DNA from: Alkalimonas sp. | Lineage (GTDB): Bacteria; Pseudomonadota; Gammaproteobacteria; Enterobacterales; Alteromonadaceae | Length of the DNA stretch: 64,000 nt | Reading direction: 5' to 3' | Assembly: GCF_020831925.1 (NCBI RefSeq) | Contig: NZ_JAFIFQ010000006.1 | Span: forward strand, 1-64,000 | Shown here: piece after piece, positions 1 through 64,000 of the stretch | How positions within the stretch are numbered: position 1 is the first letter of the stretch | Layout of the letters: each line of letters opens with the position of its first letter | The notes under the pieces: generated by a model | Told to the model about the DNA's origin: nothing | What the model saw: the letters and a program-made list of their open reading frames with translations, nothing else | The model's database searches: none | Program-made: the position numbers and the translations under genes

Positions 1-754
1 CCATTAAATACACCGCCAGAAAACCACTGCCTTCAAACTGCGTCGTAACAGCATAGACAGAGATACAGCAAGCAACAGCCATTAATGGAAAAAATGCGAA
101 ACTAAGCGGCAATTTGCGGCATAAAAACACGAACAGGCGCCCTGCTCCATACCCCACAGCACCACCGATAATGGCTTGTTTTAAAAACACGATCAGTACC
201 GACCAATCCAATGCTGTGTATTCGGCCAGCACACCGACCAGGGTGACGGTAAGCATTACAGCCATAGGATCGTTGCTGCCAGATTCAATTTCTAACGTGG
301 ACGCTACCCGATCTTTGATACGAATACCACGGGATTGGAAGATGGAAAAGACCGCAGCAGCATCGGTCGAGCTAAGAATAGCGCCAAGCAACAGCCCCTG
401 CAGCCAGTGCAAGCCCAGAATCCAGGCTGCAGCAAGGCCGGTCACGGTACAGGTAACTACGACCCCAATGGTAGCAAGCATGGCCGCAGGAGCCAGCGCT
501 ACCCGGAAACGCTCCGGGTGGGTACGCATACCGCCATCAAACAGAATAATCACCAGCGCGATAGAGCCTATCAAGAATGCGACTTGTGGGTTATTAAAGG
601 TGATGCCGCCTACCCCTTGCTCACCGGCCAGCATACCAATAATCAGAAACACCAACAGGATTGGGGCCCCGATTCGCGAGGATATCAGGGTTGCCACGAT
701 GCTGATTAAAAATAATACACCGATGACGAGGATGGTTAGATTAATGGCTTCCAC
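1..754 (-). CDS. nhaP2: NhaP2/CvrA-type cation:proton antiporter, C-terminus cut by window edge
   Basis: Inner-membrane monovalent cation/proton antiporter of the CPA1 family; the E. coli relative NhaP2 exchanges K+ or Na+ for H+. Only the first 251 residues are inside the window. The translation is a series of hydrophobic helices with the family motifs TDAAAVF (about residues 130-136) and ESGSNDP (about 157-163), and it reads like the N-terminal half of E. coli NhaP2 (578 aa). The start is the GTG at 754: an in-frame TAG lies two codons upstream (758-760), so no earlier start is possible, and a purine-rich stretch precedes it. It lies 52 bases downstream of pyrF on the same strand and may be cotranscribed. 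Family is confident; the exact ion specificity is not readable here. Confidence 0.85.
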   Translation of the reverse strand, partial: MEAINLTILVIGVLFLISIVATLISSRIGAPILLVFLIIGMLAGEQGVGGITFNNPQVAFLIGSIALVIILFDGGMRTHPERFRVALAPAAMLATIGVVVTCTVTGLAAAWILGLHWLQGLLLGAILSSTDAAAVFSIFQSRGIRIKDRVASTLEIESGSNDPMAVMLTVTLVGVLAEYTALDWSVLIVFLKQAIIGGAVGYGAGRLFVFLCRKLPLSFAFFPLMAVACCISVYAVTTQFEGSGFLAVYLM

Positions 755-806
755 GCGCTAAGGTCCCCTCCCCTAATTTGGACAATGTTTTATCAAGCAG
801 TTTAGC

Positions 807-1511
807 TCATTGTTCATTCAATTCGTTCAGTATAGCCTGCAAGCCTGCCGCTGGATCAGCTGCTTTGGTGATAGGCCGGCCAATCACCATGTAATCAACG
901 CCTACGGCTTTGGCTTCGCTTGGTGTCATTATACGGCGCTGATCGTCCTGGCTGCTGCCGGCCGGGCGAATGCCAGGCGTCACCAGTTGAAAGCCCTGTC
1001 CCAATTGTTGTTTAAGCAAACTGGCTTCCTGGGCGGAGCAGACCACGCCATCCAGGCCTGAGCTTTGCGCTAGAGTCGCCAGGCGCATCACTTGCTGCTC
1101 TGGCGTTTGTGTAATACCAATTTCCAGCAAATCGCTTTGTTCCATACTGGTTAGAACTGTCACACCAATCAGCAGCGGCTTATCAGCACCAAAAGATTGC
1201 AAACTTTGGGCCGCTGCTTCCATCATACGGCGGCCACCACTGGCGTGCACATTGACCATCCAGACACCAAGATCTGCGGCAGCAGCCACTGCTTTAGCGA
1301 CTGTATTTGGGATATCGTGAAACTTTAAATCAAGGAAGACATCAAAGCCCCTTTGGTGCAATTGTTGCACAAAAGCAGGACCAAAGTGAGTAAACATTTC
1401 TTTGCCAACTTTTAAGCGGCACAGGCTGGGATCCAGTTGGCTGACAAAATTAAGCGCCGAAGGTTGATCGGCAAAATCCAGTGCAACCACCACCGGGCTA
1501 AGAGAAGACAT
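807..1511 (-). CDS. pyrF: Orotidine 5'-phosphate decarboxylase
   Basis: Cytosolic enzyme that decarboxylates OMP to UMP, the last step of de novo pyrimidine synthesis. The 234-residue protein matches the usual length of the short bacterial form. The catalytic D-x-K-x-x-D motif is visible as DLKFHD at residues 61-66, and the phosphate-binding end has the typical VTPGIRP and VIGRPI segments. The start ATG follows AGGAG at about ten bases. It is 12 bases downstream of lapB and is the last gene of the rpsA-ihfB-lapA-lapB-pyrF run, an order also found in E. coli and many relatives. Confidence 0.97.
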
Positions 1512-1523
1512 GGGAACTCCTGT

Positions 1524-2663
1524 TTAACGACCATCGATGCCACTGATTGGCTCCACCGTCTCCCATTGCTGACAGGATGGGCACAACCAGTAGTGCTGCC
1601 GGGTTTTGAAACCACAGTTCCGGCAGCTATATAATACTTTTTTATTCAGATAATTGGCGACTAATTCGGTTACTGAATCCAGTACTTCTGCCGCAGCTTT
1701 TGAACCCTGCTTGCGCTGCTCCAACAGGGCTTTGAATAAACGAATATTGGGCTGCTGCTGCAACTTTTCCAGTAGCAATTGCTCAGCAGCTTTGTCTGAG
1801 CCTTGCTCAAGCAACCAGCAGGCCAATTCAATATGAGCACTGATGTTATTGTACTTATGGCTAAGCTGGGATAATAACTGATACCAGTCCTCATCCGGGA
1901 GTTGGCATTGTTTGACCAGTGGCAGAATATCGGCACTCCACTGCGGCTTTTCCAGCAGGATGGCTTTGTACAATGAAAACGCTTGTGCTGGCCTTTGTTG
2001 TGCCAGCGCTAGCCGGGCCAGCTCAAATCTGGGGCGGATGGCTTTTGGATAGCTCGCGACGAGTTGCTGATAAATCGCACGCGCTTGTTCAGGCTCGGCC
2101 TGCTGTTGCTGCTCACAACCTATGTTGGCCAACGCCAGACGTAAACTACCAGAACTAGTTTGCTCTACCGCATCGCGTAATTGCAGGGCTTTTTCCCATT
2201 CGTGCGTACTGATATAAAGTGCTACCAAGTGCTTCAATGCCAACTCACGCAGCACCTCTTGCCGTATCAGAGGAACCAGCAGTTTTTCGGCCCGGTCGTA
2301 CAAGCCGGCCGATTGGTAATCTTTAGCCAACTCGTATTGAATTTGTTGCGCCTGGACTTTCGGTAATTTCAGTTGATGCAACTTCTCATGAATGCGGATG
2401 GCTTTGTCCCAATCACCACGGCGACGAAATAAATTGGCCAGTGCTAAATAAGTGTCGATGGTGGCTGCTTCGATGTCGAGCAAGTGCAATAGTTGCTCTA
2501 TAGCTTTATCTTCTTGATCGGTTAGCAGAAAGTTTAAACCGGACGATAGGTTTTTAGTGATGTTAGTGCGATCTTTCAGTTCCTGATGCTTTACACTGTT
2601 TCGGCCCATAAACCAGCCATAAGCAGCAGCGACAGGCAGTAGCAGAAACAAAAGTTCTAACAT
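1524..2663 (-). CDS. lapB: Lipopolysaccharide assembly protein B (TPR adaptor)
   Basis: Membrane-anchored adaptor that in E. coli (formerly YciM) presents LpxC to the FtsH protease and so limits LPS synthesis. The 379 residues comprise one N-terminal membrane helix (about 1-20), a long stretch of helical TPR-type repeats and a C-terminal rubredoxin-like zinc site with C347, C350, C361 and C364, the arrangement needed for LapB function in E. coli. It begins three bases after the lapA stop, so the two are almost certainly translated from one mRNA. The length is typical (389 aa in E. coli). Confidence 0.96.
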   Translation of the reverse strand: MLELLFLLLPVAAAYGWFMGRNSVKHQELKDRTNITKNLSSGLNFLLTDQEDKAIEQLLHLLDIEAATIDTYLALANLFRRRGDWDKAIRIHEKLHQLKLPKVQAQQIQYELAKDYQSAGLYDRAEKLLVPLIRQEVLRELALKHLVALYISTHEWEKALQLRDAVEQTSSGSLRLALANIGCEQQQQAEPEQARAIYQQLVASYPKAIRPRFELARLALAQQRPAQAFSLYKAILLEKPQWSADILPLVKQCQLPDEDWYQLLSQLSHKYNNISAHIELACWLLEQGSDKAAEQLLLEKLQQQPNIRLFKALLEQRKQGSKAAAEVLDSVTELVANYLNKKVLYSCRNCGFKTRQHYWLCPSCQQWETVEPISGIDGR

Positions 2664-2666
2664 GGA

Positions 2667-2909
2667 TCAGGACGTCGAGGAAGGCTGCTGGTTGCGCTTT
2701 TTCAACCGGCGGCGTATGCGAAATACCATGGTAAGCACAAAACCTGTAAGCAAACCCAGTAATAAGAACAAGACGGCGACATCGACCAGCCGAAGTTGAT
2801 ACTGTGTATACAAAAGATCAAGTTCAACCTGTTGTTGATTGGCTGCTCCGAATAAAAAACCAGCAACCATCACAATTGCGATTACAACAGCATAAACAAG
2901 ATTAACCAA
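2667..2909 (-). CDS. lapA: Lipopolysaccharide assembly protein A
   Basis: Small inner-membrane protein (formerly YciS) that works with LapB. The 80 residues hold two predicted membrane helices (about 5-22 and 43-64), followed by a strongly basic tail (RIRRRLKKR) that should face the cytoplasm. Position between ihfB and lapB and the length agree with the family. Its stop is three bases before lapB. The assignment rests on topology, length and synteny more than on catalytic residues. Confidence 0.93.
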   Translation of the reverse strand: MVNLVYAVVIAIVMVAGFLFGAANQQQVELDLLYTQYQLRLVDVAVLFLLLGLLTGFVLTMVFRIRRRLKKRNQQPSSTS

Positions 2910-2948
2910 GGTTCACTCCATGGCACAAGGTCGTAAAGCAAGCACAGA

Positions 2949-3236
2949 TTACCGGATGTTGTCTTTTACTCTGTCGCGTAGCTCTTTACCTGGTTTAAAG
3001 TGCGGTACGTACTTGCCATCCAAGTCAACACGTTCGCCGGTTTTTGGATTGCGGCCGATACGGGGGGCACGGTAATGCAGCGAGAAACTACCAAAACCAC
3101 GAATTTCGATGCGTTCGTTGGAAGCCAGCGAGTGCACCATTTGCTCCAAAATTTCTTTGACCGATGACTCCATATCCTTGACCTGGATATGAGGAAAATC
3201 CGTTGCCATTTTCTCTATCAATTCAGATTTAGTCAT
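2949..3236 (-). CDS. ihfB: Integration host factor subunit beta
   Basis: DNA-bending HU/IHF-family protein that pairs with IhfA and acts in recombination, replication and transcription. The 95 residues start MTKSELIE and contain the DNA-binding arm with the RNPKTGE segment around residue 63 and the family signature ending in [10 protein letters not shown]. The open frame extends 16 codons further upstream, but those codons run through an intercistronic hairpin. The ATG at 3236 has a good AGGAG ribosome site seven to eight bases ahead, so it is taken as the start. It lies downstream of rpsA, as in E. coli. Confidence 0.97.
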
Positions 3237-3259
3237 ACTATCTCCTCGGCGGTCATAGA

Positions 3260-3284
3260 GTGGGCTGGCTGATTGCCAGCCCAC
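3260..3284 (-). other. Intercistronic hairpin between rpsA and ihfB
   Basis: A perfect 10-base-pair inverted repeat (3260-3269 with 3275-3284) with a five-base loop lies just after the rpsA stop. No uridine run follows in the direction of transcription, so it is more likely an mRNA-stabilising or processing structure, or a weak attenuator, than a full terminator. This could help rpsA mRNA accumulate above ihfB mRNA. The structure is seen directly; the role is inference. Confidence 0.6.
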
Positions 3285-3297
3285 ACATCAAGCCAGA

Positions 3298-4974
3298 TTA
3301 CTGATCTTTTTGAGCAGCTTTAAAGGCTTCAGCCATGGCATTGGCACCAAAGTCAGTTTCTTCCTGCTTATTGATGCTATCCAGAGCTTCTTTTTCTTCC
3401 GCTTCGTCTTTCGCACGGATTGACAGGCTGATCACACGGTTTTTGCGATCCACACCCATCAGGCGAGCTTCAACTTCTTCACCTACTTTCAGGGCAGAAG
3501 TTGCATCTTCGATGCGCTCACGAGCGATATCAGAAACACGGACGTAGCCTTCAACGCCACCTTCCAGTGCAACGGTTGCGCCTTTGGCATCAACAGCGGT
3601 CACTTCACCTTTAACAATAGCACCTTTCTTGTTGTCAGCAAGGTAGTTATTGAATGGATCGTCATCCAGTTGTTTGATACCTAAAGAAATACGCTCGCGC
3701 TCAGGGTCAACTTGCAGTACAACAGCGTGTACTTCGTCACCCTTCTTGAACTCACGAACGGCTTCTTCGCCTGTGGCATTCCAAGAGATGTCAGACAGGT
3801 GAACCAGGCCGTCGATACCACCGTCCAGACCGATAAAGATACCAAAGTCAGTGATTGACTTGATCTTACCGCTGACGCGATCGTTCTTGTTGAAGCCTTT
3901 AGCAAACTCTTCCCATGGATTTGGTTTGCACTGCTTCAGACCCAGAGAAATACGACGACGCTCTTCGTCAATTTCCAGTACCATCACTTCCACAGAGTCA
4001 CCCAGGTTAACAACCTTGGATGGGTGGATGTTCTTGTTGGTCCAATCCATCTCAGACACGTGTACTAAGCCTTCAACGCCTTCTTCGATTTCAACGAAGC
4101 AGCCGTAGTCAGTCAGGTTGGTTACGCGACCAGTGATTTTAGCGCCTTCAGGGTAACGTGAAGCAATAGCGGCCCACGGATCTTCACCCATTTGCTTCAG
4201 ACCCAGAGAAACACGTTGCTTCTCACGGTCAAACTTCAGTACCTTCACAGGGATTTCGTCACCGACATTGACGATTTCGCTTGGATGCTTCACACGCTTC
4301 CAGGCCATATCAGTGATGTGCAGCAGGCCGTCAACGCCGCCCAGATCAACGAAAGCACCGTAGTCAGTCAGGTTCTTAACGATACCTTTAACTTCCATGC
4401 CCTCTTCCAGGTTTTCCAGCAGTTGCTCGCGCTCTGCGCTGTTTTCAGACTCGATCACCGCACGACGTGATACCACCACGTTGTTGCGCTTTTGATCCAG
4501 CTTGATTACTTTGAATTCTAGCTCTTTGTTCTCCAGGTGCAGGGTGTCACGTACCGGACGGACATCAACCAGAGAACCAGGCAGGAATGCACGAATACCA
4601 TCAACTTCAACCGTGAAGCCACCTTTCACTTTACCGGTGATAACACCGTGTACAGTTTCTTTGTCTTCACAGGCTTTTTCCAGGCGCAGCCATGACTCAT
4701 GACGCTTCGCTTTTTCGCGAGACAGCAGAGTTTCACCAAAACCGTCTTCGATAGCGTCCAGAGCAACGTCGATGATGTCGCCGACATTTACTTCAAGCTC
4801 GCCACTGCTGTTCTTGAATTGCTCGACTGGGATTGCTGCTTCAGACTTCAGACCAGCGTCAACCATAACGACGTCTTTCAGTACAGCAACAACGGTGCCT
4901 TTAACAATGGCGCCCGGGCGAGTTTCGATGGCTTTGAGGCTTTCCTCAAATAATTGTGCAAAATTTTCAGTCAT
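3298..4974 (-). CDS. rpsA: 30S ribosomal protein S1
   Basis: RNA-binding ribosomal protein that docks mRNA on the 30S subunit. The 558 residues match the standard six-domain S1 of gammaproteobacteria (557 in E. coli). Tandem S1/OB-fold domains are visible through repeated segments such as [43 protein letters not shown] and [22 protein letters not shown], and a more divergent C-terminal domain. The start [12 protein letters not shown] is the conserved one. It lies between cmk and ihfB. In E. coli this gene is autoregulated through its structured leader; the 99-base gap upstream here also contains GC-rich inverted repeats. Confidence 0.98.
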
Positions 4975-5073
4975 AGGTTAGTTTTCAACATGTTTGCTCC
5001 ACATTACATCCTGTGCAGTGGGGTTACCAGTTTGTCCCGGCCGGTTCCGTGGCACGGGATTTTCACTCAGTGA
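4975..5073 (-). promoter_or_regulatory. rpsA leader with GC-rich inverted repeats
   Basis: The cmk-rpsA gap contains a short inverted repeat CCGT/ACGG (5047-5050 with 5054-5057) and an adjacent CCGGCCGG palindrome (5037-5044), followed by AT-rich sequence to the rpsA start. The rpsA leader folds and is bound by S1 for autoregulation in E. coli; whether these repeats serve the same role is inference. I do not see a clear promoter in this gap. Confidence 0.35.
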
Positions 5074-5760
5074 TCAGGCCAGTTTCAGTTTGCTCTGGGC
5101 ATACCGATAGACTTCGTCCAATACCTGGGTAATGTCTTTATCCGAGGAATCCAGTACCAAGGCATCGGCTGCGGCCACCAAAGGCGCTGTGGCTCTGTTG
5201 GTATCGCGCTCGTCCCTTGCCTGGATATCGTTCAAAAGGTCGCCGATTTTAACATCGAACCCCTTATTTTTCAACTGCAAAAAGCGTCTCTCGGCACGAA
5301 CTTCGGCACTTGCCGTTAAAAATATTTTAACCTTGGCTTGTGGGAATACCACGGTCCCCATATCACGACCATCGGCGACCAAACCGGGTGCTTCACGAAA
5401 TGCACGCTGACGGCGTAATAAGGCTTCACGCACTCTGGGTAAGGCCGCTACTTTTGAAGCCACAGCACCCACTTCTTCAGTGCGGATGGTAGAGCTAACA
5501 TTCTCACCTTCCAGGATAATTTTGACATCACCGTCTTCATCGGTGTCAAATTGTACATCCAGATGAGCCGCCAAAGGTTGCACCGCGTCTTCATCTTCCG
5601 GATCGATTTGATGATGAATCGCAGCAAGCGCCAGTACCCGATAGATGGCACCGCTATCCAGAAAATGCCATCCCAGTTTCTGCGCCAACAAGCGACTAAG
5701 GGTGCCTTTTCCGGAGCCACTTGGACCATCAATGGTAATGACAGCAGCGTCTTGTTGCAT
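5074..5760 (-). CDS. cmk: Cytidylate kinase
   Basis: Phosphorylates CMP and dCMP to the diphosphates in pyrimidine salvage and mRNA-turnover recycling. The 228-residue protein has the P-loop GPSGSGKGT at residues 12-20, the [11 protein letters not shown] segment of the NMP-binding region and the LID-type sequence IQARDERD. The length equals the usual 225-230. The ATG at 5760 follows a GGAGG ribosome site. It lies between aroA and rpsA as in most Gammaproteobacteria. A minus-strand TATACT at 5799-5804 could be a -10 element for an internal promoter, but no good -35 accompanies it. Confidence 0.97.
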
Positions 5761-5847
5761 TCAAGCCTCCAGGATCTTATCTCGAATTTCAGCGCGGTAG
5801 TATACAAGCTTTCATGGCAAAAAGCCTGTGAAGTTTTTAAACAAACC

Positions 5848-5879
5848 GCTTAGGTCCTGGTTAAAACCAAGACCTAAGC
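5848..5879 (-). other. Strong hairpin in the aroA-cmk gap
   Basis: A 32-base inverted repeat (15-base arms with a single G-U pair in RNA and a minimal loop) lies 18 bases past the aroA stop. The following minus-strand sequence is only moderately U-rich (GGTTTGTTTAAAAA), so it may be a leaky terminator or a 3'-end stabiliser separating serC-aroA from cmk-rpsA. The structure is directly visible; the termination strength is unknown. Confidence 0.55.
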
Positions 5880-5897
5880 ATTTGAAATGCAGAAAAA

Positions 5898-7178
5898 CTA
5901 ATGTGAAAGCGATTGAAACAAACTAAAGTAGTTTGGAAAGGTTTTACGGGTACAGTCCGGATCTTCGATGGTAACCGGAGTATCGCTTAGGGCAACCAGT
6001 GAAAAACACATCGCCATGCGATGATCATCGTAGGTAGCAATACTGGCATGCTTCAACTTGGCTGGTGGGGTTATTTTCAGATAATCCTGACCTTCCTCCA
6101 CCTCAGCCCCAACTTTTTTCAACTCAGCGGCCATTGCAGCCAGCCGGTCGGTCTCTTTCACCCGCCAGTTGTAGACATTGCGGATGCAGGTTGGTCCTAT
6201 GGCAAACAGCGCCGTGGTGGCGATAGTCATAGCTGCATCTGGAATGGCATTGAAATCTTTATCGATACCATGCAGCTGGTTACGTGTTACTGAAATGAAG
6301 TCCTCGCCCCACTCCACGTCAGCCCCCATTTCAGCAAGCGCGTCGGCAAAGTGAATATCGCCTTGCACGGCATTTTTACCAATACCGGTAACCGTTACGG
6401 TACCTCCACGGATAGCAGCGGCTGCTAAAAAATAAGAGGCTGATGAAGCATCACCTTCAACCAGGATGCTGCCCGGGCTTTGATAGCGTTGGTTGCCGCG
6501 GACAACAAAGCGTTGATAGTCGTCGTTTTGTACATCCACACCAAAGCGCTGTATCAGCGCCAGGGTAATATCGATGTATGGCTTAGATACCAGCTCTCCG
6601 ACAATCTCGATGGTGCTGTCGCCGCTCAGCATGGGCGCGATCATGAGCAAAGCCGTCAAAAACTGGCTGGAAATGCTGCCGTTGACCCGGGCTAGCCCGC
6701 CCTGCAGCGCCTGGCCACGAATGGTCAGTGGTGGAAAACCCGGCTCCTTTTCGTACTCAATATCAGCCTGCCATTGCTGCAAGGCTTCTACCAGATGGCC
6801 AATCGGCCGCTCGTACATACGCGGCTCACCTTTTAAGTGGGCTGTAACATTGGAAGCCGCCAGGGCCGCTGTCAATGGTCGCATCGCCGTGCCAGCATTG
6901 CCTAAAAAAAGTTCTACCGGGGCACTTGCTTGAAAGAAGCCTGCTAAGCCATCTACCACACACTCGGTACGATCTGCACTCAGTTGATAGCTAACACCAA
7001 GGGCTTGCAGTGCATTGAGCATATGACGAATGTCATCGCTGTCCAGCAAGTTGGTGATGCGTGTCTGCCCTTCGGCCAGAGCCGCCAGCAGCAACACCCG
7101 ATTGGAAATACTTTTCGAACCAGGCAGGTGGACAGTACCTTCGACCCGCTTGATCGGTTGCAGTGTTAAGGTGCTCAT
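5898..7178 (-). CDS. aroA: 3-phosphoshikimate 1-carboxyvinyltransferase (EPSP synthase)
   Basis: Transfers the enolpyruvyl group of PEP to shikimate 3-phosphate in the chorismate pathway. The 426 residues match the class I enzyme (427 in E. coli). Visible are the substrate-binding GSKSISNR (20-27), signature [11 protein letters not shown] (90-100) and the second signature around [19 protein letters not shown]. The NAGTAMRP sequence is the usual glyphosate-sensitive type. Its ATG overlaps the serC stop in ATGA (7175-7178), indicating translational coupling. Confidence 0.98.
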
Positions 7179-8257
7179 CCGTGACTCCGTTCAAAAGCCT
7201 GCATAAAGGCGATCAGCGCTTCGACCCCAGCCATCGGCATGGCATTGTAAATACTTGCACGCATGCCACCTACCAGACGATGGCCTTTGAGTGCCAGCAA
7301 GCCACTGGCTTCCGCTTCTTTAACAAAGCGCTCGTTTAGGCTGTCATCGGCCAGCATAAAAGGCACATTCATCCAGGAACGGCATGCTACTGCCACATCG
7401 TTGCGGTAAAAAGCGCTCTGATCGATAAATTGGTACAAGCGCTCTGCTTTGGCCTGATTGTGCCGGGCCATCGCTTCGACACCGCCTTGCTGCTTTAACC
7501 ACTGAAACACCAGTCCTGCCAGGTACCAAGCGAAGGTAGGTGGCGTATTAAACATGCTATCGTTACTGGCCGTCAGGGCATAGTCCATGATGGAAGGAAT
7601 GGCTTTGCCGCTGCCACGTGCCAGTAAGTCTTCGCGCACAATAACCAGGGTAAGGCCCGATGGGCCTATGTTCTTTTGAGCACCGGCATAGATTAAACCA
7701 AAACGGCTGACATCAATCGGCCGGGATAATATGGTAGAAGACAAGTCGGCGACAAGCGGCACTTCGGTCTTTGGCAGCTCGCTGAACTCCAGGCCATCGA
7801 CGGTTTCATTCGGGCAGAAGTGCACATAATCCGCTTTTGGATTAATATCCCACTTTGTAGGCGCGAGCAAACTACGTTGACCATCTTTGTTACTGCGAAT
7901 ATCCAGGGTGCGAACCTGGCCGAACTTTTGCGCTTCTTCGACCGCAGCTTTGGACCAGGAACCCGATACGACATAATCGGCCTCGCCATCCTTGCTTAGC
8001 AAATTCAAAGGAACAGCGGAGAACTGACCCCGGCCACCACCGTGCATGAACAGTACTTTGTAATTGTCCGGAATGGACAACAAATCCCGTAAATCCTGCT
8101 CTGTTTTGGCGGCCATCGCCATAAATGATTTACTGCGATGACTGACTTCCATCACGGAGCAGCCATGCTGCTGCCAATTGATAAGTTCAGCTTGTGCTTG
8201 TTGCATTACTTCGACCGGCAACATAGCCGGACCGGCACAAAAATTATAGGTGGTCAT
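7175..8257 (-). CDS. serC: Phosphoserine aminotransferase
   Basis: PLP enzyme that converts 3-phosphohydroxypyruvate to phosphoserine, and the equivalent step in pyridoxine synthesis. The 360-residue length is standard. The PLP-binding lysine is K195 in the segment [11 protein letters not shown], and the N-terminal [10 protein letters not shown] and HGGGRGQF phosphate-binding segments are intact. It overlaps aroA by four bases. The ribosome site is weak: a GGAG lies about twelve bases from the start. The upstream gyrA hairpin separates it from gyrA. Confidence 0.97.
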
Positions 8258-8293
8258 GCTGTGTTCTTACTCCACACTCTTTACTGAAACAGA

Positions 8294-8315
8294 AACGAGC
8301 GCTAATGCGCTCGTT
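8294..8315 (-). terminator. gyrA terminator hairpin
   Basis: A perfect nine-base-pair inverted repeat (8294-8302 with 8307-8315, loop TAAT) lies about ten bases downstream of the gyrA stop. On the minus strand it is followed by a pyrimidine-rich but broken tract (TTTCTGTTTC), so it is a reasonable but not ideal intrinsic terminator separating gyrA from serC. Confidence 0.65.
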
Positions 8316-8325
8316 CATTTGAGTG

Positions 8326-10950
8326 TTATACCTGTTCATCATCCGCCGCTTGGTCCGGCGTTGTGCCTGTATCAGCACTGTTTTCGGCTACCTCTGCTTC
8401 ATCAGCGGGTAACTCTTGCTCTTCAATTTCATCGATGCGCTGAACGCCTACCACAGACTCATCATCTGAGGTACGGATCAGAATGACACCCTGCGTATTA
8501 CGGCCAACTTCCGACACTTCATGTACCCGGGTGCGAACTAGCGTGCCTTTATTGGAGATCAGCATAATTTCATCGGACTCATTCACCTGCACAGCACCAA
8601 CCACCAGGCCGTTACGATCCGACACCTTGATGGAGACCACGCCTTGGGTTGCCCGGCTCTTGGCTGGGTATTCCTCAAGGGCTGTTCGCTTGCCATAGCC
8701 GTTCTCGGTAACCGTCAGTACAGCACCCTCACCCTGAGGTATGATCAAGGAGACCACAGAGCCATTTTCACGCAGTTTGATACCGCGTACACCGGTAGCT
8801 GTGCGGCCCATGGCACGCACCTGGCTCTCATCAAAGCGGACTACTTTGCCATCGTCTGAGAACAGCATGATTTCACTGTTGCCATCGGTCAGGCCAACAC
8901 CAATCAATTGATCGCCTTCATTCAGGTTCACAGCAATAATGCCATTGCTACGCGGCCGGGAGTAATCGGTCAATGGGGTTTTCTTCACGGTGCCCTTAGC
9001 CGTCGCCATAAAGACAAACTTGCCTTCTTCGTACTCACGAACCGGCAGGATCGCGGTAATGCGTTCTTCCGCTTCCAGTGGCAGGATATTTACAATCGGC
9101 TTGCCACGGGAGATACGACTGGCTTGCGGTAACTGATACACTTTCAACCAGTACAGACGGCCACGATCCGAGAAACACAAAATGGTATCGTGCGTACTGG
9201 CCACCAACAGTTGATCAACGAAGTCTTCGTCTTTTACTTTGGTAGCAGCTTTGCCTTTTCCACCTCGGCGCTGCGCTTCGTAATCCGTCAACGGCTGATA
9301 CTTGGCGTAGCCAAGGTGCGATAAGGTGACCACCACGTCTTCTTCGGTGATCAAATCTTCTAAGTTGATATCCAGCTCGTTTTCCAGAATTTCAGTGCGA
9401 CGGGCATCGCCATACTGCTCTTTGGCAGCATGCAGCTCTTCGCAGATCACTTCCATCAAACGCTCTGAACTGCCCAGAATGTGCAACAACTCGGCAATCA
9501 GCTCCAGTAGATCTTTGTACTCAGCCAGGATCTTTTCATGCTCCAGGCCTGTCAGTTTGTGCAAGCGCAGGTCCAAAATGGCCTGAGCCTGCTGCTCGGT
9601 CAGATAGTAGTAACCATCACGAATGCCGAAATGCTCCTCCAGCCATTCAGGCCGGGCGGCATCTTGCCCTGCACGCTCCAGCATGGCGCTGACACTGCCC
9701 AGCTGCCAGCTGCGCTCAGTCAGGCCGACTTTCGCCTCTGCCGGGCTGTTGGAGGTTTTAATGAGCTCGATGATTTCATCGATGTTGGCCAGCGCAATGG
9801 CTAAACCTTCCAGGATGTGGGCCCGGTCGCGTGCTTTGCGTAAATCATAGACAGTACGGCGGGTTACCACTTCACGGCGGTGCAGCACAAAGCATTCCAG
9901 CATCTGCTTCAGACCCAGGATCTTCGGCTGGCCCTGATCCAGCGCTACCATATTGATACCAAAGACGGTTTGCATCTGGGTATTGGTATAGAGGTGATTC
10001 AGCATCACATCGCTGGACTCGCCGCGTTTGAGCTCAATTACAATGCGCATACCGTCTTTATCGGACTCATCGCGCAGGGCTGATATGCCTTCAATCCGCT
10101 TTTCTTTCACCAGTTCAGCGATTTTTTCTATCAAGCGGGCTTTATTGACCTGATAGGGCAGCTCGTTAACGATAATGGTTTCGCGGCCGGTTTTCTCATC
10201 GGTCTCAATTTCGGTGCGGGCACGGATGTAAATTTTACCCCGGCCGGTGCGGTAGGCTTCTTCGATGCCTTTGCGGCCGTTAATAATGGCCGCTGTTGGG
10301 AAATCAGGACCGGGGATCAACTGCATCAATTCAGGAATGCTGATCTCAGGGTTGGCAATCAGTGCCAGACAGGCATCAATCACTTCCGTTAAGTTGTGCG
10401 GCGGAATATTGGTAGCCATACCGACTGCTATGCCGGAGGAGCCATTGATCAACAAATTGGGTAAGCGGGTTGGTAACACGCCCGGAATTTGCTCGGTGCC
10501 GTCATAGTTCGGTACGAAGTCGACCGTTTCTTTATCAAGATCAGCCAACAGCTCATGAGCAATGCGTGCCATCCGTACTTCGGTATAACGCATTGCAGCC
10601 GCAGAGTCGCCATCAATGGAGCCAAAGTTACCCTGACCATCGACCAGCATGTAACGCAATGAAAATGGCTGAGCCATCCGGACTATGGTGTCGTATACGG
10701 CGCTGTCACCATGCGGGTGATACTTACCGATGACGTCACCGACTACACGGGCAGATTTTTTATAGGCTTTGTTCCAGTCATTGCCCAGTTCTTTCATCGC
10801 AAAAAGAACTCGGCGATGCACAGGCTTTAGGCCATCCCGGACATCCGGCAGCGCACGGCCGACGATCACGCTCATGGCGTAGTCCAGGTAGGAATTCTTC
10901 AGTTCGTCTTCTATATTGATGGGAACGATTTCTTTTGCCAGCTCAGTCAT
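8326..10950 (-). CDS. gyrA: DNA gyrase subunit A
   Basis: Breakage-reunion subunit of the type II topoisomerase that supercoils DNA. The 874 residues match the E. coli size (875). The catalytic tyrosine lies in AAAMRYTE (Y122 by alignment to E. coli), the GyrA box QRRGGKG is present in the C-terminal pinwheel, and the protein ends in an acidic tail (DDEQV). The quinolone-resistance-determining segment reads GDSAVYD, so positions equivalent to S83 and D87 are wild type. It is transcribed divergently from ubiG, as in E. coli. Confidence 0.99.
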
Positions 10951-11023
10951 ATTCGCGCTTTTTCCCTTAAATCATGGAGATAACCCGCATTTATCGCAGT
11001 TCTTAGTTGCGGGGCAACATCGG

Positions 11024-11052
11024 ATTCTACCACATAAAATCACAGTTGCCAT
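11024..11052 (-). promoter_or_regulatory. Possible gyrA promoter
   Basis: On the minus strand a TAGAAT -10 (11024-11029) is preceded by ATGGCA (11047-11052) with a 17-base spacer. It lies about 75 bases upstream of the gyrA start. The -10 is good and the -35 is moderate (four of six consensus bases). Confidence 0.4.
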
Positions 11053-11101
11053 GGCCGATCGGTGCTGTTGTACGAAAAGTAAACCGAAGCCGCTGCTGTA
11101 C

Positions 11102-11129
11102 TTGCAGTGGTGGTGCTTCGCCCTATAAT
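11102..11129 (+). promoter_or_regulatory. Sigma-70 promoter of ubiG
   Basis: TTGCAG (11102-11107) and a perfect TATAAT (11124-11129) are separated by 16 bases and lie 28 bases before the ubiG ATG. This is one of the clearest housekeeping promoters in the window. Confidence 0.7.
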
Positions 11130-11156
11130 AGCGAAAACTTCTTGGAGACTTCCCTA

Positions 11157-11888
11157 ATGTCCGATACCCCGGCACAGCCACTACCTGGCAATGTAGATGC
11201 TGCTGAAATTGCCAAGTTTAACGACATCGCTTCGCGTTGGTGGGATCCTGATGGCGAATTTAAACCTTTGCATCTGCTCAACCCAACCCGGCTTGGCTAC
11301 ATCAGTGATCAACTGGGTGGTTTGTTCGGTAAGTCGGTGATTGATGTAGGTTGTGGCGGCGGTATCCTGGCGGAGAGCATGGCCCGGGCCGGAGCCAGAG
11401 TCACCGGCATTGATATGGCAGATGAAGCCTTGATGGTGGCGCGGCTGCATGCATTGGAGGCGGGTGTTAGCGTCAACTACCAGCAATCGACTGCCGAGCA
11501 ATTTGCTTTAACTGCCGCAGGCCAGTTTGAGCTGGTCACCTGCATGGAAATGCTGGAGCACGTCCCTGAGCCTGCTTCCGTAGTCCAGGCTTGCGCTGAT
11601 TTAGTAACGCCAGGCGGAACCGTGGTGTTTTCAACCATCAACAAAAGCTGGAAAGCTTACGCCATGGCTATTGTTGGAGCAGAGTATTTACTACGCCTGG
11701 TGCCCAGAGGCACGCATGAATATGCCAAGTTTATCCGACCGTCACAGCTGATGCGTTTTGCAGAGCAGGCAGGTCTCACCATTACTGCAGCAACCGGCCT
11801 GCACTTTAATCCGCTTAACAACAGTTTTAAAGTTGGTCCTGGCTTGGATGTAAATTACTTCGTGGTGGCGAAGAAACCGCTGATTTGA
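11157..11888 (+). CDS. ubiG: Ubiquinone biosynthesis O-methyltransferase
   Basis: SAM-dependent enzyme that performs both O-methylations in ubiquinone synthesis, acting at the inner face of the membrane. The 243-residue protein (MSDTPAQ start) has the SAM-binding motif [10 protein letters not shown], post I GIDMADEA and the characteristic N-terminal [11 protein letters not shown]. The open frame extends 50 codons upstream, but that stretch contains the TATAAT promoter, so the ATG at 11157 with GGAG twelve bases ahead is the sensible start. It is divergent from gyrA, a conserved arrangement. Confidence 0.97.
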
Positions 11889-12040
11889 TGCTTATTTAAC
11901 TGGTCAGACGGGTTGATAAGAATAGTTTTTTTCAACGAAAAAAAACTTGCATTCCAGCGAAGCCAATCAGGCTTTGGCCTCGCTGCTTATTGCCAAAATA
12001 TCTTAGCAAACCCCGTACCAAAACTATGGTTTTTTGTTAC

Positions 12041-12069
12041 TTGCAAATCCAACGAATCCACACTATCTT
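12041..12069 (+). promoter_or_regulatory. Likely nrdA promoter
   Basis: TTGCAA (12041-12046) and TATCTT (12064-12069) are spaced by 17 bases. The -10 lies inside the upstream NrdR-type box, so repressor binding would block RNA polymerase. The remaining 319-base ubiG-nrdA gap is AT-rich and holds no convincing gene. Confidence 0.5.
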
Positions 12070-12104
12070 GTGATCCAGTTAGCCGCCAACCCTATATATT
12101 GTGT
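12058..12104 (+). promoter_or_regulatory. Pair of NrdR-type boxes upstream of nrdA
   Basis: Two 16-base sites resemble the NrdR consensus (acaCwAtATaTwGtgt). Box 1 at 12058-12073 matches 12 of 16 positions; box 2 at 12089-12104 matches 15 of 16. Their starts are 31 bases apart, about three helical turns, the spacing known for cooperative NrdR binding in enterobacterial nrd promoters. NrdR is the (d)ATP-sensing repressor of ribonucleotide reductase operons. The sites lie 104-150 bases before the nrdA start. Confidence 0.8.
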
Positions 12105-12207
12105 ATCGAAGCAGCAATAGGGGTTGAAAAAATAATCAAGCGCTTAGCAATGCTTAGTCTGGCGGCGGCATCAATTTAAATGGACGCAACAAAGTGGGTA
12201 CTACAGC

Positions 12208-14487
12208 ATGACGACATTGTATGTTACGAAGCGGGATGGCAGTCGGGAGCCATTGGATTTAGATAAAATTCATCGCGTCATTACCTGGGCAGCCGAAGGC
12301 TTGCAAAGTGTCTCGGTATCGCAGGTCGAGTTAAAATCACATATCCAATTCTACGATGGCATCAAAACTGAAGACATCCACGAAACCATCATCAAAGCAG
12401 CGGCTGATCTGATTTCTAAAAATACACCGGATTACCAATATCTGGCAGCACGCCTGGCTGTATTCCATCTGCGTAAAAAAGCCTATGGCCGCTTTGAACC
12501 ACCAGCCTTGTACGACCATGTGGTACGTATGGTAGAAAATAGCCGCTACGATGCCCACTTGCTGCAGGATTACAGCAAAGCCGAACTGGAGCAACTGGAC
12601 AGCTTTATTGATCATAGCCGGGATCTGAATTTCAGCTACGCTGCGGTTAAGCAGCTGGAAGGCAAGTATCTGGTACAAAACCGGGTGACCGGGCAGATTT
12701 TTGAAAGTGCCCAGTTCCTCTACATGCTGGTTGCGGCCTGTCTTTTTGCCAATTACCCGAAAGACACCCGGCTTGGCTATGTGCGCCGTTTTTACGATGC
12801 CATCTCTCTGTTCAAGCTATCCTTGCCCACGCCTATTATGGCCGGTGTGCGCACCCCTACCCGTCAGTTCAGCTCCTGCGTACTGATTGAGTGCGGTGAC
12901 AGCCTCGATTCCATCAATGCCACCGCCAGCGCTATCGTTAAGTACGTCAGCCAACGGGCTGGTATTGGTATTAATGCCGGTCGCATCCGGGCGCTGGGTA
13001 GCCCAATCCGTCATGGCGAAGCTTTCCATACCGGTTGCATTCCGTTTTACAAGCATTTCCAGACGGCCGTGAAAAGCTGCTCGCAAGGTGGGGTTCGCGG
13101 CGGCGCTGCCACCTTATTTTTCCCATTGTGGCATCTGGAAGTGGAATCTCTGCTGGTTTTGAAAAACAACCGCGGTGTGGAAGAAAACCGGGTCCGTCAC
13201 CTTGATTATGGCGTGCAGTTTAACCGCCTGATGTATCAGCGTTTGATCAAGGATGAAAGCATAACCCTGTTCAGCCCGTCCGATGTGCCGGGTTTGTACG
13301 ATGCATTTTTTGAAGATCAGGAAAAGTTCGAACAGCTTTATGTGCAGTACGAAGCCGATGACAGTATCCGCAAAAAGCGCATTAAAGCCGTTGAGCTCTT
13401 TACCCTCTTTATGCAAGAGCGTGCCAGTACCGGCCGTATTTACCTGCAAAACGTTGATCACTGCAATACCCACAGCCCCTTTGATCCCAAAGTGGCACCG
13501 GTTCGCCAGAGCAACCTTTGCCTGGAAATTGCGCTACCGACCAAGCCACTGCGCGACGTCAATGATGAAGAAGGTGAAATTGCCCTGTGCACCCTGTCGG
13601 CCTTTAACCTCGGTGCCCTGGATAGCCTGGATGAGCTGGAAGAGTTGTCCGAGTTGATTGTTCGAGCGCTGGATAGCCTGCTGGATTATCAAGATTACCC
13701 TATTCCTGCAGCACGCAATGCCACCATGGGCCGCCGCACCTTAGGTGTTGGTGTGATCAATTACGCCTACTACCTGGCCAAAAATGGCGTGCGTTACTCC
13801 GATGGCTCGGCCAATGGTCTGACCCACCGTACCTTTGAAGCCATCCAGTATTACTTGCTGAAAGCTTCAATGCAGCTGGCAAAAGAGTTTGGTCCTTGCC
13901 CTAAGTTTAATGAAACCACCTACTCGCAAGGCGTGATGCCAATCGACAGCTACAAGAAAGATCTGGATAAAGTTTGTACTGAAGCTTTGCAACTGGATTG
14001 GGATCGGTTGCGTCAGGATGTGATGGCTTTTGGCTTGCGTAACTCGACGCTGTCGGCGCTGATGCCATCAGAGACCTCGTCGCAAATTTCCAATGCCACC
14101 AACGGCATTGAGCCGCCACGCGGCCATGTCAGTGTCAAAGCCAGTAAAGACGGTATTTTAAAACAAGTGGTACCGGAATATGAGCGCTTAAAAGCTCAGT
14201 ACGAGCTGCTGTGGGACATGCCAAACAACGATGGCTATTTGGCGCTGGTTGGTATTATGCAGAAGTTTGTTGATCAGACCATCTCTGCTAACACCAACTA
14301 CGATCCTAACCGTTTTGACGGTGGCCGGGTACCGATGAAGCTGTTGTTAAAAGACTTACTGACAGCTTACAAGCTTGGGGTAAAAACCTTGTACTACCAC
14401 AATACCCGGGATGGTGCCTCGGATATGCAGGAAGACATGCCGGAAGCTGAAGACGACAGCTGCGCCGGCGGTGCCTGCAAAATTTAA
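12208..14487 (+). CDS. nrdA: Ribonucleoside-diphosphate reductase class Ia, alpha subunit
   Basis: Large subunit of the aerobic ribonucleotide reductase, which reduces NDPs to dNDPs. The 759 residues equal the E. coli size (761). An N-terminal ATP-cone (about 1-95) provides allosteric overall-activity control. The active-site cysteines are visible: C224 in FSSCVLIE, the thiyl-radical cysteine in SNLCLEI (about 438) and the partner in ALCTLSAFN (about 461). The C-terminal redox pair is C752 and C757 in CAGGACKI. The ribosome site is weak. It is under the NrdR-type boxes and is followed by a strong hairpin before nrdB. Confidence 0.99.
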   Translation: MTTLYVTKRDGSREPLDLDKIHRVITWAAEGLQSVSVSQVELKSHIQFYDGIKTEDIHETIIKAAADLISKNTPDYQYLAARLAVFHLRKKAYGRFEPPALYDHVVRMVENSRYDAHLLQDYSKAELEQLDSFIDHSRDLNFSYAAVKQLEGKYLVQNRVTGQIFESAQFLYMLVAACLFANYPKDTRLGYVRRFYDAISLFKLSLPTPIMAGVRTPTRQFSSCVLIECGDSLDSINATASAIVKYVSQRAGIGINAGRIRALGSPIRHGEAFHTGCIPFYKHFQTAVKSCSQGGVRGGAATLFFPLWHLEVESLLVLKNNRGVEENRVRHLDYGVQFNRLMYQRLIKDESITLFSPSDVPGLYDAFFEDQEKFEQLYVQYEADDSIRKKRIKAVELFTLFMQERASTGRIYLQNVDHCNTHSPFDPKVAPVRQSNLCLEIALPTKPLRDVNDEEGEIALCTLSAFNLGALDSLDELEELSELIVRALDSLLDYQDYPIPAARNATMGRRTLGVGVINYAYYLAKNGVRYSDGSANGLTHRTFEAIQYYLLKASMQLAKEFGPCPKFNETTYSQGVMPIDSYKKDLDKVCTEALQLDWDRLRQDVMAFGLRNSTLSALMPSETSSQISNATNGIEPPRGHVSVKASKDGILKQVVPEYERLKAQYELLWDMPNNDGYLALVGIMQKFVDQTISANTNYDPNRFDGGRVPMKLLLKDLLTAYKLGVKTLYYHNTRDGASDMQEDMPEAEDDSCAGGACKI

Positions 14488-14495
14488 TCTGTACT

Positions 14496-14521
14496 GCGGG
14501 CTTAACAAAGCCCGCTTTTTT
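14496..14521 (+). terminator. Intrinsic terminator between nrdA and nrdB
   Basis: A perfect eight-base-pair GC-rich stem (14496-14503 with 14508-14515), an AACA loop and six consecutive T (14516-14521) begin nine bases after the nrdA stop. This is a canonical intrinsic terminator inside what should be an operon. Only 31 bases separate it from nrdB and I see no promoter there, so nrdB expression probably depends on readthrough or on a promoter inside nrdA. Confidence 0.85.
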
Positions 14522-14552
14522 CGGTTATTGGACTTAGGAAGAGAATCACGCC

Positions 14553-15683
14553 ATGGCGTACACCACCTTTAATCGCGAGATTAATGATCAAATGAAAGAG
14601 CCGATGTTTTTCGGCAACCCGGTCAATGTTTCCCGCTACGATCAGCAAAAGTATCCAATTTTTGAAAAGCTGATTGAAAAGCAATTGTCTTTCTTCTGGC
14701 GCCCGGAGGAAGTCGATGTCAGCAAAGATCGTATCGACTTTCAAAACCTGCCAGAGCATGAAAAGCATATTTTCTTAAGCAACCTGAAATACCAAACCTT
14801 ACTGGATTCGGTACAAGGCCGTTCGCCCAATGTGGCTTTGCTGCCGCTGGTCTCCTTACCAGAGCTGGAAACCTGGATTGAAACCTGGGCTTTCAGTGAA
14901 ACCATTCACAGCCGAAGCTACACCCACATAGTGCGCAATATCTCGTCCGAGCCACACAAGGTGTTCGATGACATTATGCTGAATCAGAACATCATGGAGC
15001 GGGCAGAAGATGTAACGCGTTACTATGATGACTTGATTGAATCCTTTAATTTGTACAACCTCTGTGGCAGTGGTGACCATACCGTCAATGGCCAGCGTAA
15101 AAGTGTCAGTTTGCGCGACCTGAAAAAGAAACTCTATCTTTGTCTGATGTCGGTCAATGTGCTGGAAGCCATTCGTTTTTACGTTAGCTTTGCCTGCAGC
15201 TTTGCTTTTGCCGAGCGCGAACTGATGGAAGGCAATGCCAAAATCATCAAGCTGATTGCTCGTGACGAAGCCCTGCACCTCACTGGTACTCAGCACATGC
15301 TCAATATCATTGCCGCTGGTGAGGACGACCCGGAAATGGGTCAGATCGCCAAAGAATGTGAGCAAGATGCCATCGCCATTTTCAAAAAGGCCGCCGAACA
15401 GGAAAAAGCTTGGGCAGCTTATTTGTTCAAAGATGGCTCCATGATTGGTTTGAATAAAGATATTCTGTGCCAGTATGTGGAGTACATTACCAACAACCGC
15501 ATGCTGGCCATTGGCTTAAAACCGATTTACTCCACCAACCAGAACCCGATCCCCTGGATCAATGCCTGGCTGGTCTCAGACAATGTACAGGTAGCACCGC
15601 AAGAAGCAGAGATCAGCTCGTATCTGGTAGGCCAGATTGATAACCAGGTGGATTCAGGTGACTTCGGTGATTTCGATCTCTGA
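14553..15683 (+). CDS. nrdB: Ribonucleoside-diphosphate reductase class Ia, beta subunit
   Basis: Small subunit carrying the diferric-tyrosyl radical needed by NrdA. The 376 residues match E. coli NrdB (376). The conserved iron-ligand and radical region is visible around [15 protein letters not shown] (the radical tyrosine lies in this segment), and the second half of the metal site around [13 protein letters not shown]. The C-terminus (GDFGDFDL) ends in the acidic/aromatic tail that docks on NrdA. The start has AGGAAGAG about 12 bases upstream. It is followed 11 bases later by yfaE. Confidence 0.99.
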
Positions 15684-15694
15684 TGTAAAGCACC

Positions 15695-15949
15695 ATGCCT
15701 AAAGTGCAGGTGAACTCAGACACCTTCTTGGAGTATGACAAACAGGGCAATCTATTGACGGCCCTGGAGCAAGCGAAGTTCGATGTTCACTACCAGTGCC
15801 GGCAAGGTTATTGCGGTGCTTGTCGTTGCCGCCTGCTAAGCGGCAACATCCGTTATCTGCAGGAGCCTCTCGCCTTCGTTCGTCAAGGCGAATTTTTGCC
15901 CTGTTGCAGCATCCCTATCGGCGATATTGCCATTGAGCTGGTTGACTAA
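15695..15949 (+). CDS. yfaE: Diferric-tyrosyl cofactor maintenance ferredoxin (2Fe-2S)
   Basis: Small plant-type ferredoxin that in E. coli reduces the diferric centre of NrdB for cofactor assembly and repair. The 84 residues have the cluster motif C35-x4-C40-x2-C43 and the distal cysteine at about C70/C71 in FLPCCS. Its position directly after nrdB is the conserved one. The reading frame has a modest ribosome site and probably depends on nrdB translation. Confidence 0.93.
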   Translation: MPKVQVNSDTFLEYDKQGNLLTALEQAKFDVHYQCRQGYCGACRCRLLSGNIRYLQEPLAFVRQGEFLPCCSIPIGDIAIELVD

Positions 15950-15957
15950 AAAGTCGC

Positions 15958-17739
15958 TCAGGGCTGGATAATGCGCTGGGTGCTGTGCAAGCTGGGATCT
16001 GGCCGACTCAGCACCTTTTGTTCACGGGCAAAATCAATGAAAGCCTGCGCGTAATTGATGTAGGTGTCCTGATAGCGATCCGATGCCATCACTTTGCCAA
16101 AGGTGGCCCAGCCATCCTGACCGGATGCAATAAAGCTGTTGGTGACGACGATGTAGCTTTCATCCATCTGCAGAGGCAACCACTGACCATTGCGCTGAAC
16201 CTTCAGCGCACTAACTCGATGATTCACTGGCTGTGTCATATCGACCGTAAAGCGGATCCCCGCCCCATGAGGATACCCTCCGGTTGAAGCCCCCGGGGTG
16301 ATGGAATACTCGATGGCATCTTCCAGCACCTGCTTGATTTCATGACCCTGCATATGGAGGTGGATCAAGGTATTGGAGAATGGCAGCAGTTGATAAACCT
16401 GGGCAATACTCAGCTCACCGGCGGGTAAGTCGGTGCGCACCCCACCCGCATTTTGTAGTGCAATATCTGCATGGCGGCTTTGGCTAAGAAAAGCTTTACT
16501 GACCAGATAATGCAAATCAGATTGCATAGCATCACCACAACTGGCCTCACGGGCTTCGCCCGGATCCATTCGGCACAACCGCTCAGGAATGTAGGCAATG
16601 CGTTGAGCAGCCAACTCATCAATACGGGTGCTATAGCCTTCCAGCAACTGTTGAAGCATTGGCTCAGGCTCAACCAGGCTAAGCACATCCGACGCGGCGA
16701 TGTAACTTAGCACGTCAGTTCGTTCTGTGCCCGTTAACAGCTTGCCATTGCGGTTAAAGTTATCACCAAGCAGCAGATGTGGCCGTCCTTCGCAGCGCTC
16801 GACTTTGTCGCCACTAAAATGCACCACTAACTCGCCAACCACCTGAGCGTAATCTTTGCCTTGTACTATGCACACCGGATCACCATCCAGATTGGTGACC
16901 ATGGTTGGGTAATCACCATCGGCCGTTAAGCCAACCTGGGCAAAATCCCCCAGCAAGCTGTGGGAGTCGCCCCCAACAATCACATCCACTTCTGGCAAGC
17001 GCTGGGCCAGCAAGATGTCATTAACGTAGCCATAATGGGTTAACAACACAATTTTACCAATGCCTTGCTGCTGCAATTTATCGATGTAATAGCGCGCCGT
17101 TTCTAGTTCATCCAAAAAGGCAGTGCTTGGCAGAGGCTGCGACGATTGGCGGGTTTTTTGCGCAATCGTCAGGCCAATAACGGCCACTTGGTGGCCTGCT
17201 ATTTCATGGATGACATAAGGCTTAAATAACTCCCAATCATGGTTTGGTGCCAGCGGTGTTCCGACTTCAGGCCGGACATTGGCGGATAAAACCGGCGTTT
17301 GGCACTGCTCATCCTGCAAGTTACGGATGAACTCAGCCAGATGCGCATCGCCATCATCAAATTCGTGGTTGCCGATGGTAAAAGCATCAAAGCAGATTTC
17401 CCGCATCAGATGCGCATCTGCATCCCCCTGAAACAAACTGTAATAAAGATCACCGGTAATAGCATCACCGGCATGCAATTTCAATAAGTCTGGATGACGC
17501 TGCTGCAAGCGAGCAATTTTACTGGCTACACGCGGAAATCCACCCACCTCAACATCGGTAAATTCACCAGCAATGCGCAGTGAGATTTGCTGCTTGGCGG
17601 CCAGATTGGAATGATGATCATTGATATGCGCAATGGCCAGGGTTAGATCAGCTGGCTCCTGAGTAGGATCGGTAGCTAGCTGACTACAAGCGGTCAAGGC
17701 TATTAGCAATGAACATCCAAGCAGAGTAACTGGTCGCAT
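15958..17739 (-). CDS. UshA/NadN-like 5'-nucleotidase lipoprotein
   Basis: Predicted periplasmic or outer-membrane-anchored calcineurin-type phosphoesterase acting on nucleotides, UDP-sugars or NAD-like substrates. The 593-residue protein starts with a lipoprotein signal peptide whose lipobox is LTAC (C18). Metal-site motifs are intact: NDHH (about 40-43), HAGD, GNHEFDDG, LTHYG and GGDSH. The C-terminal 5'-nucleotidase domain has NAGGVRTDLPAGEL and the substrate-stacking region. The ATG has GAGGATTCT ahead of it. It converges on yfaE with only eight bases between. E. coli UshA is soluble and periplasmic, so the lipid anchor is a difference; the substrate cannot be told from sequence. Confidence 0.88.
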   Translation of the reverse strand: MRPVTLLGCSLLIALTACSQLATDPTQEPADLTLAIAHINDHHSNLAAKQQISLRIAGEFTDVEVGGFPRVASKIARLQQRHPDLLKLHAGDAITGDLYYSLFQGDADAHLMREICFDAFTIGNHEFDDGDAHLAEFIRNLQDEQCQTPVLSANVRPEVGTPLAPNHDWELFKPYVIHEIAGHQVAVIGLTIAQKTRQSSQPLPSTAFLDELETARYYIDKLQQQGIGKIVLLTHYGYVNDILLAQRLPEVDVIVGGDSHSLLGDFAQVGLTADGDYPTMVTNLDGDPVCIVQGKDYAQVVGELVVHFSGDKVERCEGRPHLLLGDNFNRNGKLLTGTERTDVLSYIAASDVLSLVEPEPMLQQLLEGYSTRIDELAAQRIAYIPERLCRMDPGEAREASCGDAMQSDLHYLVSKAFLSQSRHADIALQNAGGVRTDLPAGELSIAQVYQLLPFSNTLIHLHMQGHEIKQVLEDAIEYSITPGASTGGYPHGAGIRFTVDMTQPVNHRVSALKVQRNGQWLPLQMDESYIVVTNSFIASGQDGWATFGKVMASDRYQDTYINYAQAFIDFAREQKVLSRPDPSLHSTQRIIQP

Positions 17740-17748
17740 AGAATCCTC

Positions 17749-17780
17749 AGAAAAATAAAAGCCAGCAAGGCTGGCTTTTA
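17749..17780 (-). terminator. Intrinsic terminator of trhO
   Basis: On the minus strand a GCCAGC/GCTGGC stem extended by A-T pairs (centred on 17761-17775, loop of three) is followed by TTTTATTTTT. It lies between the trhO stop and the start of the nucleotidase gene. The structure is nearly symmetric but the better U tract is on the minus strand. Confidence 0.8.
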
Positions 17781-17802
17781 TGACAAAATAAAGACAGCTG
17801 CA

Positions 17803-18720
17803 TTATGGCTCAAGTTTACCATCACGGATATGTTTTTCACCTCGTTGTTTTGCCAGCTGGACCTGTTTTTGTCGCTCGGCAAAAGCTGCTTTTTGCTCTG
17901 CCGTGGTTTTATCATGGCAGTGCGGGCAACTTAAACCTTTGATGTAATGCTCCGATTGCATGTCGTGCTGCGATAGCGGCATTCGACATGCATAGCACTG
18001 ATCATAACTGCCCTGCTCCAGCCCATGCTTAACCGCGACGCGCTGGTCAAATACAAAACATTCACCTTGCCACAGGCTTTGCTCAGACGGGACTTCTTCC
18101 AGATACTTCAGAATGCCACCATCCAGGTGATAGACTTCTTCAAAACCCTGCTCTTTCAAGTAAGCCGTGGATTTTTCGCAGCGGATCCCGCCGGTACAAA
18201 ACATCGCGACTTTTTTGTGCTGGGCTGGATTCAGGTGGTTGGCTGCCCACTCAGGAAACTCCCGAAAAGATGTGGTGTTTGGGTTGACTGCATTTTTAAA
18301 AGTGCCAATGGCCACTTCGTAATCATTCCGGGTGTCAATCACGATGGTATCCGGATCACTGATCAACTGATTCCAAGCGTCGCCTTTTACGTATGTGCCA
18401 ACGATGTGCTTAGGATCGACACTGGGAACACCCATGGTCACGATTTCTTTTTTAAGTTTTACTTTGGTGCGGTAAAACGCTGGTTCATCGGCAAAGGATT
18501 CTTTGTAGCTTAAGCCATCAAAGCGCCCTTCAGCTGCCAGCCAGGCTCGGACGGCATCAATACCGGCTCTGGAGCCACAAATGGTCCCGTTAATGCCTTC
18601 TTCGGCCAGCAACAGAGTACCTTTGACCTGATTTTCTACCAACACTTGATAGACTTTGTCTCTCAGTTGCTGGTAATCGGCTAAATGAACAAATTTATAA
18701 AGTGCAGCTACAACGTACAT
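17803..18720 (-). CDS. trhO: tRNA uridine(34) hydroxylase (rhodanese family)
   Basis: Formerly YceA. In E. coli and relatives it hydroxylates wobble uridine toward 5-hydroxyuridine in an oxygen-dependent reaction. The 305 residues contain an N-terminal acylphosphatase-like domain ([10 protein letters not shown], about 41-49) and a rhodanese domain with the catalytic loop CTGGIRC (C175 and C181). The frame is open 49 codons further upstream, but those codons overlap the preceding YaeQ gene, while the ATG at 18720 has AAGG ahead and matches the family start [10 protein letters not shown]. It ends in a basic tail plus a CxxC pair typical of the long form. Confidence 0.93.
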
Positions 18721-18817
18721 AAACAACCTTTTTTGCCAGTCTGGATCGCAAATCCAGCGCAAGTTTAACAGGGGCAGTATTATAGCTACTTTTGAGGTAG
18801 GAGAAAAGAAAGTGAAA

Positions 18818-19342
18818 CTAATGAGGGTGCTGACACTGCACGGATAACTCCAGATGTTGCGTGCCATCCGTCAGTAAAATGGCATCGTCCTCTCGCCAGA
18901 CGCTGAGCTCCATATGGGGTTTAAGCATTGAGCACAGCTGTTGTAATTGCTCTGGTTGAAACACGCAGCTACTGGACTTGGCGGAATACGGCATGTTGCT
19001 CAGTTGCCGTTGCTCATCCGGGTTTAAAAAAAGCACCACCTGATCGGCCAGATGACAAGCCCTGCGTAGGTACTTTTCTTCCAGCAACTCAACACTGGCC
19101 CAGAGCCTGAAGTGTTGCTGTTCATCCTGCAAAAAAATATCTGGATCTTTGCCGCTTCGATGTAGACCAGCCATCACTGCTTTGCTTTCATACAAACACA
19201 ACCAGGCCAGCACCCGCCGGGCAAAATGCTCGGCGGGCTCTTCCGGGTATGGTGCCAAATAGTGACGTTGCTGCGCAAAATGATGGTGCTCAGCGCAGCT
19301 GTAATTTAAATCCAGTTTGATGACTTTAGCATTCATCAACAT
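18818..19342 (-). CDS. yaeQ: YaeQ-family protein
   Basis: Small cytosolic protein with a PD-(D/E)XK nuclease-like fold in the Pfam YaeQ family; molecular function is not established. The match to E. coli YaeQ is seen in the central segments [36 protein letters not shown] and ADQVVLFL, and in the C-terminal LELSVQC. The length is 174 residues (181 in E. coli). I chose the ATG at 19342 because AAGGA lies seven to eight bases upstream; the frame also allows starts at 19366 and 19336. It lies about 100 bases upstream of trhO on the same strand. Confidence 0.78.
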
Positions 19343-19405
19343 CGTCTTTTCCTTTCGGCTTACCATGGCGTCTTACTTAGTTTGTCGCCTGCTTTGGGCA
19401 AAAGT

Positions 19406-20038
19406 TTAGATAAGGCTCCAAATAAGATGCAAAGCGAGTGCCAACAAAAGTGTACCCATCACACGATCGAACCAATAGCCTTTTAACAGCAAAAAGCCAC
19501 GCACCTTGACCTGAGTTAACAAAAAAGATAGCAAACAAAACCATAAAGCGGTAGCCATGGCCATATAACCGCCATAAAACAGTTTCATGCTCAGTGGAGT
19601 GTCAGGGGAAATCACTACAGCAAAAAGGGACAGGAAAAACAGGGTTGCTTTGGGGTTTAAACCATTGGTAATAAAGCCGGTAAGTAGTGCTTTCCTGGTA
19701 CTTAATTGTTCAGTCACCTGCTCTTTAGCAACGGCTTGCTCAACTGCCGGTGCCCTGGCCAGAATGGCTTGTATCCCCAAATAAGCAAGGTAAAACGCAG
19801 CAAGCACACTAAAGGTCATGTACAGCCAGGGCGTGGTTTGAATCAACAAACCAATACCAACCAATGAATAGGTGACATGCAATAAAATCCCCAGACCAAT
19901 ACCAAAGCTGGCCGCTAAAGCCGCTTGCTTACCGAAGCGTACGGCATATCGCAGCACGATAGCGAAATCTGGTCCCGGGCTGGCAACTGCCATCAAATGA
20001 ACCACCGCAATCAGTGCAAATTCAGACCAAAAACTCAT
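19406..20038 (-). CDS. LysE/RhtB-family amino-acid exporter
   Basis: Inner-membrane exporter of amino acids or derivatives (RhtB/LysE superfamily). The 210-residue protein has about six hydrophobic helices and the family signature near the N-terminus, SPGPDFAIVLRYA, followed by the conserved small-residue helix GIGLGILLH and TGFITNGLNPKATLFFLSLF. The ATG at 20038 is taken as start because it gives the usual length and N-terminus, although the ribosome site is weak; the frame stays open another 48 codons with other possible starts. The substrate cannot be read from sequence. Confidence 0.85.
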   Translation of the reverse strand: MSFWSEFALIAVVHLMAVASPGPDFAIVLRYAVRFGKQAALAASFGIGLGILLHVTYSLVGIGLLIQTTPWLYMTFSVLAAFYLAYLGIQAILARAPAVEQAVAKEQVTEQLSTRKALLTGFITNGLNPKATLFFLSLFAVVISPDTPLSMKLFYGGYMAMATALWFCLLSFLLTQVKVRGFLLLKGYWFDRVMGTLLLALALHLIWSLI

Positions 20039-20209
20039 GAAAAAGATACCAAAGATAGTCGATGCTGCATTGTACGCTGATGAATTCATGCAATTCAAAT
20101 GAAAGGCCGTCTGGCTGGCAGAGTGCTGTGTATGTCTGAACAGAGCATTGAATTGACCGTAAAAAATACGGCATTCATCCAATTTCAGTCGATGCCAGCG
20201 GCATTAGAC

Positions 20210-20247
20210 TTGATGCAGCACAGGAAAGCTGTAAAATGTTATAACAT
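20210..20247 (+). promoter_or_regulatory. Promoter with Zur-like palindrome upstream of the histidine-rich receptor
   Basis: A perfect 12-base palindrome ATGTTATAACAT (20236-20247) resembles the core of gammaproteobacterial Zur operators (GTTATAxTATAAC type). It overlaps a TAAAAT -10 candidate (20232-20237) that pairs with TTGATG (20210-20215) at 16 bases. The receptor starts 37 bases further on. Overlap of operator and promoter would suit zinc-dependent repression; that role is inferred from the downstream histidine-rich protein. Confidence 0.6.
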
Positions 20248-20283
20248 CACAAACCTAACATCGATGTAAAAGAAGGAAACCCG

Positions 20284-22749
20284 ATGCGCAATTCGAAGTC
20301 GATTCTCAAACCCTCGGCCCTGGCCATAATGATAGCCTGCTCATTCTCAGCCCAGGCTATGGCCAGTCAGCAAGTCAGCGGCACAGTGCTTAATGCTCAA
20401 GGGGAACCGGTTAAAAATGCCCGCATCCATGTGCACGGTCGTCAGCAATACATCTATACCGACGCCAACGGCCGCTTTCAGTTAAATGCCCCGGCTAATG
20501 CAGAGCTGCATATCAGTGCTCCAGGTTTTGATGGCCAGTATTTGCAAGTGACCGACCCAGCCAGCGCGCTTGCGATTACTTTGCAACCAGGCGGTCAGAT
20601 TGAGCGGATGATCGTCTCTGCTTCAGGCATTCATAAATACAATCTGGATATGGCTACCCCGGTCACCGTTTTATCTGGTGAGCAACTATCTCGTCGCGCT
20701 GAGCCTACCATTGGTGAAACACTGAAAAAACAACCGGGCGTTCACGCTAATTACTTTGGTCCTGTCGCATCCAGCCCGGTGATCCGTGGTCTGGATGGCC
20801 CGCGCGTGCGCATTTTGAATAACGGCCTGGATACTGGCGATGTCTCCCGGATTGGTCCGGATCACGCCATTATGGCGGATGCCCTGACCACGGAGCAAAT
20901 CGAAGTACTGCGCGGCCCTGCAACTTTGTTGTATGGCAGTGGTGCCATTGGTGGTGTCGTCAACGTGGTGGATAACCGTATTCCGCGTCAGCTACGGCCG
21001 CAATCCGATACCGTGGTTGAAACCCGCTACAACAGCGTATCTGACGAAAAAACCGTGGCTTTAAACCATGATGGTAGCCGCAATCAAATCGCCTGGCATT
21101 TGGATGGTCTGCATCGCAACGCGGATGATTACAAAGTACCGCACTTTACCAACAGTGATGGTGATCACGAAGATGAAATCGACAACAGCTGGGTTGAAAC
21201 CAGCAGCATCAACGCCGGCTTAAGCTATATCGGTAGTCGCGGCTTGATTGGATTCCACATGGGCCGCACCGAATCCGAGTACGGCATTCCTGGCCATGAT
21301 CATGCGCACGGTCATGACGCTCATGATGACCATGATCATGGCCACGATCACGGACATGGCCATCATGACAGCCACGGTAGCCATGACGATGATGTGTTTG
21401 CCAAGGCCCGGCAGAATCGCTTTAACCTGGCTGGTGAGTATTACGATCCCTTTGCTGGCATTGAGACCATCGCCTTTAACCTGGGCTACACCGATTACGA
21501 GCACAGTGAAATTGAAGATGGTCATGTAGCTACCTTCTTTGGCAGCAAAACTCTGGAGTCCCGCATCACGCTAGAGCATGAACCATTGGCTGGTTGGCAC
21601 GGTATTTTCGGCTACCACTTGCTGCGCAATGATTACACCGCGTCGGGTGAAGAGGCCTTTACGCCAGATTCAGAAACCACCAGTCATGCTCTCTTTGTGC
21701 TTGAAGAAAAGCGTTTTGGTGATTTAACCCTGCAATTGGGTGGTCGTTTGGAACGGGTAAAATACCACGCTGACGGTATTGAATTTGGTCATCAGGATCA
21801 TGATCACAGCCATGGCCACGATCACGGCCATAGCGATCATGATGACCATGAACATGTCGAAGCCAGCTTTACCGCCACCAGCTTGTCAGCAGGCCTAGTT
21901 TGGGAGTTTCAACCTGGTTTCTCCTGGGCTTTTGCTGCCAGTCGTTCTGAGCGGGCGCCGAGTGCTGCTGAGCTTTATGCCAATGGCGCACATTTAGCTA
22001 CCGGCACCTATGAGTTGGGCTTAGCTTATGTGCTGGATCATCACGATGGCGATATCGAGCCAAACCGTGAGCGCTTCCATAAGGAAGTGGCGAATAACCT
22101 GGATCTGACTTTCCGCAAATTTGATGGCAACCTGAGCTTGACCTACAACTTCTTCTACAACCGGGTCAATAACTACATTTACCTAGCCAATACTGGTTTG
22201 CACATGGATGATTTAGGTGGCGATCACCATGGACATGATCACGGTCACGACCATGGGCATGACCACGGCCATGGCCACGATGATCACAGCGATCATGGTT
22301 TCCCGGTACTGCAGTACCGTCAGGATGATGCGGTGTTGTATGGCTTTGAGTTTGAGCTGGCTTACTACCTGGATCAGGCTCAATCGGTGCATTTATTTGC
22401 TGATCAGGTCCGTGCCAAAGTACGTAGTGGCGACGACTTACCACGTATTCCACCGATGAAACTGGGCGCTGAGTACCGTTACCAGGCGCAAAACTGGAGT
22501 GGTGAAGTAGGCTTAACCCGCTATGCCCGTCAGAATCGGGTCAGCCCTTTGGAAAGCCGTACTGCTGGTTACACCCTGCTGGATGCAACCTTCAGTTACT
22601 ACTTTGATTTCAGTGATGTGGAAATGACTGCCTTTGTTCGTGGTACCAACCTGACCAATCGACTTGGCTTCGTTCACAGCTCTTTCATCAAAGAAGATGC
22701 TCCTCTGCCAGGACGAGCCATCACAGTAGGATTACGCGCTCGCTTCTAA
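20284..22749 (+). CDS. TonB-dependent receptor with histidine-rich loops, ZnuD-like
   Basis: Predicted outer-membrane transporter, probably for zinc. The 821 residues contain a signal peptide (cleavage near AQAMA, about 27), a carboxypeptidase-regulatory-like beta domain (about 29-100: QVSGTVLNAQGEPVKNARI), a plug domain (ETLKKQPGVHANYFG, RGLDGPRVRILNNG, IEVLRGPATLLYGSGAIGG) and a 22-strand-type barrel ending in aromatic F. Three stretches dominated by His, Asp and Gly occur at about residues 337-370, 500-527 and 645-675, where extracellular loops are expected. Neisserial ZnuD has similar His-rich loops. Together with the upstream Zur-like palindrome this makes zinc the likely substrate. The ribosome site AAGGA is good and an intrinsic terminator follows. 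Confidence 0.88.
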   Translation: MRNSKSILKPSALAIMIACSFSAQAMASQQVSGTVLNAQGEPVKNARIHVHGRQQYIYTDANGRFQLNAPANAELHISAPGFDGQYLQVTDPASALAITLQPGGQIERMIVSASGIHKYNLDMATPVTVLSGEQLSRRAEPTIGETLKKQPGVHANYFGPVASSPVIRGLDGPRVRILNNGLDTGDVSRIGPDHAIMADALTTEQIEVLRGPATLLYGSGAIGGVVNVVDNRIPRQLRPQSDTVVETRYNSVSDEKTVALNHDGSRNQIAWHLDGLHRNADDYKVPHFTNSDGDHEDEIDNSWVETSSINAGLSYIGSRGLIGFHMGRTESEYGIPGHDHAHGHDAHDDHDHGHDHGHGHHDSHGSHDDDVFAKARQNRFNLAGEYYDPFAGIETIAFNLGYTDYEHSEIEDGHVATFFGSKTLESRITLEHEPLAGWHGIFGYHLLRNDYTASGEEAFTPDSETTSHALFVLEEKRFGDLTLQLGGRLERVKYHADGIEFGHQDHDHSHGHDHGHSDHDDHEHVEASFTATSLSAGLVWEFQPGFSWAFAASRSERAPSAAELYANGAHLATGTYELGLAYVLDHHDGDIEPNRERFHKEVANNLDLTFRKFDGNLSLTYNFFYNRVNNYIYLANTGLHMDDLGGDHHGHDHGHDHGHDHGHGHDDHSDHGFPVLQYRQDDAVLYGFEFELAYYLDQAQSVHLFADQVRAKVRSGDDLPRIPPMKLGAEYRYQAQNWSGEVGLTRYARQNRVSPLESRTAGYTLLDATFSYYFDFSDVEMTAFVRGTNLTNRLGFVHSSFIKEDAPLPGRAITVGLRARF

Positions 22750-22763
22750 TGGCGTAAAAATTG

Positions 22764-22793
22764 AACGGCCTCATAGCATGAGGCCGTTTTTTT
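22764..22793 (+). terminator. Intrinsic terminator of the histidine-rich receptor gene
   Basis: A perfect 10-base-pair stem (22765-22774 with 22778-22787, three-base loop AGC) is followed by six or more T. It begins about 15 bases after the receptor stop and ends at the end of the convergent acetyltransferase gene. Confidence 0.93.
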
Positions 22794-23352
22794 ATGGAAA
22801 CTCCAACACCATTTCAGCCGCCGTGCAATGGCACTCTTTGCCACAGACCGGACAATCGTAGCCACTGCTTTGCAGGGATAAGGCTAACCATTTATCCTGA
22901 TGTACTGCAAGCAAGCGTCCGCCTGCTTTGGTAAAGTAGCGCACGGCACTGTTGCCAGGACTTTGCATCCATAAATGCGCCAAACCAGCCTCTGCGCCTT
23001 GTTGCTGCAATACCTCAATAGACGCCTGCAACAACCGACTGCCGATCCCCTGCCCCTGAACACGAGGATCAACGGCTACTGATTTAAAGTACGCCATTTT
23101 ACTTGCCGCAACAGGCCAAAGCTGAGGATTGCACCATTCATCGGCTTTCCAATGCTCTGCAGAAAAACTGAGGCGGTAGCCAACCAACTTACCTTCCAGA
23201 TAAGCGACAAAGCTAGCATTGAGCCCTGCGGCCAGACCTCGCCGTAGATAATCTTCCAGCTTAGGTTTATCCAGATAACCAGCGCCATGCACCTGATTCG
23301 CCAATGTCAGCAGCGCTTTTTGATCGGATGCCCGATAGGGCCGAATAAGCAT
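22792..23352 (-). CDS. GNAT-family N-acetyltransferase with C-terminal Cys/His cluster
   Basis: Predicted acetyl-CoA-dependent acetyltransferase of unknown substrate. The 186 residues show the GNAT start LIRPYRASDQKALLTLAN, the acetyl-CoA-binding motif A (SVAVDPRVQGQGIGSRLL, about 91-108) and a motif B region with the usual NSAVRYFTKAGG (about 133-144). Unusually, the protein ends with C167-P-V-C170 and C174-H-C176, which looks like a small metal-binding knuckle. It sits between two TonB receptor genes and opposite both. No substrate can be inferred. Confidence 0.85.
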   Translation of the reverse strand: MLIRPYRASDQKALLTLANQVHGAGYLDKPKLEDYLRRGLAAGLNASFVAYLEGKLVGYRLSFSAEHWKADEWCNPQLWPVAASKMAYFKSVAVDPRVQGQGIGSRLLQASIEVLQQQGAEAGLAHLWMQSPGNSAVRYFTKAGGRLLAVHQDKWLALSLQSSGYDCPVCGKECHCTAAEMVLEFP

Positions 23353-23433
23353 AACCGTACCTCACTCACATCTTACCATTGCAATCGATTGCTCAGCTTT
23401 TAATAAGCCCTGTCCCCAATCAAGCAAATTCCA

Positions 23434-23498
23434 TACCCAATATGGGTAAAATGCGGCAAATTGCCATGAAAATAGGATAGACAATGATTTCTAAATCA
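23434..23498 (+). promoter_or_regulatory. Cluster of inverted repeats upstream of the second TonB receptor
   Basis: Three short inverted repeats lie within 65 bases: TACCCA-ATA-TGGGTA (23434-23448), GGCAA-A-TTGCC (23455-23465) and TGATTT-CT-AAATCA (23485-23498). They are 75-140 bases before the receptor start in a 221-base divergent gap, so one or more may be operators. None matches a regulator motif I can name with confidence. Confidence 0.35.
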
Positions 23499-23573
23499 CC
23501 TATGTTAATTCTGGGAATAATAACAATAAGCCCAAAGTACTATAAACAATAATAGAAACCAGGAAGAACAACT

Positions 23574-26138
23574 ATGCAAACAAAGAACTATAGTCGTTTA
23601 TCGACCTGTATCCGCTGTGCCATTGCCGGTGTCACCTCACTGGCACTAACAGCACCTGTGTGGGCAAACACAGAGGAACAAACCGAAACAGCCGCGCCAG
23701 AACGTGTTGAACGCATTGCCGTCGTCGGTAGTCGCTCAGCACCACGCTCGGTAGCAGATTCACCAGTGCCGGTAGATATCATTGGTGGCGATGAGCTGAT
23801 GAAAACCGGCAGTACCGATATGTTAAACATGATGGCGACTACAGTCCCGTCGATGAACGTGCATTCTCACCCTATCAGCGATGCGGCCACCTTGATTCGT
23901 CCATTGAATCTTCGCGGTTTATCGTCTGATAGCACCCTGATCCTGGTCAATGGTAAACGTCGCCATCGCTCTGCCGTCATCACTATGTTAGGTGGTGGCC
24001 TGAACGATGGTGCTCAGGGACCGGATATTTCTGCCATTCCGGGTGCTGCTATCAAACAGGTTGAAATTCTGCGTGATGGAGCAGCAGCACAGTATGGCTC
24101 CGATGCCATTGCCGGTGTGGTCAACTTTGTGCTGAATGATCGGGATGAAGGCGGTCACATTGAAGTACGTCGTGGTGAGTTTTACGCTGGGGATGGTACC
24201 AGCAACGAAATCAATGCCAACATAGGGATGCCGCTGTCCGATGCTGGTTTTTTTAACATAAGTGCGCAATACAAGTCATCCGATCCAACCAGCCGTAGCG
24301 TGCAACGCGGTGATGCCTTGCAGCACATCGCTGATGGCAACCCCAACATTTTACAGCCAGCAGTACAGATCTGGGGCTCACCGAAGATCAGCGATGACAT
24401 CGCTATTTTCGCCAATGCGGGGCTGGATTTGGGCAATGGGCGTGATGCCTATTTATTCGGAAATTACTCCGAACGTGATGTGTTAGGTGGTTTCTACTAC
24501 CGCGATCCTTATACCCGTGGTGGTGTATTCTCCAATGATGGTGGTGAAACCTTGTTGGTGGCCAATACCAACCCAGCTTTAGGCGGTTGCCCGACAGTTT
24601 CCTTGGCTGATACAAGTTTTAGTGCGGTTAACAGCCAGGTCAGTGCCCTACCGGCCCATTGCTTCACCTTCTTCTCCATGTTCCCTGGTGGTTTTACCCC
24701 GAACTTTGGCGGTAACATTACTGATACCTCACTGGTTGGTGGTACCAAAGGCGAGTTTTTATCCGGCCCCTTGCAAGGCACCATGTATGATTTCAGTGCA
24801 ACCGTTGGTCGCAGTGAAGCCAGCTTCAGTATAGTGAATACCGTAAATGCCTCGCTTGGCCCGGATACTCCGACTGAATTTGAGCCTGGACGTTATATCC
24901 AGCTGGAAAAACATTTCAATGCCGATTTTTACCGCTTTGTACCGGTTGGTCTGTATGAAGACCTGGCAGTGGCTGGTGGTTTGCAATGGTCGGAAGAGAG
25001 CTTTGAAATTGTGGCCGGCGATGTTGCCTCCTGGGAAATTGGCCCTTACATCGATGATGGCATGAGCATTGGTTCCAATGGTTTCCCAGGCTTTAAGCCA
25101 GACGATGCTGGTGTCTATGTGCGTCGCCACTGGGCAGCTTATGTTGATTTTGAAGCGGAATTTTCAGAAAACTTCCTGGCGGGATTTGCACTACGCCATG
25201 AAGATTATGAAACCTTTGGTACTACTACCAATTACAAGTTAACCGGTCAATACCGTTTAACCGATGATCTAGCGATCCGTGCCTCAACCAGTACCGGCTT
25301 CCGTGCGCCAACGGTTGGTCAGGCCAACATCAGTAACGTTCGTACTGCGGTTGCCGAAGGCGAACTGGTTGATATTGCCTTGTTATCACCCACCAACCCG
25401 GTATCCCAGCTGTTTGGGGCTACTGAACTGACACCGGAGACCTCTACCAGCTATGCCTTTGGTGTGGTGTACTCGGGTAACGACTTCTTTATGACCGCCG
25501 ATCTGTACCGTATTGATGTGGATGACCGTATCAGTCAATCAGCGGAAATTCCGATCACAGAAGAGCAAAAAGAACAGTTGCGTGCTACTGGCATTCGGGG
25601 AGTCGATTCTTTGTCACTGATTTCATTTTACACCAATGATTTCTCGACCAAGACCACCGGTTTGGATGTAGTGATGAACTATGGCGCTAATTTGCTAAAT
25701 GGTCGTTCTACCTTCAGCTTGGCGTACAATTGGAATAAAACTGAAGTGACCAAGTTCTCCGATATTACTGGAGCATTCAAGGTCTCGCGTTTGGAGCAGG
25801 ATTTACCGCGTCACCGTGCCACTCTTGGCTGGAACCAACAGTGGAACGATGTTTCCATGTTTGTACGTGGTAACTACTTTGGTAAATACCAAGGCGTCCA
25901 TGCCGACTCCGATGGCTTGAATGTGGATGCATCGGCGAAAATCACCTTCGACATTGAAGTGAACTACGCCATTAATAATGCATTCTCAGTCGCTGTTGGC
26001 GCACAAAATGTGTTCGATACCAAGCCTGAGCGTTTGCCAGAAGGTATGCAACGTATACTTGGTGCCAAATACTTTGAAACCTCACCTATGGGGATCAATG
26101 GTGGCTTCTGGTATCTGCGTGGTCGTTACAGCTTCTAA
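23574..26138 (+). CDS. TonB-dependent outer-membrane receptor, substrate unknown
   Basis: Outer-membrane active transporter driven by TonB. The 854-residue precursor has a signal peptide ending near VWA (about residue 31) and a TonB-box-like VERIAVVGSR (about 43-52). The plug carries PLNLRGLSSDSTLILVNGKRRH and VEILRDGAAAQYGSDAIAGVVNFVL, and the long beta-barrel has the usual C-terminal RYSF with a terminal aromatic. Plug motifs of this kind are common in the large receptor families of marine Gammaproteobacteria that import carbohydrates, siderophores or peptides. No neighbouring catabolic or siderophore gene indicates the substrate. The AGGA ribosome site is good and a bidirectional terminator follows. 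Confidence 0.9.
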   Translation: MQTKNYSRLSTCIRCAIAGVTSLALTAPVWANTEEQTETAAPERVERIAVVGSRSAPRSVADSPVPVDIIGGDELMKTGSTDMLNMMATTVPSMNVHSHPISDAATLIRPLNLRGLSSDSTLILVNGKRRHRSAVITMLGGGLNDGAQGPDISAIPGAAIKQVEILRDGAAAQYGSDAIAGVVNFVLNDRDEGGHIEVRRGEFYAGDGTSNEINANIGMPLSDAGFFNISAQYKSSDPTSRSVQRGDALQHIADGNPNILQPAVQIWGSPKISDDIAIFANAGLDLGNGRDAYLFGNYSERDVLGGFYYRDPYTRGGVFSNDGGETLLVANTNPALGGCPTVSLADTSFSAVNSQVSALPAHCFTFFSMFPGGFTPNFGGNITDTSLVGGTKGEFLSGPLQGTMYDFSATVGRSEASFSIVNTVNASLGPDTPTEFEPGRYIQLEKHFNADFYRFVPVGLYEDLAVAGGLQWSEESFEIVAGDVASWEIGPYIDDGMSIGSNGFPGFKPDDAGVYVRRHWAAYVDFEAEFSENFLAGFALRHEDYETFGTTTNYKLTGQYRLTDDLAIRASTSTGFRAPTVGQANISNVRTAVAEGELVDIALLSPTNPVSQLFGATELTPETSTSYAFGVVYSGNDFFMTADLYRIDVDDRISQSAEIPITEEQKEQLRATGIRGVDSLSLISFYTNDFSTKTTGLDVVMNYGANLLNGRSTFSLAYNWNKTEVTKFSDITGAFKVSRLEQDLPRHRATLGWNQQWNDVSMFVRGNYFGKYQGVHADSDGLNVDASAKITFDIEVNYAINNAFSVAVGAQNVFDTKPERLPEGMQRILGAKYFETSPMGINGGFWYLRGRYSF

Positions 26139-26157
26139 CGCGGAAGTATACTGAAAT

Positions 26158-26185
26158 AAAAAAGCCTCCAACCGGAGGCTTTTTT
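26158..26185. terminator. Bidirectional terminator
   Basis: GCCTCC and GGAGGC (26164-26169 with 26174-26179, loop AACC) are flanked by an A run on the left and a T run on the right, so it can terminate the receptor on the plus strand and the coiled-coil gene on the minus strand. Confidence 0.92.
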
Positions 26186-26186
26186 A

Positions 26187-26567
26187 TTAAACTGTAATAT
26201 TGAGGCTGGTGCCGGTGGCTTCACCGAAAATATTAATGGCGGCAGGCTCAGCTTGTGGTTGTTGTTCTTCCTGTGGTTCGTCGGCATTGCTTTGGATAAT
26301 GGTGCTATACTGTTGCTCCAGCCGTTCAAACAAATCCTCTGGCGGCAGACTGGCCCGCGCTAAATCAGCACGACTTTGCGCCTGGCCTGACTCCAACTGC
26401 AGTTCACGAGCCGTTTGCGCCATTTCGCGCGCTTCTTTACGCTTTTCATCCGCCTGGGACTTTAACTGCTGGGCCTCGCGCTCAGCCTGATCGGCAACGC
26501 GCAAGGCCATTTGTTGCTTTAGCTCAGCAAAAGCAGCTGAACTAAGCGTATTGGCAGCATTGATCAT
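26187..26567 (-). CDS. Small coiled-coil protein of unknown function
   Basis: I do not recognise this 126-residue protein. It has no signal peptide or membrane segment. Residues about 13-70 are rich in Ala, Glu, Gln, Lys and Arg with heptad character and should form a coiled coil. A Pro/Glu/Gln-rich linker (about 95-108) follows, and the protein ends with a hydrophobic tail (INIFGEATGTSLNITV). The start ATG has a strong AGGGGG ribosome site, codon use is like its neighbours, and a terminator lies directly after it, so it is probably a real gene. It lies downstream of ydiJ on the same strand, about 95 bases away. Function unknown. Confidence 0.72.
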   Translation of the reverse strand: MINAANTLSSAAFAELKQQMALRVADQAEREAQQLKSQADEKRKEAREMAQTARELQLESGQAQSRADLARASLPPEDLFERLEQQYSTIIQSNADEPQEEQQPQAEPAAINIFGEATGTSLNITV

Positions 26568-26662
26568 ACAGCCCCCTTGTCGTCTGGATGAGACTCAGCC
26601 AAACTTTATAGACAACAAAAGTATACTGCAAAAACGCGCCTTGTTCAAAATTTAGCCGCTCG

Positions 26663-29600
26663 CTAGCTTAGTGCCTGCAACAATTGCTGCAGCGGATGTT
26701 TGGGCTTTTCACCTACCAGGCGTTTTACCTGGCTACGGCAGGAAAAGCCGGTGACCAAAATCGCATCGGTACCATGTTGCTGCACTGGCGCCTGCCAGCT
26801 CATTTCAAAGAGCGCCTTGCTGTTGTCCAGATTTTGTTTTTCGTGACCATAAGTCCCAGCCATACCACAGCAACCTACACTGATGGGTTTTAGGCTAAGG
26901 CCAGCTTTACTAAATATCTGCTGCCAGCTTTTTTCAGTAGCAGGCAGCGCAGTTTTTTCTGTGCAATGGGCTAGCAAAGCAAAGTTGCCGCTTTTGCTGG
27001 CCTGAGGCAGCTCCTGCTGCTGCAACCACTCATGGAACAAAGCGACTTCGTAGTCACCGCGTTTATCGCCCAACAGTTTGCGGTATTCATCCCGGTATAC
27101 CAACACCAATGAAGCATCCAGACCCAACATAGGTACCTGATATTGATGCAGTTGCTGTAGAAATTGTGAGGCTTTGCTGGCGGTTTTGACAAAGTCACGG
27201 AGGAAACCTTTTACATGTTGCGGCTTACCATTGGGTAAAAATGGCAGCAACATCGGTTGTTTACCCAGCTTATCCAGCAGTTTCAGTGCATCCTCAACCA
27301 GCTCAGCTTCGTAAAAACTGGTAAATGGATCCTGCACCAACAATACCATCTGCTGCCGCTCAGCATCGGTGGCTTGGGCTAGCTTTTGCATATCAAACTG
27401 ATACTTTTGCTGTAGCCGTTCAGCCAGTGTCGGCGTCGAGAGTAACGGGGTATCGACATAGCCCAAGGTATGCCCCAGCACACGTTGCAGCCAGGATTGT
27501 TGCAGGAAAAAATTCACTGCCCGAGGCATTTTTGCCAAAAAAGGAGCGGTACGCTCTATGTTGGCAACCACATAGTCTTTCGCCGGCCTTAAATAACGGC
27601 TGTGATACAGCTGCAAGAACCGGGCACGAAACGAAGGTACATCGACATTGATTGGGCACTGACTGGCGCAAGCTTTACAAGCCAGACAGCCTTCCATCGA
27701 CTCTTTGACCTCATGGGAGAAATCCTGCTCGCCCTGCTTGTGCGCCCAGCTGTTACGGATGCGCTGCCAAAGACTGCCAAGCCCTGCCCCTTCGGTTTGC
27801 AACCGTTGCTCCAGTCGTAACACATCCACGTCCTGCTGCTCGGCCAGCCGCAACCATTCACGCATTAAGCCAGCCCGACCTTTGGGGCTATGGCGCCGGT
27901 CTTTGGTGATCTTGCTGGATGGGCACATGGGGGAATTGGCTTCATAGTTAAAGCACAAGCCATTGCCGTTGCAATTCAGACTGCTATCAAAGCTTTCTTT
28001 CACCTGCAACGGAATTTGTTTATCAAACCAGGCTCGTTTGGCGCCATCCACACTTACCAGCGAATCGGCACTTTGATAAGGGGTGCAAATTTTGCCTGGA
28101 TTTACCCTGTTATGGGGATCAAAAGCGGCCTTGATTTTGCGTAGCTCAGTAAAGAGCTCATCGCCAAAGAACGCCGGGCCATATTCACTGCGATAGCCTT
28201 TGCCGTGCTCACCCCACATCAGGCCGCCATATTTGGCCGTAAGAGCGACCACCTGATCGGAAATGGTACGCATCAGCTTTTCTTGCTCAGGATCGCACAG
28301 ATCGAGCGCCGGACGAACATGCAAAACACCAGCGTCAACATGGCCAAACATACCGTAGTGCAGGCCATGGTTATCCAGCAGTTGACGAAACTCCATAATA
28401 AAATCGGCCAACTTTTCCGGCGGTACTGCGGTATCTTCAGCAAAGGCAATGGGCTTTTGTGACCCCTTGGTATTGCCCAGTAAACCAACTGCCTTTTTAC
28501 GCATCGCGTAAATATGGCCAATGGCTGCGGTGTCGTAGGTCAACTGATAGCCGATAATGCCATGCTGGCGCTTTGCAATGGCATTATCCAGTCGGGCTGT
28601 CAGCGCAGCTATTTTCTGCTCAATATCGTCTTTATCTTCACTGTTGTACTCCACCATGTTCAGGCCGAGCATCTGCTGGCCTGGAACATCGGTGATCAAC
28701 TCTTGCACTTGCTGCCAGATAATATCATTGCGCGCCAGATCCAACACCTTGCTATCGACTGTCTCCACCGAGGTGGCCTCGGCTGCAACGAGAAATGGCG
28801 CGTTACGCAGTGCACTTTCAAAGCTGTCGTACTTAATATTAAGTAAACACTTGTGGCGGGCGATTGGTGTGATGGATAATTTGGCCTCAGTAACAAATCC
28901 CAACGATCCTTCAGAGCCTGTAATGAGCCGGGATAAATCAAACTCGGTCATCTCGTCGTTGAAAACATGCTCTAAATCGTAGCCGGTTAAAAAGCGGTTT
29001 AATCGGGGGAAGGTCTGTAGAATTTGCGGCCGAAAATCCCGGCAGCTTGTTAGCGCCTGGCGATACACCTGGCCAATCGTGCCACCCTGCTGCGCTTTGG
29101 CTTCAGCCTCCGCCAGTGGCTCTTTTTTGCTTTTCAGCACAGTACCATCCATCAATACTGTAGTAAGCGCTAGCGTATGATCGCTGGTTTTACCATAGAC
29201 CAGAGAGCCCTGGCCGGATGCGTCGGTATTGATCATGCCACCTATGGTGGCACGGTTTGAGGTGGATAAATCCGGAGCAAAGAAAAAGCCATAGGGTTTT
29301 AAAAATGCATTGAGCTGATCTTTTATGACACCACTTTGTACCCGTACCCAACCTTCTTCGGTATTAATTTCCAGAATACCCCGAAGGTGACGCGACAAAT
29401 CGACCACCAGATGCTCAGTCAATGATTGGCCATTGGTGCCAGTACCCCCGCCTCGGGGACTAAATTTCAAATGCCGGAAACTGGAGGTTTGCGCCAGGCT
29501 GGTTAACAGCACCACATCGTCATGGTGCTTTGGCAACAGAACCGCCTGCGGCAACGCCTGATAGACGCTGTTATCGGTGGCTACCGCCAGGCGGCTACCA

Positions 29601-29707
29601 TAACTGGTTTCAATGTCGCCAGCAAAACCGGCGGTGCGGAGTGCATTGCAAAACGCCAGAACACTGGCATCCAGAGCAGCTTCAGGGGCAAGACTTGGGA
29701 TCATCAT
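26663..29707 (-). CDS. ydiJ: FAD- and Fe-S-dependent D-2-hydroxyacid dehydrogenase (YdiJ)
   Basis: Large fused flavin/iron-sulfur oxidoreductase. E. coli YdiJ (1018 aa) oxidises D-2-hydroxyglutarate, and relatives act on D-lactate. The 1014 residues contain an N-terminal FAD-binding-4 domain (PRGGGTGTNGQSLTEH, about 93-108), an FAD-oxidase C domain (FGHVDAGVLHVRP, HGKGYRSEYGP), a cysteine-rich segment (CNGNGLCF ... MCPSS) and a ferredoxin-like motif CLACKACASQCPINVD, followed by a cysteine-rich CCG-type domain (GCCGMAGTYGHEKQN). Domain order and length match YdiJ. A probable promoter lies just upstream. Confidence 0.93.
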   Translation of the reverse strand: MMIPSLAPEAALDASVLAFCNALRTAGFAGDIETSYGSRLAVATDNSVYQALPQAVLLPKHHDDVVLLTSLAQTSSFRHLKFSPRGGGTGTNGQSLTEHLVVDLSRHLRGILEINTEEGWVRVQSGVIKDQLNAFLKPYGFFFAPDLSTSNRATIGGMINTDASGQGSLVYGKTSDHTLALTTVLMDGTVLKSKKEPLAEAEAKAQQGGTIGQVYRQALTSCRDFRPQILQTFPRLNRFLTGYDLEHVFNDEMTEFDLSRLITGSEGSLGFVTEAKLSITPIARHKCLLNIKYDSFESALRNAPFLVAAEATSVETVDSKVLDLARNDIIWQQVQELITDVPGQQMLGLNMVEYNSEDKDDIEQKIAALTARLDNAIAKRQHGIIGYQLTYDTAAIGHIYAMRKKAVGLLGNTKGSQKPIAFAEDTAVPPEKLADFIMEFRQLLDNHGLHYGMFGHVDAGVLHVRPALDLCDPEQEKLMRTISDQVVALTAKYGGLMWGEHGKGYRSEYGPAFFGDELFTELRKIKAAFDPHNRVNPGKICTPYQSADSLVSVDGAKRAWFDKQIPLQVKESFDSSLNCNGNGLCFNYEANSPMCPSSKITKDRRHSPKGRAGLMREWLRLAEQQDVDVLRLEQRLQTEGAGLGSLWQRIRNSWAHKQGEQDFSHEVKESMEGCLACKACASQCPINVDVPSFRARFLQLYHSRYLRPAKDYVVANIERTAPFLAKMPRAVNFFLQQSWLQRVLGHTLGYVDTPLLSTPTLAERLQQKYQFDMQKLAQATDAERQQMVLLVQDPFTSFYEAELVEDALKLLDKLGKQPMLLPFLPNGKPQHVKGFLRDFVKTASKASQFLQQLHQYQVPMLGLDASLVLVYRDEYRKLLGDKRGDYEVALFHEWLQQQELPQASKSGNFALLAHCTEKTALPATEKSWQQIFSKAGLSLKPISVGCCGMAGTYGHEKQNLDNSKALFEMSWQAPVQQHGTDAILVTGFSCRSQVKRLVGEKPKHPLQQLLQALS

Positions 29708-29738
29708 GGTCGCGTTAGGTCATCCGACAGTGGCAACC

Positions 29739-29768
29739 ATTATACCACTAAGTATCGGAGTTTATTAA
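29739..29768 (-). promoter_or_regulatory. Probable ydiJ promoter
   Basis: On the minus strand a perfect TATAAT (29739-29744) is preceded by TTAATA (29763-29768) with an 18-base spacer. The -10 is about 32 bases from the ydiJ start, so the leader would be short. Confidence 0.5.
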
Positions 29769-29794
29769 CACTTGAAACCGTGTAAAGTAGCCTA

Positions 29795-30376
29795 TTAAGG
29801 CATATGCCCCATTTTTGCTGCCTTGGTTGCCAAATAGCGGTGACTGTGAGCTGTGGTCTTGACACGATGCTGCACTCGCTCAAGAATATTTACGCCGGCG
29901 TCCTGCAACGCTTTTAATTTACGGGGGTTATTGGTCAGTAAGCGCAGTTGCTTGATATGAAGCAGTTGCAGCATCTCTGCAGCAATACCGTATTCACGCA
30001 TATCAGGTAAGAAGCCAAGAATTTCGTTAGCTTCTACCGTGTCCAATCCTTTATCCTGCTCGGCATAAGCTCGGATTTTATTAATAAGGCCAATGCCCCG
30101 GCCTTCCTGGCGCAAATACAAGATGATACCACGACCTTCATTGGCAATTTTTTGCATCGCTGCTTCGAGTTGCGGGCCACAATCGCAGCGCAAACTAAAG
30201 AGCGCATCACCAGTCAGACATTCTGAATGCACCCGAGCCAATACCGGCTCATCCGTGGTCACATCTCCCAACGTCAGAGCGACATGCTCTTTGCCATCTG
30301 GCGCCTGGAAACCATGCAGTTGAAAGTCGGCAAAAGGTGTGGGTAAAACAGTAGATGCAACCAGTTTCAATGTCAT
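29795..30376 (-). CDS. ribA: GTP cyclohydrolase II
   Basis: Converts GTP to 2,5-diamino-6-ribosylamino-pyrimidinone phosphate, the first committed step of riboflavin synthesis. The 193 residues match E. coli RibA (196). The zinc-binding cysteines are in [20 protein letters not shown], and the catalytic region [17 protein letters not shown] is intact. The frame extends 21 codons upstream, but the ATG at 30376 gives the conserved N-terminus MTLKLVAST; its ribosome site is weak. It is divergent from the ABC exporter gene. Confidence 0.95.
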
Positions 30377-30483
30377 TTCAGCTCTCGGTACAAATAAAAT
30401 CAGCGCTATATTATCACAGCCCTCCATACTTTTAGCCATTCCTGCGTTAAAATAGCCGCCTGTGATTGCAAGAGAATGTACTG

Positions 30484-32331
30484 ATGCTTGGATGGTTTGA
30501 ACGTCTCACCCGCCCTTTTCCTGCCGAAGAACCTGAGCAACCGCCCAAAGGCATTGTTGCCTTTTGCCGCCACTATACGCGCGGCATGGAGGGATCTTTG
30601 CTGGTAATGGCCATTCTATCGGCCGCCTCTGCTGTACTGGAGGTCATGTTATTTAGCTTTATGGGACAACTGGTAGACTGGTTAGTTGGTCAGAACCCGG
30701 ATACCTTTTTTCAGGATGAAGGCCGAACCTTACTGTGGATGGCGCTGGTCACCGTGTTGTTGTTACCGCTGATTGCTTTTCTTCACTCAGCAGTGGTGCA
30801 TCAAACCCTGCTGGGAAATTATCCGATGTCGATCCGCTGGTTGTCACATCGCTACCTGCTGCGTCAAAGTGTCAGCTTTTACCAAAATGACTTCGCCGGC
30901 CGCATTGCTACCAAGGTCATGCAAACGTCCTTGGCAGTGCGTGAAACCGTGATGAAGCTGCTGAATGTGATGGTCTATGTACTGGTGTATTTTGGCGCCA
31001 TGCTCTACTTTGTCGCCGATGCCGATCCACGCCTGATGCTGCCGATGCTGATTTGGCTTGCTTGCTACATCGCTTTGCAGTTTTACTTTGTCCCTCGTTT
31101 AAAGGAAGTTGCTAGTCGTCAGGCAGATGCCCGTTCGGAGATGACCGGCCGTATTGTCGACAGCTACACCAATATCGCCACGGTGAAATTATTTTCACAT
31201 ACCCAGCGAGAGGAAAGCTACGCCAAGGACAGTATGGGGATCTTTTTAAAGCCGGTCTATCAGCAGATGCGCCTGGCCACCTGGCTGAATGTATCGGTGC
31301 AAAGTTTAAACTACCTACTGGTGTTTTGCATTACGGCACTGGCACTTTGGCTCTGGAGCCTCAGTGCCATTTCGATTGGTGCCATCGCCATTGCGGTGAG
31401 TCTGTCGCTGCGGCTGAACGGCATGGCGCAATGGATCATGTGGGAAGTCAGCAGTCTATTTGAAAACATCGGCACAGTCGCCGATGGTATTGCGACCCTG
31501 TCACAACCTGCCAGCGTCTTGGACAAAGATAATGCCAGCCGCTTGCAGGTACCAAAGGGCCAGATTGAGTTTAAGGCGGTCTGTTTTAACTACGGCAAAG
31601 TAAACAGCGACCGTGAAAAAGCCGCGGTATTGGACCAGTTGAACCTGGGCATTAAGCCCGGTGAGAAAGTTGGCCTGGTGGGCCGCTCCGGTGCCGGTAA
31701 ATCCACCTTAGTGAACTTGTTGCTACGCTTTTACGATGTCGAGTCCGGTCAAATTTTGATCGATGGCCAGGATATCAGTCAGGTCAGCCAGGAAAGTTTG
31801 CGTCAACATATCGCCATGGTTACCCAGGATACCTCGCTGCTGCATCGATCGGTGCGCGATAATATTATTTATGGCAAGCCGGATGCAACCGAGCAAGAGC
31901 TGCTGCAGGCTTCTGAGCAAGCCGAAGCACTTGGATTTATTGCTGACCTGACTGATCCCAAAGGCAATAGTGGCTTTGATGCCCAGGTTGGCGAGCGCGG
32001 AGTGAAACTCTCCGGTGGCCAGCGTCAGCGCATTGCCATCGCCCGGGTGCTACTGAAAAATGCCCCTATTCTGATCCTGGATGAAGCAACGTCAGCGCTT
32101 GATTCGGAAGTTGAGGCTGCGATACAAACCAGTCTGAACAAACTGATGGCAGGTAAAACCGTCATTGCCATTGCCCACCGTTTATCGACCATAGTGCAAA
32201 TGGACCGGCTGATAGTACTGGATGAAGGCCGTATTGTTGAACAAGGCACGCATGCCGAACTGGTAGCCAGCGGTGGTATCTATGCCCAACTCTGGGCGCA
32301 TCAAACCGGTGGTTTTATTGGCGTGGAATAA
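30484..32331 (+). CDS. ABC exporter half-transporter (fused permease and ATPase)
   Basis: Inner-membrane ABC exporter that should act as a homodimer, of the MsbA/MdlB-like type IV exporter fold. The 615 residues hold a six-helix membrane domain (about 40-330) and a nucleotide-binding domain with Walker [10 protein letters not shown] (about 403-411), the ABC signature [13 protein letters not shown], Walker [15 protein letters not shown] and the H-loop [12 protein letters not shown] six codons upstream could also start translation, but the ATG at 30484 has AAGAG at a good distance. The substrate is unknown and nothing nearby indicates it. Confidence 0.92.
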
Positions 32332-32335
32332 GCAG

Positions 32336-32366
32336 AAAAAAGCCTCTGATCAGCAGAGGCTTTTTG
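32336..32366. terminator. Bidirectional terminator
   Basis: AGCCTCTG (32341-32348) pairs with CAGAGGCT (32354-32361) around a five-base loop, with an A run before and a T run after. It serves the ABC exporter on the plus strand and the convergent symporter gene on the minus strand. Confidence 0.92.
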
Positions 32367-32387
32367 GTAACCGTAAACAATCAGGGT

Positions 32388-33935
32388 TTACGATTTTTCA
32401 GCTTGGGCATTGCCAGCGGGCTGTTCCGGTTGAGTGACAGCTGACTGTTGTTGCTTGGCCAGCCGCTTTTCCCAGAAGGTTGCATTTTTAATACCCAGTT
32501 TCACCGGGTCAAAGTTAATGTCCCCACCGGCTTTTTGCTGTTCTTCGTAATCACGCAGGCAAAGTATTGCTGGCTTAGCGACAAAGAAAATCGCCAGGAT
32601 ACCCACAATGTTGATCCAGGCCATTAAGCCAACCCCAATATCACCAATGTCCCAGATGTAACCGGCTGCATTGACCATGCCGTAAGACACCATCGCCATA
32701 ATGACAATCTTTACTACAAACAATGGAATATTTTTCTTAAAGTGACGGTTCAGATAAGCTACATTGGTTTCGGCAATGTAGTAATAAGCCAAAATGGTGG
32801 TAAAGGCAAAAAAGAACAAAGCCACGCCAACAAAGCCCTGGCCAAAGTTACCGAACACACTGAACAGCGCCATCTGAGTAAAGGCTGGTGAGCCAATTTC
32901 AGTGGCTGCATCAATGTTCTGCACAATGAAGCTACCATCGGTTAACTCACCCACCACATTGTATTGTTGCGTGATCAGGATCATCAGCGCTGTTGCGGTA
33001 CAGACAAACAAAGTATCCACATAAACAGAGAATGCCTGAACAAGACCTTGCTGGGCCGGGTGATCAACTTCAGCCGCAGCAGCTGCATGAGGGCCTGTAC
33101 CCTGGCCGGCTTCATTCGAGTATATGCCCCGCTTCACACCCCAGCCAATGGCAGCGCCAAAGCCAGCCTGAGCGGTAAAGGCATCGGTAATGATCAAGGC
33201 AAAAATGCCGGGCACTTTGTCCATATTCAAAAACACGATGATCAAAGCCATGATGATGTAACCCAGCGCCATAAAGGGCACCACAATTTGGGTAAAGTTG
33301 GCGATGCGCTTAATACCCCCGAAGATGATAAAGGCCAGCACGATCAGGATCACCGCCAGGGCGACCAACTTATTGCTGCCCACTTCACCGAAGCTGGTCA
33401 CCACCATATTGCCGTCACCAAAGACCTGGGTAAAGGCATTGCCAACTGCATTGGCCTGCACACCCGGCAGGAAGATACCACAGGCAATGATGGCGGAAAT
33501 GGCAAACAGGATCGCCAGCCACTTTTGCCCCAGACAACGCTCAAAATAATAAGCCGGGCCACCACGGTATTGGCCGTCTTCTTCAACTTTGTAAATTTGG
33601 CCTAAGGTGGATTCTGCATAAGCAGTACTGGCACCAAGAAAGGCCACCACCCACATCCAGAAAATAGCACCAGGGCCACCAAAACCAATAGCTGCCGCAA
33701 CACCGGCAATATTACCTACCCCAACCCGGCCCGATAGCGAAACGGCCAATGCCTGGAAGGAAGAAATTCCTTTGGAAGAGGAGTTGCTGCTAAAGAGCAG
33801 CTTGCACATTTCTTTGAAGTGACGGACCTGGGCGAAGCGAGTCAGAATTGAGTAAAACAATCCTGCCCCAAGACACAGATAAATCAAGGCATTGCTCCAG
33901 ATAATGCCGTTGACTGCGCTAACAAAAGCTTCCAT
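32388..33935 (-). CDS. Alanine/glycine:cation symporter family protein
   Basis: Sodium-coupled amino-acid importer of the AGCS family (AgcS/DagA type), usually for alanine or glycine. The 515 residues have about ten to eleven hydrophobic helices. The family signature is visible as SLSGRVGVGNIAGVAAAIGFGGPGAIFWMW (positions about 65-95) and later NEAGQGTGPHAAAAAEVDHP. The C-terminal tail is cytosolic and polar. The start has AGGGGA seven bases ahead. It follows ppsA on the same strand after a 119-base gap that contains a hairpin. Confidence 0.93.
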   Translation of the reverse strand: MEAFVSAVNGIIWSNALIYLCLGAGLFYSILTRFAQVRHFKEMCKLLFSSNSSSKGISSFQALAVSLSGRVGVGNIAGVAAAIGFGGPGAIFWMWVVAFLGASTAYAESTLGQIYKVEEDGQYRGGPAYYFERCLGQKWLAILFAISAIIACGIFLPGVQANAVGNAFTQVFGDGNMVVTSFGEVGSNKLVALAVILIVLAFIIFGGIKRIANFTQIVVPFMALGYIIMALIIVFLNMDKVPGIFALIITDAFTAQAGFGAAIGWGVKRGIYSNEAGQGTGPHAAAAAEVDHPAQQGLVQAFSVYVDTLFVCTATALMILITQQYNVVGELTDGSFIVQNIDAATEIGSPAFTQMALFSVFGNFGQGFVGVALFFFAFTTILAYYYIAETNVAYLNRHFKKNIPLFVVKIVIMAMVSYGMVNAAGYIWDIGDIGVGLMAWINIVGILAIFFVAKPAILCLRDYEEQQKAGGDINFDPVKLGIKNATFWEKRLAKQQQSAVTQPEQPAGNAQAEKS

Positions 33936-34021
33936 GAGATTCCCCTGAAACCATTGATTTTTTTATTGTACGGAAGCGGTACTCTGCCACAGAAAAGGCC
34001 TTTGTACCAGAGGCAGTAAGC

Positions 34022-34046
34022 TTCAGGGCGCCTGAGGCGCCCTGAA
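34022..34046 (-). terminator. Hairpin after ppsA, likely terminator
   Basis: A perfect 11-base-pair GC-rich stem (34022-34032 with 34036-34046, loop TGA) begins nine bases after the ppsA stop. It is not followed by a U tract on the minus strand, so it may be a stabilising 3' structure or a Rho-assisted end. Confidence 0.55.
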
Positions 34047-34054
34047 ATTGGTGG

Positions 34055-36436
34055 TTAAGCTTTGGTACCGTATTTATCCGCCAAGTACAGCCAGGTTTCA
34101 ACCACAGTATCCGGGTTTAAGGACACACTGTCGATGCCCTCATCCATCAGCCAGGCAGCAAAGTCATCGTGATCCGATGGCCCCTGACCGCAAATGCCGA
34201 CGTACTTTCCTTCGGCTTTACACGCCTTGATAGCCATAGACAGCAGCAGCTTAATGGCTGGATTACGCTCATCGAACAAATGCGCAATCAGCCCACTGTC
34301 ACGATCCAACCCCAGGGTAAGCTGAGTTAAATCATTAGAACCAATCGAGAAGCCATCGAAATATTGCAAAAACTCTTTAGCCAACAAAGCATTGGATGGC
34401 AGTTCACACATCATAATCAGACGCAGGCCGTTGTCACCGCGTTTCAGGCCGTGCGCTGCCAGCAGCTCAGTGACTGCCTTTGCTTCTTCCAGGGTGCGGA
34501 CAAAAGGAATCATTACTTCGATGTTGGTAAAACCCATCTGATTGCGCACCCGCTTCAGTGCTTCAACCTCCAAGGCAAAACAATCGCGGAAATCTTCGGA
34601 GATATAACGTGAGGCACCACGAAAGCCAATCATCGGGTTTTCTTCATGCGGCTCGTAACGCCGTCCACCAATCAGATTGGCATACTCGTTCGATTTAAAA
34701 TCCGACATCCGCACAATAACCTTTTGTGGCGCAAAGGCGCACGCCAGGGTGGCAATGCCCTCCGTCAGTTTGGCAATGTAAAACTCGGTTGGGCTGCTGT
34801 AGCCAGCCATCAGCTGATCGATGCTGGCTTTGGTTTCGTGGTCTTGTTGCGAGTAGTTGAGCAACGCTTTAGGATGCACCCCTATCATGCGGTTGATAAT
34901 AAACTCCAACCGCGCCAGGCCTACCCCGGCGTTAGGGAGCCGGGAAAAAGCAAAAGCCCGTTCCGGGTTGCCGACGTTCATCATGACTTTCATCGCCAGC
35001 TCCGGCATGCTGTCCACATTGGTGCTGAGCAGTTTGTAATCCAGCAGGCCCTGATAGACAAAGCCGGTATCCCCTTCGGCGCAGGAGATGGTCACTTCAG
35101 CGCCATCCTGGATTTTATCAGTCGCATCGCCACAACCCACCACGGCGGGGATACCCAGCTCGCGGGCGATAATAGCGGCATGGCAGGTACGGCCACCGCG
35201 GTTGGTGACAATTGCGGCCGCCCGCTTCATGATAGGCTCCCAGTCTGGGTCGGTCATATCGGTTACCAACACATCACCGGGCTGGATTTGATCCATTTGA
35301 TGGATGCCATCCAATACCCGCGCCACACCGGAGCCAATACGCTGACCAATAGCTCTCCCTTCAACCAACAGGGGGCCAGTTTCATTCAGCTGAAAACGCT
35401 CTAACCGGGTTTGATCTTCACGGCTTTTCACCGTTTCAGGTCGGGCTTGCACTATGTACAGCTGGCCATCGACACCATCTTTAGCCCATTCAATATCCAT
35501 CGGTCGTTGATAATGCCGCTCAATGATCATGGCTTGATGTGCCAGTTGCTCGATTTCGGCATCGGTCAGTGAAAAATGGCGTCGTAGTTCGGCAGGCACG
35601 TCCTCCACTACTACTTGCTTGCCATGGCCCTGTTCATTGGAATAAACCATCTGTACCAGCTTGCTGCCCAGATTACGTTTCACCACTGCTGGTCGGCCAG
35701 CTGCCAGCGTTTGTTTATGCACATAGAACTCATCCGGGTTCACAGCGCCCTGCACCACCATCTCGCCCAAACCATAGGAAGAGGTAATGAAGACCACATC
35801 CTCAAAGCCAGACTCGGTATCCAGGGTAAACATCACGCCGGATGAGGCACAATCTGAGCGCACCATGCGCTGCACGCCAGCTGACAGCGCTACGCCACGA
35901 TGGTCATAGCCCTGGTGCACCCGGTAGGAGATAGCGCGGTCATTAAACAAGGAAGCAAACACATGCTTGATGGCAACGATTACCGCATCGTACCCGCGGA
36001 CATTAAGGAAGGTTTCCTGCTGCCCGGCAAAGGATGCATCTGGCATATCCTCAGCGGTAGCAGATGAGCGCACAGCAAAGGATAGATCCATTCCCTGGTC
36101 CGGGTGCAGCTGCTGATAAGCCCCCCGAATGGCCTGTTCAAACTCGTTATGAAAAGGGGTATCAATAATCCACTGCCGAATTTCAGCGCCAGCTTGTGCC
36201 AGTTGGTGCACATCCTCTACATTCAGGCTGTCCAGTCGCTGATAAATACGCTCATTCAGGCCGCTTTGCTCTAGAAACTCATTAAAAGCATCGGCAGTCG
36301 TGGCAAAGCCACCCGGCACTTGTACACCGGCACCTGCCAGGTTGCTAATCATTTCGCCTAAGGACGCATTCTTGCCACCGACCTGTCCAACATCCTGCAT
36401 GCCAAGGTCCTGATACCAGCTGACGTAATTTTGCAC
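34055..36436 (-). CDS. ppsA: Phosphoenolpyruvate synthase
   Basis: Makes PEP from pyruvate and ATP for gluconeogenesis. The 793 residues match E. coli PpsA (792). The N-terminal ATP-grasp domain begins around KNASLGEMI, the swivelling phosphohistidine domain has the catalytic His in [21 protein letters not shown], and the C-terminal PEP-binding barrel ends in the catalytic [11 protein letters not shown]. It is divergent from ppsR, which encodes its regulator, with a 144-base gap. This pairing is conserved in proteobacteria. Confidence 0.98.
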
Positions 36437-36580
36437 TGTGATTCTCCATGGTTTGTAGCAAGCTTGGTAAACTTACATTCTGGGTTACAGAATAATTTTA
36501 CACCCTGACGAAAGGCAAATAAACTGTTGAGAAAAAGCAATTTTGTCATAGGCTATAACAAAGCGACTGAAGGAGCTCAT

Positions 36581-37390
36581 GTGCGCACCGCATTTTATAT
36601 CTCAGATGGCACTGCCATTACATCCGAAGTATTCGGCCATGCCTTGCTGTCGTTGTTTCCGGCCGAATTTGAGCATGTCACAATTCCATTTATAGAAACA
36701 GTTGCCCAGGCACAGCAAATGAAAATTGTGATTAACGATCGCTATGCTGCTACAGGCCAACGCCCTTTAGTTTTTCAGACCTTTGTTGATGAGGCGTTGC
36801 GCGAGGTGATCCATAGCAGCGATGGTGTTTGCTACGATTTTCTCGATACCTTTGTACCTTCAGTACAAAAAGAGCTCAGTATGGACCCTGTGCCGAAAAC
36901 GCATCGTACCCACAGCATGCACGAAAAGACGTACGATTACCGCATCGATGCAGTTAATTATGCGCTGGCCAATGACGATGGCGCAAATATGAAAGACTTT
37001 GATAAAGCGGATTTAATTCTGGTAGGCGTCAGTCGATCCGGTAAAACGCCCACCAGCCTATACCTAGCATTACAATACGGCATCAAAGCGGCCAACTACC
37101 CTTTTGTAGATGAAGACATGGACAGATTAACGTTACCGGATGTATTGAAACGCAACAAAAATAAACTCTTTGGTTTGACCATCAGTGCCGATCGTTTAAG
37201 TGATATCCGGCAGCAGCGGCGGCCAAACAGTCGCTATGCATCACTGGCGCAATGCAGGTTGGAACTCAATGAAGTTGAACAGCTGTATCGGCGTGAGCAG
37301 ATACCATTTCTAAACTCATCACAATTATCGATCGAGGAAATGGCGGCCAAAATTCTGGCCATCACAGGGTTAAAACGACACCGCCATTAA
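36581..37390 (+). CDS. ppsR: PEP synthase regulatory kinase/pyrophosphorylase
   Basis: DUF299-family bifunctional regulator (E. coli YdiA/PpsR) that inactivates PpsA by ADP-dependent phosphorylation and reactivates it by Pi-dependent dephosphorylation. The 269 residues start [16 protein letters not shown], matching the E. coli N-terminus. The P-loop-like motif [11 protein letters not shown] (about residues 150-160) is intact. I chose the GTG at 36581 because AGGAG lies five bases upstream; an ATG 18 codons earlier is in frame but has no ribosome site. The gene pairs with divergent ppsA. Confidence 0.95.
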
Positions 37391-37418
37391 AAAAGGCCCT
37401 GGCATAGCCAGAGCCTTA
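37391..37418 (-). terminator. Terminator of the DAHP synthase gene
   Basis: An 11-base arm pair with one mismatch (37394-37404 with 37408-37418, loop ATA) is followed on the minus strand by seven U residues, so it should end transcription from the DAHP synthase gene. On the plus strand the tract is weak. Confidence 0.8.
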
Positions 37419-37446
37419 ATAGCACCAAGCATTCGTTAAGTGCAAT

Positions 37447-38796
37447 TTAAACTGAACCGGAGCGTAGACTATCAGCTATCAAAAATGCCAGCTCCAAAAC
37501 CTGATCAGAGTTAAGACGAGGATCGCACTGAGTAAAGTAACGTTGCGCCAGATCCTGCTCGCTTAAACCATAAGCACCACCTGTACACTCAGTCACATGT
37601 TCACCGGTCATTTCCAGGTGAATACCGCCAGCGTGTGTACCTTCCGCCTGATGCACGGCAAAGAACTGTCGGATTTCACGCAAGATGGCTTCAAAATCAC
37701 GGGTTTTATAATTATTGCTGGCTTTGACGGTATTGCCATGCATTGGATCCGAGCTCCAAACCACTTTACGCCCTTCGCTCTGCACCCGGCGAACCAATTG
37801 TGGCAACTTATCGGCCAGTTTATCGGCACCCATGCGTGTAATCAAAGTAAGGCGGCCTGCTTTATTGTCCGGGTTTAGGGCATCAATCAAGCGGATCAAT
37901 TCATCGCCATCAATGCCAGGGCCAATTTTTACTCCTACCGGGTTGTGAATGCCGCGGAAAAACTCAATATGAGCATGATCCAACTGCCGGGTACGCTCAC
38001 CAATCCACACCATATGGGCGGAGCAATCATACCAATCTCCGGTCAGCGAATCGCGACGTGTCAAAGCCTCTTCGTAATTGAGCAACAGCGCCTCATGCGA
38101 TGTGTAGAGCTGAGTTTCACGAATTGATGGGGCCGTTTGTGAGGTGATGCCACAAACTTCCATAAAGCGTAAAGCTTCCTGAATGCGCTGAGAAATATCC
38201 TGATAACGCTCTTTCAGTGGATTGCTCTCAACAAAGCTCATATTCCAGCGGTTGACTTGATGCAGATCGGCCAGACCACCCTGTGCAAAAGCCCGAAGCA
38301 AATTCAGCGATGCAGCTGAGTGATGATAGGCAGTAACCAGGCGGTTTGGATCCGGCTCACGCGCTGCTGGTGTAAACTCCGAGGAGTTAATGATATCACC
38401 GCGGTAACTAGGCAGGCTTACGCCATCAATAGTTTCAAGGTCACTTGAGCGTGGCTTCGCGTATTGACCTGCCATCCGAGCCACCTTTACTACAGGGCTT
38501 CGGCCGGCAAAGGTCAGTACCACAGCCATCTGTAGCAAGACTTTAAAGGTATCGCGAATTTTAGGAGCATGAAAATCAGCAAAGCTTTCCGCGCAATCTC
38601 CACCTTGCAGCAGAAAAGCATCCCCATTGGCAACTTGCGCCAACTGACTGAATAAGTCACGGGTTTCCTGGGCAAATACCAGTGGTGGATATTTTTGTAA
38701 TTGCTGCTCAATTTGAGTCACCAGGGCTTTATCCTGATAACTTGGCTGCTGCTGGATAGGAAAGTTTCTCCAGCTTTGCGGCGTCCATAAACTCAC
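37447..38796 (-). CDS. 3-deoxy-7-phosphoheptulonate synthase, class II
   Basis: Condenses PEP and erythrose 4-phosphate in the first step of the shikimate pathway. The 449 residues belong to the class II (plant-like) type, not the E. coli AroFGH type. It is recognised from the start [19 protein letters not shown] and from [55 protein letters not shown] and [21 protein letters not shown]. Metal- and substrate-binding residues in these blocks appear intact. A strong terminator follows. The gene is isolated between ppsR and a phosphatase. Confidence 0.95.
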
Positions 38797-38908
38797 GTCT
38801 TTGTCCTCATTGCTTCGCTTAATTTCTCTGGCTACAAAGTAAATTTATTACCAGAGAAAAGCAATCTTTACGGCTAAATAAAGTAGCTATAAGCTATTCC
38901 AGTATCTT

Positions 38909-39388
38909 TCACCGCTTGCTTGAATGCTCACGCTGCAATTGATCCAACAAAGCAGATGCACCCTGTTCAATTAAATCCAGCACACGCACAAAACCACGGG
39001 TACCGCCATAATAGGGATCAGGCACCTCCTTGCCGTCATGAAAATCTGGATGATGCTTTAAAAACAACGAGATTTTATTTTGGTATTCGGCTGGACAGCG
39101 TTGCATAAGGTCCCGCAAATTCTGTAAATCCATCGCAAAAATATAATCATAATAGGCAAAGTCGCTATCTTTGACCGGGCGGGCAGATATACCATCAAAA
39201 CTATAGCCACGTTCAATGCCAACCGATTGGCTTCGCTGATCTGGCAAAGCGCCTTGATGATAGGCGCTTGTGCCTGCCGACTCCACTTCAACCTGAAGAC
39301 CACGCTTTTTTGCCATATCCCTGAAAACAGCATGAGCAGTGGGTGAACGGCAAATATTACCTAAACAAACAAACAGAACTTTTAGCAT
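38909..39388 (-). CDS. Low-molecular-weight protein-tyrosine phosphatase
   Basis: Cytosolic LMW-PTP-family phosphatase. The 159 residues have the P-loop VCLGNICRS at about residues 7-15 (C8 nucleophile, R14) and the general-acid loop DPYYGG at about 120-125. Length is typical. Relatives act on tyrosine kinases of exopolysaccharide systems, but no such kinase is in this window. It is divergent from the csgD-type regulator gene with a 182-base AT-rich gap; a link to biofilm control is only suggestive. Confidence 0.92.
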   Translation of the reverse strand: MLKVLFVCLGNICRSPTAHAVFRDMAKKRGLQVEVESAGTSAYHQGALPDQRSQSVGIERGYSFDGISARPVKDSDFAYYDYIFAMDLQNLRDLMQRCPAEYQNKISLFLKHHPDFHDGKEVPDPYYGGTRGFVRVLDLIEQGASALLDQLQREHSSKR

Positions 39389-39570
39389 ACATGACCTGAC
39401 TGACTTACCTTTTGTCTATTTTACCATGAGGCAACCTTATTCAAAATCTTTACTCATGTATGGGTCTGGATTTGTTAAATCAGATTTAAGGCTTGCAAAA
39501 AATAGGACATAAGTTCAATATTTCGTTATATGTATTAGTAGCTTTGAACTAGGGGTGTATAAGGCAATTT

Positions 39571-40230
39571 ATGGATCCATTTAATCGGTTGGTCGTAATC
39601 ACGGACCGTGAAAAAACATCAAATCTATCGCTTCTGGCTGAGTCCGTTCATATCAAAGTTGAACAAATGACACGGTCAGAGTTTGATCAAAAAAGTATTC
39701 GTAGCAACTTACTCATAGCTTTTCCATTTGTTGGTCGTCAGTTGGGTAAACGAGGTATACCTGATGAGCTTATGCAATGCATGGCAAAAGGATCTACTTT
39801 TCTGTACCAGGCCGAAAGAAGCCTGGTAGATCCTGGTTTTTCGCTAAATATTGGCCTTCGTGGTGTTGTGTATCGTGATGAGCAGTTGGATCGGGTCCTT
39901 AATGCATTAAAAACGATGATGGCAGGTGAGTTGTATTACCCTCGCACTGTGATGTCAGGCATGGTTGATGAGGTATTACAGCAGCGCTTTAAGCAAGGTT
40001 TTAATACCGATGCACTTAGCGCTATCCAATTGTTGACGCGTCAGGAAAAACGCATTATTCAACTGGTTGCTGAAGGCTCCAGAAATAAAGAAGTAGCACT
40101 GGCTCTCAACATCAGTGCTCATACGGTGAAAGCACATTTGTCTTCGATTTTTCGTAAGACTAAATCAAGAAACCGGGTTGAACTGCTGCGTTGGATCCAA
40201 CAGTCAAACCCGGCATACACCTCAGATTAG
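39571..40230 (+). CDS. csgD: LuxR-family transcriptional regulator CsgD
   Basis: Predicted activator of curli and biofilm matrix genes. The 219 residues have an atypical receiver-like N-terminal domain (about 1-135) and a C-terminal LuxR helix-turn-helix (about 148-210: LTRQEKRIIQLVAEGSRNKEV ... TVKAHLSSIFRKTKSRNRVELLRW). Length and architecture match E. coli CsgD (216 aa). It is convergent with csgG and so lies downstream of the csgBAEFG run, unlike E. coli, where csgD is divergent from csgB. The ribosome site upstream is poor. Confidence 0.88.
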   Translation: MDPFNRLVVITDREKTSNLSLLAESVHIKVEQMTRSEFDQKSIRSNLLIAFPFVGRQLGKRGIPDELMQCMAKGSTFLYQAERSLVDPGFSLNIGLRGVVYRDEQLDRVLNALKTMMAGELYYPRTVMSGMVDEVLQQRFKQGFNTDALSAIQLLTRQEKRIIQLVAEGSRNKEVALALNISAHTVKAHLSSIFRKTKSRNRVELLRWIQQSNPAYTSD

Positions 40231-40274
40231 GTTATGAACTAATCGTGCGGCTGAAACCTTGAAATAGGATGGTA

Positions 40275-41069
40275 CTAACTCGCACCTGAAACTGAACTGG
40301 TACCATCCGAAGAGGCAGAGCCAGGACGCCAGAAACCGCGTTGCACGCCTTTTTCTATCAAGTCAGCGACCGCTGTTTCCATGGCTTGACGAACTGAAAA
40401 CTGAACCGGTTCATTGGTAGAAAACCCCGTCTCCATTTCAGCCAACCTATCGATGGCAACATAACGAAACAAACCGGCACGCATTTCATGCGAGAAGACT
40501 TTCTTAGTGGCTGATACAGACAGCAAGACTTGGCCTGTATGCACATCGATCGCCCGTAAATAGACAGTCACTTGATCTTCACGGAATAATTCGGATGCCC
40601 CTATACCAAAGTACTCTACCCCAAAACCGCCAGTGGTCAGGTTTGTTTCGTAACTGATAATACCACCCTCGAACAGCAACCTGGCCTCACGCAGCGGTGG
40701 AAGCTCTTGACCACTTCGGCTGGAGCCATGAATTTTGCGCTCCGTCAGCAAATTTTGTAGCCCCTCACGCTCCAAAGGTGCAAACCAACCTGTATCCAGC
40801 AGGATCTGCGTTAACATGGAAGTGCCACCTTGTGTTACTGCAGTGGAAAAGCTGGATACATTCGCCTGAGGCTTGTATTGGCCGGTCTGATCACGAAACG
40901 AATAGACAGAAACAGGAATGGCATGTTGTGGCTTTGGTTGCTGCCACAACTGCTGCATCAGACTACTTGGCTTATCAACTTCAGCCGGGCTGATGTGAAA
41001 GCGGGGTTTTGGCATCGCCGAGCAACCCGCCAGCGAAATCAGAGCGGCAAGAATGATGAACTTCTTCAT
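40275..41069 (-). CDS. csgG: Curli secretion channel lipoprotein CsgG
   Basis: Outer-membrane nonameric lipoprotein pore through which curli subunits are exported. The 264-residue precursor has a lipoprotein signal peptide with lipobox LAGC (C16), close to the E. coli length (277). Recognised by segments such as VYSFRDQTGQYKP, VTQGGTSMLTQILLDTGWF, EREGLQNLLTERKI and LRAIDVHTGQVLLSV. Its ATG follows the csgF stop after two bases, so translation is coupled. The C-terminus ends in a Ser/Gly-rich tail. Confidence 0.97.
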   Translation of the reverse strand: MKKFIILAALISLAGCSAMPKPRFHISPAEVDKPSSLMQQLWQQPKPQHAIPVSVYSFRDQTGQYKPQANVSSFSTAVTQGGTSMLTQILLDTGWFAPLEREGLQNLLTERKIHGSSRSGQELPPLREARLLFEGGIISYETNLTTGGFGVEYFGIGASELFREDQVTVYLRAIDVHTGQVLLSVSATKKVFSHEMRAGLFRYVAIDRLAEMETGFSTNEPVQFSVRQAMETAVADLIEKGVQRGFWRPGSASSDGTSSVSGAS

Positions 41070-41071
41070 GC

Positions 41072-41446
41072 TTAACCACCTATGCTTGGGATAATTAAAA
41101 TCGTGATTTCACCAGTCATTTGATTGGTAATTTCTACGCGGATACTACCATCCGTCCCTGAGCTCACATTGACTATAAACTCACCGGTATCATAGATGCC
41201 ATCCACCAAATCGCCATCAGCTATCCGCCTGGTGAGTGTATTAATGATATTGCGCTCTAAAGCCTCTCTAAACTTATCAACAAAGTTTTTTTCTACTCGG
41301 CCAGGTTGATGGATTTGTGCTTTTTGCAACAAGAAGGCCCCATTCAGTGGGTTACCGCCAAAGCTTGGGTTAATAGGGGTATAAACCAACTCAGTGCCAT
41401 GAGCAGCGCTCATAAAAAGAGTTAAGAATAACAACTTATACTTCAT
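41072..41446 (-). CDS. csgF: Curli assembly/nucleation chaperone CsgF
   Basis: Periplasm-to-surface factor that binds the CsgG channel and positions the CsgB nucleator. The 124 residues begin with a signal peptide (MKYKLLFLTLFMSAAHG) followed by the family block NPSFGGNPLNGAFLLQKAQ, which matches the CsgG-binding N-terminus of E. coli CsgF. I use the ATG at 41446, six bases after AGGA. An in-frame ATG two codons upstream abuts the ribosome site and is less likely. It lies ten bases after csgE. Confidence 0.93.
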   Translation of the reverse strand: MKYKLLFLTLFMSAAHGTELVYTPINPSFGGNPLNGAFLLQKAQIHQPGRVEKNFVDKFREALERNIINTLTRRIADGDLVDGIYDTGEFIVNVSSGTDGSIRVEITNQMTGEITILIIPSIGG

Positions 41447-41456
41447 GGTCATTCCT

Positions 41457-41843
41457 TTAAAATAATTCTTCGGCTGATTCGCCAAGTATACGGTCGGCCT
41501 GAATTCTGGCGAGCTCAGTAAGGCTCTGAAGTACAGCCTGTTCCGCAGTTTCTTTCACATCGTTGTAGCGTCTGCCAAAGTAAGTCTGATAAATCCGCCG
41601 GTCATTCATTTCGACCCAAAGTACAGTTCCAGCCTGAGGGTATACCTGTTCATAGATGACTACAGTGATATTGTCCGTTGCTGGTATATCACGCCAATAA
41701 CCTGAATAGTAAAAAACAAAGTCTTTACCAAAACGAGTAACCGTGCGATCAAGCACCAATCCCCCCAGTGTAATATCTCTGGAAATGCTCTGAGGCGTGA
41801 AAGAAGCAACAATAAATAACAGCAGATAAATTATTATTTTCAT
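41457..41843 (-). CDS. csgE: Curli export adaptor CsgE
   Basis: Periplasmic adaptor that caps the CsgG pore and brings CsgA to it. The 128 residues start with a signal peptide (about 1-21) and continue with the CsgE-family block SRDITLGGLVLDRTVTRFGKDF, then IYEQVYPQAGTVLWVEMNDRRIYQTYFGRR. Length equals E. coli CsgE (129). It is preceded by a hairpin separating it from csgA, which may lower its expression relative to the fibre subunit. Confidence 0.92.
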   Translation of the reverse strand: MKIIIYLLLFIVASFTPQSISRDITLGGLVLDRTVTRFGKDFVFYYSGYWRDIPATDNITVVIYEQVYPQAGTVLWVEMNDRRIYQTYFGRRYNDVKETAEQAVLQSLTELARIQADRILGESAEELF

Positions 41844-41853
41844 AAGGGCATAA

Positions 41854-41871
41854 AGGCGGCCTAAGCCGCCT
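41854..41871 (-). terminator. Intercistronic hairpin between csgA and csgE
   Basis: A perfect seven-base-pair AGGCGGC/GCCGCCT stem (41854-41860 with 41865-41871, loop CTAA) lies about 20 bases past the csgA stop. On the minus strand it is followed by TTTAT, too short for strong termination. A partial terminator or 3' stabiliser here would give abundant csgA mRNA and less csgEFG mRNA. Confidence 0.6.
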
Positions 41872-41890
41872 GTTTTACTTCATGAGCCGA

Positions 41891-43444
41891 TTAATGTTGA
41901 ATCACAGTAGCTGTATTGAAGTCACCTACCTGAGTGACAGACATCACATTTCCAGCACCCATCTGTGAACCCATGACCAGGTTATCATTACCCATTTGTG
42001 AGATGGAGACCAAACCGGAATTGCCTCCTTGAACAAACGAAGGTCCTGCGTTGCCAGTTACCCAGTTGCCAGTACCCACCTGGGTAATACTCATTACATT
42101 GTCACTGCCAGCCAGAAGTACATCAATCAAGTTGAAGTCCCCTTGTTGCTGTGCCGTGAATCGCTGATTTAACAGAAGGCCACTGTCACCTGTAGCAATA
42201 ACTTCGTTGAAATCACCGGACTGTTCAATCGAAAACTGATTATCAGCTCCAACAAACTCAACATAAGCAAAATTATCAGCGCCATCCTGATTTATTTCGA
42301 TAACATTATCAAAACCAAAATCAACATTTCCCAGCGCGAAGTTTCCGCTTCCGTCTTGCTCAATTACGATGGTGTTGTTGTAACCAAAGGCTGCAGCACC
42401 AGCGTAATTAAACTCCCCTGAACTATGAATAAAGGCCTGGTTCATTCCACCATCCAGCACAACTTCACCGACATTTTGGCTGCCTTCCTGATAAATCTCA
42501 ATATCATGACCATCACCAAAGGTTGCGAAGAATGCTATGTTTTCGTTGCCTTGCTGCCATACATCGATAAGGTTGTCATTACCAGTTACACCAATAGGCG
42601 CATCAACTTCGTTAGCAACACCTTCTTGTTGAACCCAGATGGTATTATCAACACCAGCCAGAGGCTCTAAAATAAAAACGTTCTGAGCTCCGTCCTGATA
42701 TACATCTACCAAGTTGCCTTCCCCACTGACATCAAAGGCAATAAAAGCGTTATCTGAACCAAATTGTTGGATATAGAAGGTGTTGTTATCACCATTCACG
42801 CCAACCACACCGCCAACGTTACCATCGCCGTATTGCTCAACTTCCATGATGTTGCCATCACCGAACAGTTGAAACATGCCTGATTCGTTAAAGCTGCCAT
42901 CCTGGACGCTAAATAACTCATTGTTATTGCCAGTAAAGCCAGCATTAGTCCAATTACCATCTCCTTCCTGAATGACTTCAACAAAGTTGGCGTCGCCTGT
43001 TAACACGATAGTTGCTTCATTCTGGTCGCCGTTTTGGAACACAGCAGCATCATTCACATCGCCTGAAATTGCAATTTCAGCCACATTCCAGAAGCCATCT
43101 TGAGTGACAGTTGCGGTGTTTTCGTTACCGGCAATATCCACAAATGCGATGTGCCAATCATCCTGTTGTTCAAGACGAATCCAGTTATCCTCACCTACGC
43201 TGAAAGCAAAAGCTTCATGCCAAACGCCATCTTGATTCACCTGGGTATCGTTTAAACTGCCATCTTGTTCGACAATTGCCAAATTAATGTTGCCGCTTTG
43301 CTCAACATAAGCTTCATTACCTTCAATAGCACCTGCAACGGATGTCTGCAATACCAAGGCTTCGTTATCAGCAAATGCTGTTCCCGAAAGTGCTAGCGCA
43401 ATAGCCACTCCCAAAACGTGTTTACGTGGATTTTTAAAACTCAT
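41891..43444 (-). CDS. csgA: Giant major curlin CsgA with about 20 repeats
   Basis: Major curli fibre subunit. The 517-residue precursor has a signal peptide ending about residue 25 (GTAFA|DN) and then a near-continuous array of curlin-like repeats. The usual core Q-x-G-x-x-N, with a second G-x-x-N half-repeat, recurs every 22-24 residues, about 20 times. E. coli CsgA is 151 residues with five repeats. The mature part has no Lys, only two Arg (in NWIRL and LNQRF), no Cys and many Asp/Glu, so it is extremely acidic. The C-terminus VIQH resembles CsgA tails. It follows csgB by 39 bases. The curlin identity is clear from repeats and operon; the exact repeat count depends on how imperfect units are scored. 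Confidence 0.93.
   Translation of the reverse strand: MSFKNPRKHVLGVAIALALSGTAFADNEALVLQTSVAGAIEGNEAYVEQSGNINLAIVEQDGSLNDTQVNQDGVWHEAFAFSVGEDNWIRLEQQDDWHIAFVDIAGNENTATVTQDGFWNVAEIAISGDVNDAAVFQNGDQNEATIVLTGDANFVEVIQEGDGNWTNAGFTGNNNELFSVQDGSFNESGMFQLFGDGNIMEVEQYGDGNVGGVVGVNGDNNTFYIQQFGSDNAFIAFDVSGEGNLVDVYQDGAQNVFILEPLAGVDNTIWVQQEGVANEVDAPIGVTGNDNLIDVWQQGNENIAFFATFGDGHDIEIYQEGSQNVGEVVLDGGMNQAFIHSSGEFNYAGAAAFGYNNTIVIEQDGSGNFALGNVDFGFDNVIEINQDGADNFAYVEFVGADNQFSIEQSGDFNEVIATGDSGLLLNQRFTAQQQGDFNLIDVLLAGSDNVMSITQVGTGNWVTGNAGPSFVQGGNSGLVSISQMGNDNLVMGSQMGAGNVMSVTQVGDFNTATVIQH
41894..43303 (-). repeat. Tandem curlin-repeat array within csgA
   Basis: The codons for about residues 48-517 encode roughly 20 imperfect 22-24-residue units with the pattern Q-x-G-x-x-N-(x8-9)-G-x-x-N-x-(hydrophobic)-x-(hydrophobic). 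The units have diverged at DNA level, so no simple identical DNA repeat is seen. Most are regular; near the C-terminal end two units are longer (around LLLNQRFTA and AGPSFVQGGNSG), which breaks the spacing. Confidence 0.9.
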
Positions 43445-43483
43445 TGTTATTCTCCAGTCATTATTGTTTTAACTTTCATGTAT

Positions 43484-43882
43484 TTAATACTGCACAATCG
43501 ATAGTTCCGCATTGTTACCAATTTGCTGAATACTAAAACCTGATCCGCCAAATTGCTGGATTTGGATCAGGTTAAAATCTCCTTGTTGCAATACATCAAC
43601 TTGATTTAATGAGTCAGCTTGGGCAATTTCAGCACGATTACCAACGCCTATTTGACGTAATGCCAATTGATTTAAATAACCAGCCTGCTGCAACAAAGCG
43701 ACATTGCTTTGACCCAACTGCTCTACCAGCATTGAATTCATAGAACCGTTTTGCTCCAAAACAACTTGGTTTGCCATTTGCTGACGCTCTAACAACGAGG
43801 TTAGAGGCAAAGACAGTTCAGCTGAAAGCCAAGGGCTAAAAATCAAGGCGCTGAATAAGGACACTTTTGCGATTGTTAACAA
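43484..43882 (-). CDS. csgB: Minor curlin/nucleator CsgB
   Basis: Predicted surface nucleator of curli. The 132-residue precursor has a signal peptide (about 1-21, ending WLSA) and four to five curlin repeats with motifs such as EQNGSMN, EQLGQSN, RQIGVGN and QQGDFNLI, ending in LSIVQY. The start is a TTG at 43882 with AAGGA about ten bases upstream; no ATG is in frame nearby. Identity as CsgB rather than a second CsgA rests on size (151 in E. coli), first position in the operon and the repeat divergence. Arg content is low (three) and no Lys follows the signal peptide. Confidence 0.85.
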   Translation of the reverse strand: MLTIAKVSLFSALIFSPWLSAELSLPLTSLLERQQMANQVVLEQNGSMNSMLVEQLGQSNVALLQQAGYLNQLALRQIGVGNRAEIAQADSLNQVDVLQQGDFNLIQIQQFGGSGFSIQQIGNNAELSIVQY

Positions 43883-44177
43883 TTGGGCACATCCTTTAAA
43901 TCTTAGATACCAGCCTAAACTATAAGATTCACAGCATGCTGCAATTGGATGAAAGAGTTATTTTTTTAAAGCGAATAACTAATGATAAAACAATATTTAC
44001 ACTATAAAACAATTAGATGGGCTCATTTAGTTTACATCTACCCCCCATTTAAGACTAGTACATTCTTACTAATTTCACTGATCGTAGAGTCTATTAATTC
44101 TAATTTATGGTATTGATTACTTGTGCTAAAAAAAGGCGCAAATACTTTACTATAATGAAAAAATAAGGTACTAAATT
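43883..44177. promoter_or_regulatory. Divergent regulatory region between csgB and the S8 protease
   Basis: This AT-rich 295-base gap must hold promoters for both genes. Seen are a perfect 10-base palindrome CAGCATGCTG (43932-43941), a 10-base direct repeat ATAAAACAAT at 43985-43994 and 44004-44013, and on the plus strand a perfect TATAAT (44151-44156) 21 bases before the protease start. No good -35 accompanies the TATAAT. The direct repeat spacing of 19 bases suggests a dimeric or CsgD-type site, which is inference. Confidence 0.5.
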
Positions 44178-46670
44178 ATGCGACAACTCAAAAAACTGGC
44201 CTTGGCTATTTCGGCAGCTCTGGTCGCTGGAAGTGTGATGGCTGCGCCGCAACAAGCAGCTGATGACTCCATCATAGTCGTATTTAAACCAGGTGTAGGT
44301 AAAGCAGAGCGGGAAATGGTTATGAGCCGCTCTGGTGTTTCGCTTCGCGAACTGGATGCTGAGGGACGTGATATTCGCATGAAGCATGTGGCTGATGGAC
44401 GTATTGCCAAAGTCCGCATACCACGAGGTGTTGAGCGTGATCAGTTGATCAAAAAATTAAGCCTGCATCCAGCTATTGAGATTGCAGAACCTAATTACAT
44501 TGTCCAACCACTTACCTCCCCATTGTCTCCTAACGATCCACGCTTTAATGAACTATGGGGCCTGCACAATACAGGTCAAAGTGGTGGTACGCCTGGTGCT
44601 GATATTAGCGCTGTTGAAGCCTGGCAAACTACAACCGGAAGTCGAGATATTATCATCGGTGTCATTGATACAGGTATGGATTACAACCATCCGGATTTGA
44701 TAGCTAATCGCTGGGAAAATGATGGTAGTTATCCAGGCCATCAGTTTGGCTGGTCAACACTAAATGCCAGTGGCGACCCAATGGATAGTGGTAGCCATGG
44801 CACTCATGTTGCTGGAACTATTGGCGCTGTGGGTGATAATGGGGTTGGTGTTGCAGGCGTTAGCTGGAATGTCACTCTGATCCCATGTCAGTTCCTCGGT
44901 GCCGGAGGTGGCTCTACCGCAGGCGCGATTGAATGTATCAGTTATTTTACCGATTTAAAGCTGAATCATGGTGTTGACGTTAAGGCGACTAACAACTCCT
45001 GGGGAGGTGGCGGTTTTTCAGAAGCTTTAAAGCTTGCCATTGAAGATGGAGGCGATGCAGGTATTTTGTTTATTGCTGCTTCTGGCAATGATGGTCGAAA
45101 TGCTGATCAGTTCCCTATGTATCCAGCAGCCTATGATTCAGACATTATTGTCTCTGTTGCCTCAACCGACCGCAATGATAACCTGTCCGGTTTCTCAAAT
45201 TATGGTTTAGTTAGCGTTGATCTGGGGGCTCCAGGCTCAGCCATTTTATCCACAGTGCCAGGGGCTGGTTACAGTACCTTCTCAGGCACTTCTATGGCAT
45301 CTCCTCATGTTGCTGGTGCAGCTGCACTGGTATGGTCATTGGATCCAAATATTTCAGCATTGCAGATGAAAGAAATCCTGATGCAATCAGGTGATGCTCT
45401 GCCATCACTGGATGGTCGGACAGTCTCTGGTAAACGTTTAAATGTTGCCAGCGCTTTAGAAGAAGCTGATCCAGCACCTGGTTTCCGCTTAAGCCTGGAT
45501 CCTCGCAATCAGGAAGTTATCGCCGGTGAGCAAACAGCTTACACCCTGGAGTTCAGCTCAGTAGCTGGTTGGAATGATGCAATTCAGCTTACTGTGGATG
45601 CAACACCAGCTATGCCTGGTGTTAGCTTTTCATCGGATGTAGCTTACCCTGGTGATACGGTAAGTTTATTGGTTGATACCGATGAAGATACACCATGGGG
45701 TGCCTATCAGTTCCTGATCACAGCCACGGACAGCGCGTCTGGAGACTTGGTGCGCCAGACGACCGCCAACCTGAATGTGATTCCACAAGGCTTAATGGAC
45801 TTTCCATACGAAAATACGACACCGATTGCCATCCCTGATAACAACCCTGCTGGTATTGAAAGCATTATTTCAGTAGCTGAGTCAGGTCATGTTTTTGGTG
45901 CTGAAGTGGGCGTTAATATCACCCACACCTGGCGTGGTGATTTGATTGTGCGCCTCACCTCACCAGAAGGGACAGTGCATACCTTGCATAACCGCACTGG
46001 CGGTAGCGCAGACGACCTGATCCAAAGCTGGGAAGTTGATGTTTATAACGGCGAAGCCATGCAAGGTGACTGGACCTTGTTTGTCTCAGATAACGCAGCA
46101 CTGGATACAGGTACTCTAAACAGCTGGAATCTTACGCTGACGGCTCTGCCTGATGGTGACATTGTCGACCCTGATCCGGAAGCACCTGTTGCCAGCTTTG
46201 GCTATTCAGCCTCTGGCTTACTGGTTAACTTCAGTGATCAGAGTAGCGAAGGTGATGATGCCATTGTGAGCTGGGACTGGAACTTCGGCGATGGCAGCAG
46301 CTCGTCGCAGCAAAACCCTTCGCATTTGTTCAGCGCAGCGGGCAGCTACAACGTTACCCTGACCGTTGCAGATGGCAATGGCTTGACGGACAGTACCTCT
46401 CAGACCGTGACCGTAAGTGATGTGATCAGCTCTATCGACCTGTGGGTGCATCGTGCGCAGCAAGCCCGCACAGGCTCGAGCATCGTTGACTTACGCTGGT
46501 CAGGTGCGGACAGCCGGGTAGATCTTTACCGCGATGGCGTTAAGGTAGCTACCCTTGAAAATCAGGGCCGCTACCGTGATCGCTTCAATACAACTGCCAG
46601 CCAGGTTGTTTATCAGCTGTGTGCTGAAAACACAGACCAATGCTCAGCAGAAATTGTTGCGCAATTTTAA
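44178..46670 (+). CDS. Secreted subtilisin-like S8 protease with P and PKD domains
   Basis: Predicted exported serine endopeptidase. The 830-residue precursor has a signal peptide (cleavage near MAAP, about 22), an I9-like propeptide (about 30-110) and a subtilase domain with the triad D164 (VIDTGMDY), H207 (SHGTHVAG) and S372 (SGTSMASPH) plus oxyanion N304 (ASGND). A middle beta domain precedes a P/Homo B domain (about 540-665, with LIVRLTSPEGTVHTLHN and WTLFVSDNAALDTGTLNSW), a PKD domain (about 676-755, WDWNFGDGSSSSQQNPSH) and a C-terminal FN3-like segment. Such accessory domains bind substrates in marine extracellular proteases. It is divergent from the curli operon; an intrinsic terminator follows. 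Confidence 0.92.
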   Translation: MRQLKKLALAISAALVAGSVMAAPQQAADDSIIVVFKPGVGKAEREMVMSRSGVSLRELDAEGRDIRMKHVADGRIAKVRIPRGVERDQLIKKLSLHPAIEIAEPNYIVQPLTSPLSPNDPRFNELWGLHNTGQSGGTPGADISAVEAWQTTTGSRDIIIGVIDTGMDYNHPDLIANRWENDGSYPGHQFGWSTLNASGDPMDSGSHGTHVAGTIGAVGDNGVGVAGVSWNVTLIPCQFLGAGGGSTAGAIECISYFTDLKLNHGVDVKATNNSWGGGGFSEALKLAIEDGGDAGILFIAASGNDGRNADQFPMYPAAYDSDIIVSVASTDRNDNLSGFSNYGLVSVDLGAPGSAILSTVPGAGYSTFSGTSMASPHVAGAAALVWSLDPNISALQMKEILMQSGDALPSLDGRTVSGKRLNVASALEEADPAPGFRLSLDPRNQEVIAGEQTAYTLEFSSVAGWNDAIQLTVDATPAMPGVSFSSDVAYPGDTVSLLVDTDEDTPWGAYQFLITATDSASGDLVRQTTANLNVIPQGLMDFPYENTTPIAIPDNNPAGIESIISVAESGHVFGAEVGVNITHTWRGDLIVRLTSPEGTVHTLHNRTGGSADDLIQSWEVDVYNGEAMQGDWTLFVSDNAALDTGTLNSWNLTLTALPDGDIVDPDPEAPVASFGYSASGLLVNFSDQSSEGDDAIVSWDWNFGDGSSSSQQNPSHLFSAAGSYNVTLTVADGNGLTDSTSQTVTVSDVISSIDLWVHRAQQARTGSSIVDLRWSGADSRVDLYRDGVKVATLENQGRYRDRFNTTASQVVYQLCAENTDQCSAEIVAQF

Positions 46671-46703
46671 TGAACTGCACAGCTTAATTAAAAGCATTTA
46701 ATC

Positions 46704-46730
46704 AAAGGCGATCGATAGGTCGCCTTTTTT
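46704..46730 (+). terminator. Intrinsic terminator of the S8 protease gene
   Basis: AAAGGCGA (46704-46711) pairs with TCGCCTTT (46720-46727) around an eight-base loop, followed by a total of six T. It ends the protease gene and precedes the MoxR operon. Confidence 0.88.
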
Positions 46731-46788
46731 ATTGCGCGTGAACTTGCTATCTTAAATTACCCAGAGCGACTTGTAGTAAGGAATTGTT

Positions 46789-47697
46789 GTGCTCGCAGAA
46801 TTTCAGGCCATTGAACATCATTTGAACCGTATTATTCTTGGTAAGAGTGCTCAGATCAAATTAGCACTTTGCTGTTTATTGGCCAAAGGGCATCTGCTAT
46901 TGGAAGACTTACCAGGCATGGGCAAAACCACGCTAGCCCATGCGCTGGCTGATAGCCTTAGCCTATCCTATCGTCGGGTGCAATTTACCAGTGATTTGTT
47001 ACCAGGCGATCTGCTGGGAATGAGTATCTATGATACACGCTCCCATCAGTTTAACTTTCAACCAGGCCCGGTGTTCAGCCACCTATTATTGGCCGACGAG
47101 ATTAACCGTGCCAGCCCGAAAACGCAAAGCGCCTTGCTTGAGGCGATGGAAGAGCAGCAGGTATCGATTGACGGCAAAACAAGAGCCCTGCCCTCACCTT
47201 TTTTTGTGATAGCCACTCAGAACCCGCTGGACCAGTCTGGTACATCCGCTTTGCCAGAATCGCAGCTGGATCGTTTTTTAATGCGATTATCACTTGGCTT
47301 TCCGGATCGCGCCGCTGAATTTGAGTTGCTGGACTCAGATCGCGGTCAATCGAGGTTAAAACTAGTACAGCAACAACTTAGTATTGAGCAACTGATGGCA
47401 CTGCAAGCCAAGGTGCCTCATATCCATGCCTCTGAAGCTTTAATTAACTACTTGCTGGACTTGGTGGCACATAGCAGGCAGCACCCGGATATGTTGCCAT
47501 TATCGCCAAGAGCCGCTAAAGCATTGCTTCAGGCAGCCAAAGCCTGGGCATTGATGCAAGAACGTGACTATGTTACCGCGGATGATGTACAGGCAATATT
47601 TCCAAGTGTAAGTGAGCATCGGCTAGACCCAAAATCTCGTGCTGCAGAGCCTCGTTGGAGTCTGCTGTTGCTTCGTGAAACGCCTTGTACCCTATAA
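46789..47697 (+). CDS. MoxR-family AAA+ ATPase
   Basis: Chaperone-like ATPase that in characterised MoxR systems helps activate or insert metal-containing or surface proteins. The 302 residues start at a GTG and contain Walker A LPGMGKTT (about 44-51), Walker [24 protein letters not shown] (about 98-121) and sensor segments [11 protein letters not shown] and LDRFLMRL. It is the first gene of a three-gene operon with a DUF58 protein and a transglutaminase-domain membrane protein, a set often found together in Gammaproteobacteria. No VWA protein is encoded here. Confidence 0.93.
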
Positions 47698-47709
47698 GGT
47701 CATAACGCT

Positions 47710-48651
47710 GTGACACAAATCACAACAAAGCTAAGAGATAAACTTCGCCAACGTCTGAAGAGCTGGCTGGCTAAAAGGTTTGCTAGCAATACAGTGCTTG
47801 AATTAAATCATAGCACTTTATTGGTGTTTCCTACTCGCTACGGGTTTTGGTTCGTTGCCTTGATAATACTGCTTTATTTATTGGGCACCAATTACCAAAA
47901 TAATTTGATTTTACTGCTAGCTTACTTACTACTCAGCGTGTTTCTGCTGAGTATTTGGTTTGCCTGGCGAAACCTCGCAGGATTAAGTATTGAGGTTTCA
48001 GCGCCAGCAGCTGTGTATGCAGGTCAACAGCTCAGCATGCCATTCACCTTAAAACACCAGGCTTCCTACCAGGCTGTGTACTTTTCTATGAGGGCCGCCA
48101 GAACCAAAGTGAGTCAAGGGCAACAAGCAACCCTGCACTGGCCAGCATTGAAAAGAGGCCATTACCCAATCGATAGCGTGTTGGTGTATACAGAGTATCC
48201 GTTAGGGCTGATCCGTTGCTGGAGTTACTTGCCAGTTCAACTGCATTATTGGGTTTATCCTACGCCTACAGAGCCAACCGCCTTGTTACCAGGTGTCGAC
48301 CCGAAATCGGATCACAATCAGTTAGCCCCTGAAGAGCTGCCCGATCAGTTAAAAGCTTATCAGCCAGGTGACTCCATTCGCCGCTTGCATTGGAAACGCC
48401 TTGCTCGCCAGCCTGACTCACCAGTGGTCAAAATATCCGAGCAACAACCTAAAGCAGATCCCCGTTGGTTACAGGTCCCTCCGCTGCATGGGGCTGCTCT
48501 AGAACAATGCCTATCGGAGGTGTGCTACCAGCTGCTTGAGCTGGAGGCAAAGCAAGTGAGTTATGGTCTGAAAACCCCTGCTGGAGATCTTCCCCTTGGT
48601 CAAGGTTCACTGCATCTGCAGCAATGCCTGCAAAGGCTGGCACTATGTTAA
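47710..48651 (+). CDS. DUF58 domain-containing membrane protein
   Basis: The 313-residue protein has two membrane helices (about 40-80) followed by a DUF58 domain with the signature YQPGDSIRRLHWKRLAR (about 217-233). It starts at a GTG 12 bases after the MoxR gene. DUF58 proteins cluster with MoxR ATPases, and some are thought to act with them on envelope proteins; the molecular function is not established. Its stop overlaps the start of the next gene in ATGTTAA. Confidence 0.88.
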   Translation: MTQITTKLRDKLRQRLKSWLAKRFASNTVLELNHSTLLVFPTRYGFWFVALIILLYLLGTNYQNNLILLLAYLLLSVFLLSIWFAWRNLAGLSIEVSAPAAVYAGQQLSMPFTLKHQASYQAVYFSMRAARTKVSQGQQATLHWPALKRGHYPIDSVLVYTEYPLGLIRCWSYLPVQLHYWVYPTPTEPTALLPGVDPKSDHNQLAPEELPDQLKAYQPGDSIRRLHWKRLARQPDSPVVKISEQQPKADPRWLQVPPLHGAALEQCLSEVCYQLLELEAKQVSYGLKTPAGDLPLGQGSLHLQQCLQRLALC

Positions 48652-50588
48652 GCCAGCAACGCTTTTTTCTGTTAGCCCCAGCGCTACAACTGCTGCTTAT
48701 CTTACTGCTGCTACCAGCATGGCAAGCATGGAGCCTTTCTATGCTATTGTTGCTAAATGGCATGGCCTGGTTACAAGCATACCAGAAACTCCCTGTGCTA
48801 AGCCTTCGCTTGGTCAATGTTATCGCTGCTATTTGTGTGATTATCCTGCTGCTGGCGATCCGACAGTTGGGCTCAATGCATTTTCTGATGCACATTTTAC
48901 TGCTATCAGCTTTGCTGCGATTACTGGCGCTATCCAGGCAAAGTGAAGCCCGGCAACTGGTTTGGGTGCAGTACTTCATTTTAGGATGCAGTTTCTTATT
49001 TCATCAATCCATGGCCATGGCGGTGCTGATTTTTATAGCCACAGGCCTTAATTTATTGCTGCAATACCTCCTCTTTGCAGAACAATTGCCCGAACGCAAA
49101 CAACTAGCCGCAGATAGTAAGTTCTTACTATTATTGCTGCCGCTATGGCTGGGTATGTTTGTTTTGTTCCCGCGACTATCCCCGCTATGGCAACTGCCCA
49201 GTTCCCAGCAAGCCATGACTGGGTTAGCTAATGAAATTGAGCCTGGAACTATTGAGCAGTTGGTGCAAAGCAATGCGACCGCCTTTCGCGTGCGATTCGA
49301 TTCAAAGCTACCCGCTCAAGAAGAACGCTATTGGCGAGCCAAAGTATTTGAGCAGTTTGATGGTCGGCGTTGGTCGGTTCAGCAAAACTTTCATCGCACG
49401 GCCCGAACCAGTCGCTCAATCACCGAACCAGACCAGCTAGTACACTATCAGGTGATTGCTGAGCCTAGTTTTCAGCGCGCCGTATTTAGCCTGGGCCTGC
49501 CAACGAACTGGAGTCCGGAGCTGGAGCCCCTGGCTGCCGGATTGTTGCGTACCAATCGGCCTGTAAGCCAACGTATCAGCTATCAACTAAGCAGTGTACT
49601 GCAACCGATCCCTTTGACGGATGATAACGAACGGCGTTGGAATTTGCTGACCGGGAATCACAACCCTAGAAGTCAGGTTTTTGCTGATGAATTGCTGGAT
49701 GAACACCCTGAGCCACACCAATTTGCCAACGCTTTGCTGGACCATTTCCGGCAGCAGAGTTTTTACTACACGTTAAATCCACCTCTGCTTGGGCGTCACA
49801 GTGTGGATGACTTTCTGTTTGAAAGCCAAGCCGGTTTTTGCAGTCATTATGCTTCTGCTACGGCCTTGTTGATGCGACAGGCTGGGATCCCAGCCCGCGT
49901 GGTTGGTGGTTACCTGGGTGGTGATTGGTATCCTGAGCAACAGTACTTACTGGTACGCCAGCGGGATGCACATGCCTGGGTGGAGTATTTGGTGGATGAC
50001 CGTTGGTATCCGTTGGATCCCACTGCCGCCATTGCGCCGGAACGGGTACTTGATGGCCTGGACAGCGCTTTATCGCCAGACGATATGGCTCTGTTGGGCC
50101 GCTCCTTGTTTGGAGAGCTGCCATTGTTTGCTCAGCTGCGCTTACAGCTGTTGCACCTGGATTACTACTGGTCGGTCTGGGTGCTGGGTTTTAACCAGCA
50201 GCGCCAGGATGCTATTTGGCAGTCATTACGCAAGTTTTTTGCGAACTGGCAGCAATGGTTGCTGGCGTCACTGTTATTGTTCTTGCTGTTTCTGGCAGGG
50301 TTAGCAGGCTATTGCTGGCGGCATAGACAGCAATCGAGCCTTTCTGAACAACTACTCAAAGCCATCCCACGACTAAGCGCCAGAGCTCCTGAGCAAAGCC
50401 TTAACCAGGCATTGAAGTTATTGGCTAGCAGTAATGCAGCAGAACACGCTTTACTTCGGCAGGTGGATCACTTGTATGAGCTCAGTATTTTTGCTTCCGA
50501 CAAGGCTGCAGAGCAAAAACTGACACGCTTATTAAAACAACACAAACGCAGGTTAAAACAGCTAAAGCCAATGAAGGGCAGTCAATGA
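48645..50588 (+). CDS. TgpA-like membrane transglutaminase-domain protein
   Basis: Inner-membrane protein with a periplasmic transglutaminase core, like Pseudomonas TgpA. The 647 residues have several N-terminal membrane helices (about 5-200), a papain-like transglutaminase domain with the catalytic Cys in GFCSHYASAT (about 399), His in RDAHAWVEY (about 443) and Asp in YPLDPTAA (about 457), one more membrane helix and a cytosolic tail. I chose the ATG at 48645 because AAGG lies about nine bases upstream; an ATG seven codons earlier has no ribosome site. It is the last gene of the operon, and its stop codon lies within an inverted repeat shared with the convergent Tricorn-like gene. Confidence 0.9.
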   Translation: MLSQQRFFLLAPALQLLLILLLLPAWQAWSLSMLLLLNGMAWLQAYQKLPVLSLRLVNVIAAICVIILLLAIRQLGSMHFLMHILLLSALLRLLALSRQSEARQLVWVQYFILGCSFLFHQSMAMAVLIFIATGLNLLLQYLLFAEQLPERKQLAADSKFLLLLLPLWLGMFVLFPRLSPLWQLPSSQQAMTGLANEIEPGTIEQLVQSNATAFRVRFDSKLPAQEERYWRAKVFEQFDGRRWSVQQNFHRTARTSRSITEPDQLVHYQVIAEPSFQRAVFSLGLPTNWSPELEPLAAGLLRTNRPVSQRISYQLSSVLQPIPLTDDNERRWNLLTGNHNPRSQVFADELLDEHPEPHQFANALLDHFRQQSFYYTLNPPLLGRHSVDDFLFESQAGFCSHYASATALLMRQAGIPARVVGGYLGGDWYPEQQYLLVRQRDAHAWVEYLVDDRWYPLDPTAAIAPERVLDGLDSALSPDDMALLGRSLFGELPLFAQLRLQLLHLDYYWSVWVLGFNQQRQDAIWQSLRKFFANWQQWLLASLLLFLLFLAGLAGYCWRHRQQSSLSEQLLKAIPRLSARAPEQSLNQALKLLASSNAAEHALLRQVDHLYELSIFASDKAAEQKLTRLLKQHKRRLKQLKPMKGSQ

Positions 50589-50597
50589 CTGCCCTTC
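50573..50597. other. Inverted repeat at the convergent 3' ends
   Basis: A 12-base perfect inverted repeat (50573-50584 with 50586-50597) can fold as an 11-base-pair stem with a three-base loop on either strand. It spans the tgpA-like stop and lies just beyond the Tricorn-like stop. No T tract follows on either strand, so it may be a 3'-end stabiliser shared by both transcripts. Confidence 0.6.
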
Positions 50598-50607
50598 CAG
50601 AATACAC

Positions 50608-53600
50608 TTACCGGCGGATATCAGCTGCCGGGCCAGGCTGAATAGGTTCGGCTTTAAGCTCCGGAATGGGCTCGCGCTGGACTTTGCCCCGCAGATAATC
50701 GATAGCAAAGTTCAGCTGAGCGTCTTCCCCTCGGAAGGTAGCCACCGGCATATTACGCACCTCGTAATCCGGTGCTACACCATATCCTTCAATGATATAG
50801 CGACCATCCATAGCAAATTGAGGTGTTTCAGCCACCCGGGCAACACCGCGATCCGTCAGTAAGTTACGCCCGGTCAGCCAGACACCAGCCCCGGCCGTTC
50901 GCATGCCCACCAAAGGCCCCAGCTCCAGCACTTTGACGCCCGCAGCGAAGGTTTCACCGTCCGAGTAGGTGAGCTGATCGGTCAATACCACCAAATGACC
51001 ACGAAATGCCTGTTGCATATTGGTGTAAGGCCCACCCTGAGTCGGTTGCCAGAATGCCCAGGCCCGACGCAACAGCTTTTCGATGATCCAACTGTCGATG
51101 TTACCACCACGATTTCGTCGTACATCAATGATCAAGCCATCTTTATCAACATTGGCATAAAACTCACGGGCAAAATTGGCAATGTCGTTTGGCCCCATCG
51201 CGTACAAGTGCAGATAACCAAACTGTCCTTCTGAGGCCGTTTGCACTTTAGCCGCATTGTTAAATACCCAGTCCTGATAACGCAACTGATGATCGCGTCC
51301 GGCATTGACCGGTACAGCTACCGTTTGCAGGCGACTATTGCCACGGCTTAAATCCAGCAACACCTGGCGGCCAACCTGGTTGCGCAGCTGCAACTGGACA
51401 TCAGCTACCGTTTGCACCGACCGGCCATTAACGGCACGGATCAGATCGCCAACCCTTGCATTCACCCCAGGTTGCGCCAATGGCGCCGCCTGGGCTGGTA
51501 GCTCTGGATCGGTCCGGTAAATATGAGCAATACGCACACCATCTGCGGTCGTTTCTAGGCTGGCACCCAAACTTGCTGCGGCAGGTGTTGGCCGCTGCGC
51601 CGGATAATCGCCGCCCCGTACCTGGGAGTGCAGTGCGTCGAGCTCGCCCATCATCTGGGCCAGCACATCATCAAGTTCATGGCGGTCGGAAACCCGCTCT
51701 ACCAGCGGCAGATAGCGTGTCTTGGTTTCCTGCCAATCTAAGCCACGCATGGCTTTATCGAATAAAAACTCACGCTGCATCAGCCAGGCATCACGGAACA
51801 TCTGTTGCCATTCCTGCTTGGGATCCAGCGCCAGCTGCCATTGCCTGCTGTTCAGCAGTGCCGAGCTCAGATCGGATGGCTCTTTATCGCCGATATCCAC
51901 CACATACATAGGGCCGGTGCCATTGGCTTGCTGCTTTCGCAAAAACAGCTGTTTGCCGTCGTGCGATACCCGGTAATCAGCAATAGCTGAACCGTAGTGC
52001 TCGATTTTTGCATCCCGGTTATCAATTTTAATCACCTTGAGATCCGGGGTGGAGCCAGCATCATAGCTCCACTCACGCACAAACAAACGCTGCTCGGTCA
52101 CACTGAGCTGGGTGTAATTGCCAGCCGCTACCGGCACCTGCCATAAGCGTTGATTCAGCCCCTGCCAGTCGACCCGGCTAACCGCTGCCGCTCTGCGGCC
52201 ACGCCGCGCTGGTTCTTCGCTGTTGATCTCAGCTACTGGCAACTCAGTCGGTGGTTGAAACGGAAAGGCTGCGCCCTGCTTCAGGCTAACGGCGAAAATC
52301 TCACTGCGCCGGTCAAACATCGGTCCCAGGTTGCGATCGCCCCAGGGATGGCCAGGGGTGGCTCTAAAATGACGGTTGGATAAAAAATACAGCCAGTTGC
52401 CATCCGGGCTAAACGCCGGAGAGAACGACTCATACTTGCTGCTGGTGATCAGTTGGTGTTTTTGTTCTGCCAGTGAATACAGCAGCACCTGGCTGCGCTG
52501 CTGACGGGTTTCCACATGGGTCAGCGCAATCAGCTGGCTGTCGTGCGACCAGACAATATCGGCAAAAGGCGCCAGACCCACACCACCGCTAAATGCCAGT
52601 TTATTCTCCAGCGTTTGAAGATTCAGCAACCAAAGATTACCAGCTTTATCATCATGCGCCAGCCAGTTGCCATCTGGTGATAAAGCCAGTTGCCAGCGAA
52701 AGCCATTGCCATCTTTGGTTAATTGCTTGGCTTCATCCCGGCCATCGGCAGCATAACGCCAGATCTCCAGCTCGCCGGTTTGGTCGCTGATAGCATACAC
52801 CCATTTGCCATCCTGACTGAGGATGGCTTCCCGGATGCGGCTGTTGGCCGGGGTGGCAATGTCTACCAACCGTGCCGGCGATTTGGCGGCAATTGCCACC
52901 TTGCCACGCGCAGTAAGCACCACCTGATCACCAAAGCCAGCGTAATGCGCACTGGTCAGGTAATTCAGCGGCTGATCCAGCCAGCGCTCACGTTGATGCG
53001 GCCGGTCGGACTGAATGCTAAGCTCAAGCAGGCGATCCTCACCGCTTTGCAGATCCAGCAAATGAATATCGGCACCCAACTGATAGACAATTCGGCCCTG
53101 ATTCAAATAAGCCTGACGAACCTGCCAATCCTGATGATGGCTATGTTGTTGCAAATCACTGCCATCGGTTTGCATCGACCAGATGTTCGGATTACCGCTG
53201 GCATCGCTGACAAAATACACTCGCCCTTGCCACAGCATGGGATTACGCACAGAGCCCTGGTGTCCGGCACTGAGCAATTCAGCTTCCTGGCCGGAGCCCA
53301 GCCGATAGCGCCATAACTCACCCATAGCCCCACCACGGTAGGTGCGGGCATTATCACCGGTGGCTTGCAGACCATGCTGCACAAAGTACAGCCACTCCCC
53401 GTCACTATCCAGTGCCCCTTCAATGGCATCTGCTACCGGTAAGGTTTCAGTTTTTAAGCTGGTGGGATCAACGGTTTTCAGCAGCCAGAAATTAGCCGGG
53501 CCAGCCACATGATCAGTGGCATACAGCAGTTGGCCATCTTTAGTCCAACCTTGCAGGCGCACCCGGCTGTTTTCAAAAGTAACCCGTTTGGCCACCCCAC

Positions 53601-53883
53601 CATTGGCGGCTTTGACATAAAGCTCTGGGGTTTGTTCATAACTTGCGACAAAAGCCAGCCACTTGCCATCTGGCGATAACCGGGCCTGCGTTTCTTCGGT
53701 TGGATGCGTGGTGAGGCGATGACCGCGCAAGCTGGCTAAATCAGCCTGCCAGATATTGCCTTCAGACGTAAACAGCAGATTATCTTGCTGCAGTGAAGGC
53801 GAACGGAAATAGCTATCCGATGCCAGAGCGTTGGCACTGAATACAGAGGTAATGGCAAAAGCCAGCAGTGTCTTTTTGATCAT
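50608..53883 (-). CDS. Tricorn-like S41 peptidase with beta-propeller
   Basis: Large exported tricorn-protease homologue, probably a periplasmic peptidase working on oligopeptides. The 1091-residue precursor has a signal peptide (cleavage near ALAS, about 22), WD40/PD40-type propeller repeats (ARLSPDGKWLAFVAS, PAFSPDGNWLYFLSN and similar), a PDZ-like segment (GVNARVGDLIRAVNGRSV) and an S41 catalytic domain with the nucleophile region LTYSDGETFAAG. The C-terminal proline-rich tail is short. I chose the ATG at 53883; a GTG seven codons upstream lacks a ribosome site. It lies between purT and the convergent tgpA-like gene. Confidence 0.92.
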   Translation of the reverse strand: MIKKTLLAFAITSVFSANALASDSYFRSPSLQQDNLLFTSEGNIWQADLASLRGHRLTTHPTEETQARLSPDGKWLAFVASYEQTPELYVKAANGGVAKRVTFENSRVRLQGWTKDGQLLYATDHVAGPANFWLLKTVDPTSLKTETLPVADAIEGALDSDGEWLYFVQHGLQATGDNARTYRGGAMGELWRYRLGSGQEAELLSAGHQGSVRNPMLWQGRVYFVSDASGNPNIWSMQTDGSDLQQHSHHQDWQVRQAYLNQGRIVYQLGADIHLLDLQSGEDRLLELSIQSDRPHQRERWLDQPLNYLTSAHYAGFGDQVVLTARGKVAIAAKSPARLVDIATPANSRIREAILSQDGKWVYAISDQTGELEIWRYAADGRDEAKQLTKDGNGFRWQLALSPDGNWLAHDDKAGNLWLLNLQTLENKLAFSGGVGLAPFADIVWSHDSQLIALTHVETRQQRSQVLLYSLAEQKHQLITSSKYESFSPAFSPDGNWLYFLSNRHFRATPGHPWGDRNLGPMFDRRSEIFAVSLKQGAAFPFQPPTELPVAEINSEEPARRGRRAAAVSRVDWQGLNQRLWQVPVAAGNYTQLSVTEQRLFVREWSYDAGSTPDLKVIKIDNRDAKIEHYGSAIADYRVSHDGKQLFLRKQQANGTGPMYVVDIGDKEPSDLSSALLNSRQWQLALDPKQEWQQMFRDAWLMQREFLFDKAMRGLDWQETKTRYLPLVERVSDRHELDDVLAQMMGELDALHSQVRGGDYPAQRPTPAAASLGASLETTADGVRIAHIYRTDPELPAQAAPLAQPGVNARVGDLIRAVNGRSVQTVADVQLQLRNQVGRQVLLDLSRGNSRLQTVAVPVNAGRDHQLRYQDWVFNNAAKVQTASEGQFGYLHLYAMGPNDIANFAREFYANVDKDGLIIDVRRNRGGNIDSWIIEKLLRRAWAFWQPTQGGPYTNMQQAFRGHLVVLTDQLTYSDGETFAAGVKVLELGPLVGMRTAGAGVWLTGRNLLTDRGVARVAETPQFAMDGRYIIEGYGVAPDYEVRNMPVATFRGEDAQLNFAIDYLRGKVQREPIPELKAEPIQPGPAADIRR

Positions 53884-53987
53884 GGTAGGTCTTGTTGTTA
53901 GCACAAAGTAGCATAACGCTATCAGAACTAAGGCAACAGAACCAGAATCAATGCGGCTAAATCAGGGTTTCTACGGTTGGATAGCAG

Positions 53988-54015
53988 GCTGAAACGGCAT
54001 CCGTGCCGCTTCAGC
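53988..54015 (-). terminator. Possible purT terminator hairpin
   Basis: GCTGAA-x-CGGCA pairs with TGCCG-x-TTCAGC (53988-53999 with 54004-54015) around a TCCG loop with one internal mismatch, just past the purT stop. No U tract follows on the minus strand, so termination strength is uncertain. Confidence 0.45.
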
Positions 54016-54022
54016 ATCAAGC

Positions 54023-55210
54023 TTACCGCAGCTCAGTGCGCAGCTTGCTGACACAAGCCTTGGCTTTATCGATGGCGGCTTTGGTACTGTCGTCAAGCGC
54101 TAGCGCTACGCCCATACGGCGCTTACCCTGCACTTCCGGTTTGCCGAACAGTCGTATCTCGGTATCCGGCACCGCCAGCGCATCCGCCAGCCCCTGATAA
54201 CGGATATCGGCGCTTTGGCCTTCGACCAGGAGCACAGCCGATGCCGCTGGTCCGTACTGGCGAATTTGTGGAATAGGTAAGCCTAAAATCGCACGGGCAT
54301 GCAGTGCAAATTCGCTGTATTGCTGCGAAATCAAAGTCACCAAACCGGTATCGTGTGGCCGGGGGGAGACTTCGCTAAACCAAACGTCATCGCCTTTGAT
54401 AAAGAGCTCCACGCCAAAGATCCCGGCACCACTCAGTGCTTGCACCACCTGACGGGCAAATTGCTGGGATTTTTCCAAAGCGGCCGCTGACATCGCCTGT
54501 GGCTGCCAGCTTTCGCGGTAATCACCATCTTCCTGGCGGTGGCCTATCGGCGCACAGAACTGAATGCCCTGCGCCGATTGCACGGTTAGCAAGGTGATTT
54601 CGTAATCAAAATCAATGAAACCTTCCACTATCACATGGCCCTTACCGGCGCGACCGCCTTCCTGAGCATAAGCCCAGGCTGCAGCCAAATCGTCGGCGCT
54701 TTTCAGCACCGTCTGGCCTTTACCAGAGGACGACATAATGGGCTTAACCACACAAGGGTAGCCAATGGCAGCCACCGCCGCTTCAAAGCTGGCTTTATCC
54801 TGCGCAAACTGATAGCTCGAGGTAGGCAGCTGCAATTCTTCGGCCGCCAGCCGGCGAATGCCTTCACGGTTCATGGTTAAATTAGCTGCCCGGGCACTGG
54901 GTACCACAGTAAAACCGGCCTGCTCCAGCTCCAGCAGCTCAGTGGTGGCTATGGCCTCTAACTCGGGCACGATAAAGGTTGGCTTTTCTTTGATCACCAA
55001 CTGACGCAGCGCTGCATTGTTTAGCATCGAAATCACCACTGCTTTGTCGGCGACCTGCATGGCCGGCGCATTGGGGTAGCGATCCACCGCAATCACTTCA
55101 CAGCCATAACGTTTTAATTCAATGCACAGCTCTTTGCCCAGCTCACCGCTGCCCAGCAACAAGACCTTGGTGGCACTGCTGCTACCAGGAGTTCCGATGG
55201 TTGTACTCAT
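54023..55210 (-). CDS. purT: Formate-dependent phosphoribosylglycinamide formyltransferase
   Basis: ATP-grasp enzyme that makes formyl-GAR directly from formate and ATP, an alternative to folate-dependent PurN in purine synthesis. The 395 residues match E. coli PurT (392). Nucleotide-binding and ATP-grasp segments are visible ([57 protein letters not shown]). The ATG at 55210 overlaps the gnd stop by one base as TAATG, and GAGG lies eight bases upstream, so it is translationally coupled to gnd. The frame extends 13 codons upstream inside gnd, which is not a likely start. Confidence 0.97.
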
Positions 55211-56739
55211 TATTTGATCCTCGTCATTGGCCGGCCCTGCTCGCTCCATAACACATGGAAAGTTTTACCTTTGGGCTGATCGGTACGCTCAAAGGTATGA
55301 GCACCAAAGAAGTCACGCTGGCCTTGCAACAAGTTGGCTGGCAGTACTGCTGTGCGATAAGCATCGTAATAACTCAGCGCTGAGCTGAGCGCCGGTACAG
55401 GAATGCCGGCCAGGGTGGCATTGGCTACGGCCTGGCGCCAGTGCTGCTGAAAACCGGAGATTTGTTTGGCGAAGAATGGGTCGACCAGCAGGTTGGCCAG
55501 TTCTTCATTGCGCTGATAAGCTTCGGTAATGGACTGCAAAAAGACCGCACGGATAATACAACCGGCCCGCCAGATCTTGGCGATTTCAGCAAAGTTAAGC
55601 TCCCAGCCCTGCTCTGCCGCCGCGGTTTTCATCAGATGAAAGCCCTGTGCATAAACACAGACCTTGGCGCAATACAGCGCATCATGCAAAGCAGCTACCG
55701 TCGCTTGTTTTTGCGCGTCATCCAGCAACTGCGGGCTTGGACCGGCCAGCACGCTGGAGGCTTTTACCCGCTCCGCTTTTAGTGCGGATAATGAGCGGGC
55801 ATAGACCGCTTCGGCAATACTTGGCGCCGGACTGCCCAGTTGCAAGCTGCTGACCGCAGTCCACAGGCCGGTGCCCTTTTGGCCGGCTTTATCCAAAATC
55901 ACATCGACCAACGGCAAGCCAGTGTCTGAATCGGCGGTGGCCAGCACCTCAGCGCTGATTTCCATCAGGTAGCTGTTTAAAATACCTTCATTCCACTGCT
56001 TAAAAACGCCGGCGATTTCCAACGGGTTCATATCCAGTTGGTCGCGCATCACCTGATAGGCTTCGCAAATCAGCTGCATATCGGCATATTCAATGCCATT
56101 GTGCACCATCTTAACGTAATGGCCCGAGCCGGTTGGGCCTATGTAAGTGGCACAAGGCTCACCTTCGGTGACCGGCTTACCGGGTATTTTACGTTCAATC
56201 GGCTTACCACTGGCAGGATCGACCTTGGCAGCAATGGCCTGCCAGACTGGCTTAATGCGGGTCCAGGCATAGGGATCGCCACTTGGCATCAGGGAGGGGC
56301 CAAAACGGGCGCCCTCTTCTCCGCCAGAAACCGCAGTACTAAAGAAAATAAACTTGCCTTCGTAGGACTTTTCCCGCTCGACCGTATCGGTCCACAGGCT
56401 GTTGCCGGTATCCACCACGATGTCATCGGCCTGAATGCCGGCATCAATCAGCTTATGGCAAATATCATCCACCGGTTTTCCGGCGGGCACCGACAACACA
56501 ATCAGGTGCGGCGCTTTTAAAAGGCCAAGCAATTCGGTGTAGGAACTGCAGGCAATGACCCGGGCGGGCTGATCACCACGCTCAGAGGCATCTTGCGCCA
56601 ACACAGCGTCCAGACGCTGACGGTCCAGATCAAAAGCAGCCACTCGATAGCCATTATCGGCCAGATTGAGGATAAGGTTTTTGCCCATAACACCGGCGCC
56701 AACAAAGCCGATATCGCAGTGACGAATGGGGTCTGACAT
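55210..56739 (-). CDS. gnd: 6-phosphogluconate dehydrogenase (decarboxylating)
   Basis: NADP-dependent oxidative decarboxylation of 6-phosphogluconate in the pentose phosphate pathway. The 509-residue protein is longer than E. coli Gnd (468) and belongs to the long form found in many marine Gammaproteobacteria. The Rossmann motif [12 protein letters not shown] (about 11-22) and catalytic K and HNG in [14 protein letters not shown] are present, as is the [21 protein letters not shown] block. The ATG at 56739 has AGGA seven to eight bases ahead; the frame is open 15 codons further. The stop overlaps the purT start. Confidence 0.96.
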
Positions 56740-56774
56740 GAAGAGTCCTATTTCAGCCGAAGAAATCGGCGCGA

Positions 56775-56803
56775 AGTATACCAAGTTCGCGCCATAATTG
56801 CAG
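56775..56803 (-). promoter_or_regulatory. Possible gnd promoter
   Basis: A TATACT -10 on the minus strand (56775-56780) is preceded by TGG, giving an extended -10, and by a weak CTGCAA -35 at 17 bases. It lies about 35 bases upstream of the gnd ATG. The rest of the 246-base gap to the next minus-strand gene shows nothing else I can name. Confidence 0.4.
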
Positions 56804-56985
56804 TCTTCGTCTTACCCGCATCTGATAACAGATGCCTGTTCTGGCGAACTCCTGACGGTAAATGATGCCATCATGCTGCCACAACCTGCTGCTATACGAT
56901 CAAGAAGGCGGATCGATCTTGCTTTTTTGAACTACGGCCCCCAAAGCCATTGAACGCATAGTCGTTTACCGATCCGCAAGGGCCA

Positions 56986-57372
56986 TTACTGCTCCCAGGT
57001 TCCCATCATCAATTGACAACCATTTTGCGAGCTTTCAAGCAGCTGGGCATCGCGATTGTAATAATAAAAACTCACCACACCGCCGCCCACATCTTTGCAT
57101 TTTGCCTGAGGGTTGGCAGGGCAAGCCGTCATATAGGTAATATCGGCCTGGTATTGATCGTCGTTAAGAGGGTTACTCATACTCTGACACATCTCTTGAA
57201 ACTGCGCAGTCGAGATGCTGCCGTTTTCAATACAATCATTGATCACAATTCGCTGATCCAACATTTTAAAATCGCCCTCCAACAAGCAAGCCCTTTCGCT
57301 GGCAAATGCCGACGTCATAGACAAACTCCCGAGGCTGACAGCAAGTAATAAAGCACCTTGTAACAGTTTCAT
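56986..57372 (-). CDS. Small secreted cysteine-containing protein, unknown function
   Basis: I do not recognise this 128-residue protein. It has a clear signal peptide (about 1-24, ending SAFA) and six cysteines in the mature part (29, 47, 62, 84, 92 and 119), so three disulfides are possible. Aromatic and acidic residues are frequent (SFYYYNRD). The ATG has AAGGA seven bases upstream. It stands alone on the minus strand between gnd and the glycogen genes. Periplasmic or extracellular location is inferred; function unknown. Confidence 0.75.
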   Translation of the reverse strand: MKLLQGALLLAVSLGSLSMTSAFASERACLLEGDFKMLDQRIVINDCIENGSISTAQFQEMCQSMSNPLNDDQYQADITYMTACPANPQAKCKDVGGGVVSFYYYNRDAQLLESSQNGCQLMMGTWEQ

Positions 57373-57699
57373 GAAACATCCTTATTAATAAGCAGAGATA
57401 CTCATTTCGCGCTTTGATCTAATATTTAGGGCTGATTGGTTGTTTTGACTCAGGAGCATACTGTATTTGATTTGCGCTACAGACACCAGCAGATCACCAC
57501 CATTTTTAACGTCAAGATAACTTTCATTGGTATATACAGAGAGTTTATTATGATATAAACATCAAATGTAATAAAACTTTGACGCTTTTATTGTTAAGCT
57601 CAGCATCCATTTTTAAAATAGGAAGCTGGGTACTAAAATCGGTCGTGGCCCAGCAAGCACGCTGAAAAAAATGGCTTTATGATGAGACTGTGGCAACAC
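57373..57699. other. AT-rich intergenic region without a recognised gene
   Basis: This 327-base gap separates the small secreted protein gene from the end of glgX; both are on the minus strand. It probably contains the promoter of the secreted-protein gene and the 3' end of the glycogen operon. I find no reading frame with a plausible ribosome site, no tRNA-like fold and no strong intrinsic terminator. A loose GCTGGG/CCCAGC pair with a large loop lies near 57625-57655. Confidence 0.5.
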
Positions 57700-59766
57700 T
57701 TACCCGGCTGGCAGCAATTGCCACAACGAGATACTAAAAGCCGGTTGCTGGTAGTCGCTGTGTTGACGGTTTTCTGGTTGCAGCATCCCTTTATCCACGG
57801 CGGTGTCAAACAACAACTGCCAATCGCCATCCGGCAATGCAACCTTCTGCTGATGCTGTGCGGCATTAAAGACAAACAGCAAGCTGGCACCATCGCGGGT
57901 ATTGCGGATACTGAACAAACAGCAAAGCCGCTCGGGATCATGCCAGTCGTGGCTTTGTTTCAGCTCCCCCGTTGGCAAATACCACTGCACCTGATGCTTA
58001 TCGCCATGCAACTGATACTGCTCATCCAGCAAGGACAATTGCTGCAAACAAGGGTAACGCTTACGCAGTGCCATCAGTTGCTGCACAAACTGCAGAAAAT
58101 CCTTGCTGTCACTATCCAGTTGCCAGTTCAGCCAGCTGATGTCGTTGTCCTGGCAGTAGGCATTGTTGTTGCCACGCTGACTATGGCTCAGCTCATCACC
58201 ACCCAGCCAATGGATGATGCCCTGGCTCAGTAACAAGGTCGCGGCCAGATTTCGTTTGTGCTGGTAGCGCCTGGCGGTCACTTTGGCATCGCGGCTTGGC
58301 CCTTCCACTCCGTGGTTGTAACTGAGATTATGGCCATGGCCATCCTTGTTTTCTTCGCCATTTAGCCAGTTGTGCTTCTGCTCATAACTGACCAGATCCT
58401 GCAGGGTAAAGCCATCGTGGTAACACAGATAATTCACGCTGCAACTGGCCGGCATCCGATGCTTTTGAAAGATATCACGCGAACCGAGCAAGCGGGTGGT
58501 AAATTCGGCCAGACTGCCTTTGTGCCCCAACCAAAAAGACCGGAAGCTGTCACGGCACTTATCGTTCAACTCGGCCCAGTTGGCCGGAAACTGGCCTAAG
58601 TGGTAGCCAAAGGGCCCAACATCCCAGGGCTCGGCAATCAGCTTGGCTTCGCTTAGCACCGGGTCTTGCGCAATAATTTGAAAAAAAGCGGCATAGGGGT
58701 TAAAGCGTTTGTGCTCGCGGCCCAGGGTCACGGCAAGATCAAACCGAAAGCCATCCACCTGCATCTCGCTCAGCCAGTAACGCAGCGCATCCATCACCAG
58801 TTTCTGCATCACCGGCTGAGCCACATTCAGCGTATTGCCGCAGCCAGTAAAGTTACAATAGCTCTGATAATCGGTGATATCGGCATGGTTATGAAACAAG
58901 TAATACTGCCGGTTGGCCAGGCCGCGAAAGCTCAGCACCGGGCCATCGTCACCGGCCTCTGCACTGTGGTTAAACACCACATCCAGAATGACTTCGATGC
59001 CATGCTGATGGAAGGTGCGCACCATGGTTTTAAATTCGCTGACCGCATCTTCCAGCTGGTAGCGTGGATCGGGTGCAAAAAAATTGACCGGATTGTAGCC
59101 CCAGTAATTGCTCAGTTGCATGGCTTCGAGCCTGGGTTCACTCATAAAACTGGCCACCGGCAACAGCTGAATACTGGTGATACCAAGTTGCTGTAAGTGT
59201 TTGATAATAGCCGGGTGACATAAACCAAGATAGGTTCCGCGTAACTTTTCCGGCACCTCCGGATGCAGCATGGTTAAGCCTTTGACATGAGCTTCGTAGA
59301 TGATGGTTTGTTCGGCCGGGATCTGCGGCTTAGCAACGCCTTGCCAGTCAAAGTCATGGCGTGCCAGCACCCCTTTGCTGATAAATAACGGGCTTTTTTG
59401 CTGATACAAATGCGACTGAAAACGCTGGGGCCGGTTCAGCCGCTTGCAGTAGGGATCAATCAGCAAGCGCTCGGCATCAAAGCGCACACCTAACAAAGAA
59501 TTGTCTTCTCCTGCTGCAGACAGCGCATACAAAGCCCCATCCGGAATGCCAGCAACCGCCAGATGCCAGATGTCACCGGTGCGGCCTTGAAAAACCAGCT
59601 CAGCAATCGGCTCTTCGGTGTCGGGTTGAAATAACCAAAGATGAAGCGCCTTGGCATCGGGTGCATAGACAGCAAAATTCCAGTCGCCACTTGCCAATTG
59701 AGAAGGCCCCAAGGGTTTGGGCTGGCCAACCTGACTTTTTAGCAAGGGTACTTGCAATCCCATCAT
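57700..59766 (-). CDS. glgX: Glycogen debranching enzyme, GlgX type
   Basis: Hydrolyses alpha-1,6 branches of phosphorylase-trimmed glycogen. The 688 residues have an N-terminal CBM48-type domain (NFAVYAPDAKALHLWLFQP), a GH13 barrel with VILDVVFNHSAEAGDDGP, GFRFDLAVTLGRE (catalytic Asp) and AEPWDVGPFGYHLG (catalytic Glu region), and a conserved CYHDGFTLQDLVSY. E. coli GlgX is 657 residues. The ATG at 59766 overlaps the glgB stop as TGATG; a second ATG three bases on is equally possible. It ends the malQ-glgB-glgX run. Confidence 0.95.
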   Translation of the reverse strand: MMGLQVPLLKSQVGQPKPLGPSQLASGDWNFAVYAPDAKALHLWLFQPDTEEPIAELVFQGRTGDIWHLAVAGIPDGALYALSAAGEDNSLLGVRFDAERLLIDPYCKRLNRPQRFQSHLYQQKSPLFISKGVLARHDFDWQGVAKPQIPAEQTIIYEAHVKGLTMLHPEVPEKLRGTYLGLCHPAIIKHLQQLGITSIQLLPVASFMSEPRLEAMQLSNYWGYNPVNFFAPDPRYQLEDAVSEFKTMVRTFHQHGIEVILDVVFNHSAEAGDDGPVLSFRGLANRQYYLFHNHADITDYQSYCNFTGCGNTLNVAQPVMQKLVMDALRYWLSEMQVDGFRFDLAVTLGREHKRFNPYAAFFQIIAQDPVLSEAKLIAEPWDVGPFGYHLGQFPANWAELNDKCRDSFRSFWLGHKGSLAEFTTRLLGSRDIFQKHRMPASCSVNYLCYHDGFTLQDLVSYEQKHNWLNGEENKDGHGHNLSYNHGVEGPSRDAKVTARRYQHKRNLAATLLLSQGIIHWLGGDELSHSQRGNNNAYCQDNDISWLNWQLDSDSKDFLQFVQQLMALRKRYPCLQQLSLLDEQYQLHGDKHQVQWYLPTGELKQSHDWHDPERLCCLFSIRNTRDGASLLFVFNAAQHQQKVALPDGDWQLLFDTAVDKGMLQPENRQHSDYQQPAFSISLWQLLPAG

Positions 59767-61967
59767 CAACTCCGGCGTCGCAGGTAAAGGGTGGATAAAG
59801 GCGGTAAGTCGAGCACCAGACTGGCGGCCTGGCCCTGGTGGGGTTGCGTCTTCGCCTGTAAAACGGTACCGACATCAAAATTACTACCCCAATAATAGCT
59901 GCTGTCGGTATTTAGGATCACTTCAAAGTCTCCTTGCTGGTCTACCCCTAACCGATACTGGTTACGCGGAATTGGTGTAAAGTTCGAGACCACATAAATA
60001 CGTTCACCTGAGGCATCCTCACGGTAAAAGCTTAGCACCGAATGCTCGGCATCGTTGTGATCCAGCCAGCCAAAGCCCCGATTGTCGTAATCCAACTCGT
60101 ACAAAGGCGCACAGCGGCGGTAACTGAGGTTCAAATCGCGGAACAGTTGCTGAATGCCGCGATGCTTGTCGTAATCGAGCAGGTGCCAATCCAGACTGCG
60201 TTGATGGCTCCATTCGGCAGCCTGCGCGAACTCCATGCCCATAAAGTGCAGTTTTTTGCCCGGGTGAGCAAACATATAGGCAATATAGGCTCGCAGGTTA
60301 GCCGCTTGTTGCCACTCATCACCCGGCATTTTGTGCAACAAGCTGCCTTTACCGTGCACCACTTCATCGTGCGACAGCGACAGCACGAAGTTTTCGTTGT
60401 AGTGATACACCATGGCAAAGGTCAGATCGTTGTGATGGAACTTGCGATAAGCAGGATCTTTACTGATATAACGCAGGCTGTCGTTCATCCAGCCCATGTT
60501 CCATTTAAAGCCAAAGCCGAGGCCGCCCTGATCGACCGGTTTGGATACCCCGGCAAAAGAGGTTGACTCTTCCGCAATGGTAATGGCATGCGGGAACTGG
60601 CGGTAGACTTCGGTATTGAGCCATTGCAGCAAACTAATAGCTTCGTAGTTGTGATTGCCACCATCCACGTTCGGTACCCACTCGCCCGCTTTGCGCGAAT
60701 AATCCCAGTACAGCATGGATGCCACGGCATCGACGCGCAGGCCATCGATATGAAAATGCTCCAGCCAGTACAAAGCACTGGCCACCAAAAAATGCCGGAC
60801 GGTGTCTTTGCCAAAATCGTAGATGCAGGAATTCCAATCCGGGTGCCAGCCACGACGAGGATCTTCGTATTCATAGAGCGCGCTGCCATCAAACCGGGCC
60901 AGGCCGTGGCCATCGTCCGGAAAATGCGCCGGCACCCAGTCAAGGATCACGCCGATACCGGCCTGATGGCAGGCGTCTACCAGAGCTTTGAATTCGTCTG
61001 GGCTGCCAAAACGCGAGCTGGGCGCAAACAAGCCCACTGGCTGATAACCCCAGGAGCCATCAAAGGGATGTTCCATCACCGGCAGCAGCTCAATGTGGGT
61101 GTAGCCCATATCCAGCAAATACGGGATCAGTTGCTCTTTTAATTCGAGGTAACTGAGCGGCTCGTTGTTGTCTTTGCGCCGCCATGAGCCCAAATGCAGC
61201 TCGTAAATGCTCATTGGTGCCTGATAAGGCGGTACTTGCTTGCGGTCTTGCCAGGCCTGATCCTGCCACTGATAACGGCTGTGATCATACACCTGAGACG
61301 CATGGGATGGGTACTGATCGGCCAAAAACCCGACAGGATCGGCTTTGTGTGGCAGCAGATGCCCCTGACTATCTTTAATTTCAAACTTATACCGCACCCC
61401 AGCGGCAACCTCCGGCATCACCAATACCCAATGGCCACAGTCGGTTTTTTGCATCGGGTGGCAACGACCATCCCAATCGTTCATATCGCCAATCAGACTG
61501 ACACTGCTGGCATTGGGCGCATAGACGGCAAAGCGGGTTGCTTTCAGACGGCTTTTCCCCAGATCCAGCTCAATCAGTTGCGCACCAAGCTGCCGGTAGA
61601 GATTTTCTGGCTGACTGTGAACAAAATGCACCGCGTGGTAGGCTTCCTGCTGGAACTGGTAAGGGTCGACCAGACGGTACTGATGCTTGCCCTGGGTTAC
61701 CAGCAACTGATACGGCGTGGTTTTACGTTTGCGCGGTAGCTCTAAGCTAAAGAGCCCTACCACCGCGGCATCCGGCTGACAAACGCCCAGGGATTTACCC
61801 GAAGCTAAATCCAGTACTTCCACCTGCTCTGCCTTTGGCAGATAGCAGCGAACAAGCCAGCCTTTTTGCTGGCCTTGCTCTTTATTTGGCTGCCCGTTGG
61901 GCTGCCAACCCAGTAAAGAAAATGGTTGTGCACAACGTACTGCTGTTAAGTCTAGCGCCTGAGTCAT
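59766..61967 (-). CDS. glgB: 1,4-alpha-glucan branching enzyme
   Basis: Forms alpha-1,6 branches in glycogen. The 733 residues match E. coli GlgB (728). Two N-terminal carbohydrate-binding-like domains precede the GH13 barrel, which shows YTHIELLPVMEHPFDGSWGYQ, DWVPAHFP, GLRVDAVASMLYWDYSR (catalytic Asp) and TIAEESTSF (catalytic Glu), and LSHDEVVHGKGSL. The start has AAGGAAGCAGG upstream. It overlaps glgX and lies 64 bases downstream of malQ. Confidence 0.97.
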   Translation of the reverse strand: MTQALDLTAVRCAQPFSLLGWQPNGQPNKEQGQQKGWLVRCYLPKAEQVEVLDLASGKSLGVCQPDAAVVGLFSLELPRKRKTTPYQLLVTQGKHQYRLVDPYQFQQEAYHAVHFVHSQPENLYRQLGAQLIELDLGKSRLKATRFAVYAPNASSVSLIGDMNDWDGRCHPMQKTDCGHWVLVMPEVAAGVRYKFEIKDSQGHLLPHKADPVGFLADQYPSHASQVYDHSRYQWQDQAWQDRKQVPPYQAPMSIYELHLGSWRRKDNNEPLSYLELKEQLIPYLLDMGYTHIELLPVMEHPFDGSWGYQPVGLFAPSSRFGSPDEFKALVDACHQAGIGVILDWVPAHFPDDGHGLARFDGSALYEYEDPRRGWHPDWNSCIYDFGKDTVRHFLVASALYWLEHFHIDGLRVDAVASMLYWDYSRKAGEWVPNVDGGNHNYEAISLLQWLNTEVYRQFPHAITIAEESTSFAGVSKPVDQGGLGFGFKWNMGWMNDSLRYISKDPAYRKFHHNDLTFAMVYHYNENFVLSLSHDEVVHGKGSLLHKMPGDEWQQAANLRAYIAYMFAHPGKKLHFMGMEFAQAAEWSHQRSLDWHLLDYDKHRGIQQLFRDLNLSYRRCAPLYELDYDNRGFGWLDHNDAEHSVLSFYREDASGERIYVVSNFTPIPRNQYRLGVDQQGDFEVILNTDSSYYWGSNFDVGTVLQAKTQPHQGQAASLVLDLPPLSTLYLRRRS

Positions 61968-62031
61968 CCTGCTTCCTTTTTCGTTATCCGTTATTCGTAT
62001 GCTTTACTGTTCATGCTCTAGTGATCATGGT

Positions 62032-64000
62032 TTACTGATAAAGCCAGTCACGCCGGGCCTGGCTAAGTTGTTGCATCAACGCCAGTTGCTCAGGCTGCCC
62101 GGCCAATTGTTCGAGTGTCTGGCTTAGCTTACGCCGCCAGTTCGGGTACTCGTCGCTGGTACCCGGCACATTCACCGGCTGGGTCATCTGCATCCAGTCT
62201 TCCAGCTGCAAACACAGCAACTGGCTCTGTCCTTTCGCCAAATGTAACTGCAAAGCGCGGGCCAATACCGGCTCCATTCCCACTTGTTCCACCTGCCTTG
62301 GATAATCCTGTGGTAAGGCACCATGGCCGTGCAGGGAGTCCAGGATACGTTGCTTGTTGCGGTGACGCTGCTCAAACAATTGCTGCAATTGAGCCGCATC
62401 CGGATACAAACCAAGCTGCTCGCCCAGCTTTAAATCGTCGCAATGCCAAAAGCCGATTAAGGTTGGCAAGTCATGGGTACAGAGTGTAGCCATAGCCTGC
62501 AACGGGTAATGGCCCGGTGAAATAAAACCACCATCTTCGGCCTGTTCAAAGAAAAACACCCGGTACGAATACACACCGTGCTCTTGCAACAAATCACGAA
62601 TGCCATCCGGCACTGTGCCAAGGTCCTCGCCTATCACCAACACCTGATTGCGCTGACTTTCCAGTGCCAGAATGCCCAGCAAGTCCATAATCGGATAATA
62701 AAGATAAGCTCCACCCCGCGCATCGTCTGCGGTCTTGGGTACCCACCAGAGTCGCAGTAAGGCCATCACATGATCGATACGCAGTGCACCAGCATGTTGC
62801 ATATTGCTGCGTAACAGGTCAATAAAAGGCTGGTAGCCTTGCTGAAACAGCTGCAAGGGCGACATCGGTGGCAAGCCCCAGTTCTGCCCCTGAGGGCCCA
62901 GAGGATCCGGCGGGGCGCCGATACTGGCAGCCCGACAGTACAAATCCGGGTTGGCCCAAATGTCCATCGACGCTTCGCTGACCCCAACCGCCAGATCGCG
63001 GTAAATGCCCAGCAACATACCATGCACTTTCGCGGTTTGCTGGGCTGCGGCTAACTGACGATCGCCACAGAACTGCAGGTAACAGTGCATATCCAGCTCA
63101 TCAGCATGCTGTTGGGCAAAGGCTTTGCTAGCAGCAGAGGTTGGATCTTTGTAGTCATCCGGCCAGTTTGGCCAGCCCCAGTAGCTGCTATCTTCTGCAT
63201 ACAAATAGGCATGCAAGGCATCGTACAAGGCTTGCAGGCGTAAGCTATCGCCACCTGCTTGCTTAAAGGCGGTAAAAGCGGCTTGTTCATCCGCGCTGGC
63301 ATGCGCCAGGAACCATTGATACGAAGCGCGCATCACCGGCTGTTTTAACTGCATGACTGCGCTGTAATCGACCCAGTCGCGACCGCGCTGTTCGCTCAGC
63401 TGCTGTTTAAAAGCGGGCGCATTGACCAATTGCTGGCATTCCGCCGAGGCGGCAAAGCCCGGCAGAGCGGTGACATCAAGATAAATGCAATTAAGCCAGC
63501 GCCGGGAAGAAGGACTGTAGGGACTGGCGTGCTCCGGCATAGCCGGGTACAGCGCATGAATAGGATTGAGGCCAACAAAGTCTGCACCCTGCCCGGCCAG
63601 CAATTGCAGCAGCTGCTGCAAATCGCCAAAATCGCCAATGCCCCAGTTGCGCTCTGAGCGCAAACCATACAGCTGCACACTGACACCCCATTGCTTTTTA
63701 TCAGCAAAAGCGGCTGGCTGAAAACAACGGGCCGGTGTCACAATGAGCGACTGCTCGCACTTCACCGCTGCGGGGCTGGTCACCCGCAGCCGGTGGTAGC
63801 CTGGTTCAAGGTGGACCGAGATGGCATGCTGGTACAGATGGTATTCCTGCTCATCCTGCTGATAAACCTGTAGCAGCTCGCCGTCGACCGGGATGAACGA
63901 AAAACGATGCTGCTTGCCCGCTTCAGTGATGAGATTCAGTTTCAGTACTTCATTGGCCAGCGACAGCGGCACACGCAACTCCAGATGCAGTGGCTGATCT
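62032..64000 (-). CDS. malQ: 4-alpha-glucanotransferase, N-terminus cut by window edge
   Basis: Amylomaltase that transfers maltodextrin segments between chains. The frame stays open from the stop at 62032 to the right edge, so the true start is outside; an apparent TTG at 63978 is internal, since upstream codons (reading PLHLELRVPLSL) continue the family's N-terminal beta domain. Visible are FVGLNPIHALYP, ASPYSPSSRRWLNCIYLDV, GALRIDHVMALLRLWWVP (catalytic Asp), VIGEDLGTVPDGIRDLLQ (catalytic Glu) and CTHDLPTLIGFW. E. coli MalQ is 694 residues, so roughly 40 or more residues are missing. It heads the malQ-glgB-glgX run. Confidence 0.95.
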   Translation of the reverse strand, partial: DQPLHLELRVPLSLANEVLKLNLITEAGKQHRFSFIPVDGELLQVYQQDEQEYHLYQHAISVHLEPGYHRLRVTSPAAVKCEQSLIVTPARCFQPAAFADKKQWGVSVQLYGLRSERNWGIGDFGDLQQLLQLLAGQGADFVGLNPIHALYPAMPEHASPYSPSSRRWLNCIYLDVTALPGFAASAECQQLVNAPAFKQQLSEQRGRDWVDYSAVMQLKQPVMRASYQWFLAHASADEQAAFTAFKQAGGDSLRLQALYDALHAYLYAEDSSYWGWPNWPDDYKDPTSAASKAFAQQHADELDMHCYLQFCGDRQLAAAQQTAKVHGMLLGIYRDLAVGVSEASMDIWANPDLYCRAASIGAPPDPLGPQGQNWGLPPMSPLQLFQQGYQPFIDLLRSNMQHAGALRIDHVMALLRLWWVPKTADDARGGAYLYYPIMDLLGILALESQRNQVLVIGEDLGTVPDGIRDLLQEHGVYSYRVFFFEQAEDGGFISPGHYPLQAMATLCTHDLPTLIGFWHCDDLKLGEQLGLYPDAAQLQQLFEQRHRNKQRILDSLHGHGALPQDYPRQVEQVGMEPVLARALQLHLAKGQSQLLCLQLEDWMQMTQPVNVPGTSDEYPNWRRKLSQTLEQLAGQPEQLALMQQLSQARRDWLYQ

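Follow-up and report, generated by a model that had tools for sequence, protein, structure and literature searches.

A long, acidic CsgA in a csgBAEFG curli locus of Alkalimonas is of the type usual in its family

Introduction

Curli are amyloid fibers that give bacterial biofilms their cohesion. Their major subunit, CsgA, is known to vary in length, and the systems closest to the one described here come from two studies, both cited from excerpts. According to the excerpt of PMC3521004, CsgA reaches 529 residues and 22 repeats in non-enterobacterial orders, while CsgB shows no such variation; in Alteromonas and Pseudoalteromonas, the genes form one csgBAEFG operon, and csgD lies downstream of it, facing the other way. 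In the excerpt of PMC10192328, CsgA repeat numbers range from 4 to 62, with maxima near 5, 7–8, 15, and 22, and three CsgA classes are distinguished, one of which has degenerate motifs and insertions. Repeat number alters the length of the subunit, while the lateral dimensions of the fiber are conserved. The same excerpt describes R15.5, the CsgA of Pontibacter korlensis (8c50), which displays a grid of Glu and Asp for which bridging by divalent cations was hypothesized, and which becomes encrusted in excess calcium, in the authors' opinion as calcium phosphate.

The DNA analyzed here, referred to as the window, is a 64,000-nucleotide stretch (positions 1 to 64,000 of contig NZ_JAFIFQ010000006.1) from Alkalimonas sp. 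Members of Alkalimonas are haloalkaliphiles, and Alkalimonas amylolytica is, from a published title, reportedly the source of an alkaline amylase. A literature search returned no paper pairing Alkalimonas with curli, and a search for CsgA or curli amyloid of alkaliphiles and haloalkaliphiles gave, as judged by the listing of its results, nothing on the topic. Alkalimonas is not met in the excerpt of PMC3521004.

Results

Organization of the csg locus

An initial annotation, made from the sequence alone, had identified csgA correctly and at exact coordinates (Table 1), and had rightly stated that curlins of variable repeat number are already described; the location of the gene on the minus strand is a detail absent from it. 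The csgB, csgE, csgF, and csgG genes accompany csgA on a single strand in csgBAEFG order. The csgB product matched the NCBIfam CsgB model with an E-value of 7.1e-11, under the cut-off of that model, and the true start of csgF is probably an internal ATG near position 41446. The CsgG match at this locus was the only one in the organism's own genome. The csgD-like gene is so named because of its position, since its top NCBIfam match, CsgD (E = 7.5e-17), was far under cut-off and NarL was almost level with it. A promoter scan yielded nine sites, which is not above shuffled sequences (mean of 10.8), and terminator-like sites were likewise not above shuffles (5 against 4.7). Divergent from csgB, at positions 44178–46670, lies a gene coding for an 830-residue subtilase with proprotein-convertase P and PKD domains, whose computed pI of 4.34 makes it the second most acidic product among the 28 window frames of at least 250 residues.

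Table 1. Coordinates of csg locus features in the window
Feature	Positions	Strand	Basis and remarks
csgB, minor curlin/nucleator, 132 aa	43484..43882	-	PF07012, E = 1.6e-06; TTG start as listed, putative
csgA, major curlin subunit	41891..43444	-	517 aa, ~20–22 curlin repeats, net charge ~-71
CsgA probable signal peptide, residues 1–25	43370..43444	-	By eye from translation; helix 7–19 in model
CsgA residues 413–487, holding both longer C-terminal intervals	41984..42208	-	Turn spacing; aligned across relatives
G+C-rich hairpin, csgA–csgE gap	41854..41871	-	Palindrome; terminator scan gave + strand only
csgE	41457..41843	-	PF10627, E = 6.9e-34
csgF	41072..41485	-	PF10614, E = 4e-23; frame as listed
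csgG, outer-membrane secretion channel	40275..41069	-	PF03783, E = 4.8e-77
csgD-like LuxR-type regulator	39571..40230	+	PF00196, E = 1e-15; convergent with csg operon

The csgA product

The protein has the length initially reported, and the estimate of about 20 repeats was borne out by 20 QxGxxN motifs; we further counted 38 G-x-x-N/H turns, and motifs, turns, and Pfam matches put the repeats at 22–23 residues each. A curlin-profile search, which the initial annotation had proposed as a check, gave an E-value of 2.1e-53 for Pfam Curlin_rpt (PF07012) against the whole protein, with 15 stretches each passing E ≤ 1 alone, and revealed tandem repeats along the greater part of the mature protein. 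A chance origin of these repeats need not be considered. The NCBIfam equivalog for enterobacterial-type CsgA (NF007470) scored 112.7 bits, under its cut-off of 160, and was outscored by the NCBIfam CsgB model (138.1 bits), which also missed its cut-off (165). These models span 150–151 positions and would represent the short enterobacterial form; the shortfall thus narrows the name that can be given to the protein, and not its repeat family.

A signal peptide is probable at the N-terminus, which by eye has a basic start, a hydrophobic stretch, and an A-F-A end. Cleavage was placed by eye after residue 25, and the fixed 25-residue cut used in the following counts is approximate. Both lysines of the protein sit inside this segment. 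The remaining 492 residues contain no Lys, two Arg, five His, 42 Asp, 31 Glu, and no Cys, as the initial description of an Asp/Glu-rich, lysine- and cysteine-free mature part with two arginines had it, and have a computed pI of 4.05 and a charge of ca. −71 at pH 7.

AlphaFold2, run with an alignment of 34 CsgA sequences (described below), gave a model with a mean pLDDT of 89.8 and a pTM of 0.84, all-beta after the signal, with strands broadly tracking the half-units of the repeats. The profile of the same alignment matched solved curli, 8c50 with an E-value of 2.8e-57 and 8enq with 3e-07. A Foldseek search of the model against the PDB produced no match at E ≤ 0.001, and a VIA search gave tailspikes and enzymes of the beta-helix type, none of the 50 matches listed being a curli chain. 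That the structure matches are beta-helix lyases and tailspikes could be taken to mean that the protein is some other beta-solenoid adhesin, or an enzyme-like beta-helix, and not a curli subunit; with every Foldseek beta-helix match at E > 0.001, against the PF07012 score, the profile match to 8c50, and the csgBAEFG context, the probability of this is practically negligible, and we treat the protein as a curlin.

Repeat register and placement of charge

From residue 54 onward, the turns of CsgA are spaced 11–13 residues apart, except for three longer intervals. One, of 22 residues (87–108), arises where a turn has D for G; the other two, of 25 residues at 413–437 and 28 residues at 460–487, are the pair of irregular units noticed earlier near the C-terminus, which are real. 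Acidic residues follow the register strictly: in the 28 regular 11-residue half-units, positions 1, 3, 5, 7, and 9 are acidic in 0 of 28 cases, and positions 2, 4, 6, 8, 10, and 11 in 6, 9, 5, 11, 10, and 6 cases, respectively. Throughout the 34 aligned sequences (668 half-units), the acid fraction was 0.0 (with rounding to two decimals) at the same five positions and 0.25–0.46 elsewhere. Combined with the register published in PMC10192328 (excerpt), acid-free core positions mean that the charge lies in loops and on the fiber surface.

Gln occupies position 7 in 21 of the 38 half-units, mostly in every second one, and in successive ones at both ends of the array. Its absence from the other 17, together with the irregular intervals, is what one might expect if csgA were degenerate or dead, the loss of Gln in alternate half-units reflecting relaxed constraint. 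The relatives make this very improbable: the frame is kept across the genus and the family, 42 columns, all of them Asn, Gln, or Gly, are invariant in the 34 sequences, and the alternation of Gln is also seen in the relatives' alignment. A decaying csgA was rejected on the strength of this alignment, and the gene is considered below as that of an ordinary curlin.

The charge is unevenly distributed along CsgA. Net charge per 44-residue segment ranges from −4 to −10 for segments starting at residues 26–400, and is −2 in each of those starting at 422, 444, and 466. In the four full-length genus members, the last 70 residues carry −4.3 to −7.1 per 100 residues. Outside the genus, values of −2.9 to −7.1 were obtained for genomes G022, G067, G147, G095, and G006, −8.6 for G128, and −10 to −14.3 for all remaining full-length relatives.

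Comparison with the genus and the family

A curlin frame was present in five of six Alkalimonas genomes, the organism's own included; four of the frames comprise 521, 523, 525 (own), and 530 codons, and the fifth, of 420 codons, runs off its contig. No curlin match was obtained in the sixth genome, which is 71% complete. The window CsgA is 98% identical over residues 1–517 to a protein of Alkalimonas amylolytica CGMCC 1.3430, and a match in an Alkalimonas MAG is 80% identical in its best segment.

In the GTDB family, a CsgG-family match was found in 76 of 147 genomes, many of these matches being weak. We fetched the loci of all 31 strong CsgG matches (E < 1e-70) outside the genus, which come from 30 genomes, plus five stretches from four genus genomes. 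Each of the 31 strong CsgG places had a curlin frame of more than 300 residues within 7 kb; 30 of these frames code for full-length CsgA of 443–581 residues, and one for a protein of 306 residues. The comparison set consists of 33 full-length CsgA besides that of the window, 30 from outside the genus and three from genus members; it leaves out L091 (the 306-residue protein, from a second locus of genome G126) and L098 (413 residues, cut by a contig end). The 34-sequence alignment excludes L091 and L082, the length and charge counts of the latter being equal to those of L081. Starts of the relatives' proteins were set at the first Met, so that some lengths may be slightly off either way.

The 33 relatives have 443–581 residues, 13–20 QxGxxN motifs, and net charges of −42 to −87; per 100 residues, the charge runs from −9.3 to −18.8. 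The window CsgA is on the long side, with four of the 33 (three of 30 outside the genus) as long or longer. It is low in basic residues, only two of the 33 having no more than two Lys and Arg combined; Lys is absent also from six of them (4/30 outside the genus). Other curlin frames at the family loci, where listed by the filter, code for at most 176 residues and have −1.4 to −11.7 charges per 100. The initial annotation had singled out the length and acidity of CsgA as unusual; a CsgA of this kind proved to be standard for the genus and, in size and charge, for the GTDB family as well. An exceptional length or charge was thus rejected, and no surprise is left in the window CsgA. A C-terminal irregularity peculiar to this csgA was rejected likewise, since the region aligns with that of relatives; a loose pattern for the second irregular unit, written post hoc, matched 29 of the 34 sequences, and among all 34 there is one that is cut short ahead of this unit.

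The window CsgA has −14.4 charges per 100 residues; 22 of the 33 relatives equal or exceed it in acidity, as do 20 of the 30 that come from outside the genus, so nothing about its acid density is specific to the organism of the window. This bears on the reading that the acidic surface is not a family-wide trait but this organism's own adaptation for binding calcium or magnesium, by way of cross-linking or a mineral crust. The outward positions of the acids agree with such an adaptation, the density in relatives does not, and soda lakes are poor in free Ca and Mg; we judge it unlikely. Speaking for it is also the calcium crust of a long CsgA, with its hypothesized divalent bridges (PMC10192328, excerpt). 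We prefer to regard the acidity as a property of the family.

At the sequence level, CsgA is divergent. Identity to family CsgA from outside the genus is 30–54%, and curlins from large Pseudoalteromonas replicons aligned with 98–99% query coverage at 29–33% identity. A protein search of 369 genomes of the class gave matches at E ≤ 0.001 in seven, the organism's own included, indicating that the form is not widespread at the sequence level in this sample.

Two further curlin loci deserve mention. In genome G006, a match running through two stops suggested a decayed extra curlin copy; it begins in a short curlin frame beside csgA and ends in csgA itself, so that the stops need no such copy, and this candidate was rejected. 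Locus L091 of genome G126, at the second strong CsgG place of that genome, codes at positions 4933–5850 (plus strand) for a 306-residue curlin with six QxGxxN motifs and a net charge of −36; together with the second CsgG, it is possibly a second curli system, G126 having a 473-residue CsgA at another locus.

A hairpin downstream of csgA

On the csg strand, only a short T run follows the palindrome between csgA and csgE, which is why the terminator scan listed it for the plus strand alone. Hairpins of at least seven pairs with loops of at most 12 bases were found in 30 of 35 csgA 3′ flanks of 120 bases (the window and L091 counted), as compared with 95 of 700 random windows taken from these loci and 44 of 700 shuffled sequences; the random windows are largely coding and the related loci are not independent, which limits the comparison. 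In 26 of the 30 flanks, the hairpin begins 9–38 bases into the flank, and the five flanks lacking a qualifying hairpin contain stems with bigger loops or interruptions. It is possible that the hairpin acts as a leaky terminator or as a stabilizer of the mRNA 3′ end, lowering csgEFG relative to csgBA.

Discussion

We consider it almost certain that csgBAEFG and the convergent csgD-like gene make up an ordinary locus for curli (type VIII secretion), and that its CsgA belongs to the long, acidic type that is usual for the family. Judging by the families to which the gene products belong, CsgA would be exported by Sec, pass unfolded through CsgG with the help of CsgE and CsgF, and be nucleated by CsgB at the cell surface into a beta-solenoid amyloid fiber, each repeat presumably supplying two strands. 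With an N-x-psi-x-psi-x-Q core devoid of acids and with acids pointing outward or lying in loops, the surface of such a fiber should be strongly negative and its core standard. Extra repeats would yield a longer building block with an unchanged fiber cross-section (PMC10192328, excerpt).

In a saline or alkaline habitat, the negative surface most likely keeps fibers dispersed, and it may bind divalent cations. Binding of calcium or other metals by the window CsgA, suggested in the initial annotation, is plausible, and the idea is already present in the excerpt of PMC10192328; the remarks of that annotation on repeat number, length, charge, and calcium lie within what the excerpts of PMC3521004 and PMC10192328 contain. 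A more elaborate picture, which we offer as speculation and think doubtful, is that the CsgA array of this lineage is non-uniform, with a strongly acidic body bearing one Gln ladder, conserved irregular intervals, and a low-charge C-terminal canonical segment serving as the nucleation or docking end; the body would set fiber spacing and ion binding at high pH, and the hairpin after csgA would determine how much subunit is made relative to the secretion components.

For the interpretation of such genes, the main consequence is that a long, acidic, many-repeat CsgA is usual in this family and should not be measured against the short protein of E. coli, which removes a false lead. The window CsgA also provides a clean case, from a probable alkaliphile, of a curli subunit whose acids are restricted to outward positions, and could be used to test the effect of surface charge on fiber bundling and ion binding.

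Comparison with known curli systems

E. coli K-12 CsgA, which indeed has five repeats as the initial annotation stated (five QxGxxN motifs counted), is a protein of 151 residues with a net charge of −6 over 131 residues, compared with 517 residues and −71 for the window CsgA. The two systems have in common the curlin repeat, the CsgB partner, and CsgE, CsgF, and CsgG; a solved structure of a major curlin subunit is available as 8enq. In E. coli, there are two divergent csg operons with csgC, whereas at the window locus the csgA–csgE gap is just 47 bases. The closest likeness in organization is to the operons of Alteromonas and Pseudoalteromonas as described in the excerpt of PMC3521004: gene order and csgD placement are the same, and no essential difference was seen. 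At the protein level, the window CsgA resembles R15.5 (8c50) in being a long, multi-repeat subunit with outward Asp and Glu, and in the profile match given above. R15.5 has 15.5 repeats, the core residues of its motifs a and b being nearly identical (PMC10192328, excerpt), whereas in the window CsgA alternate half-units mostly lack Gln and some of the intervals are extended, which brings it nearer to the degenerate class of that study, as far as its excerpt describes it.
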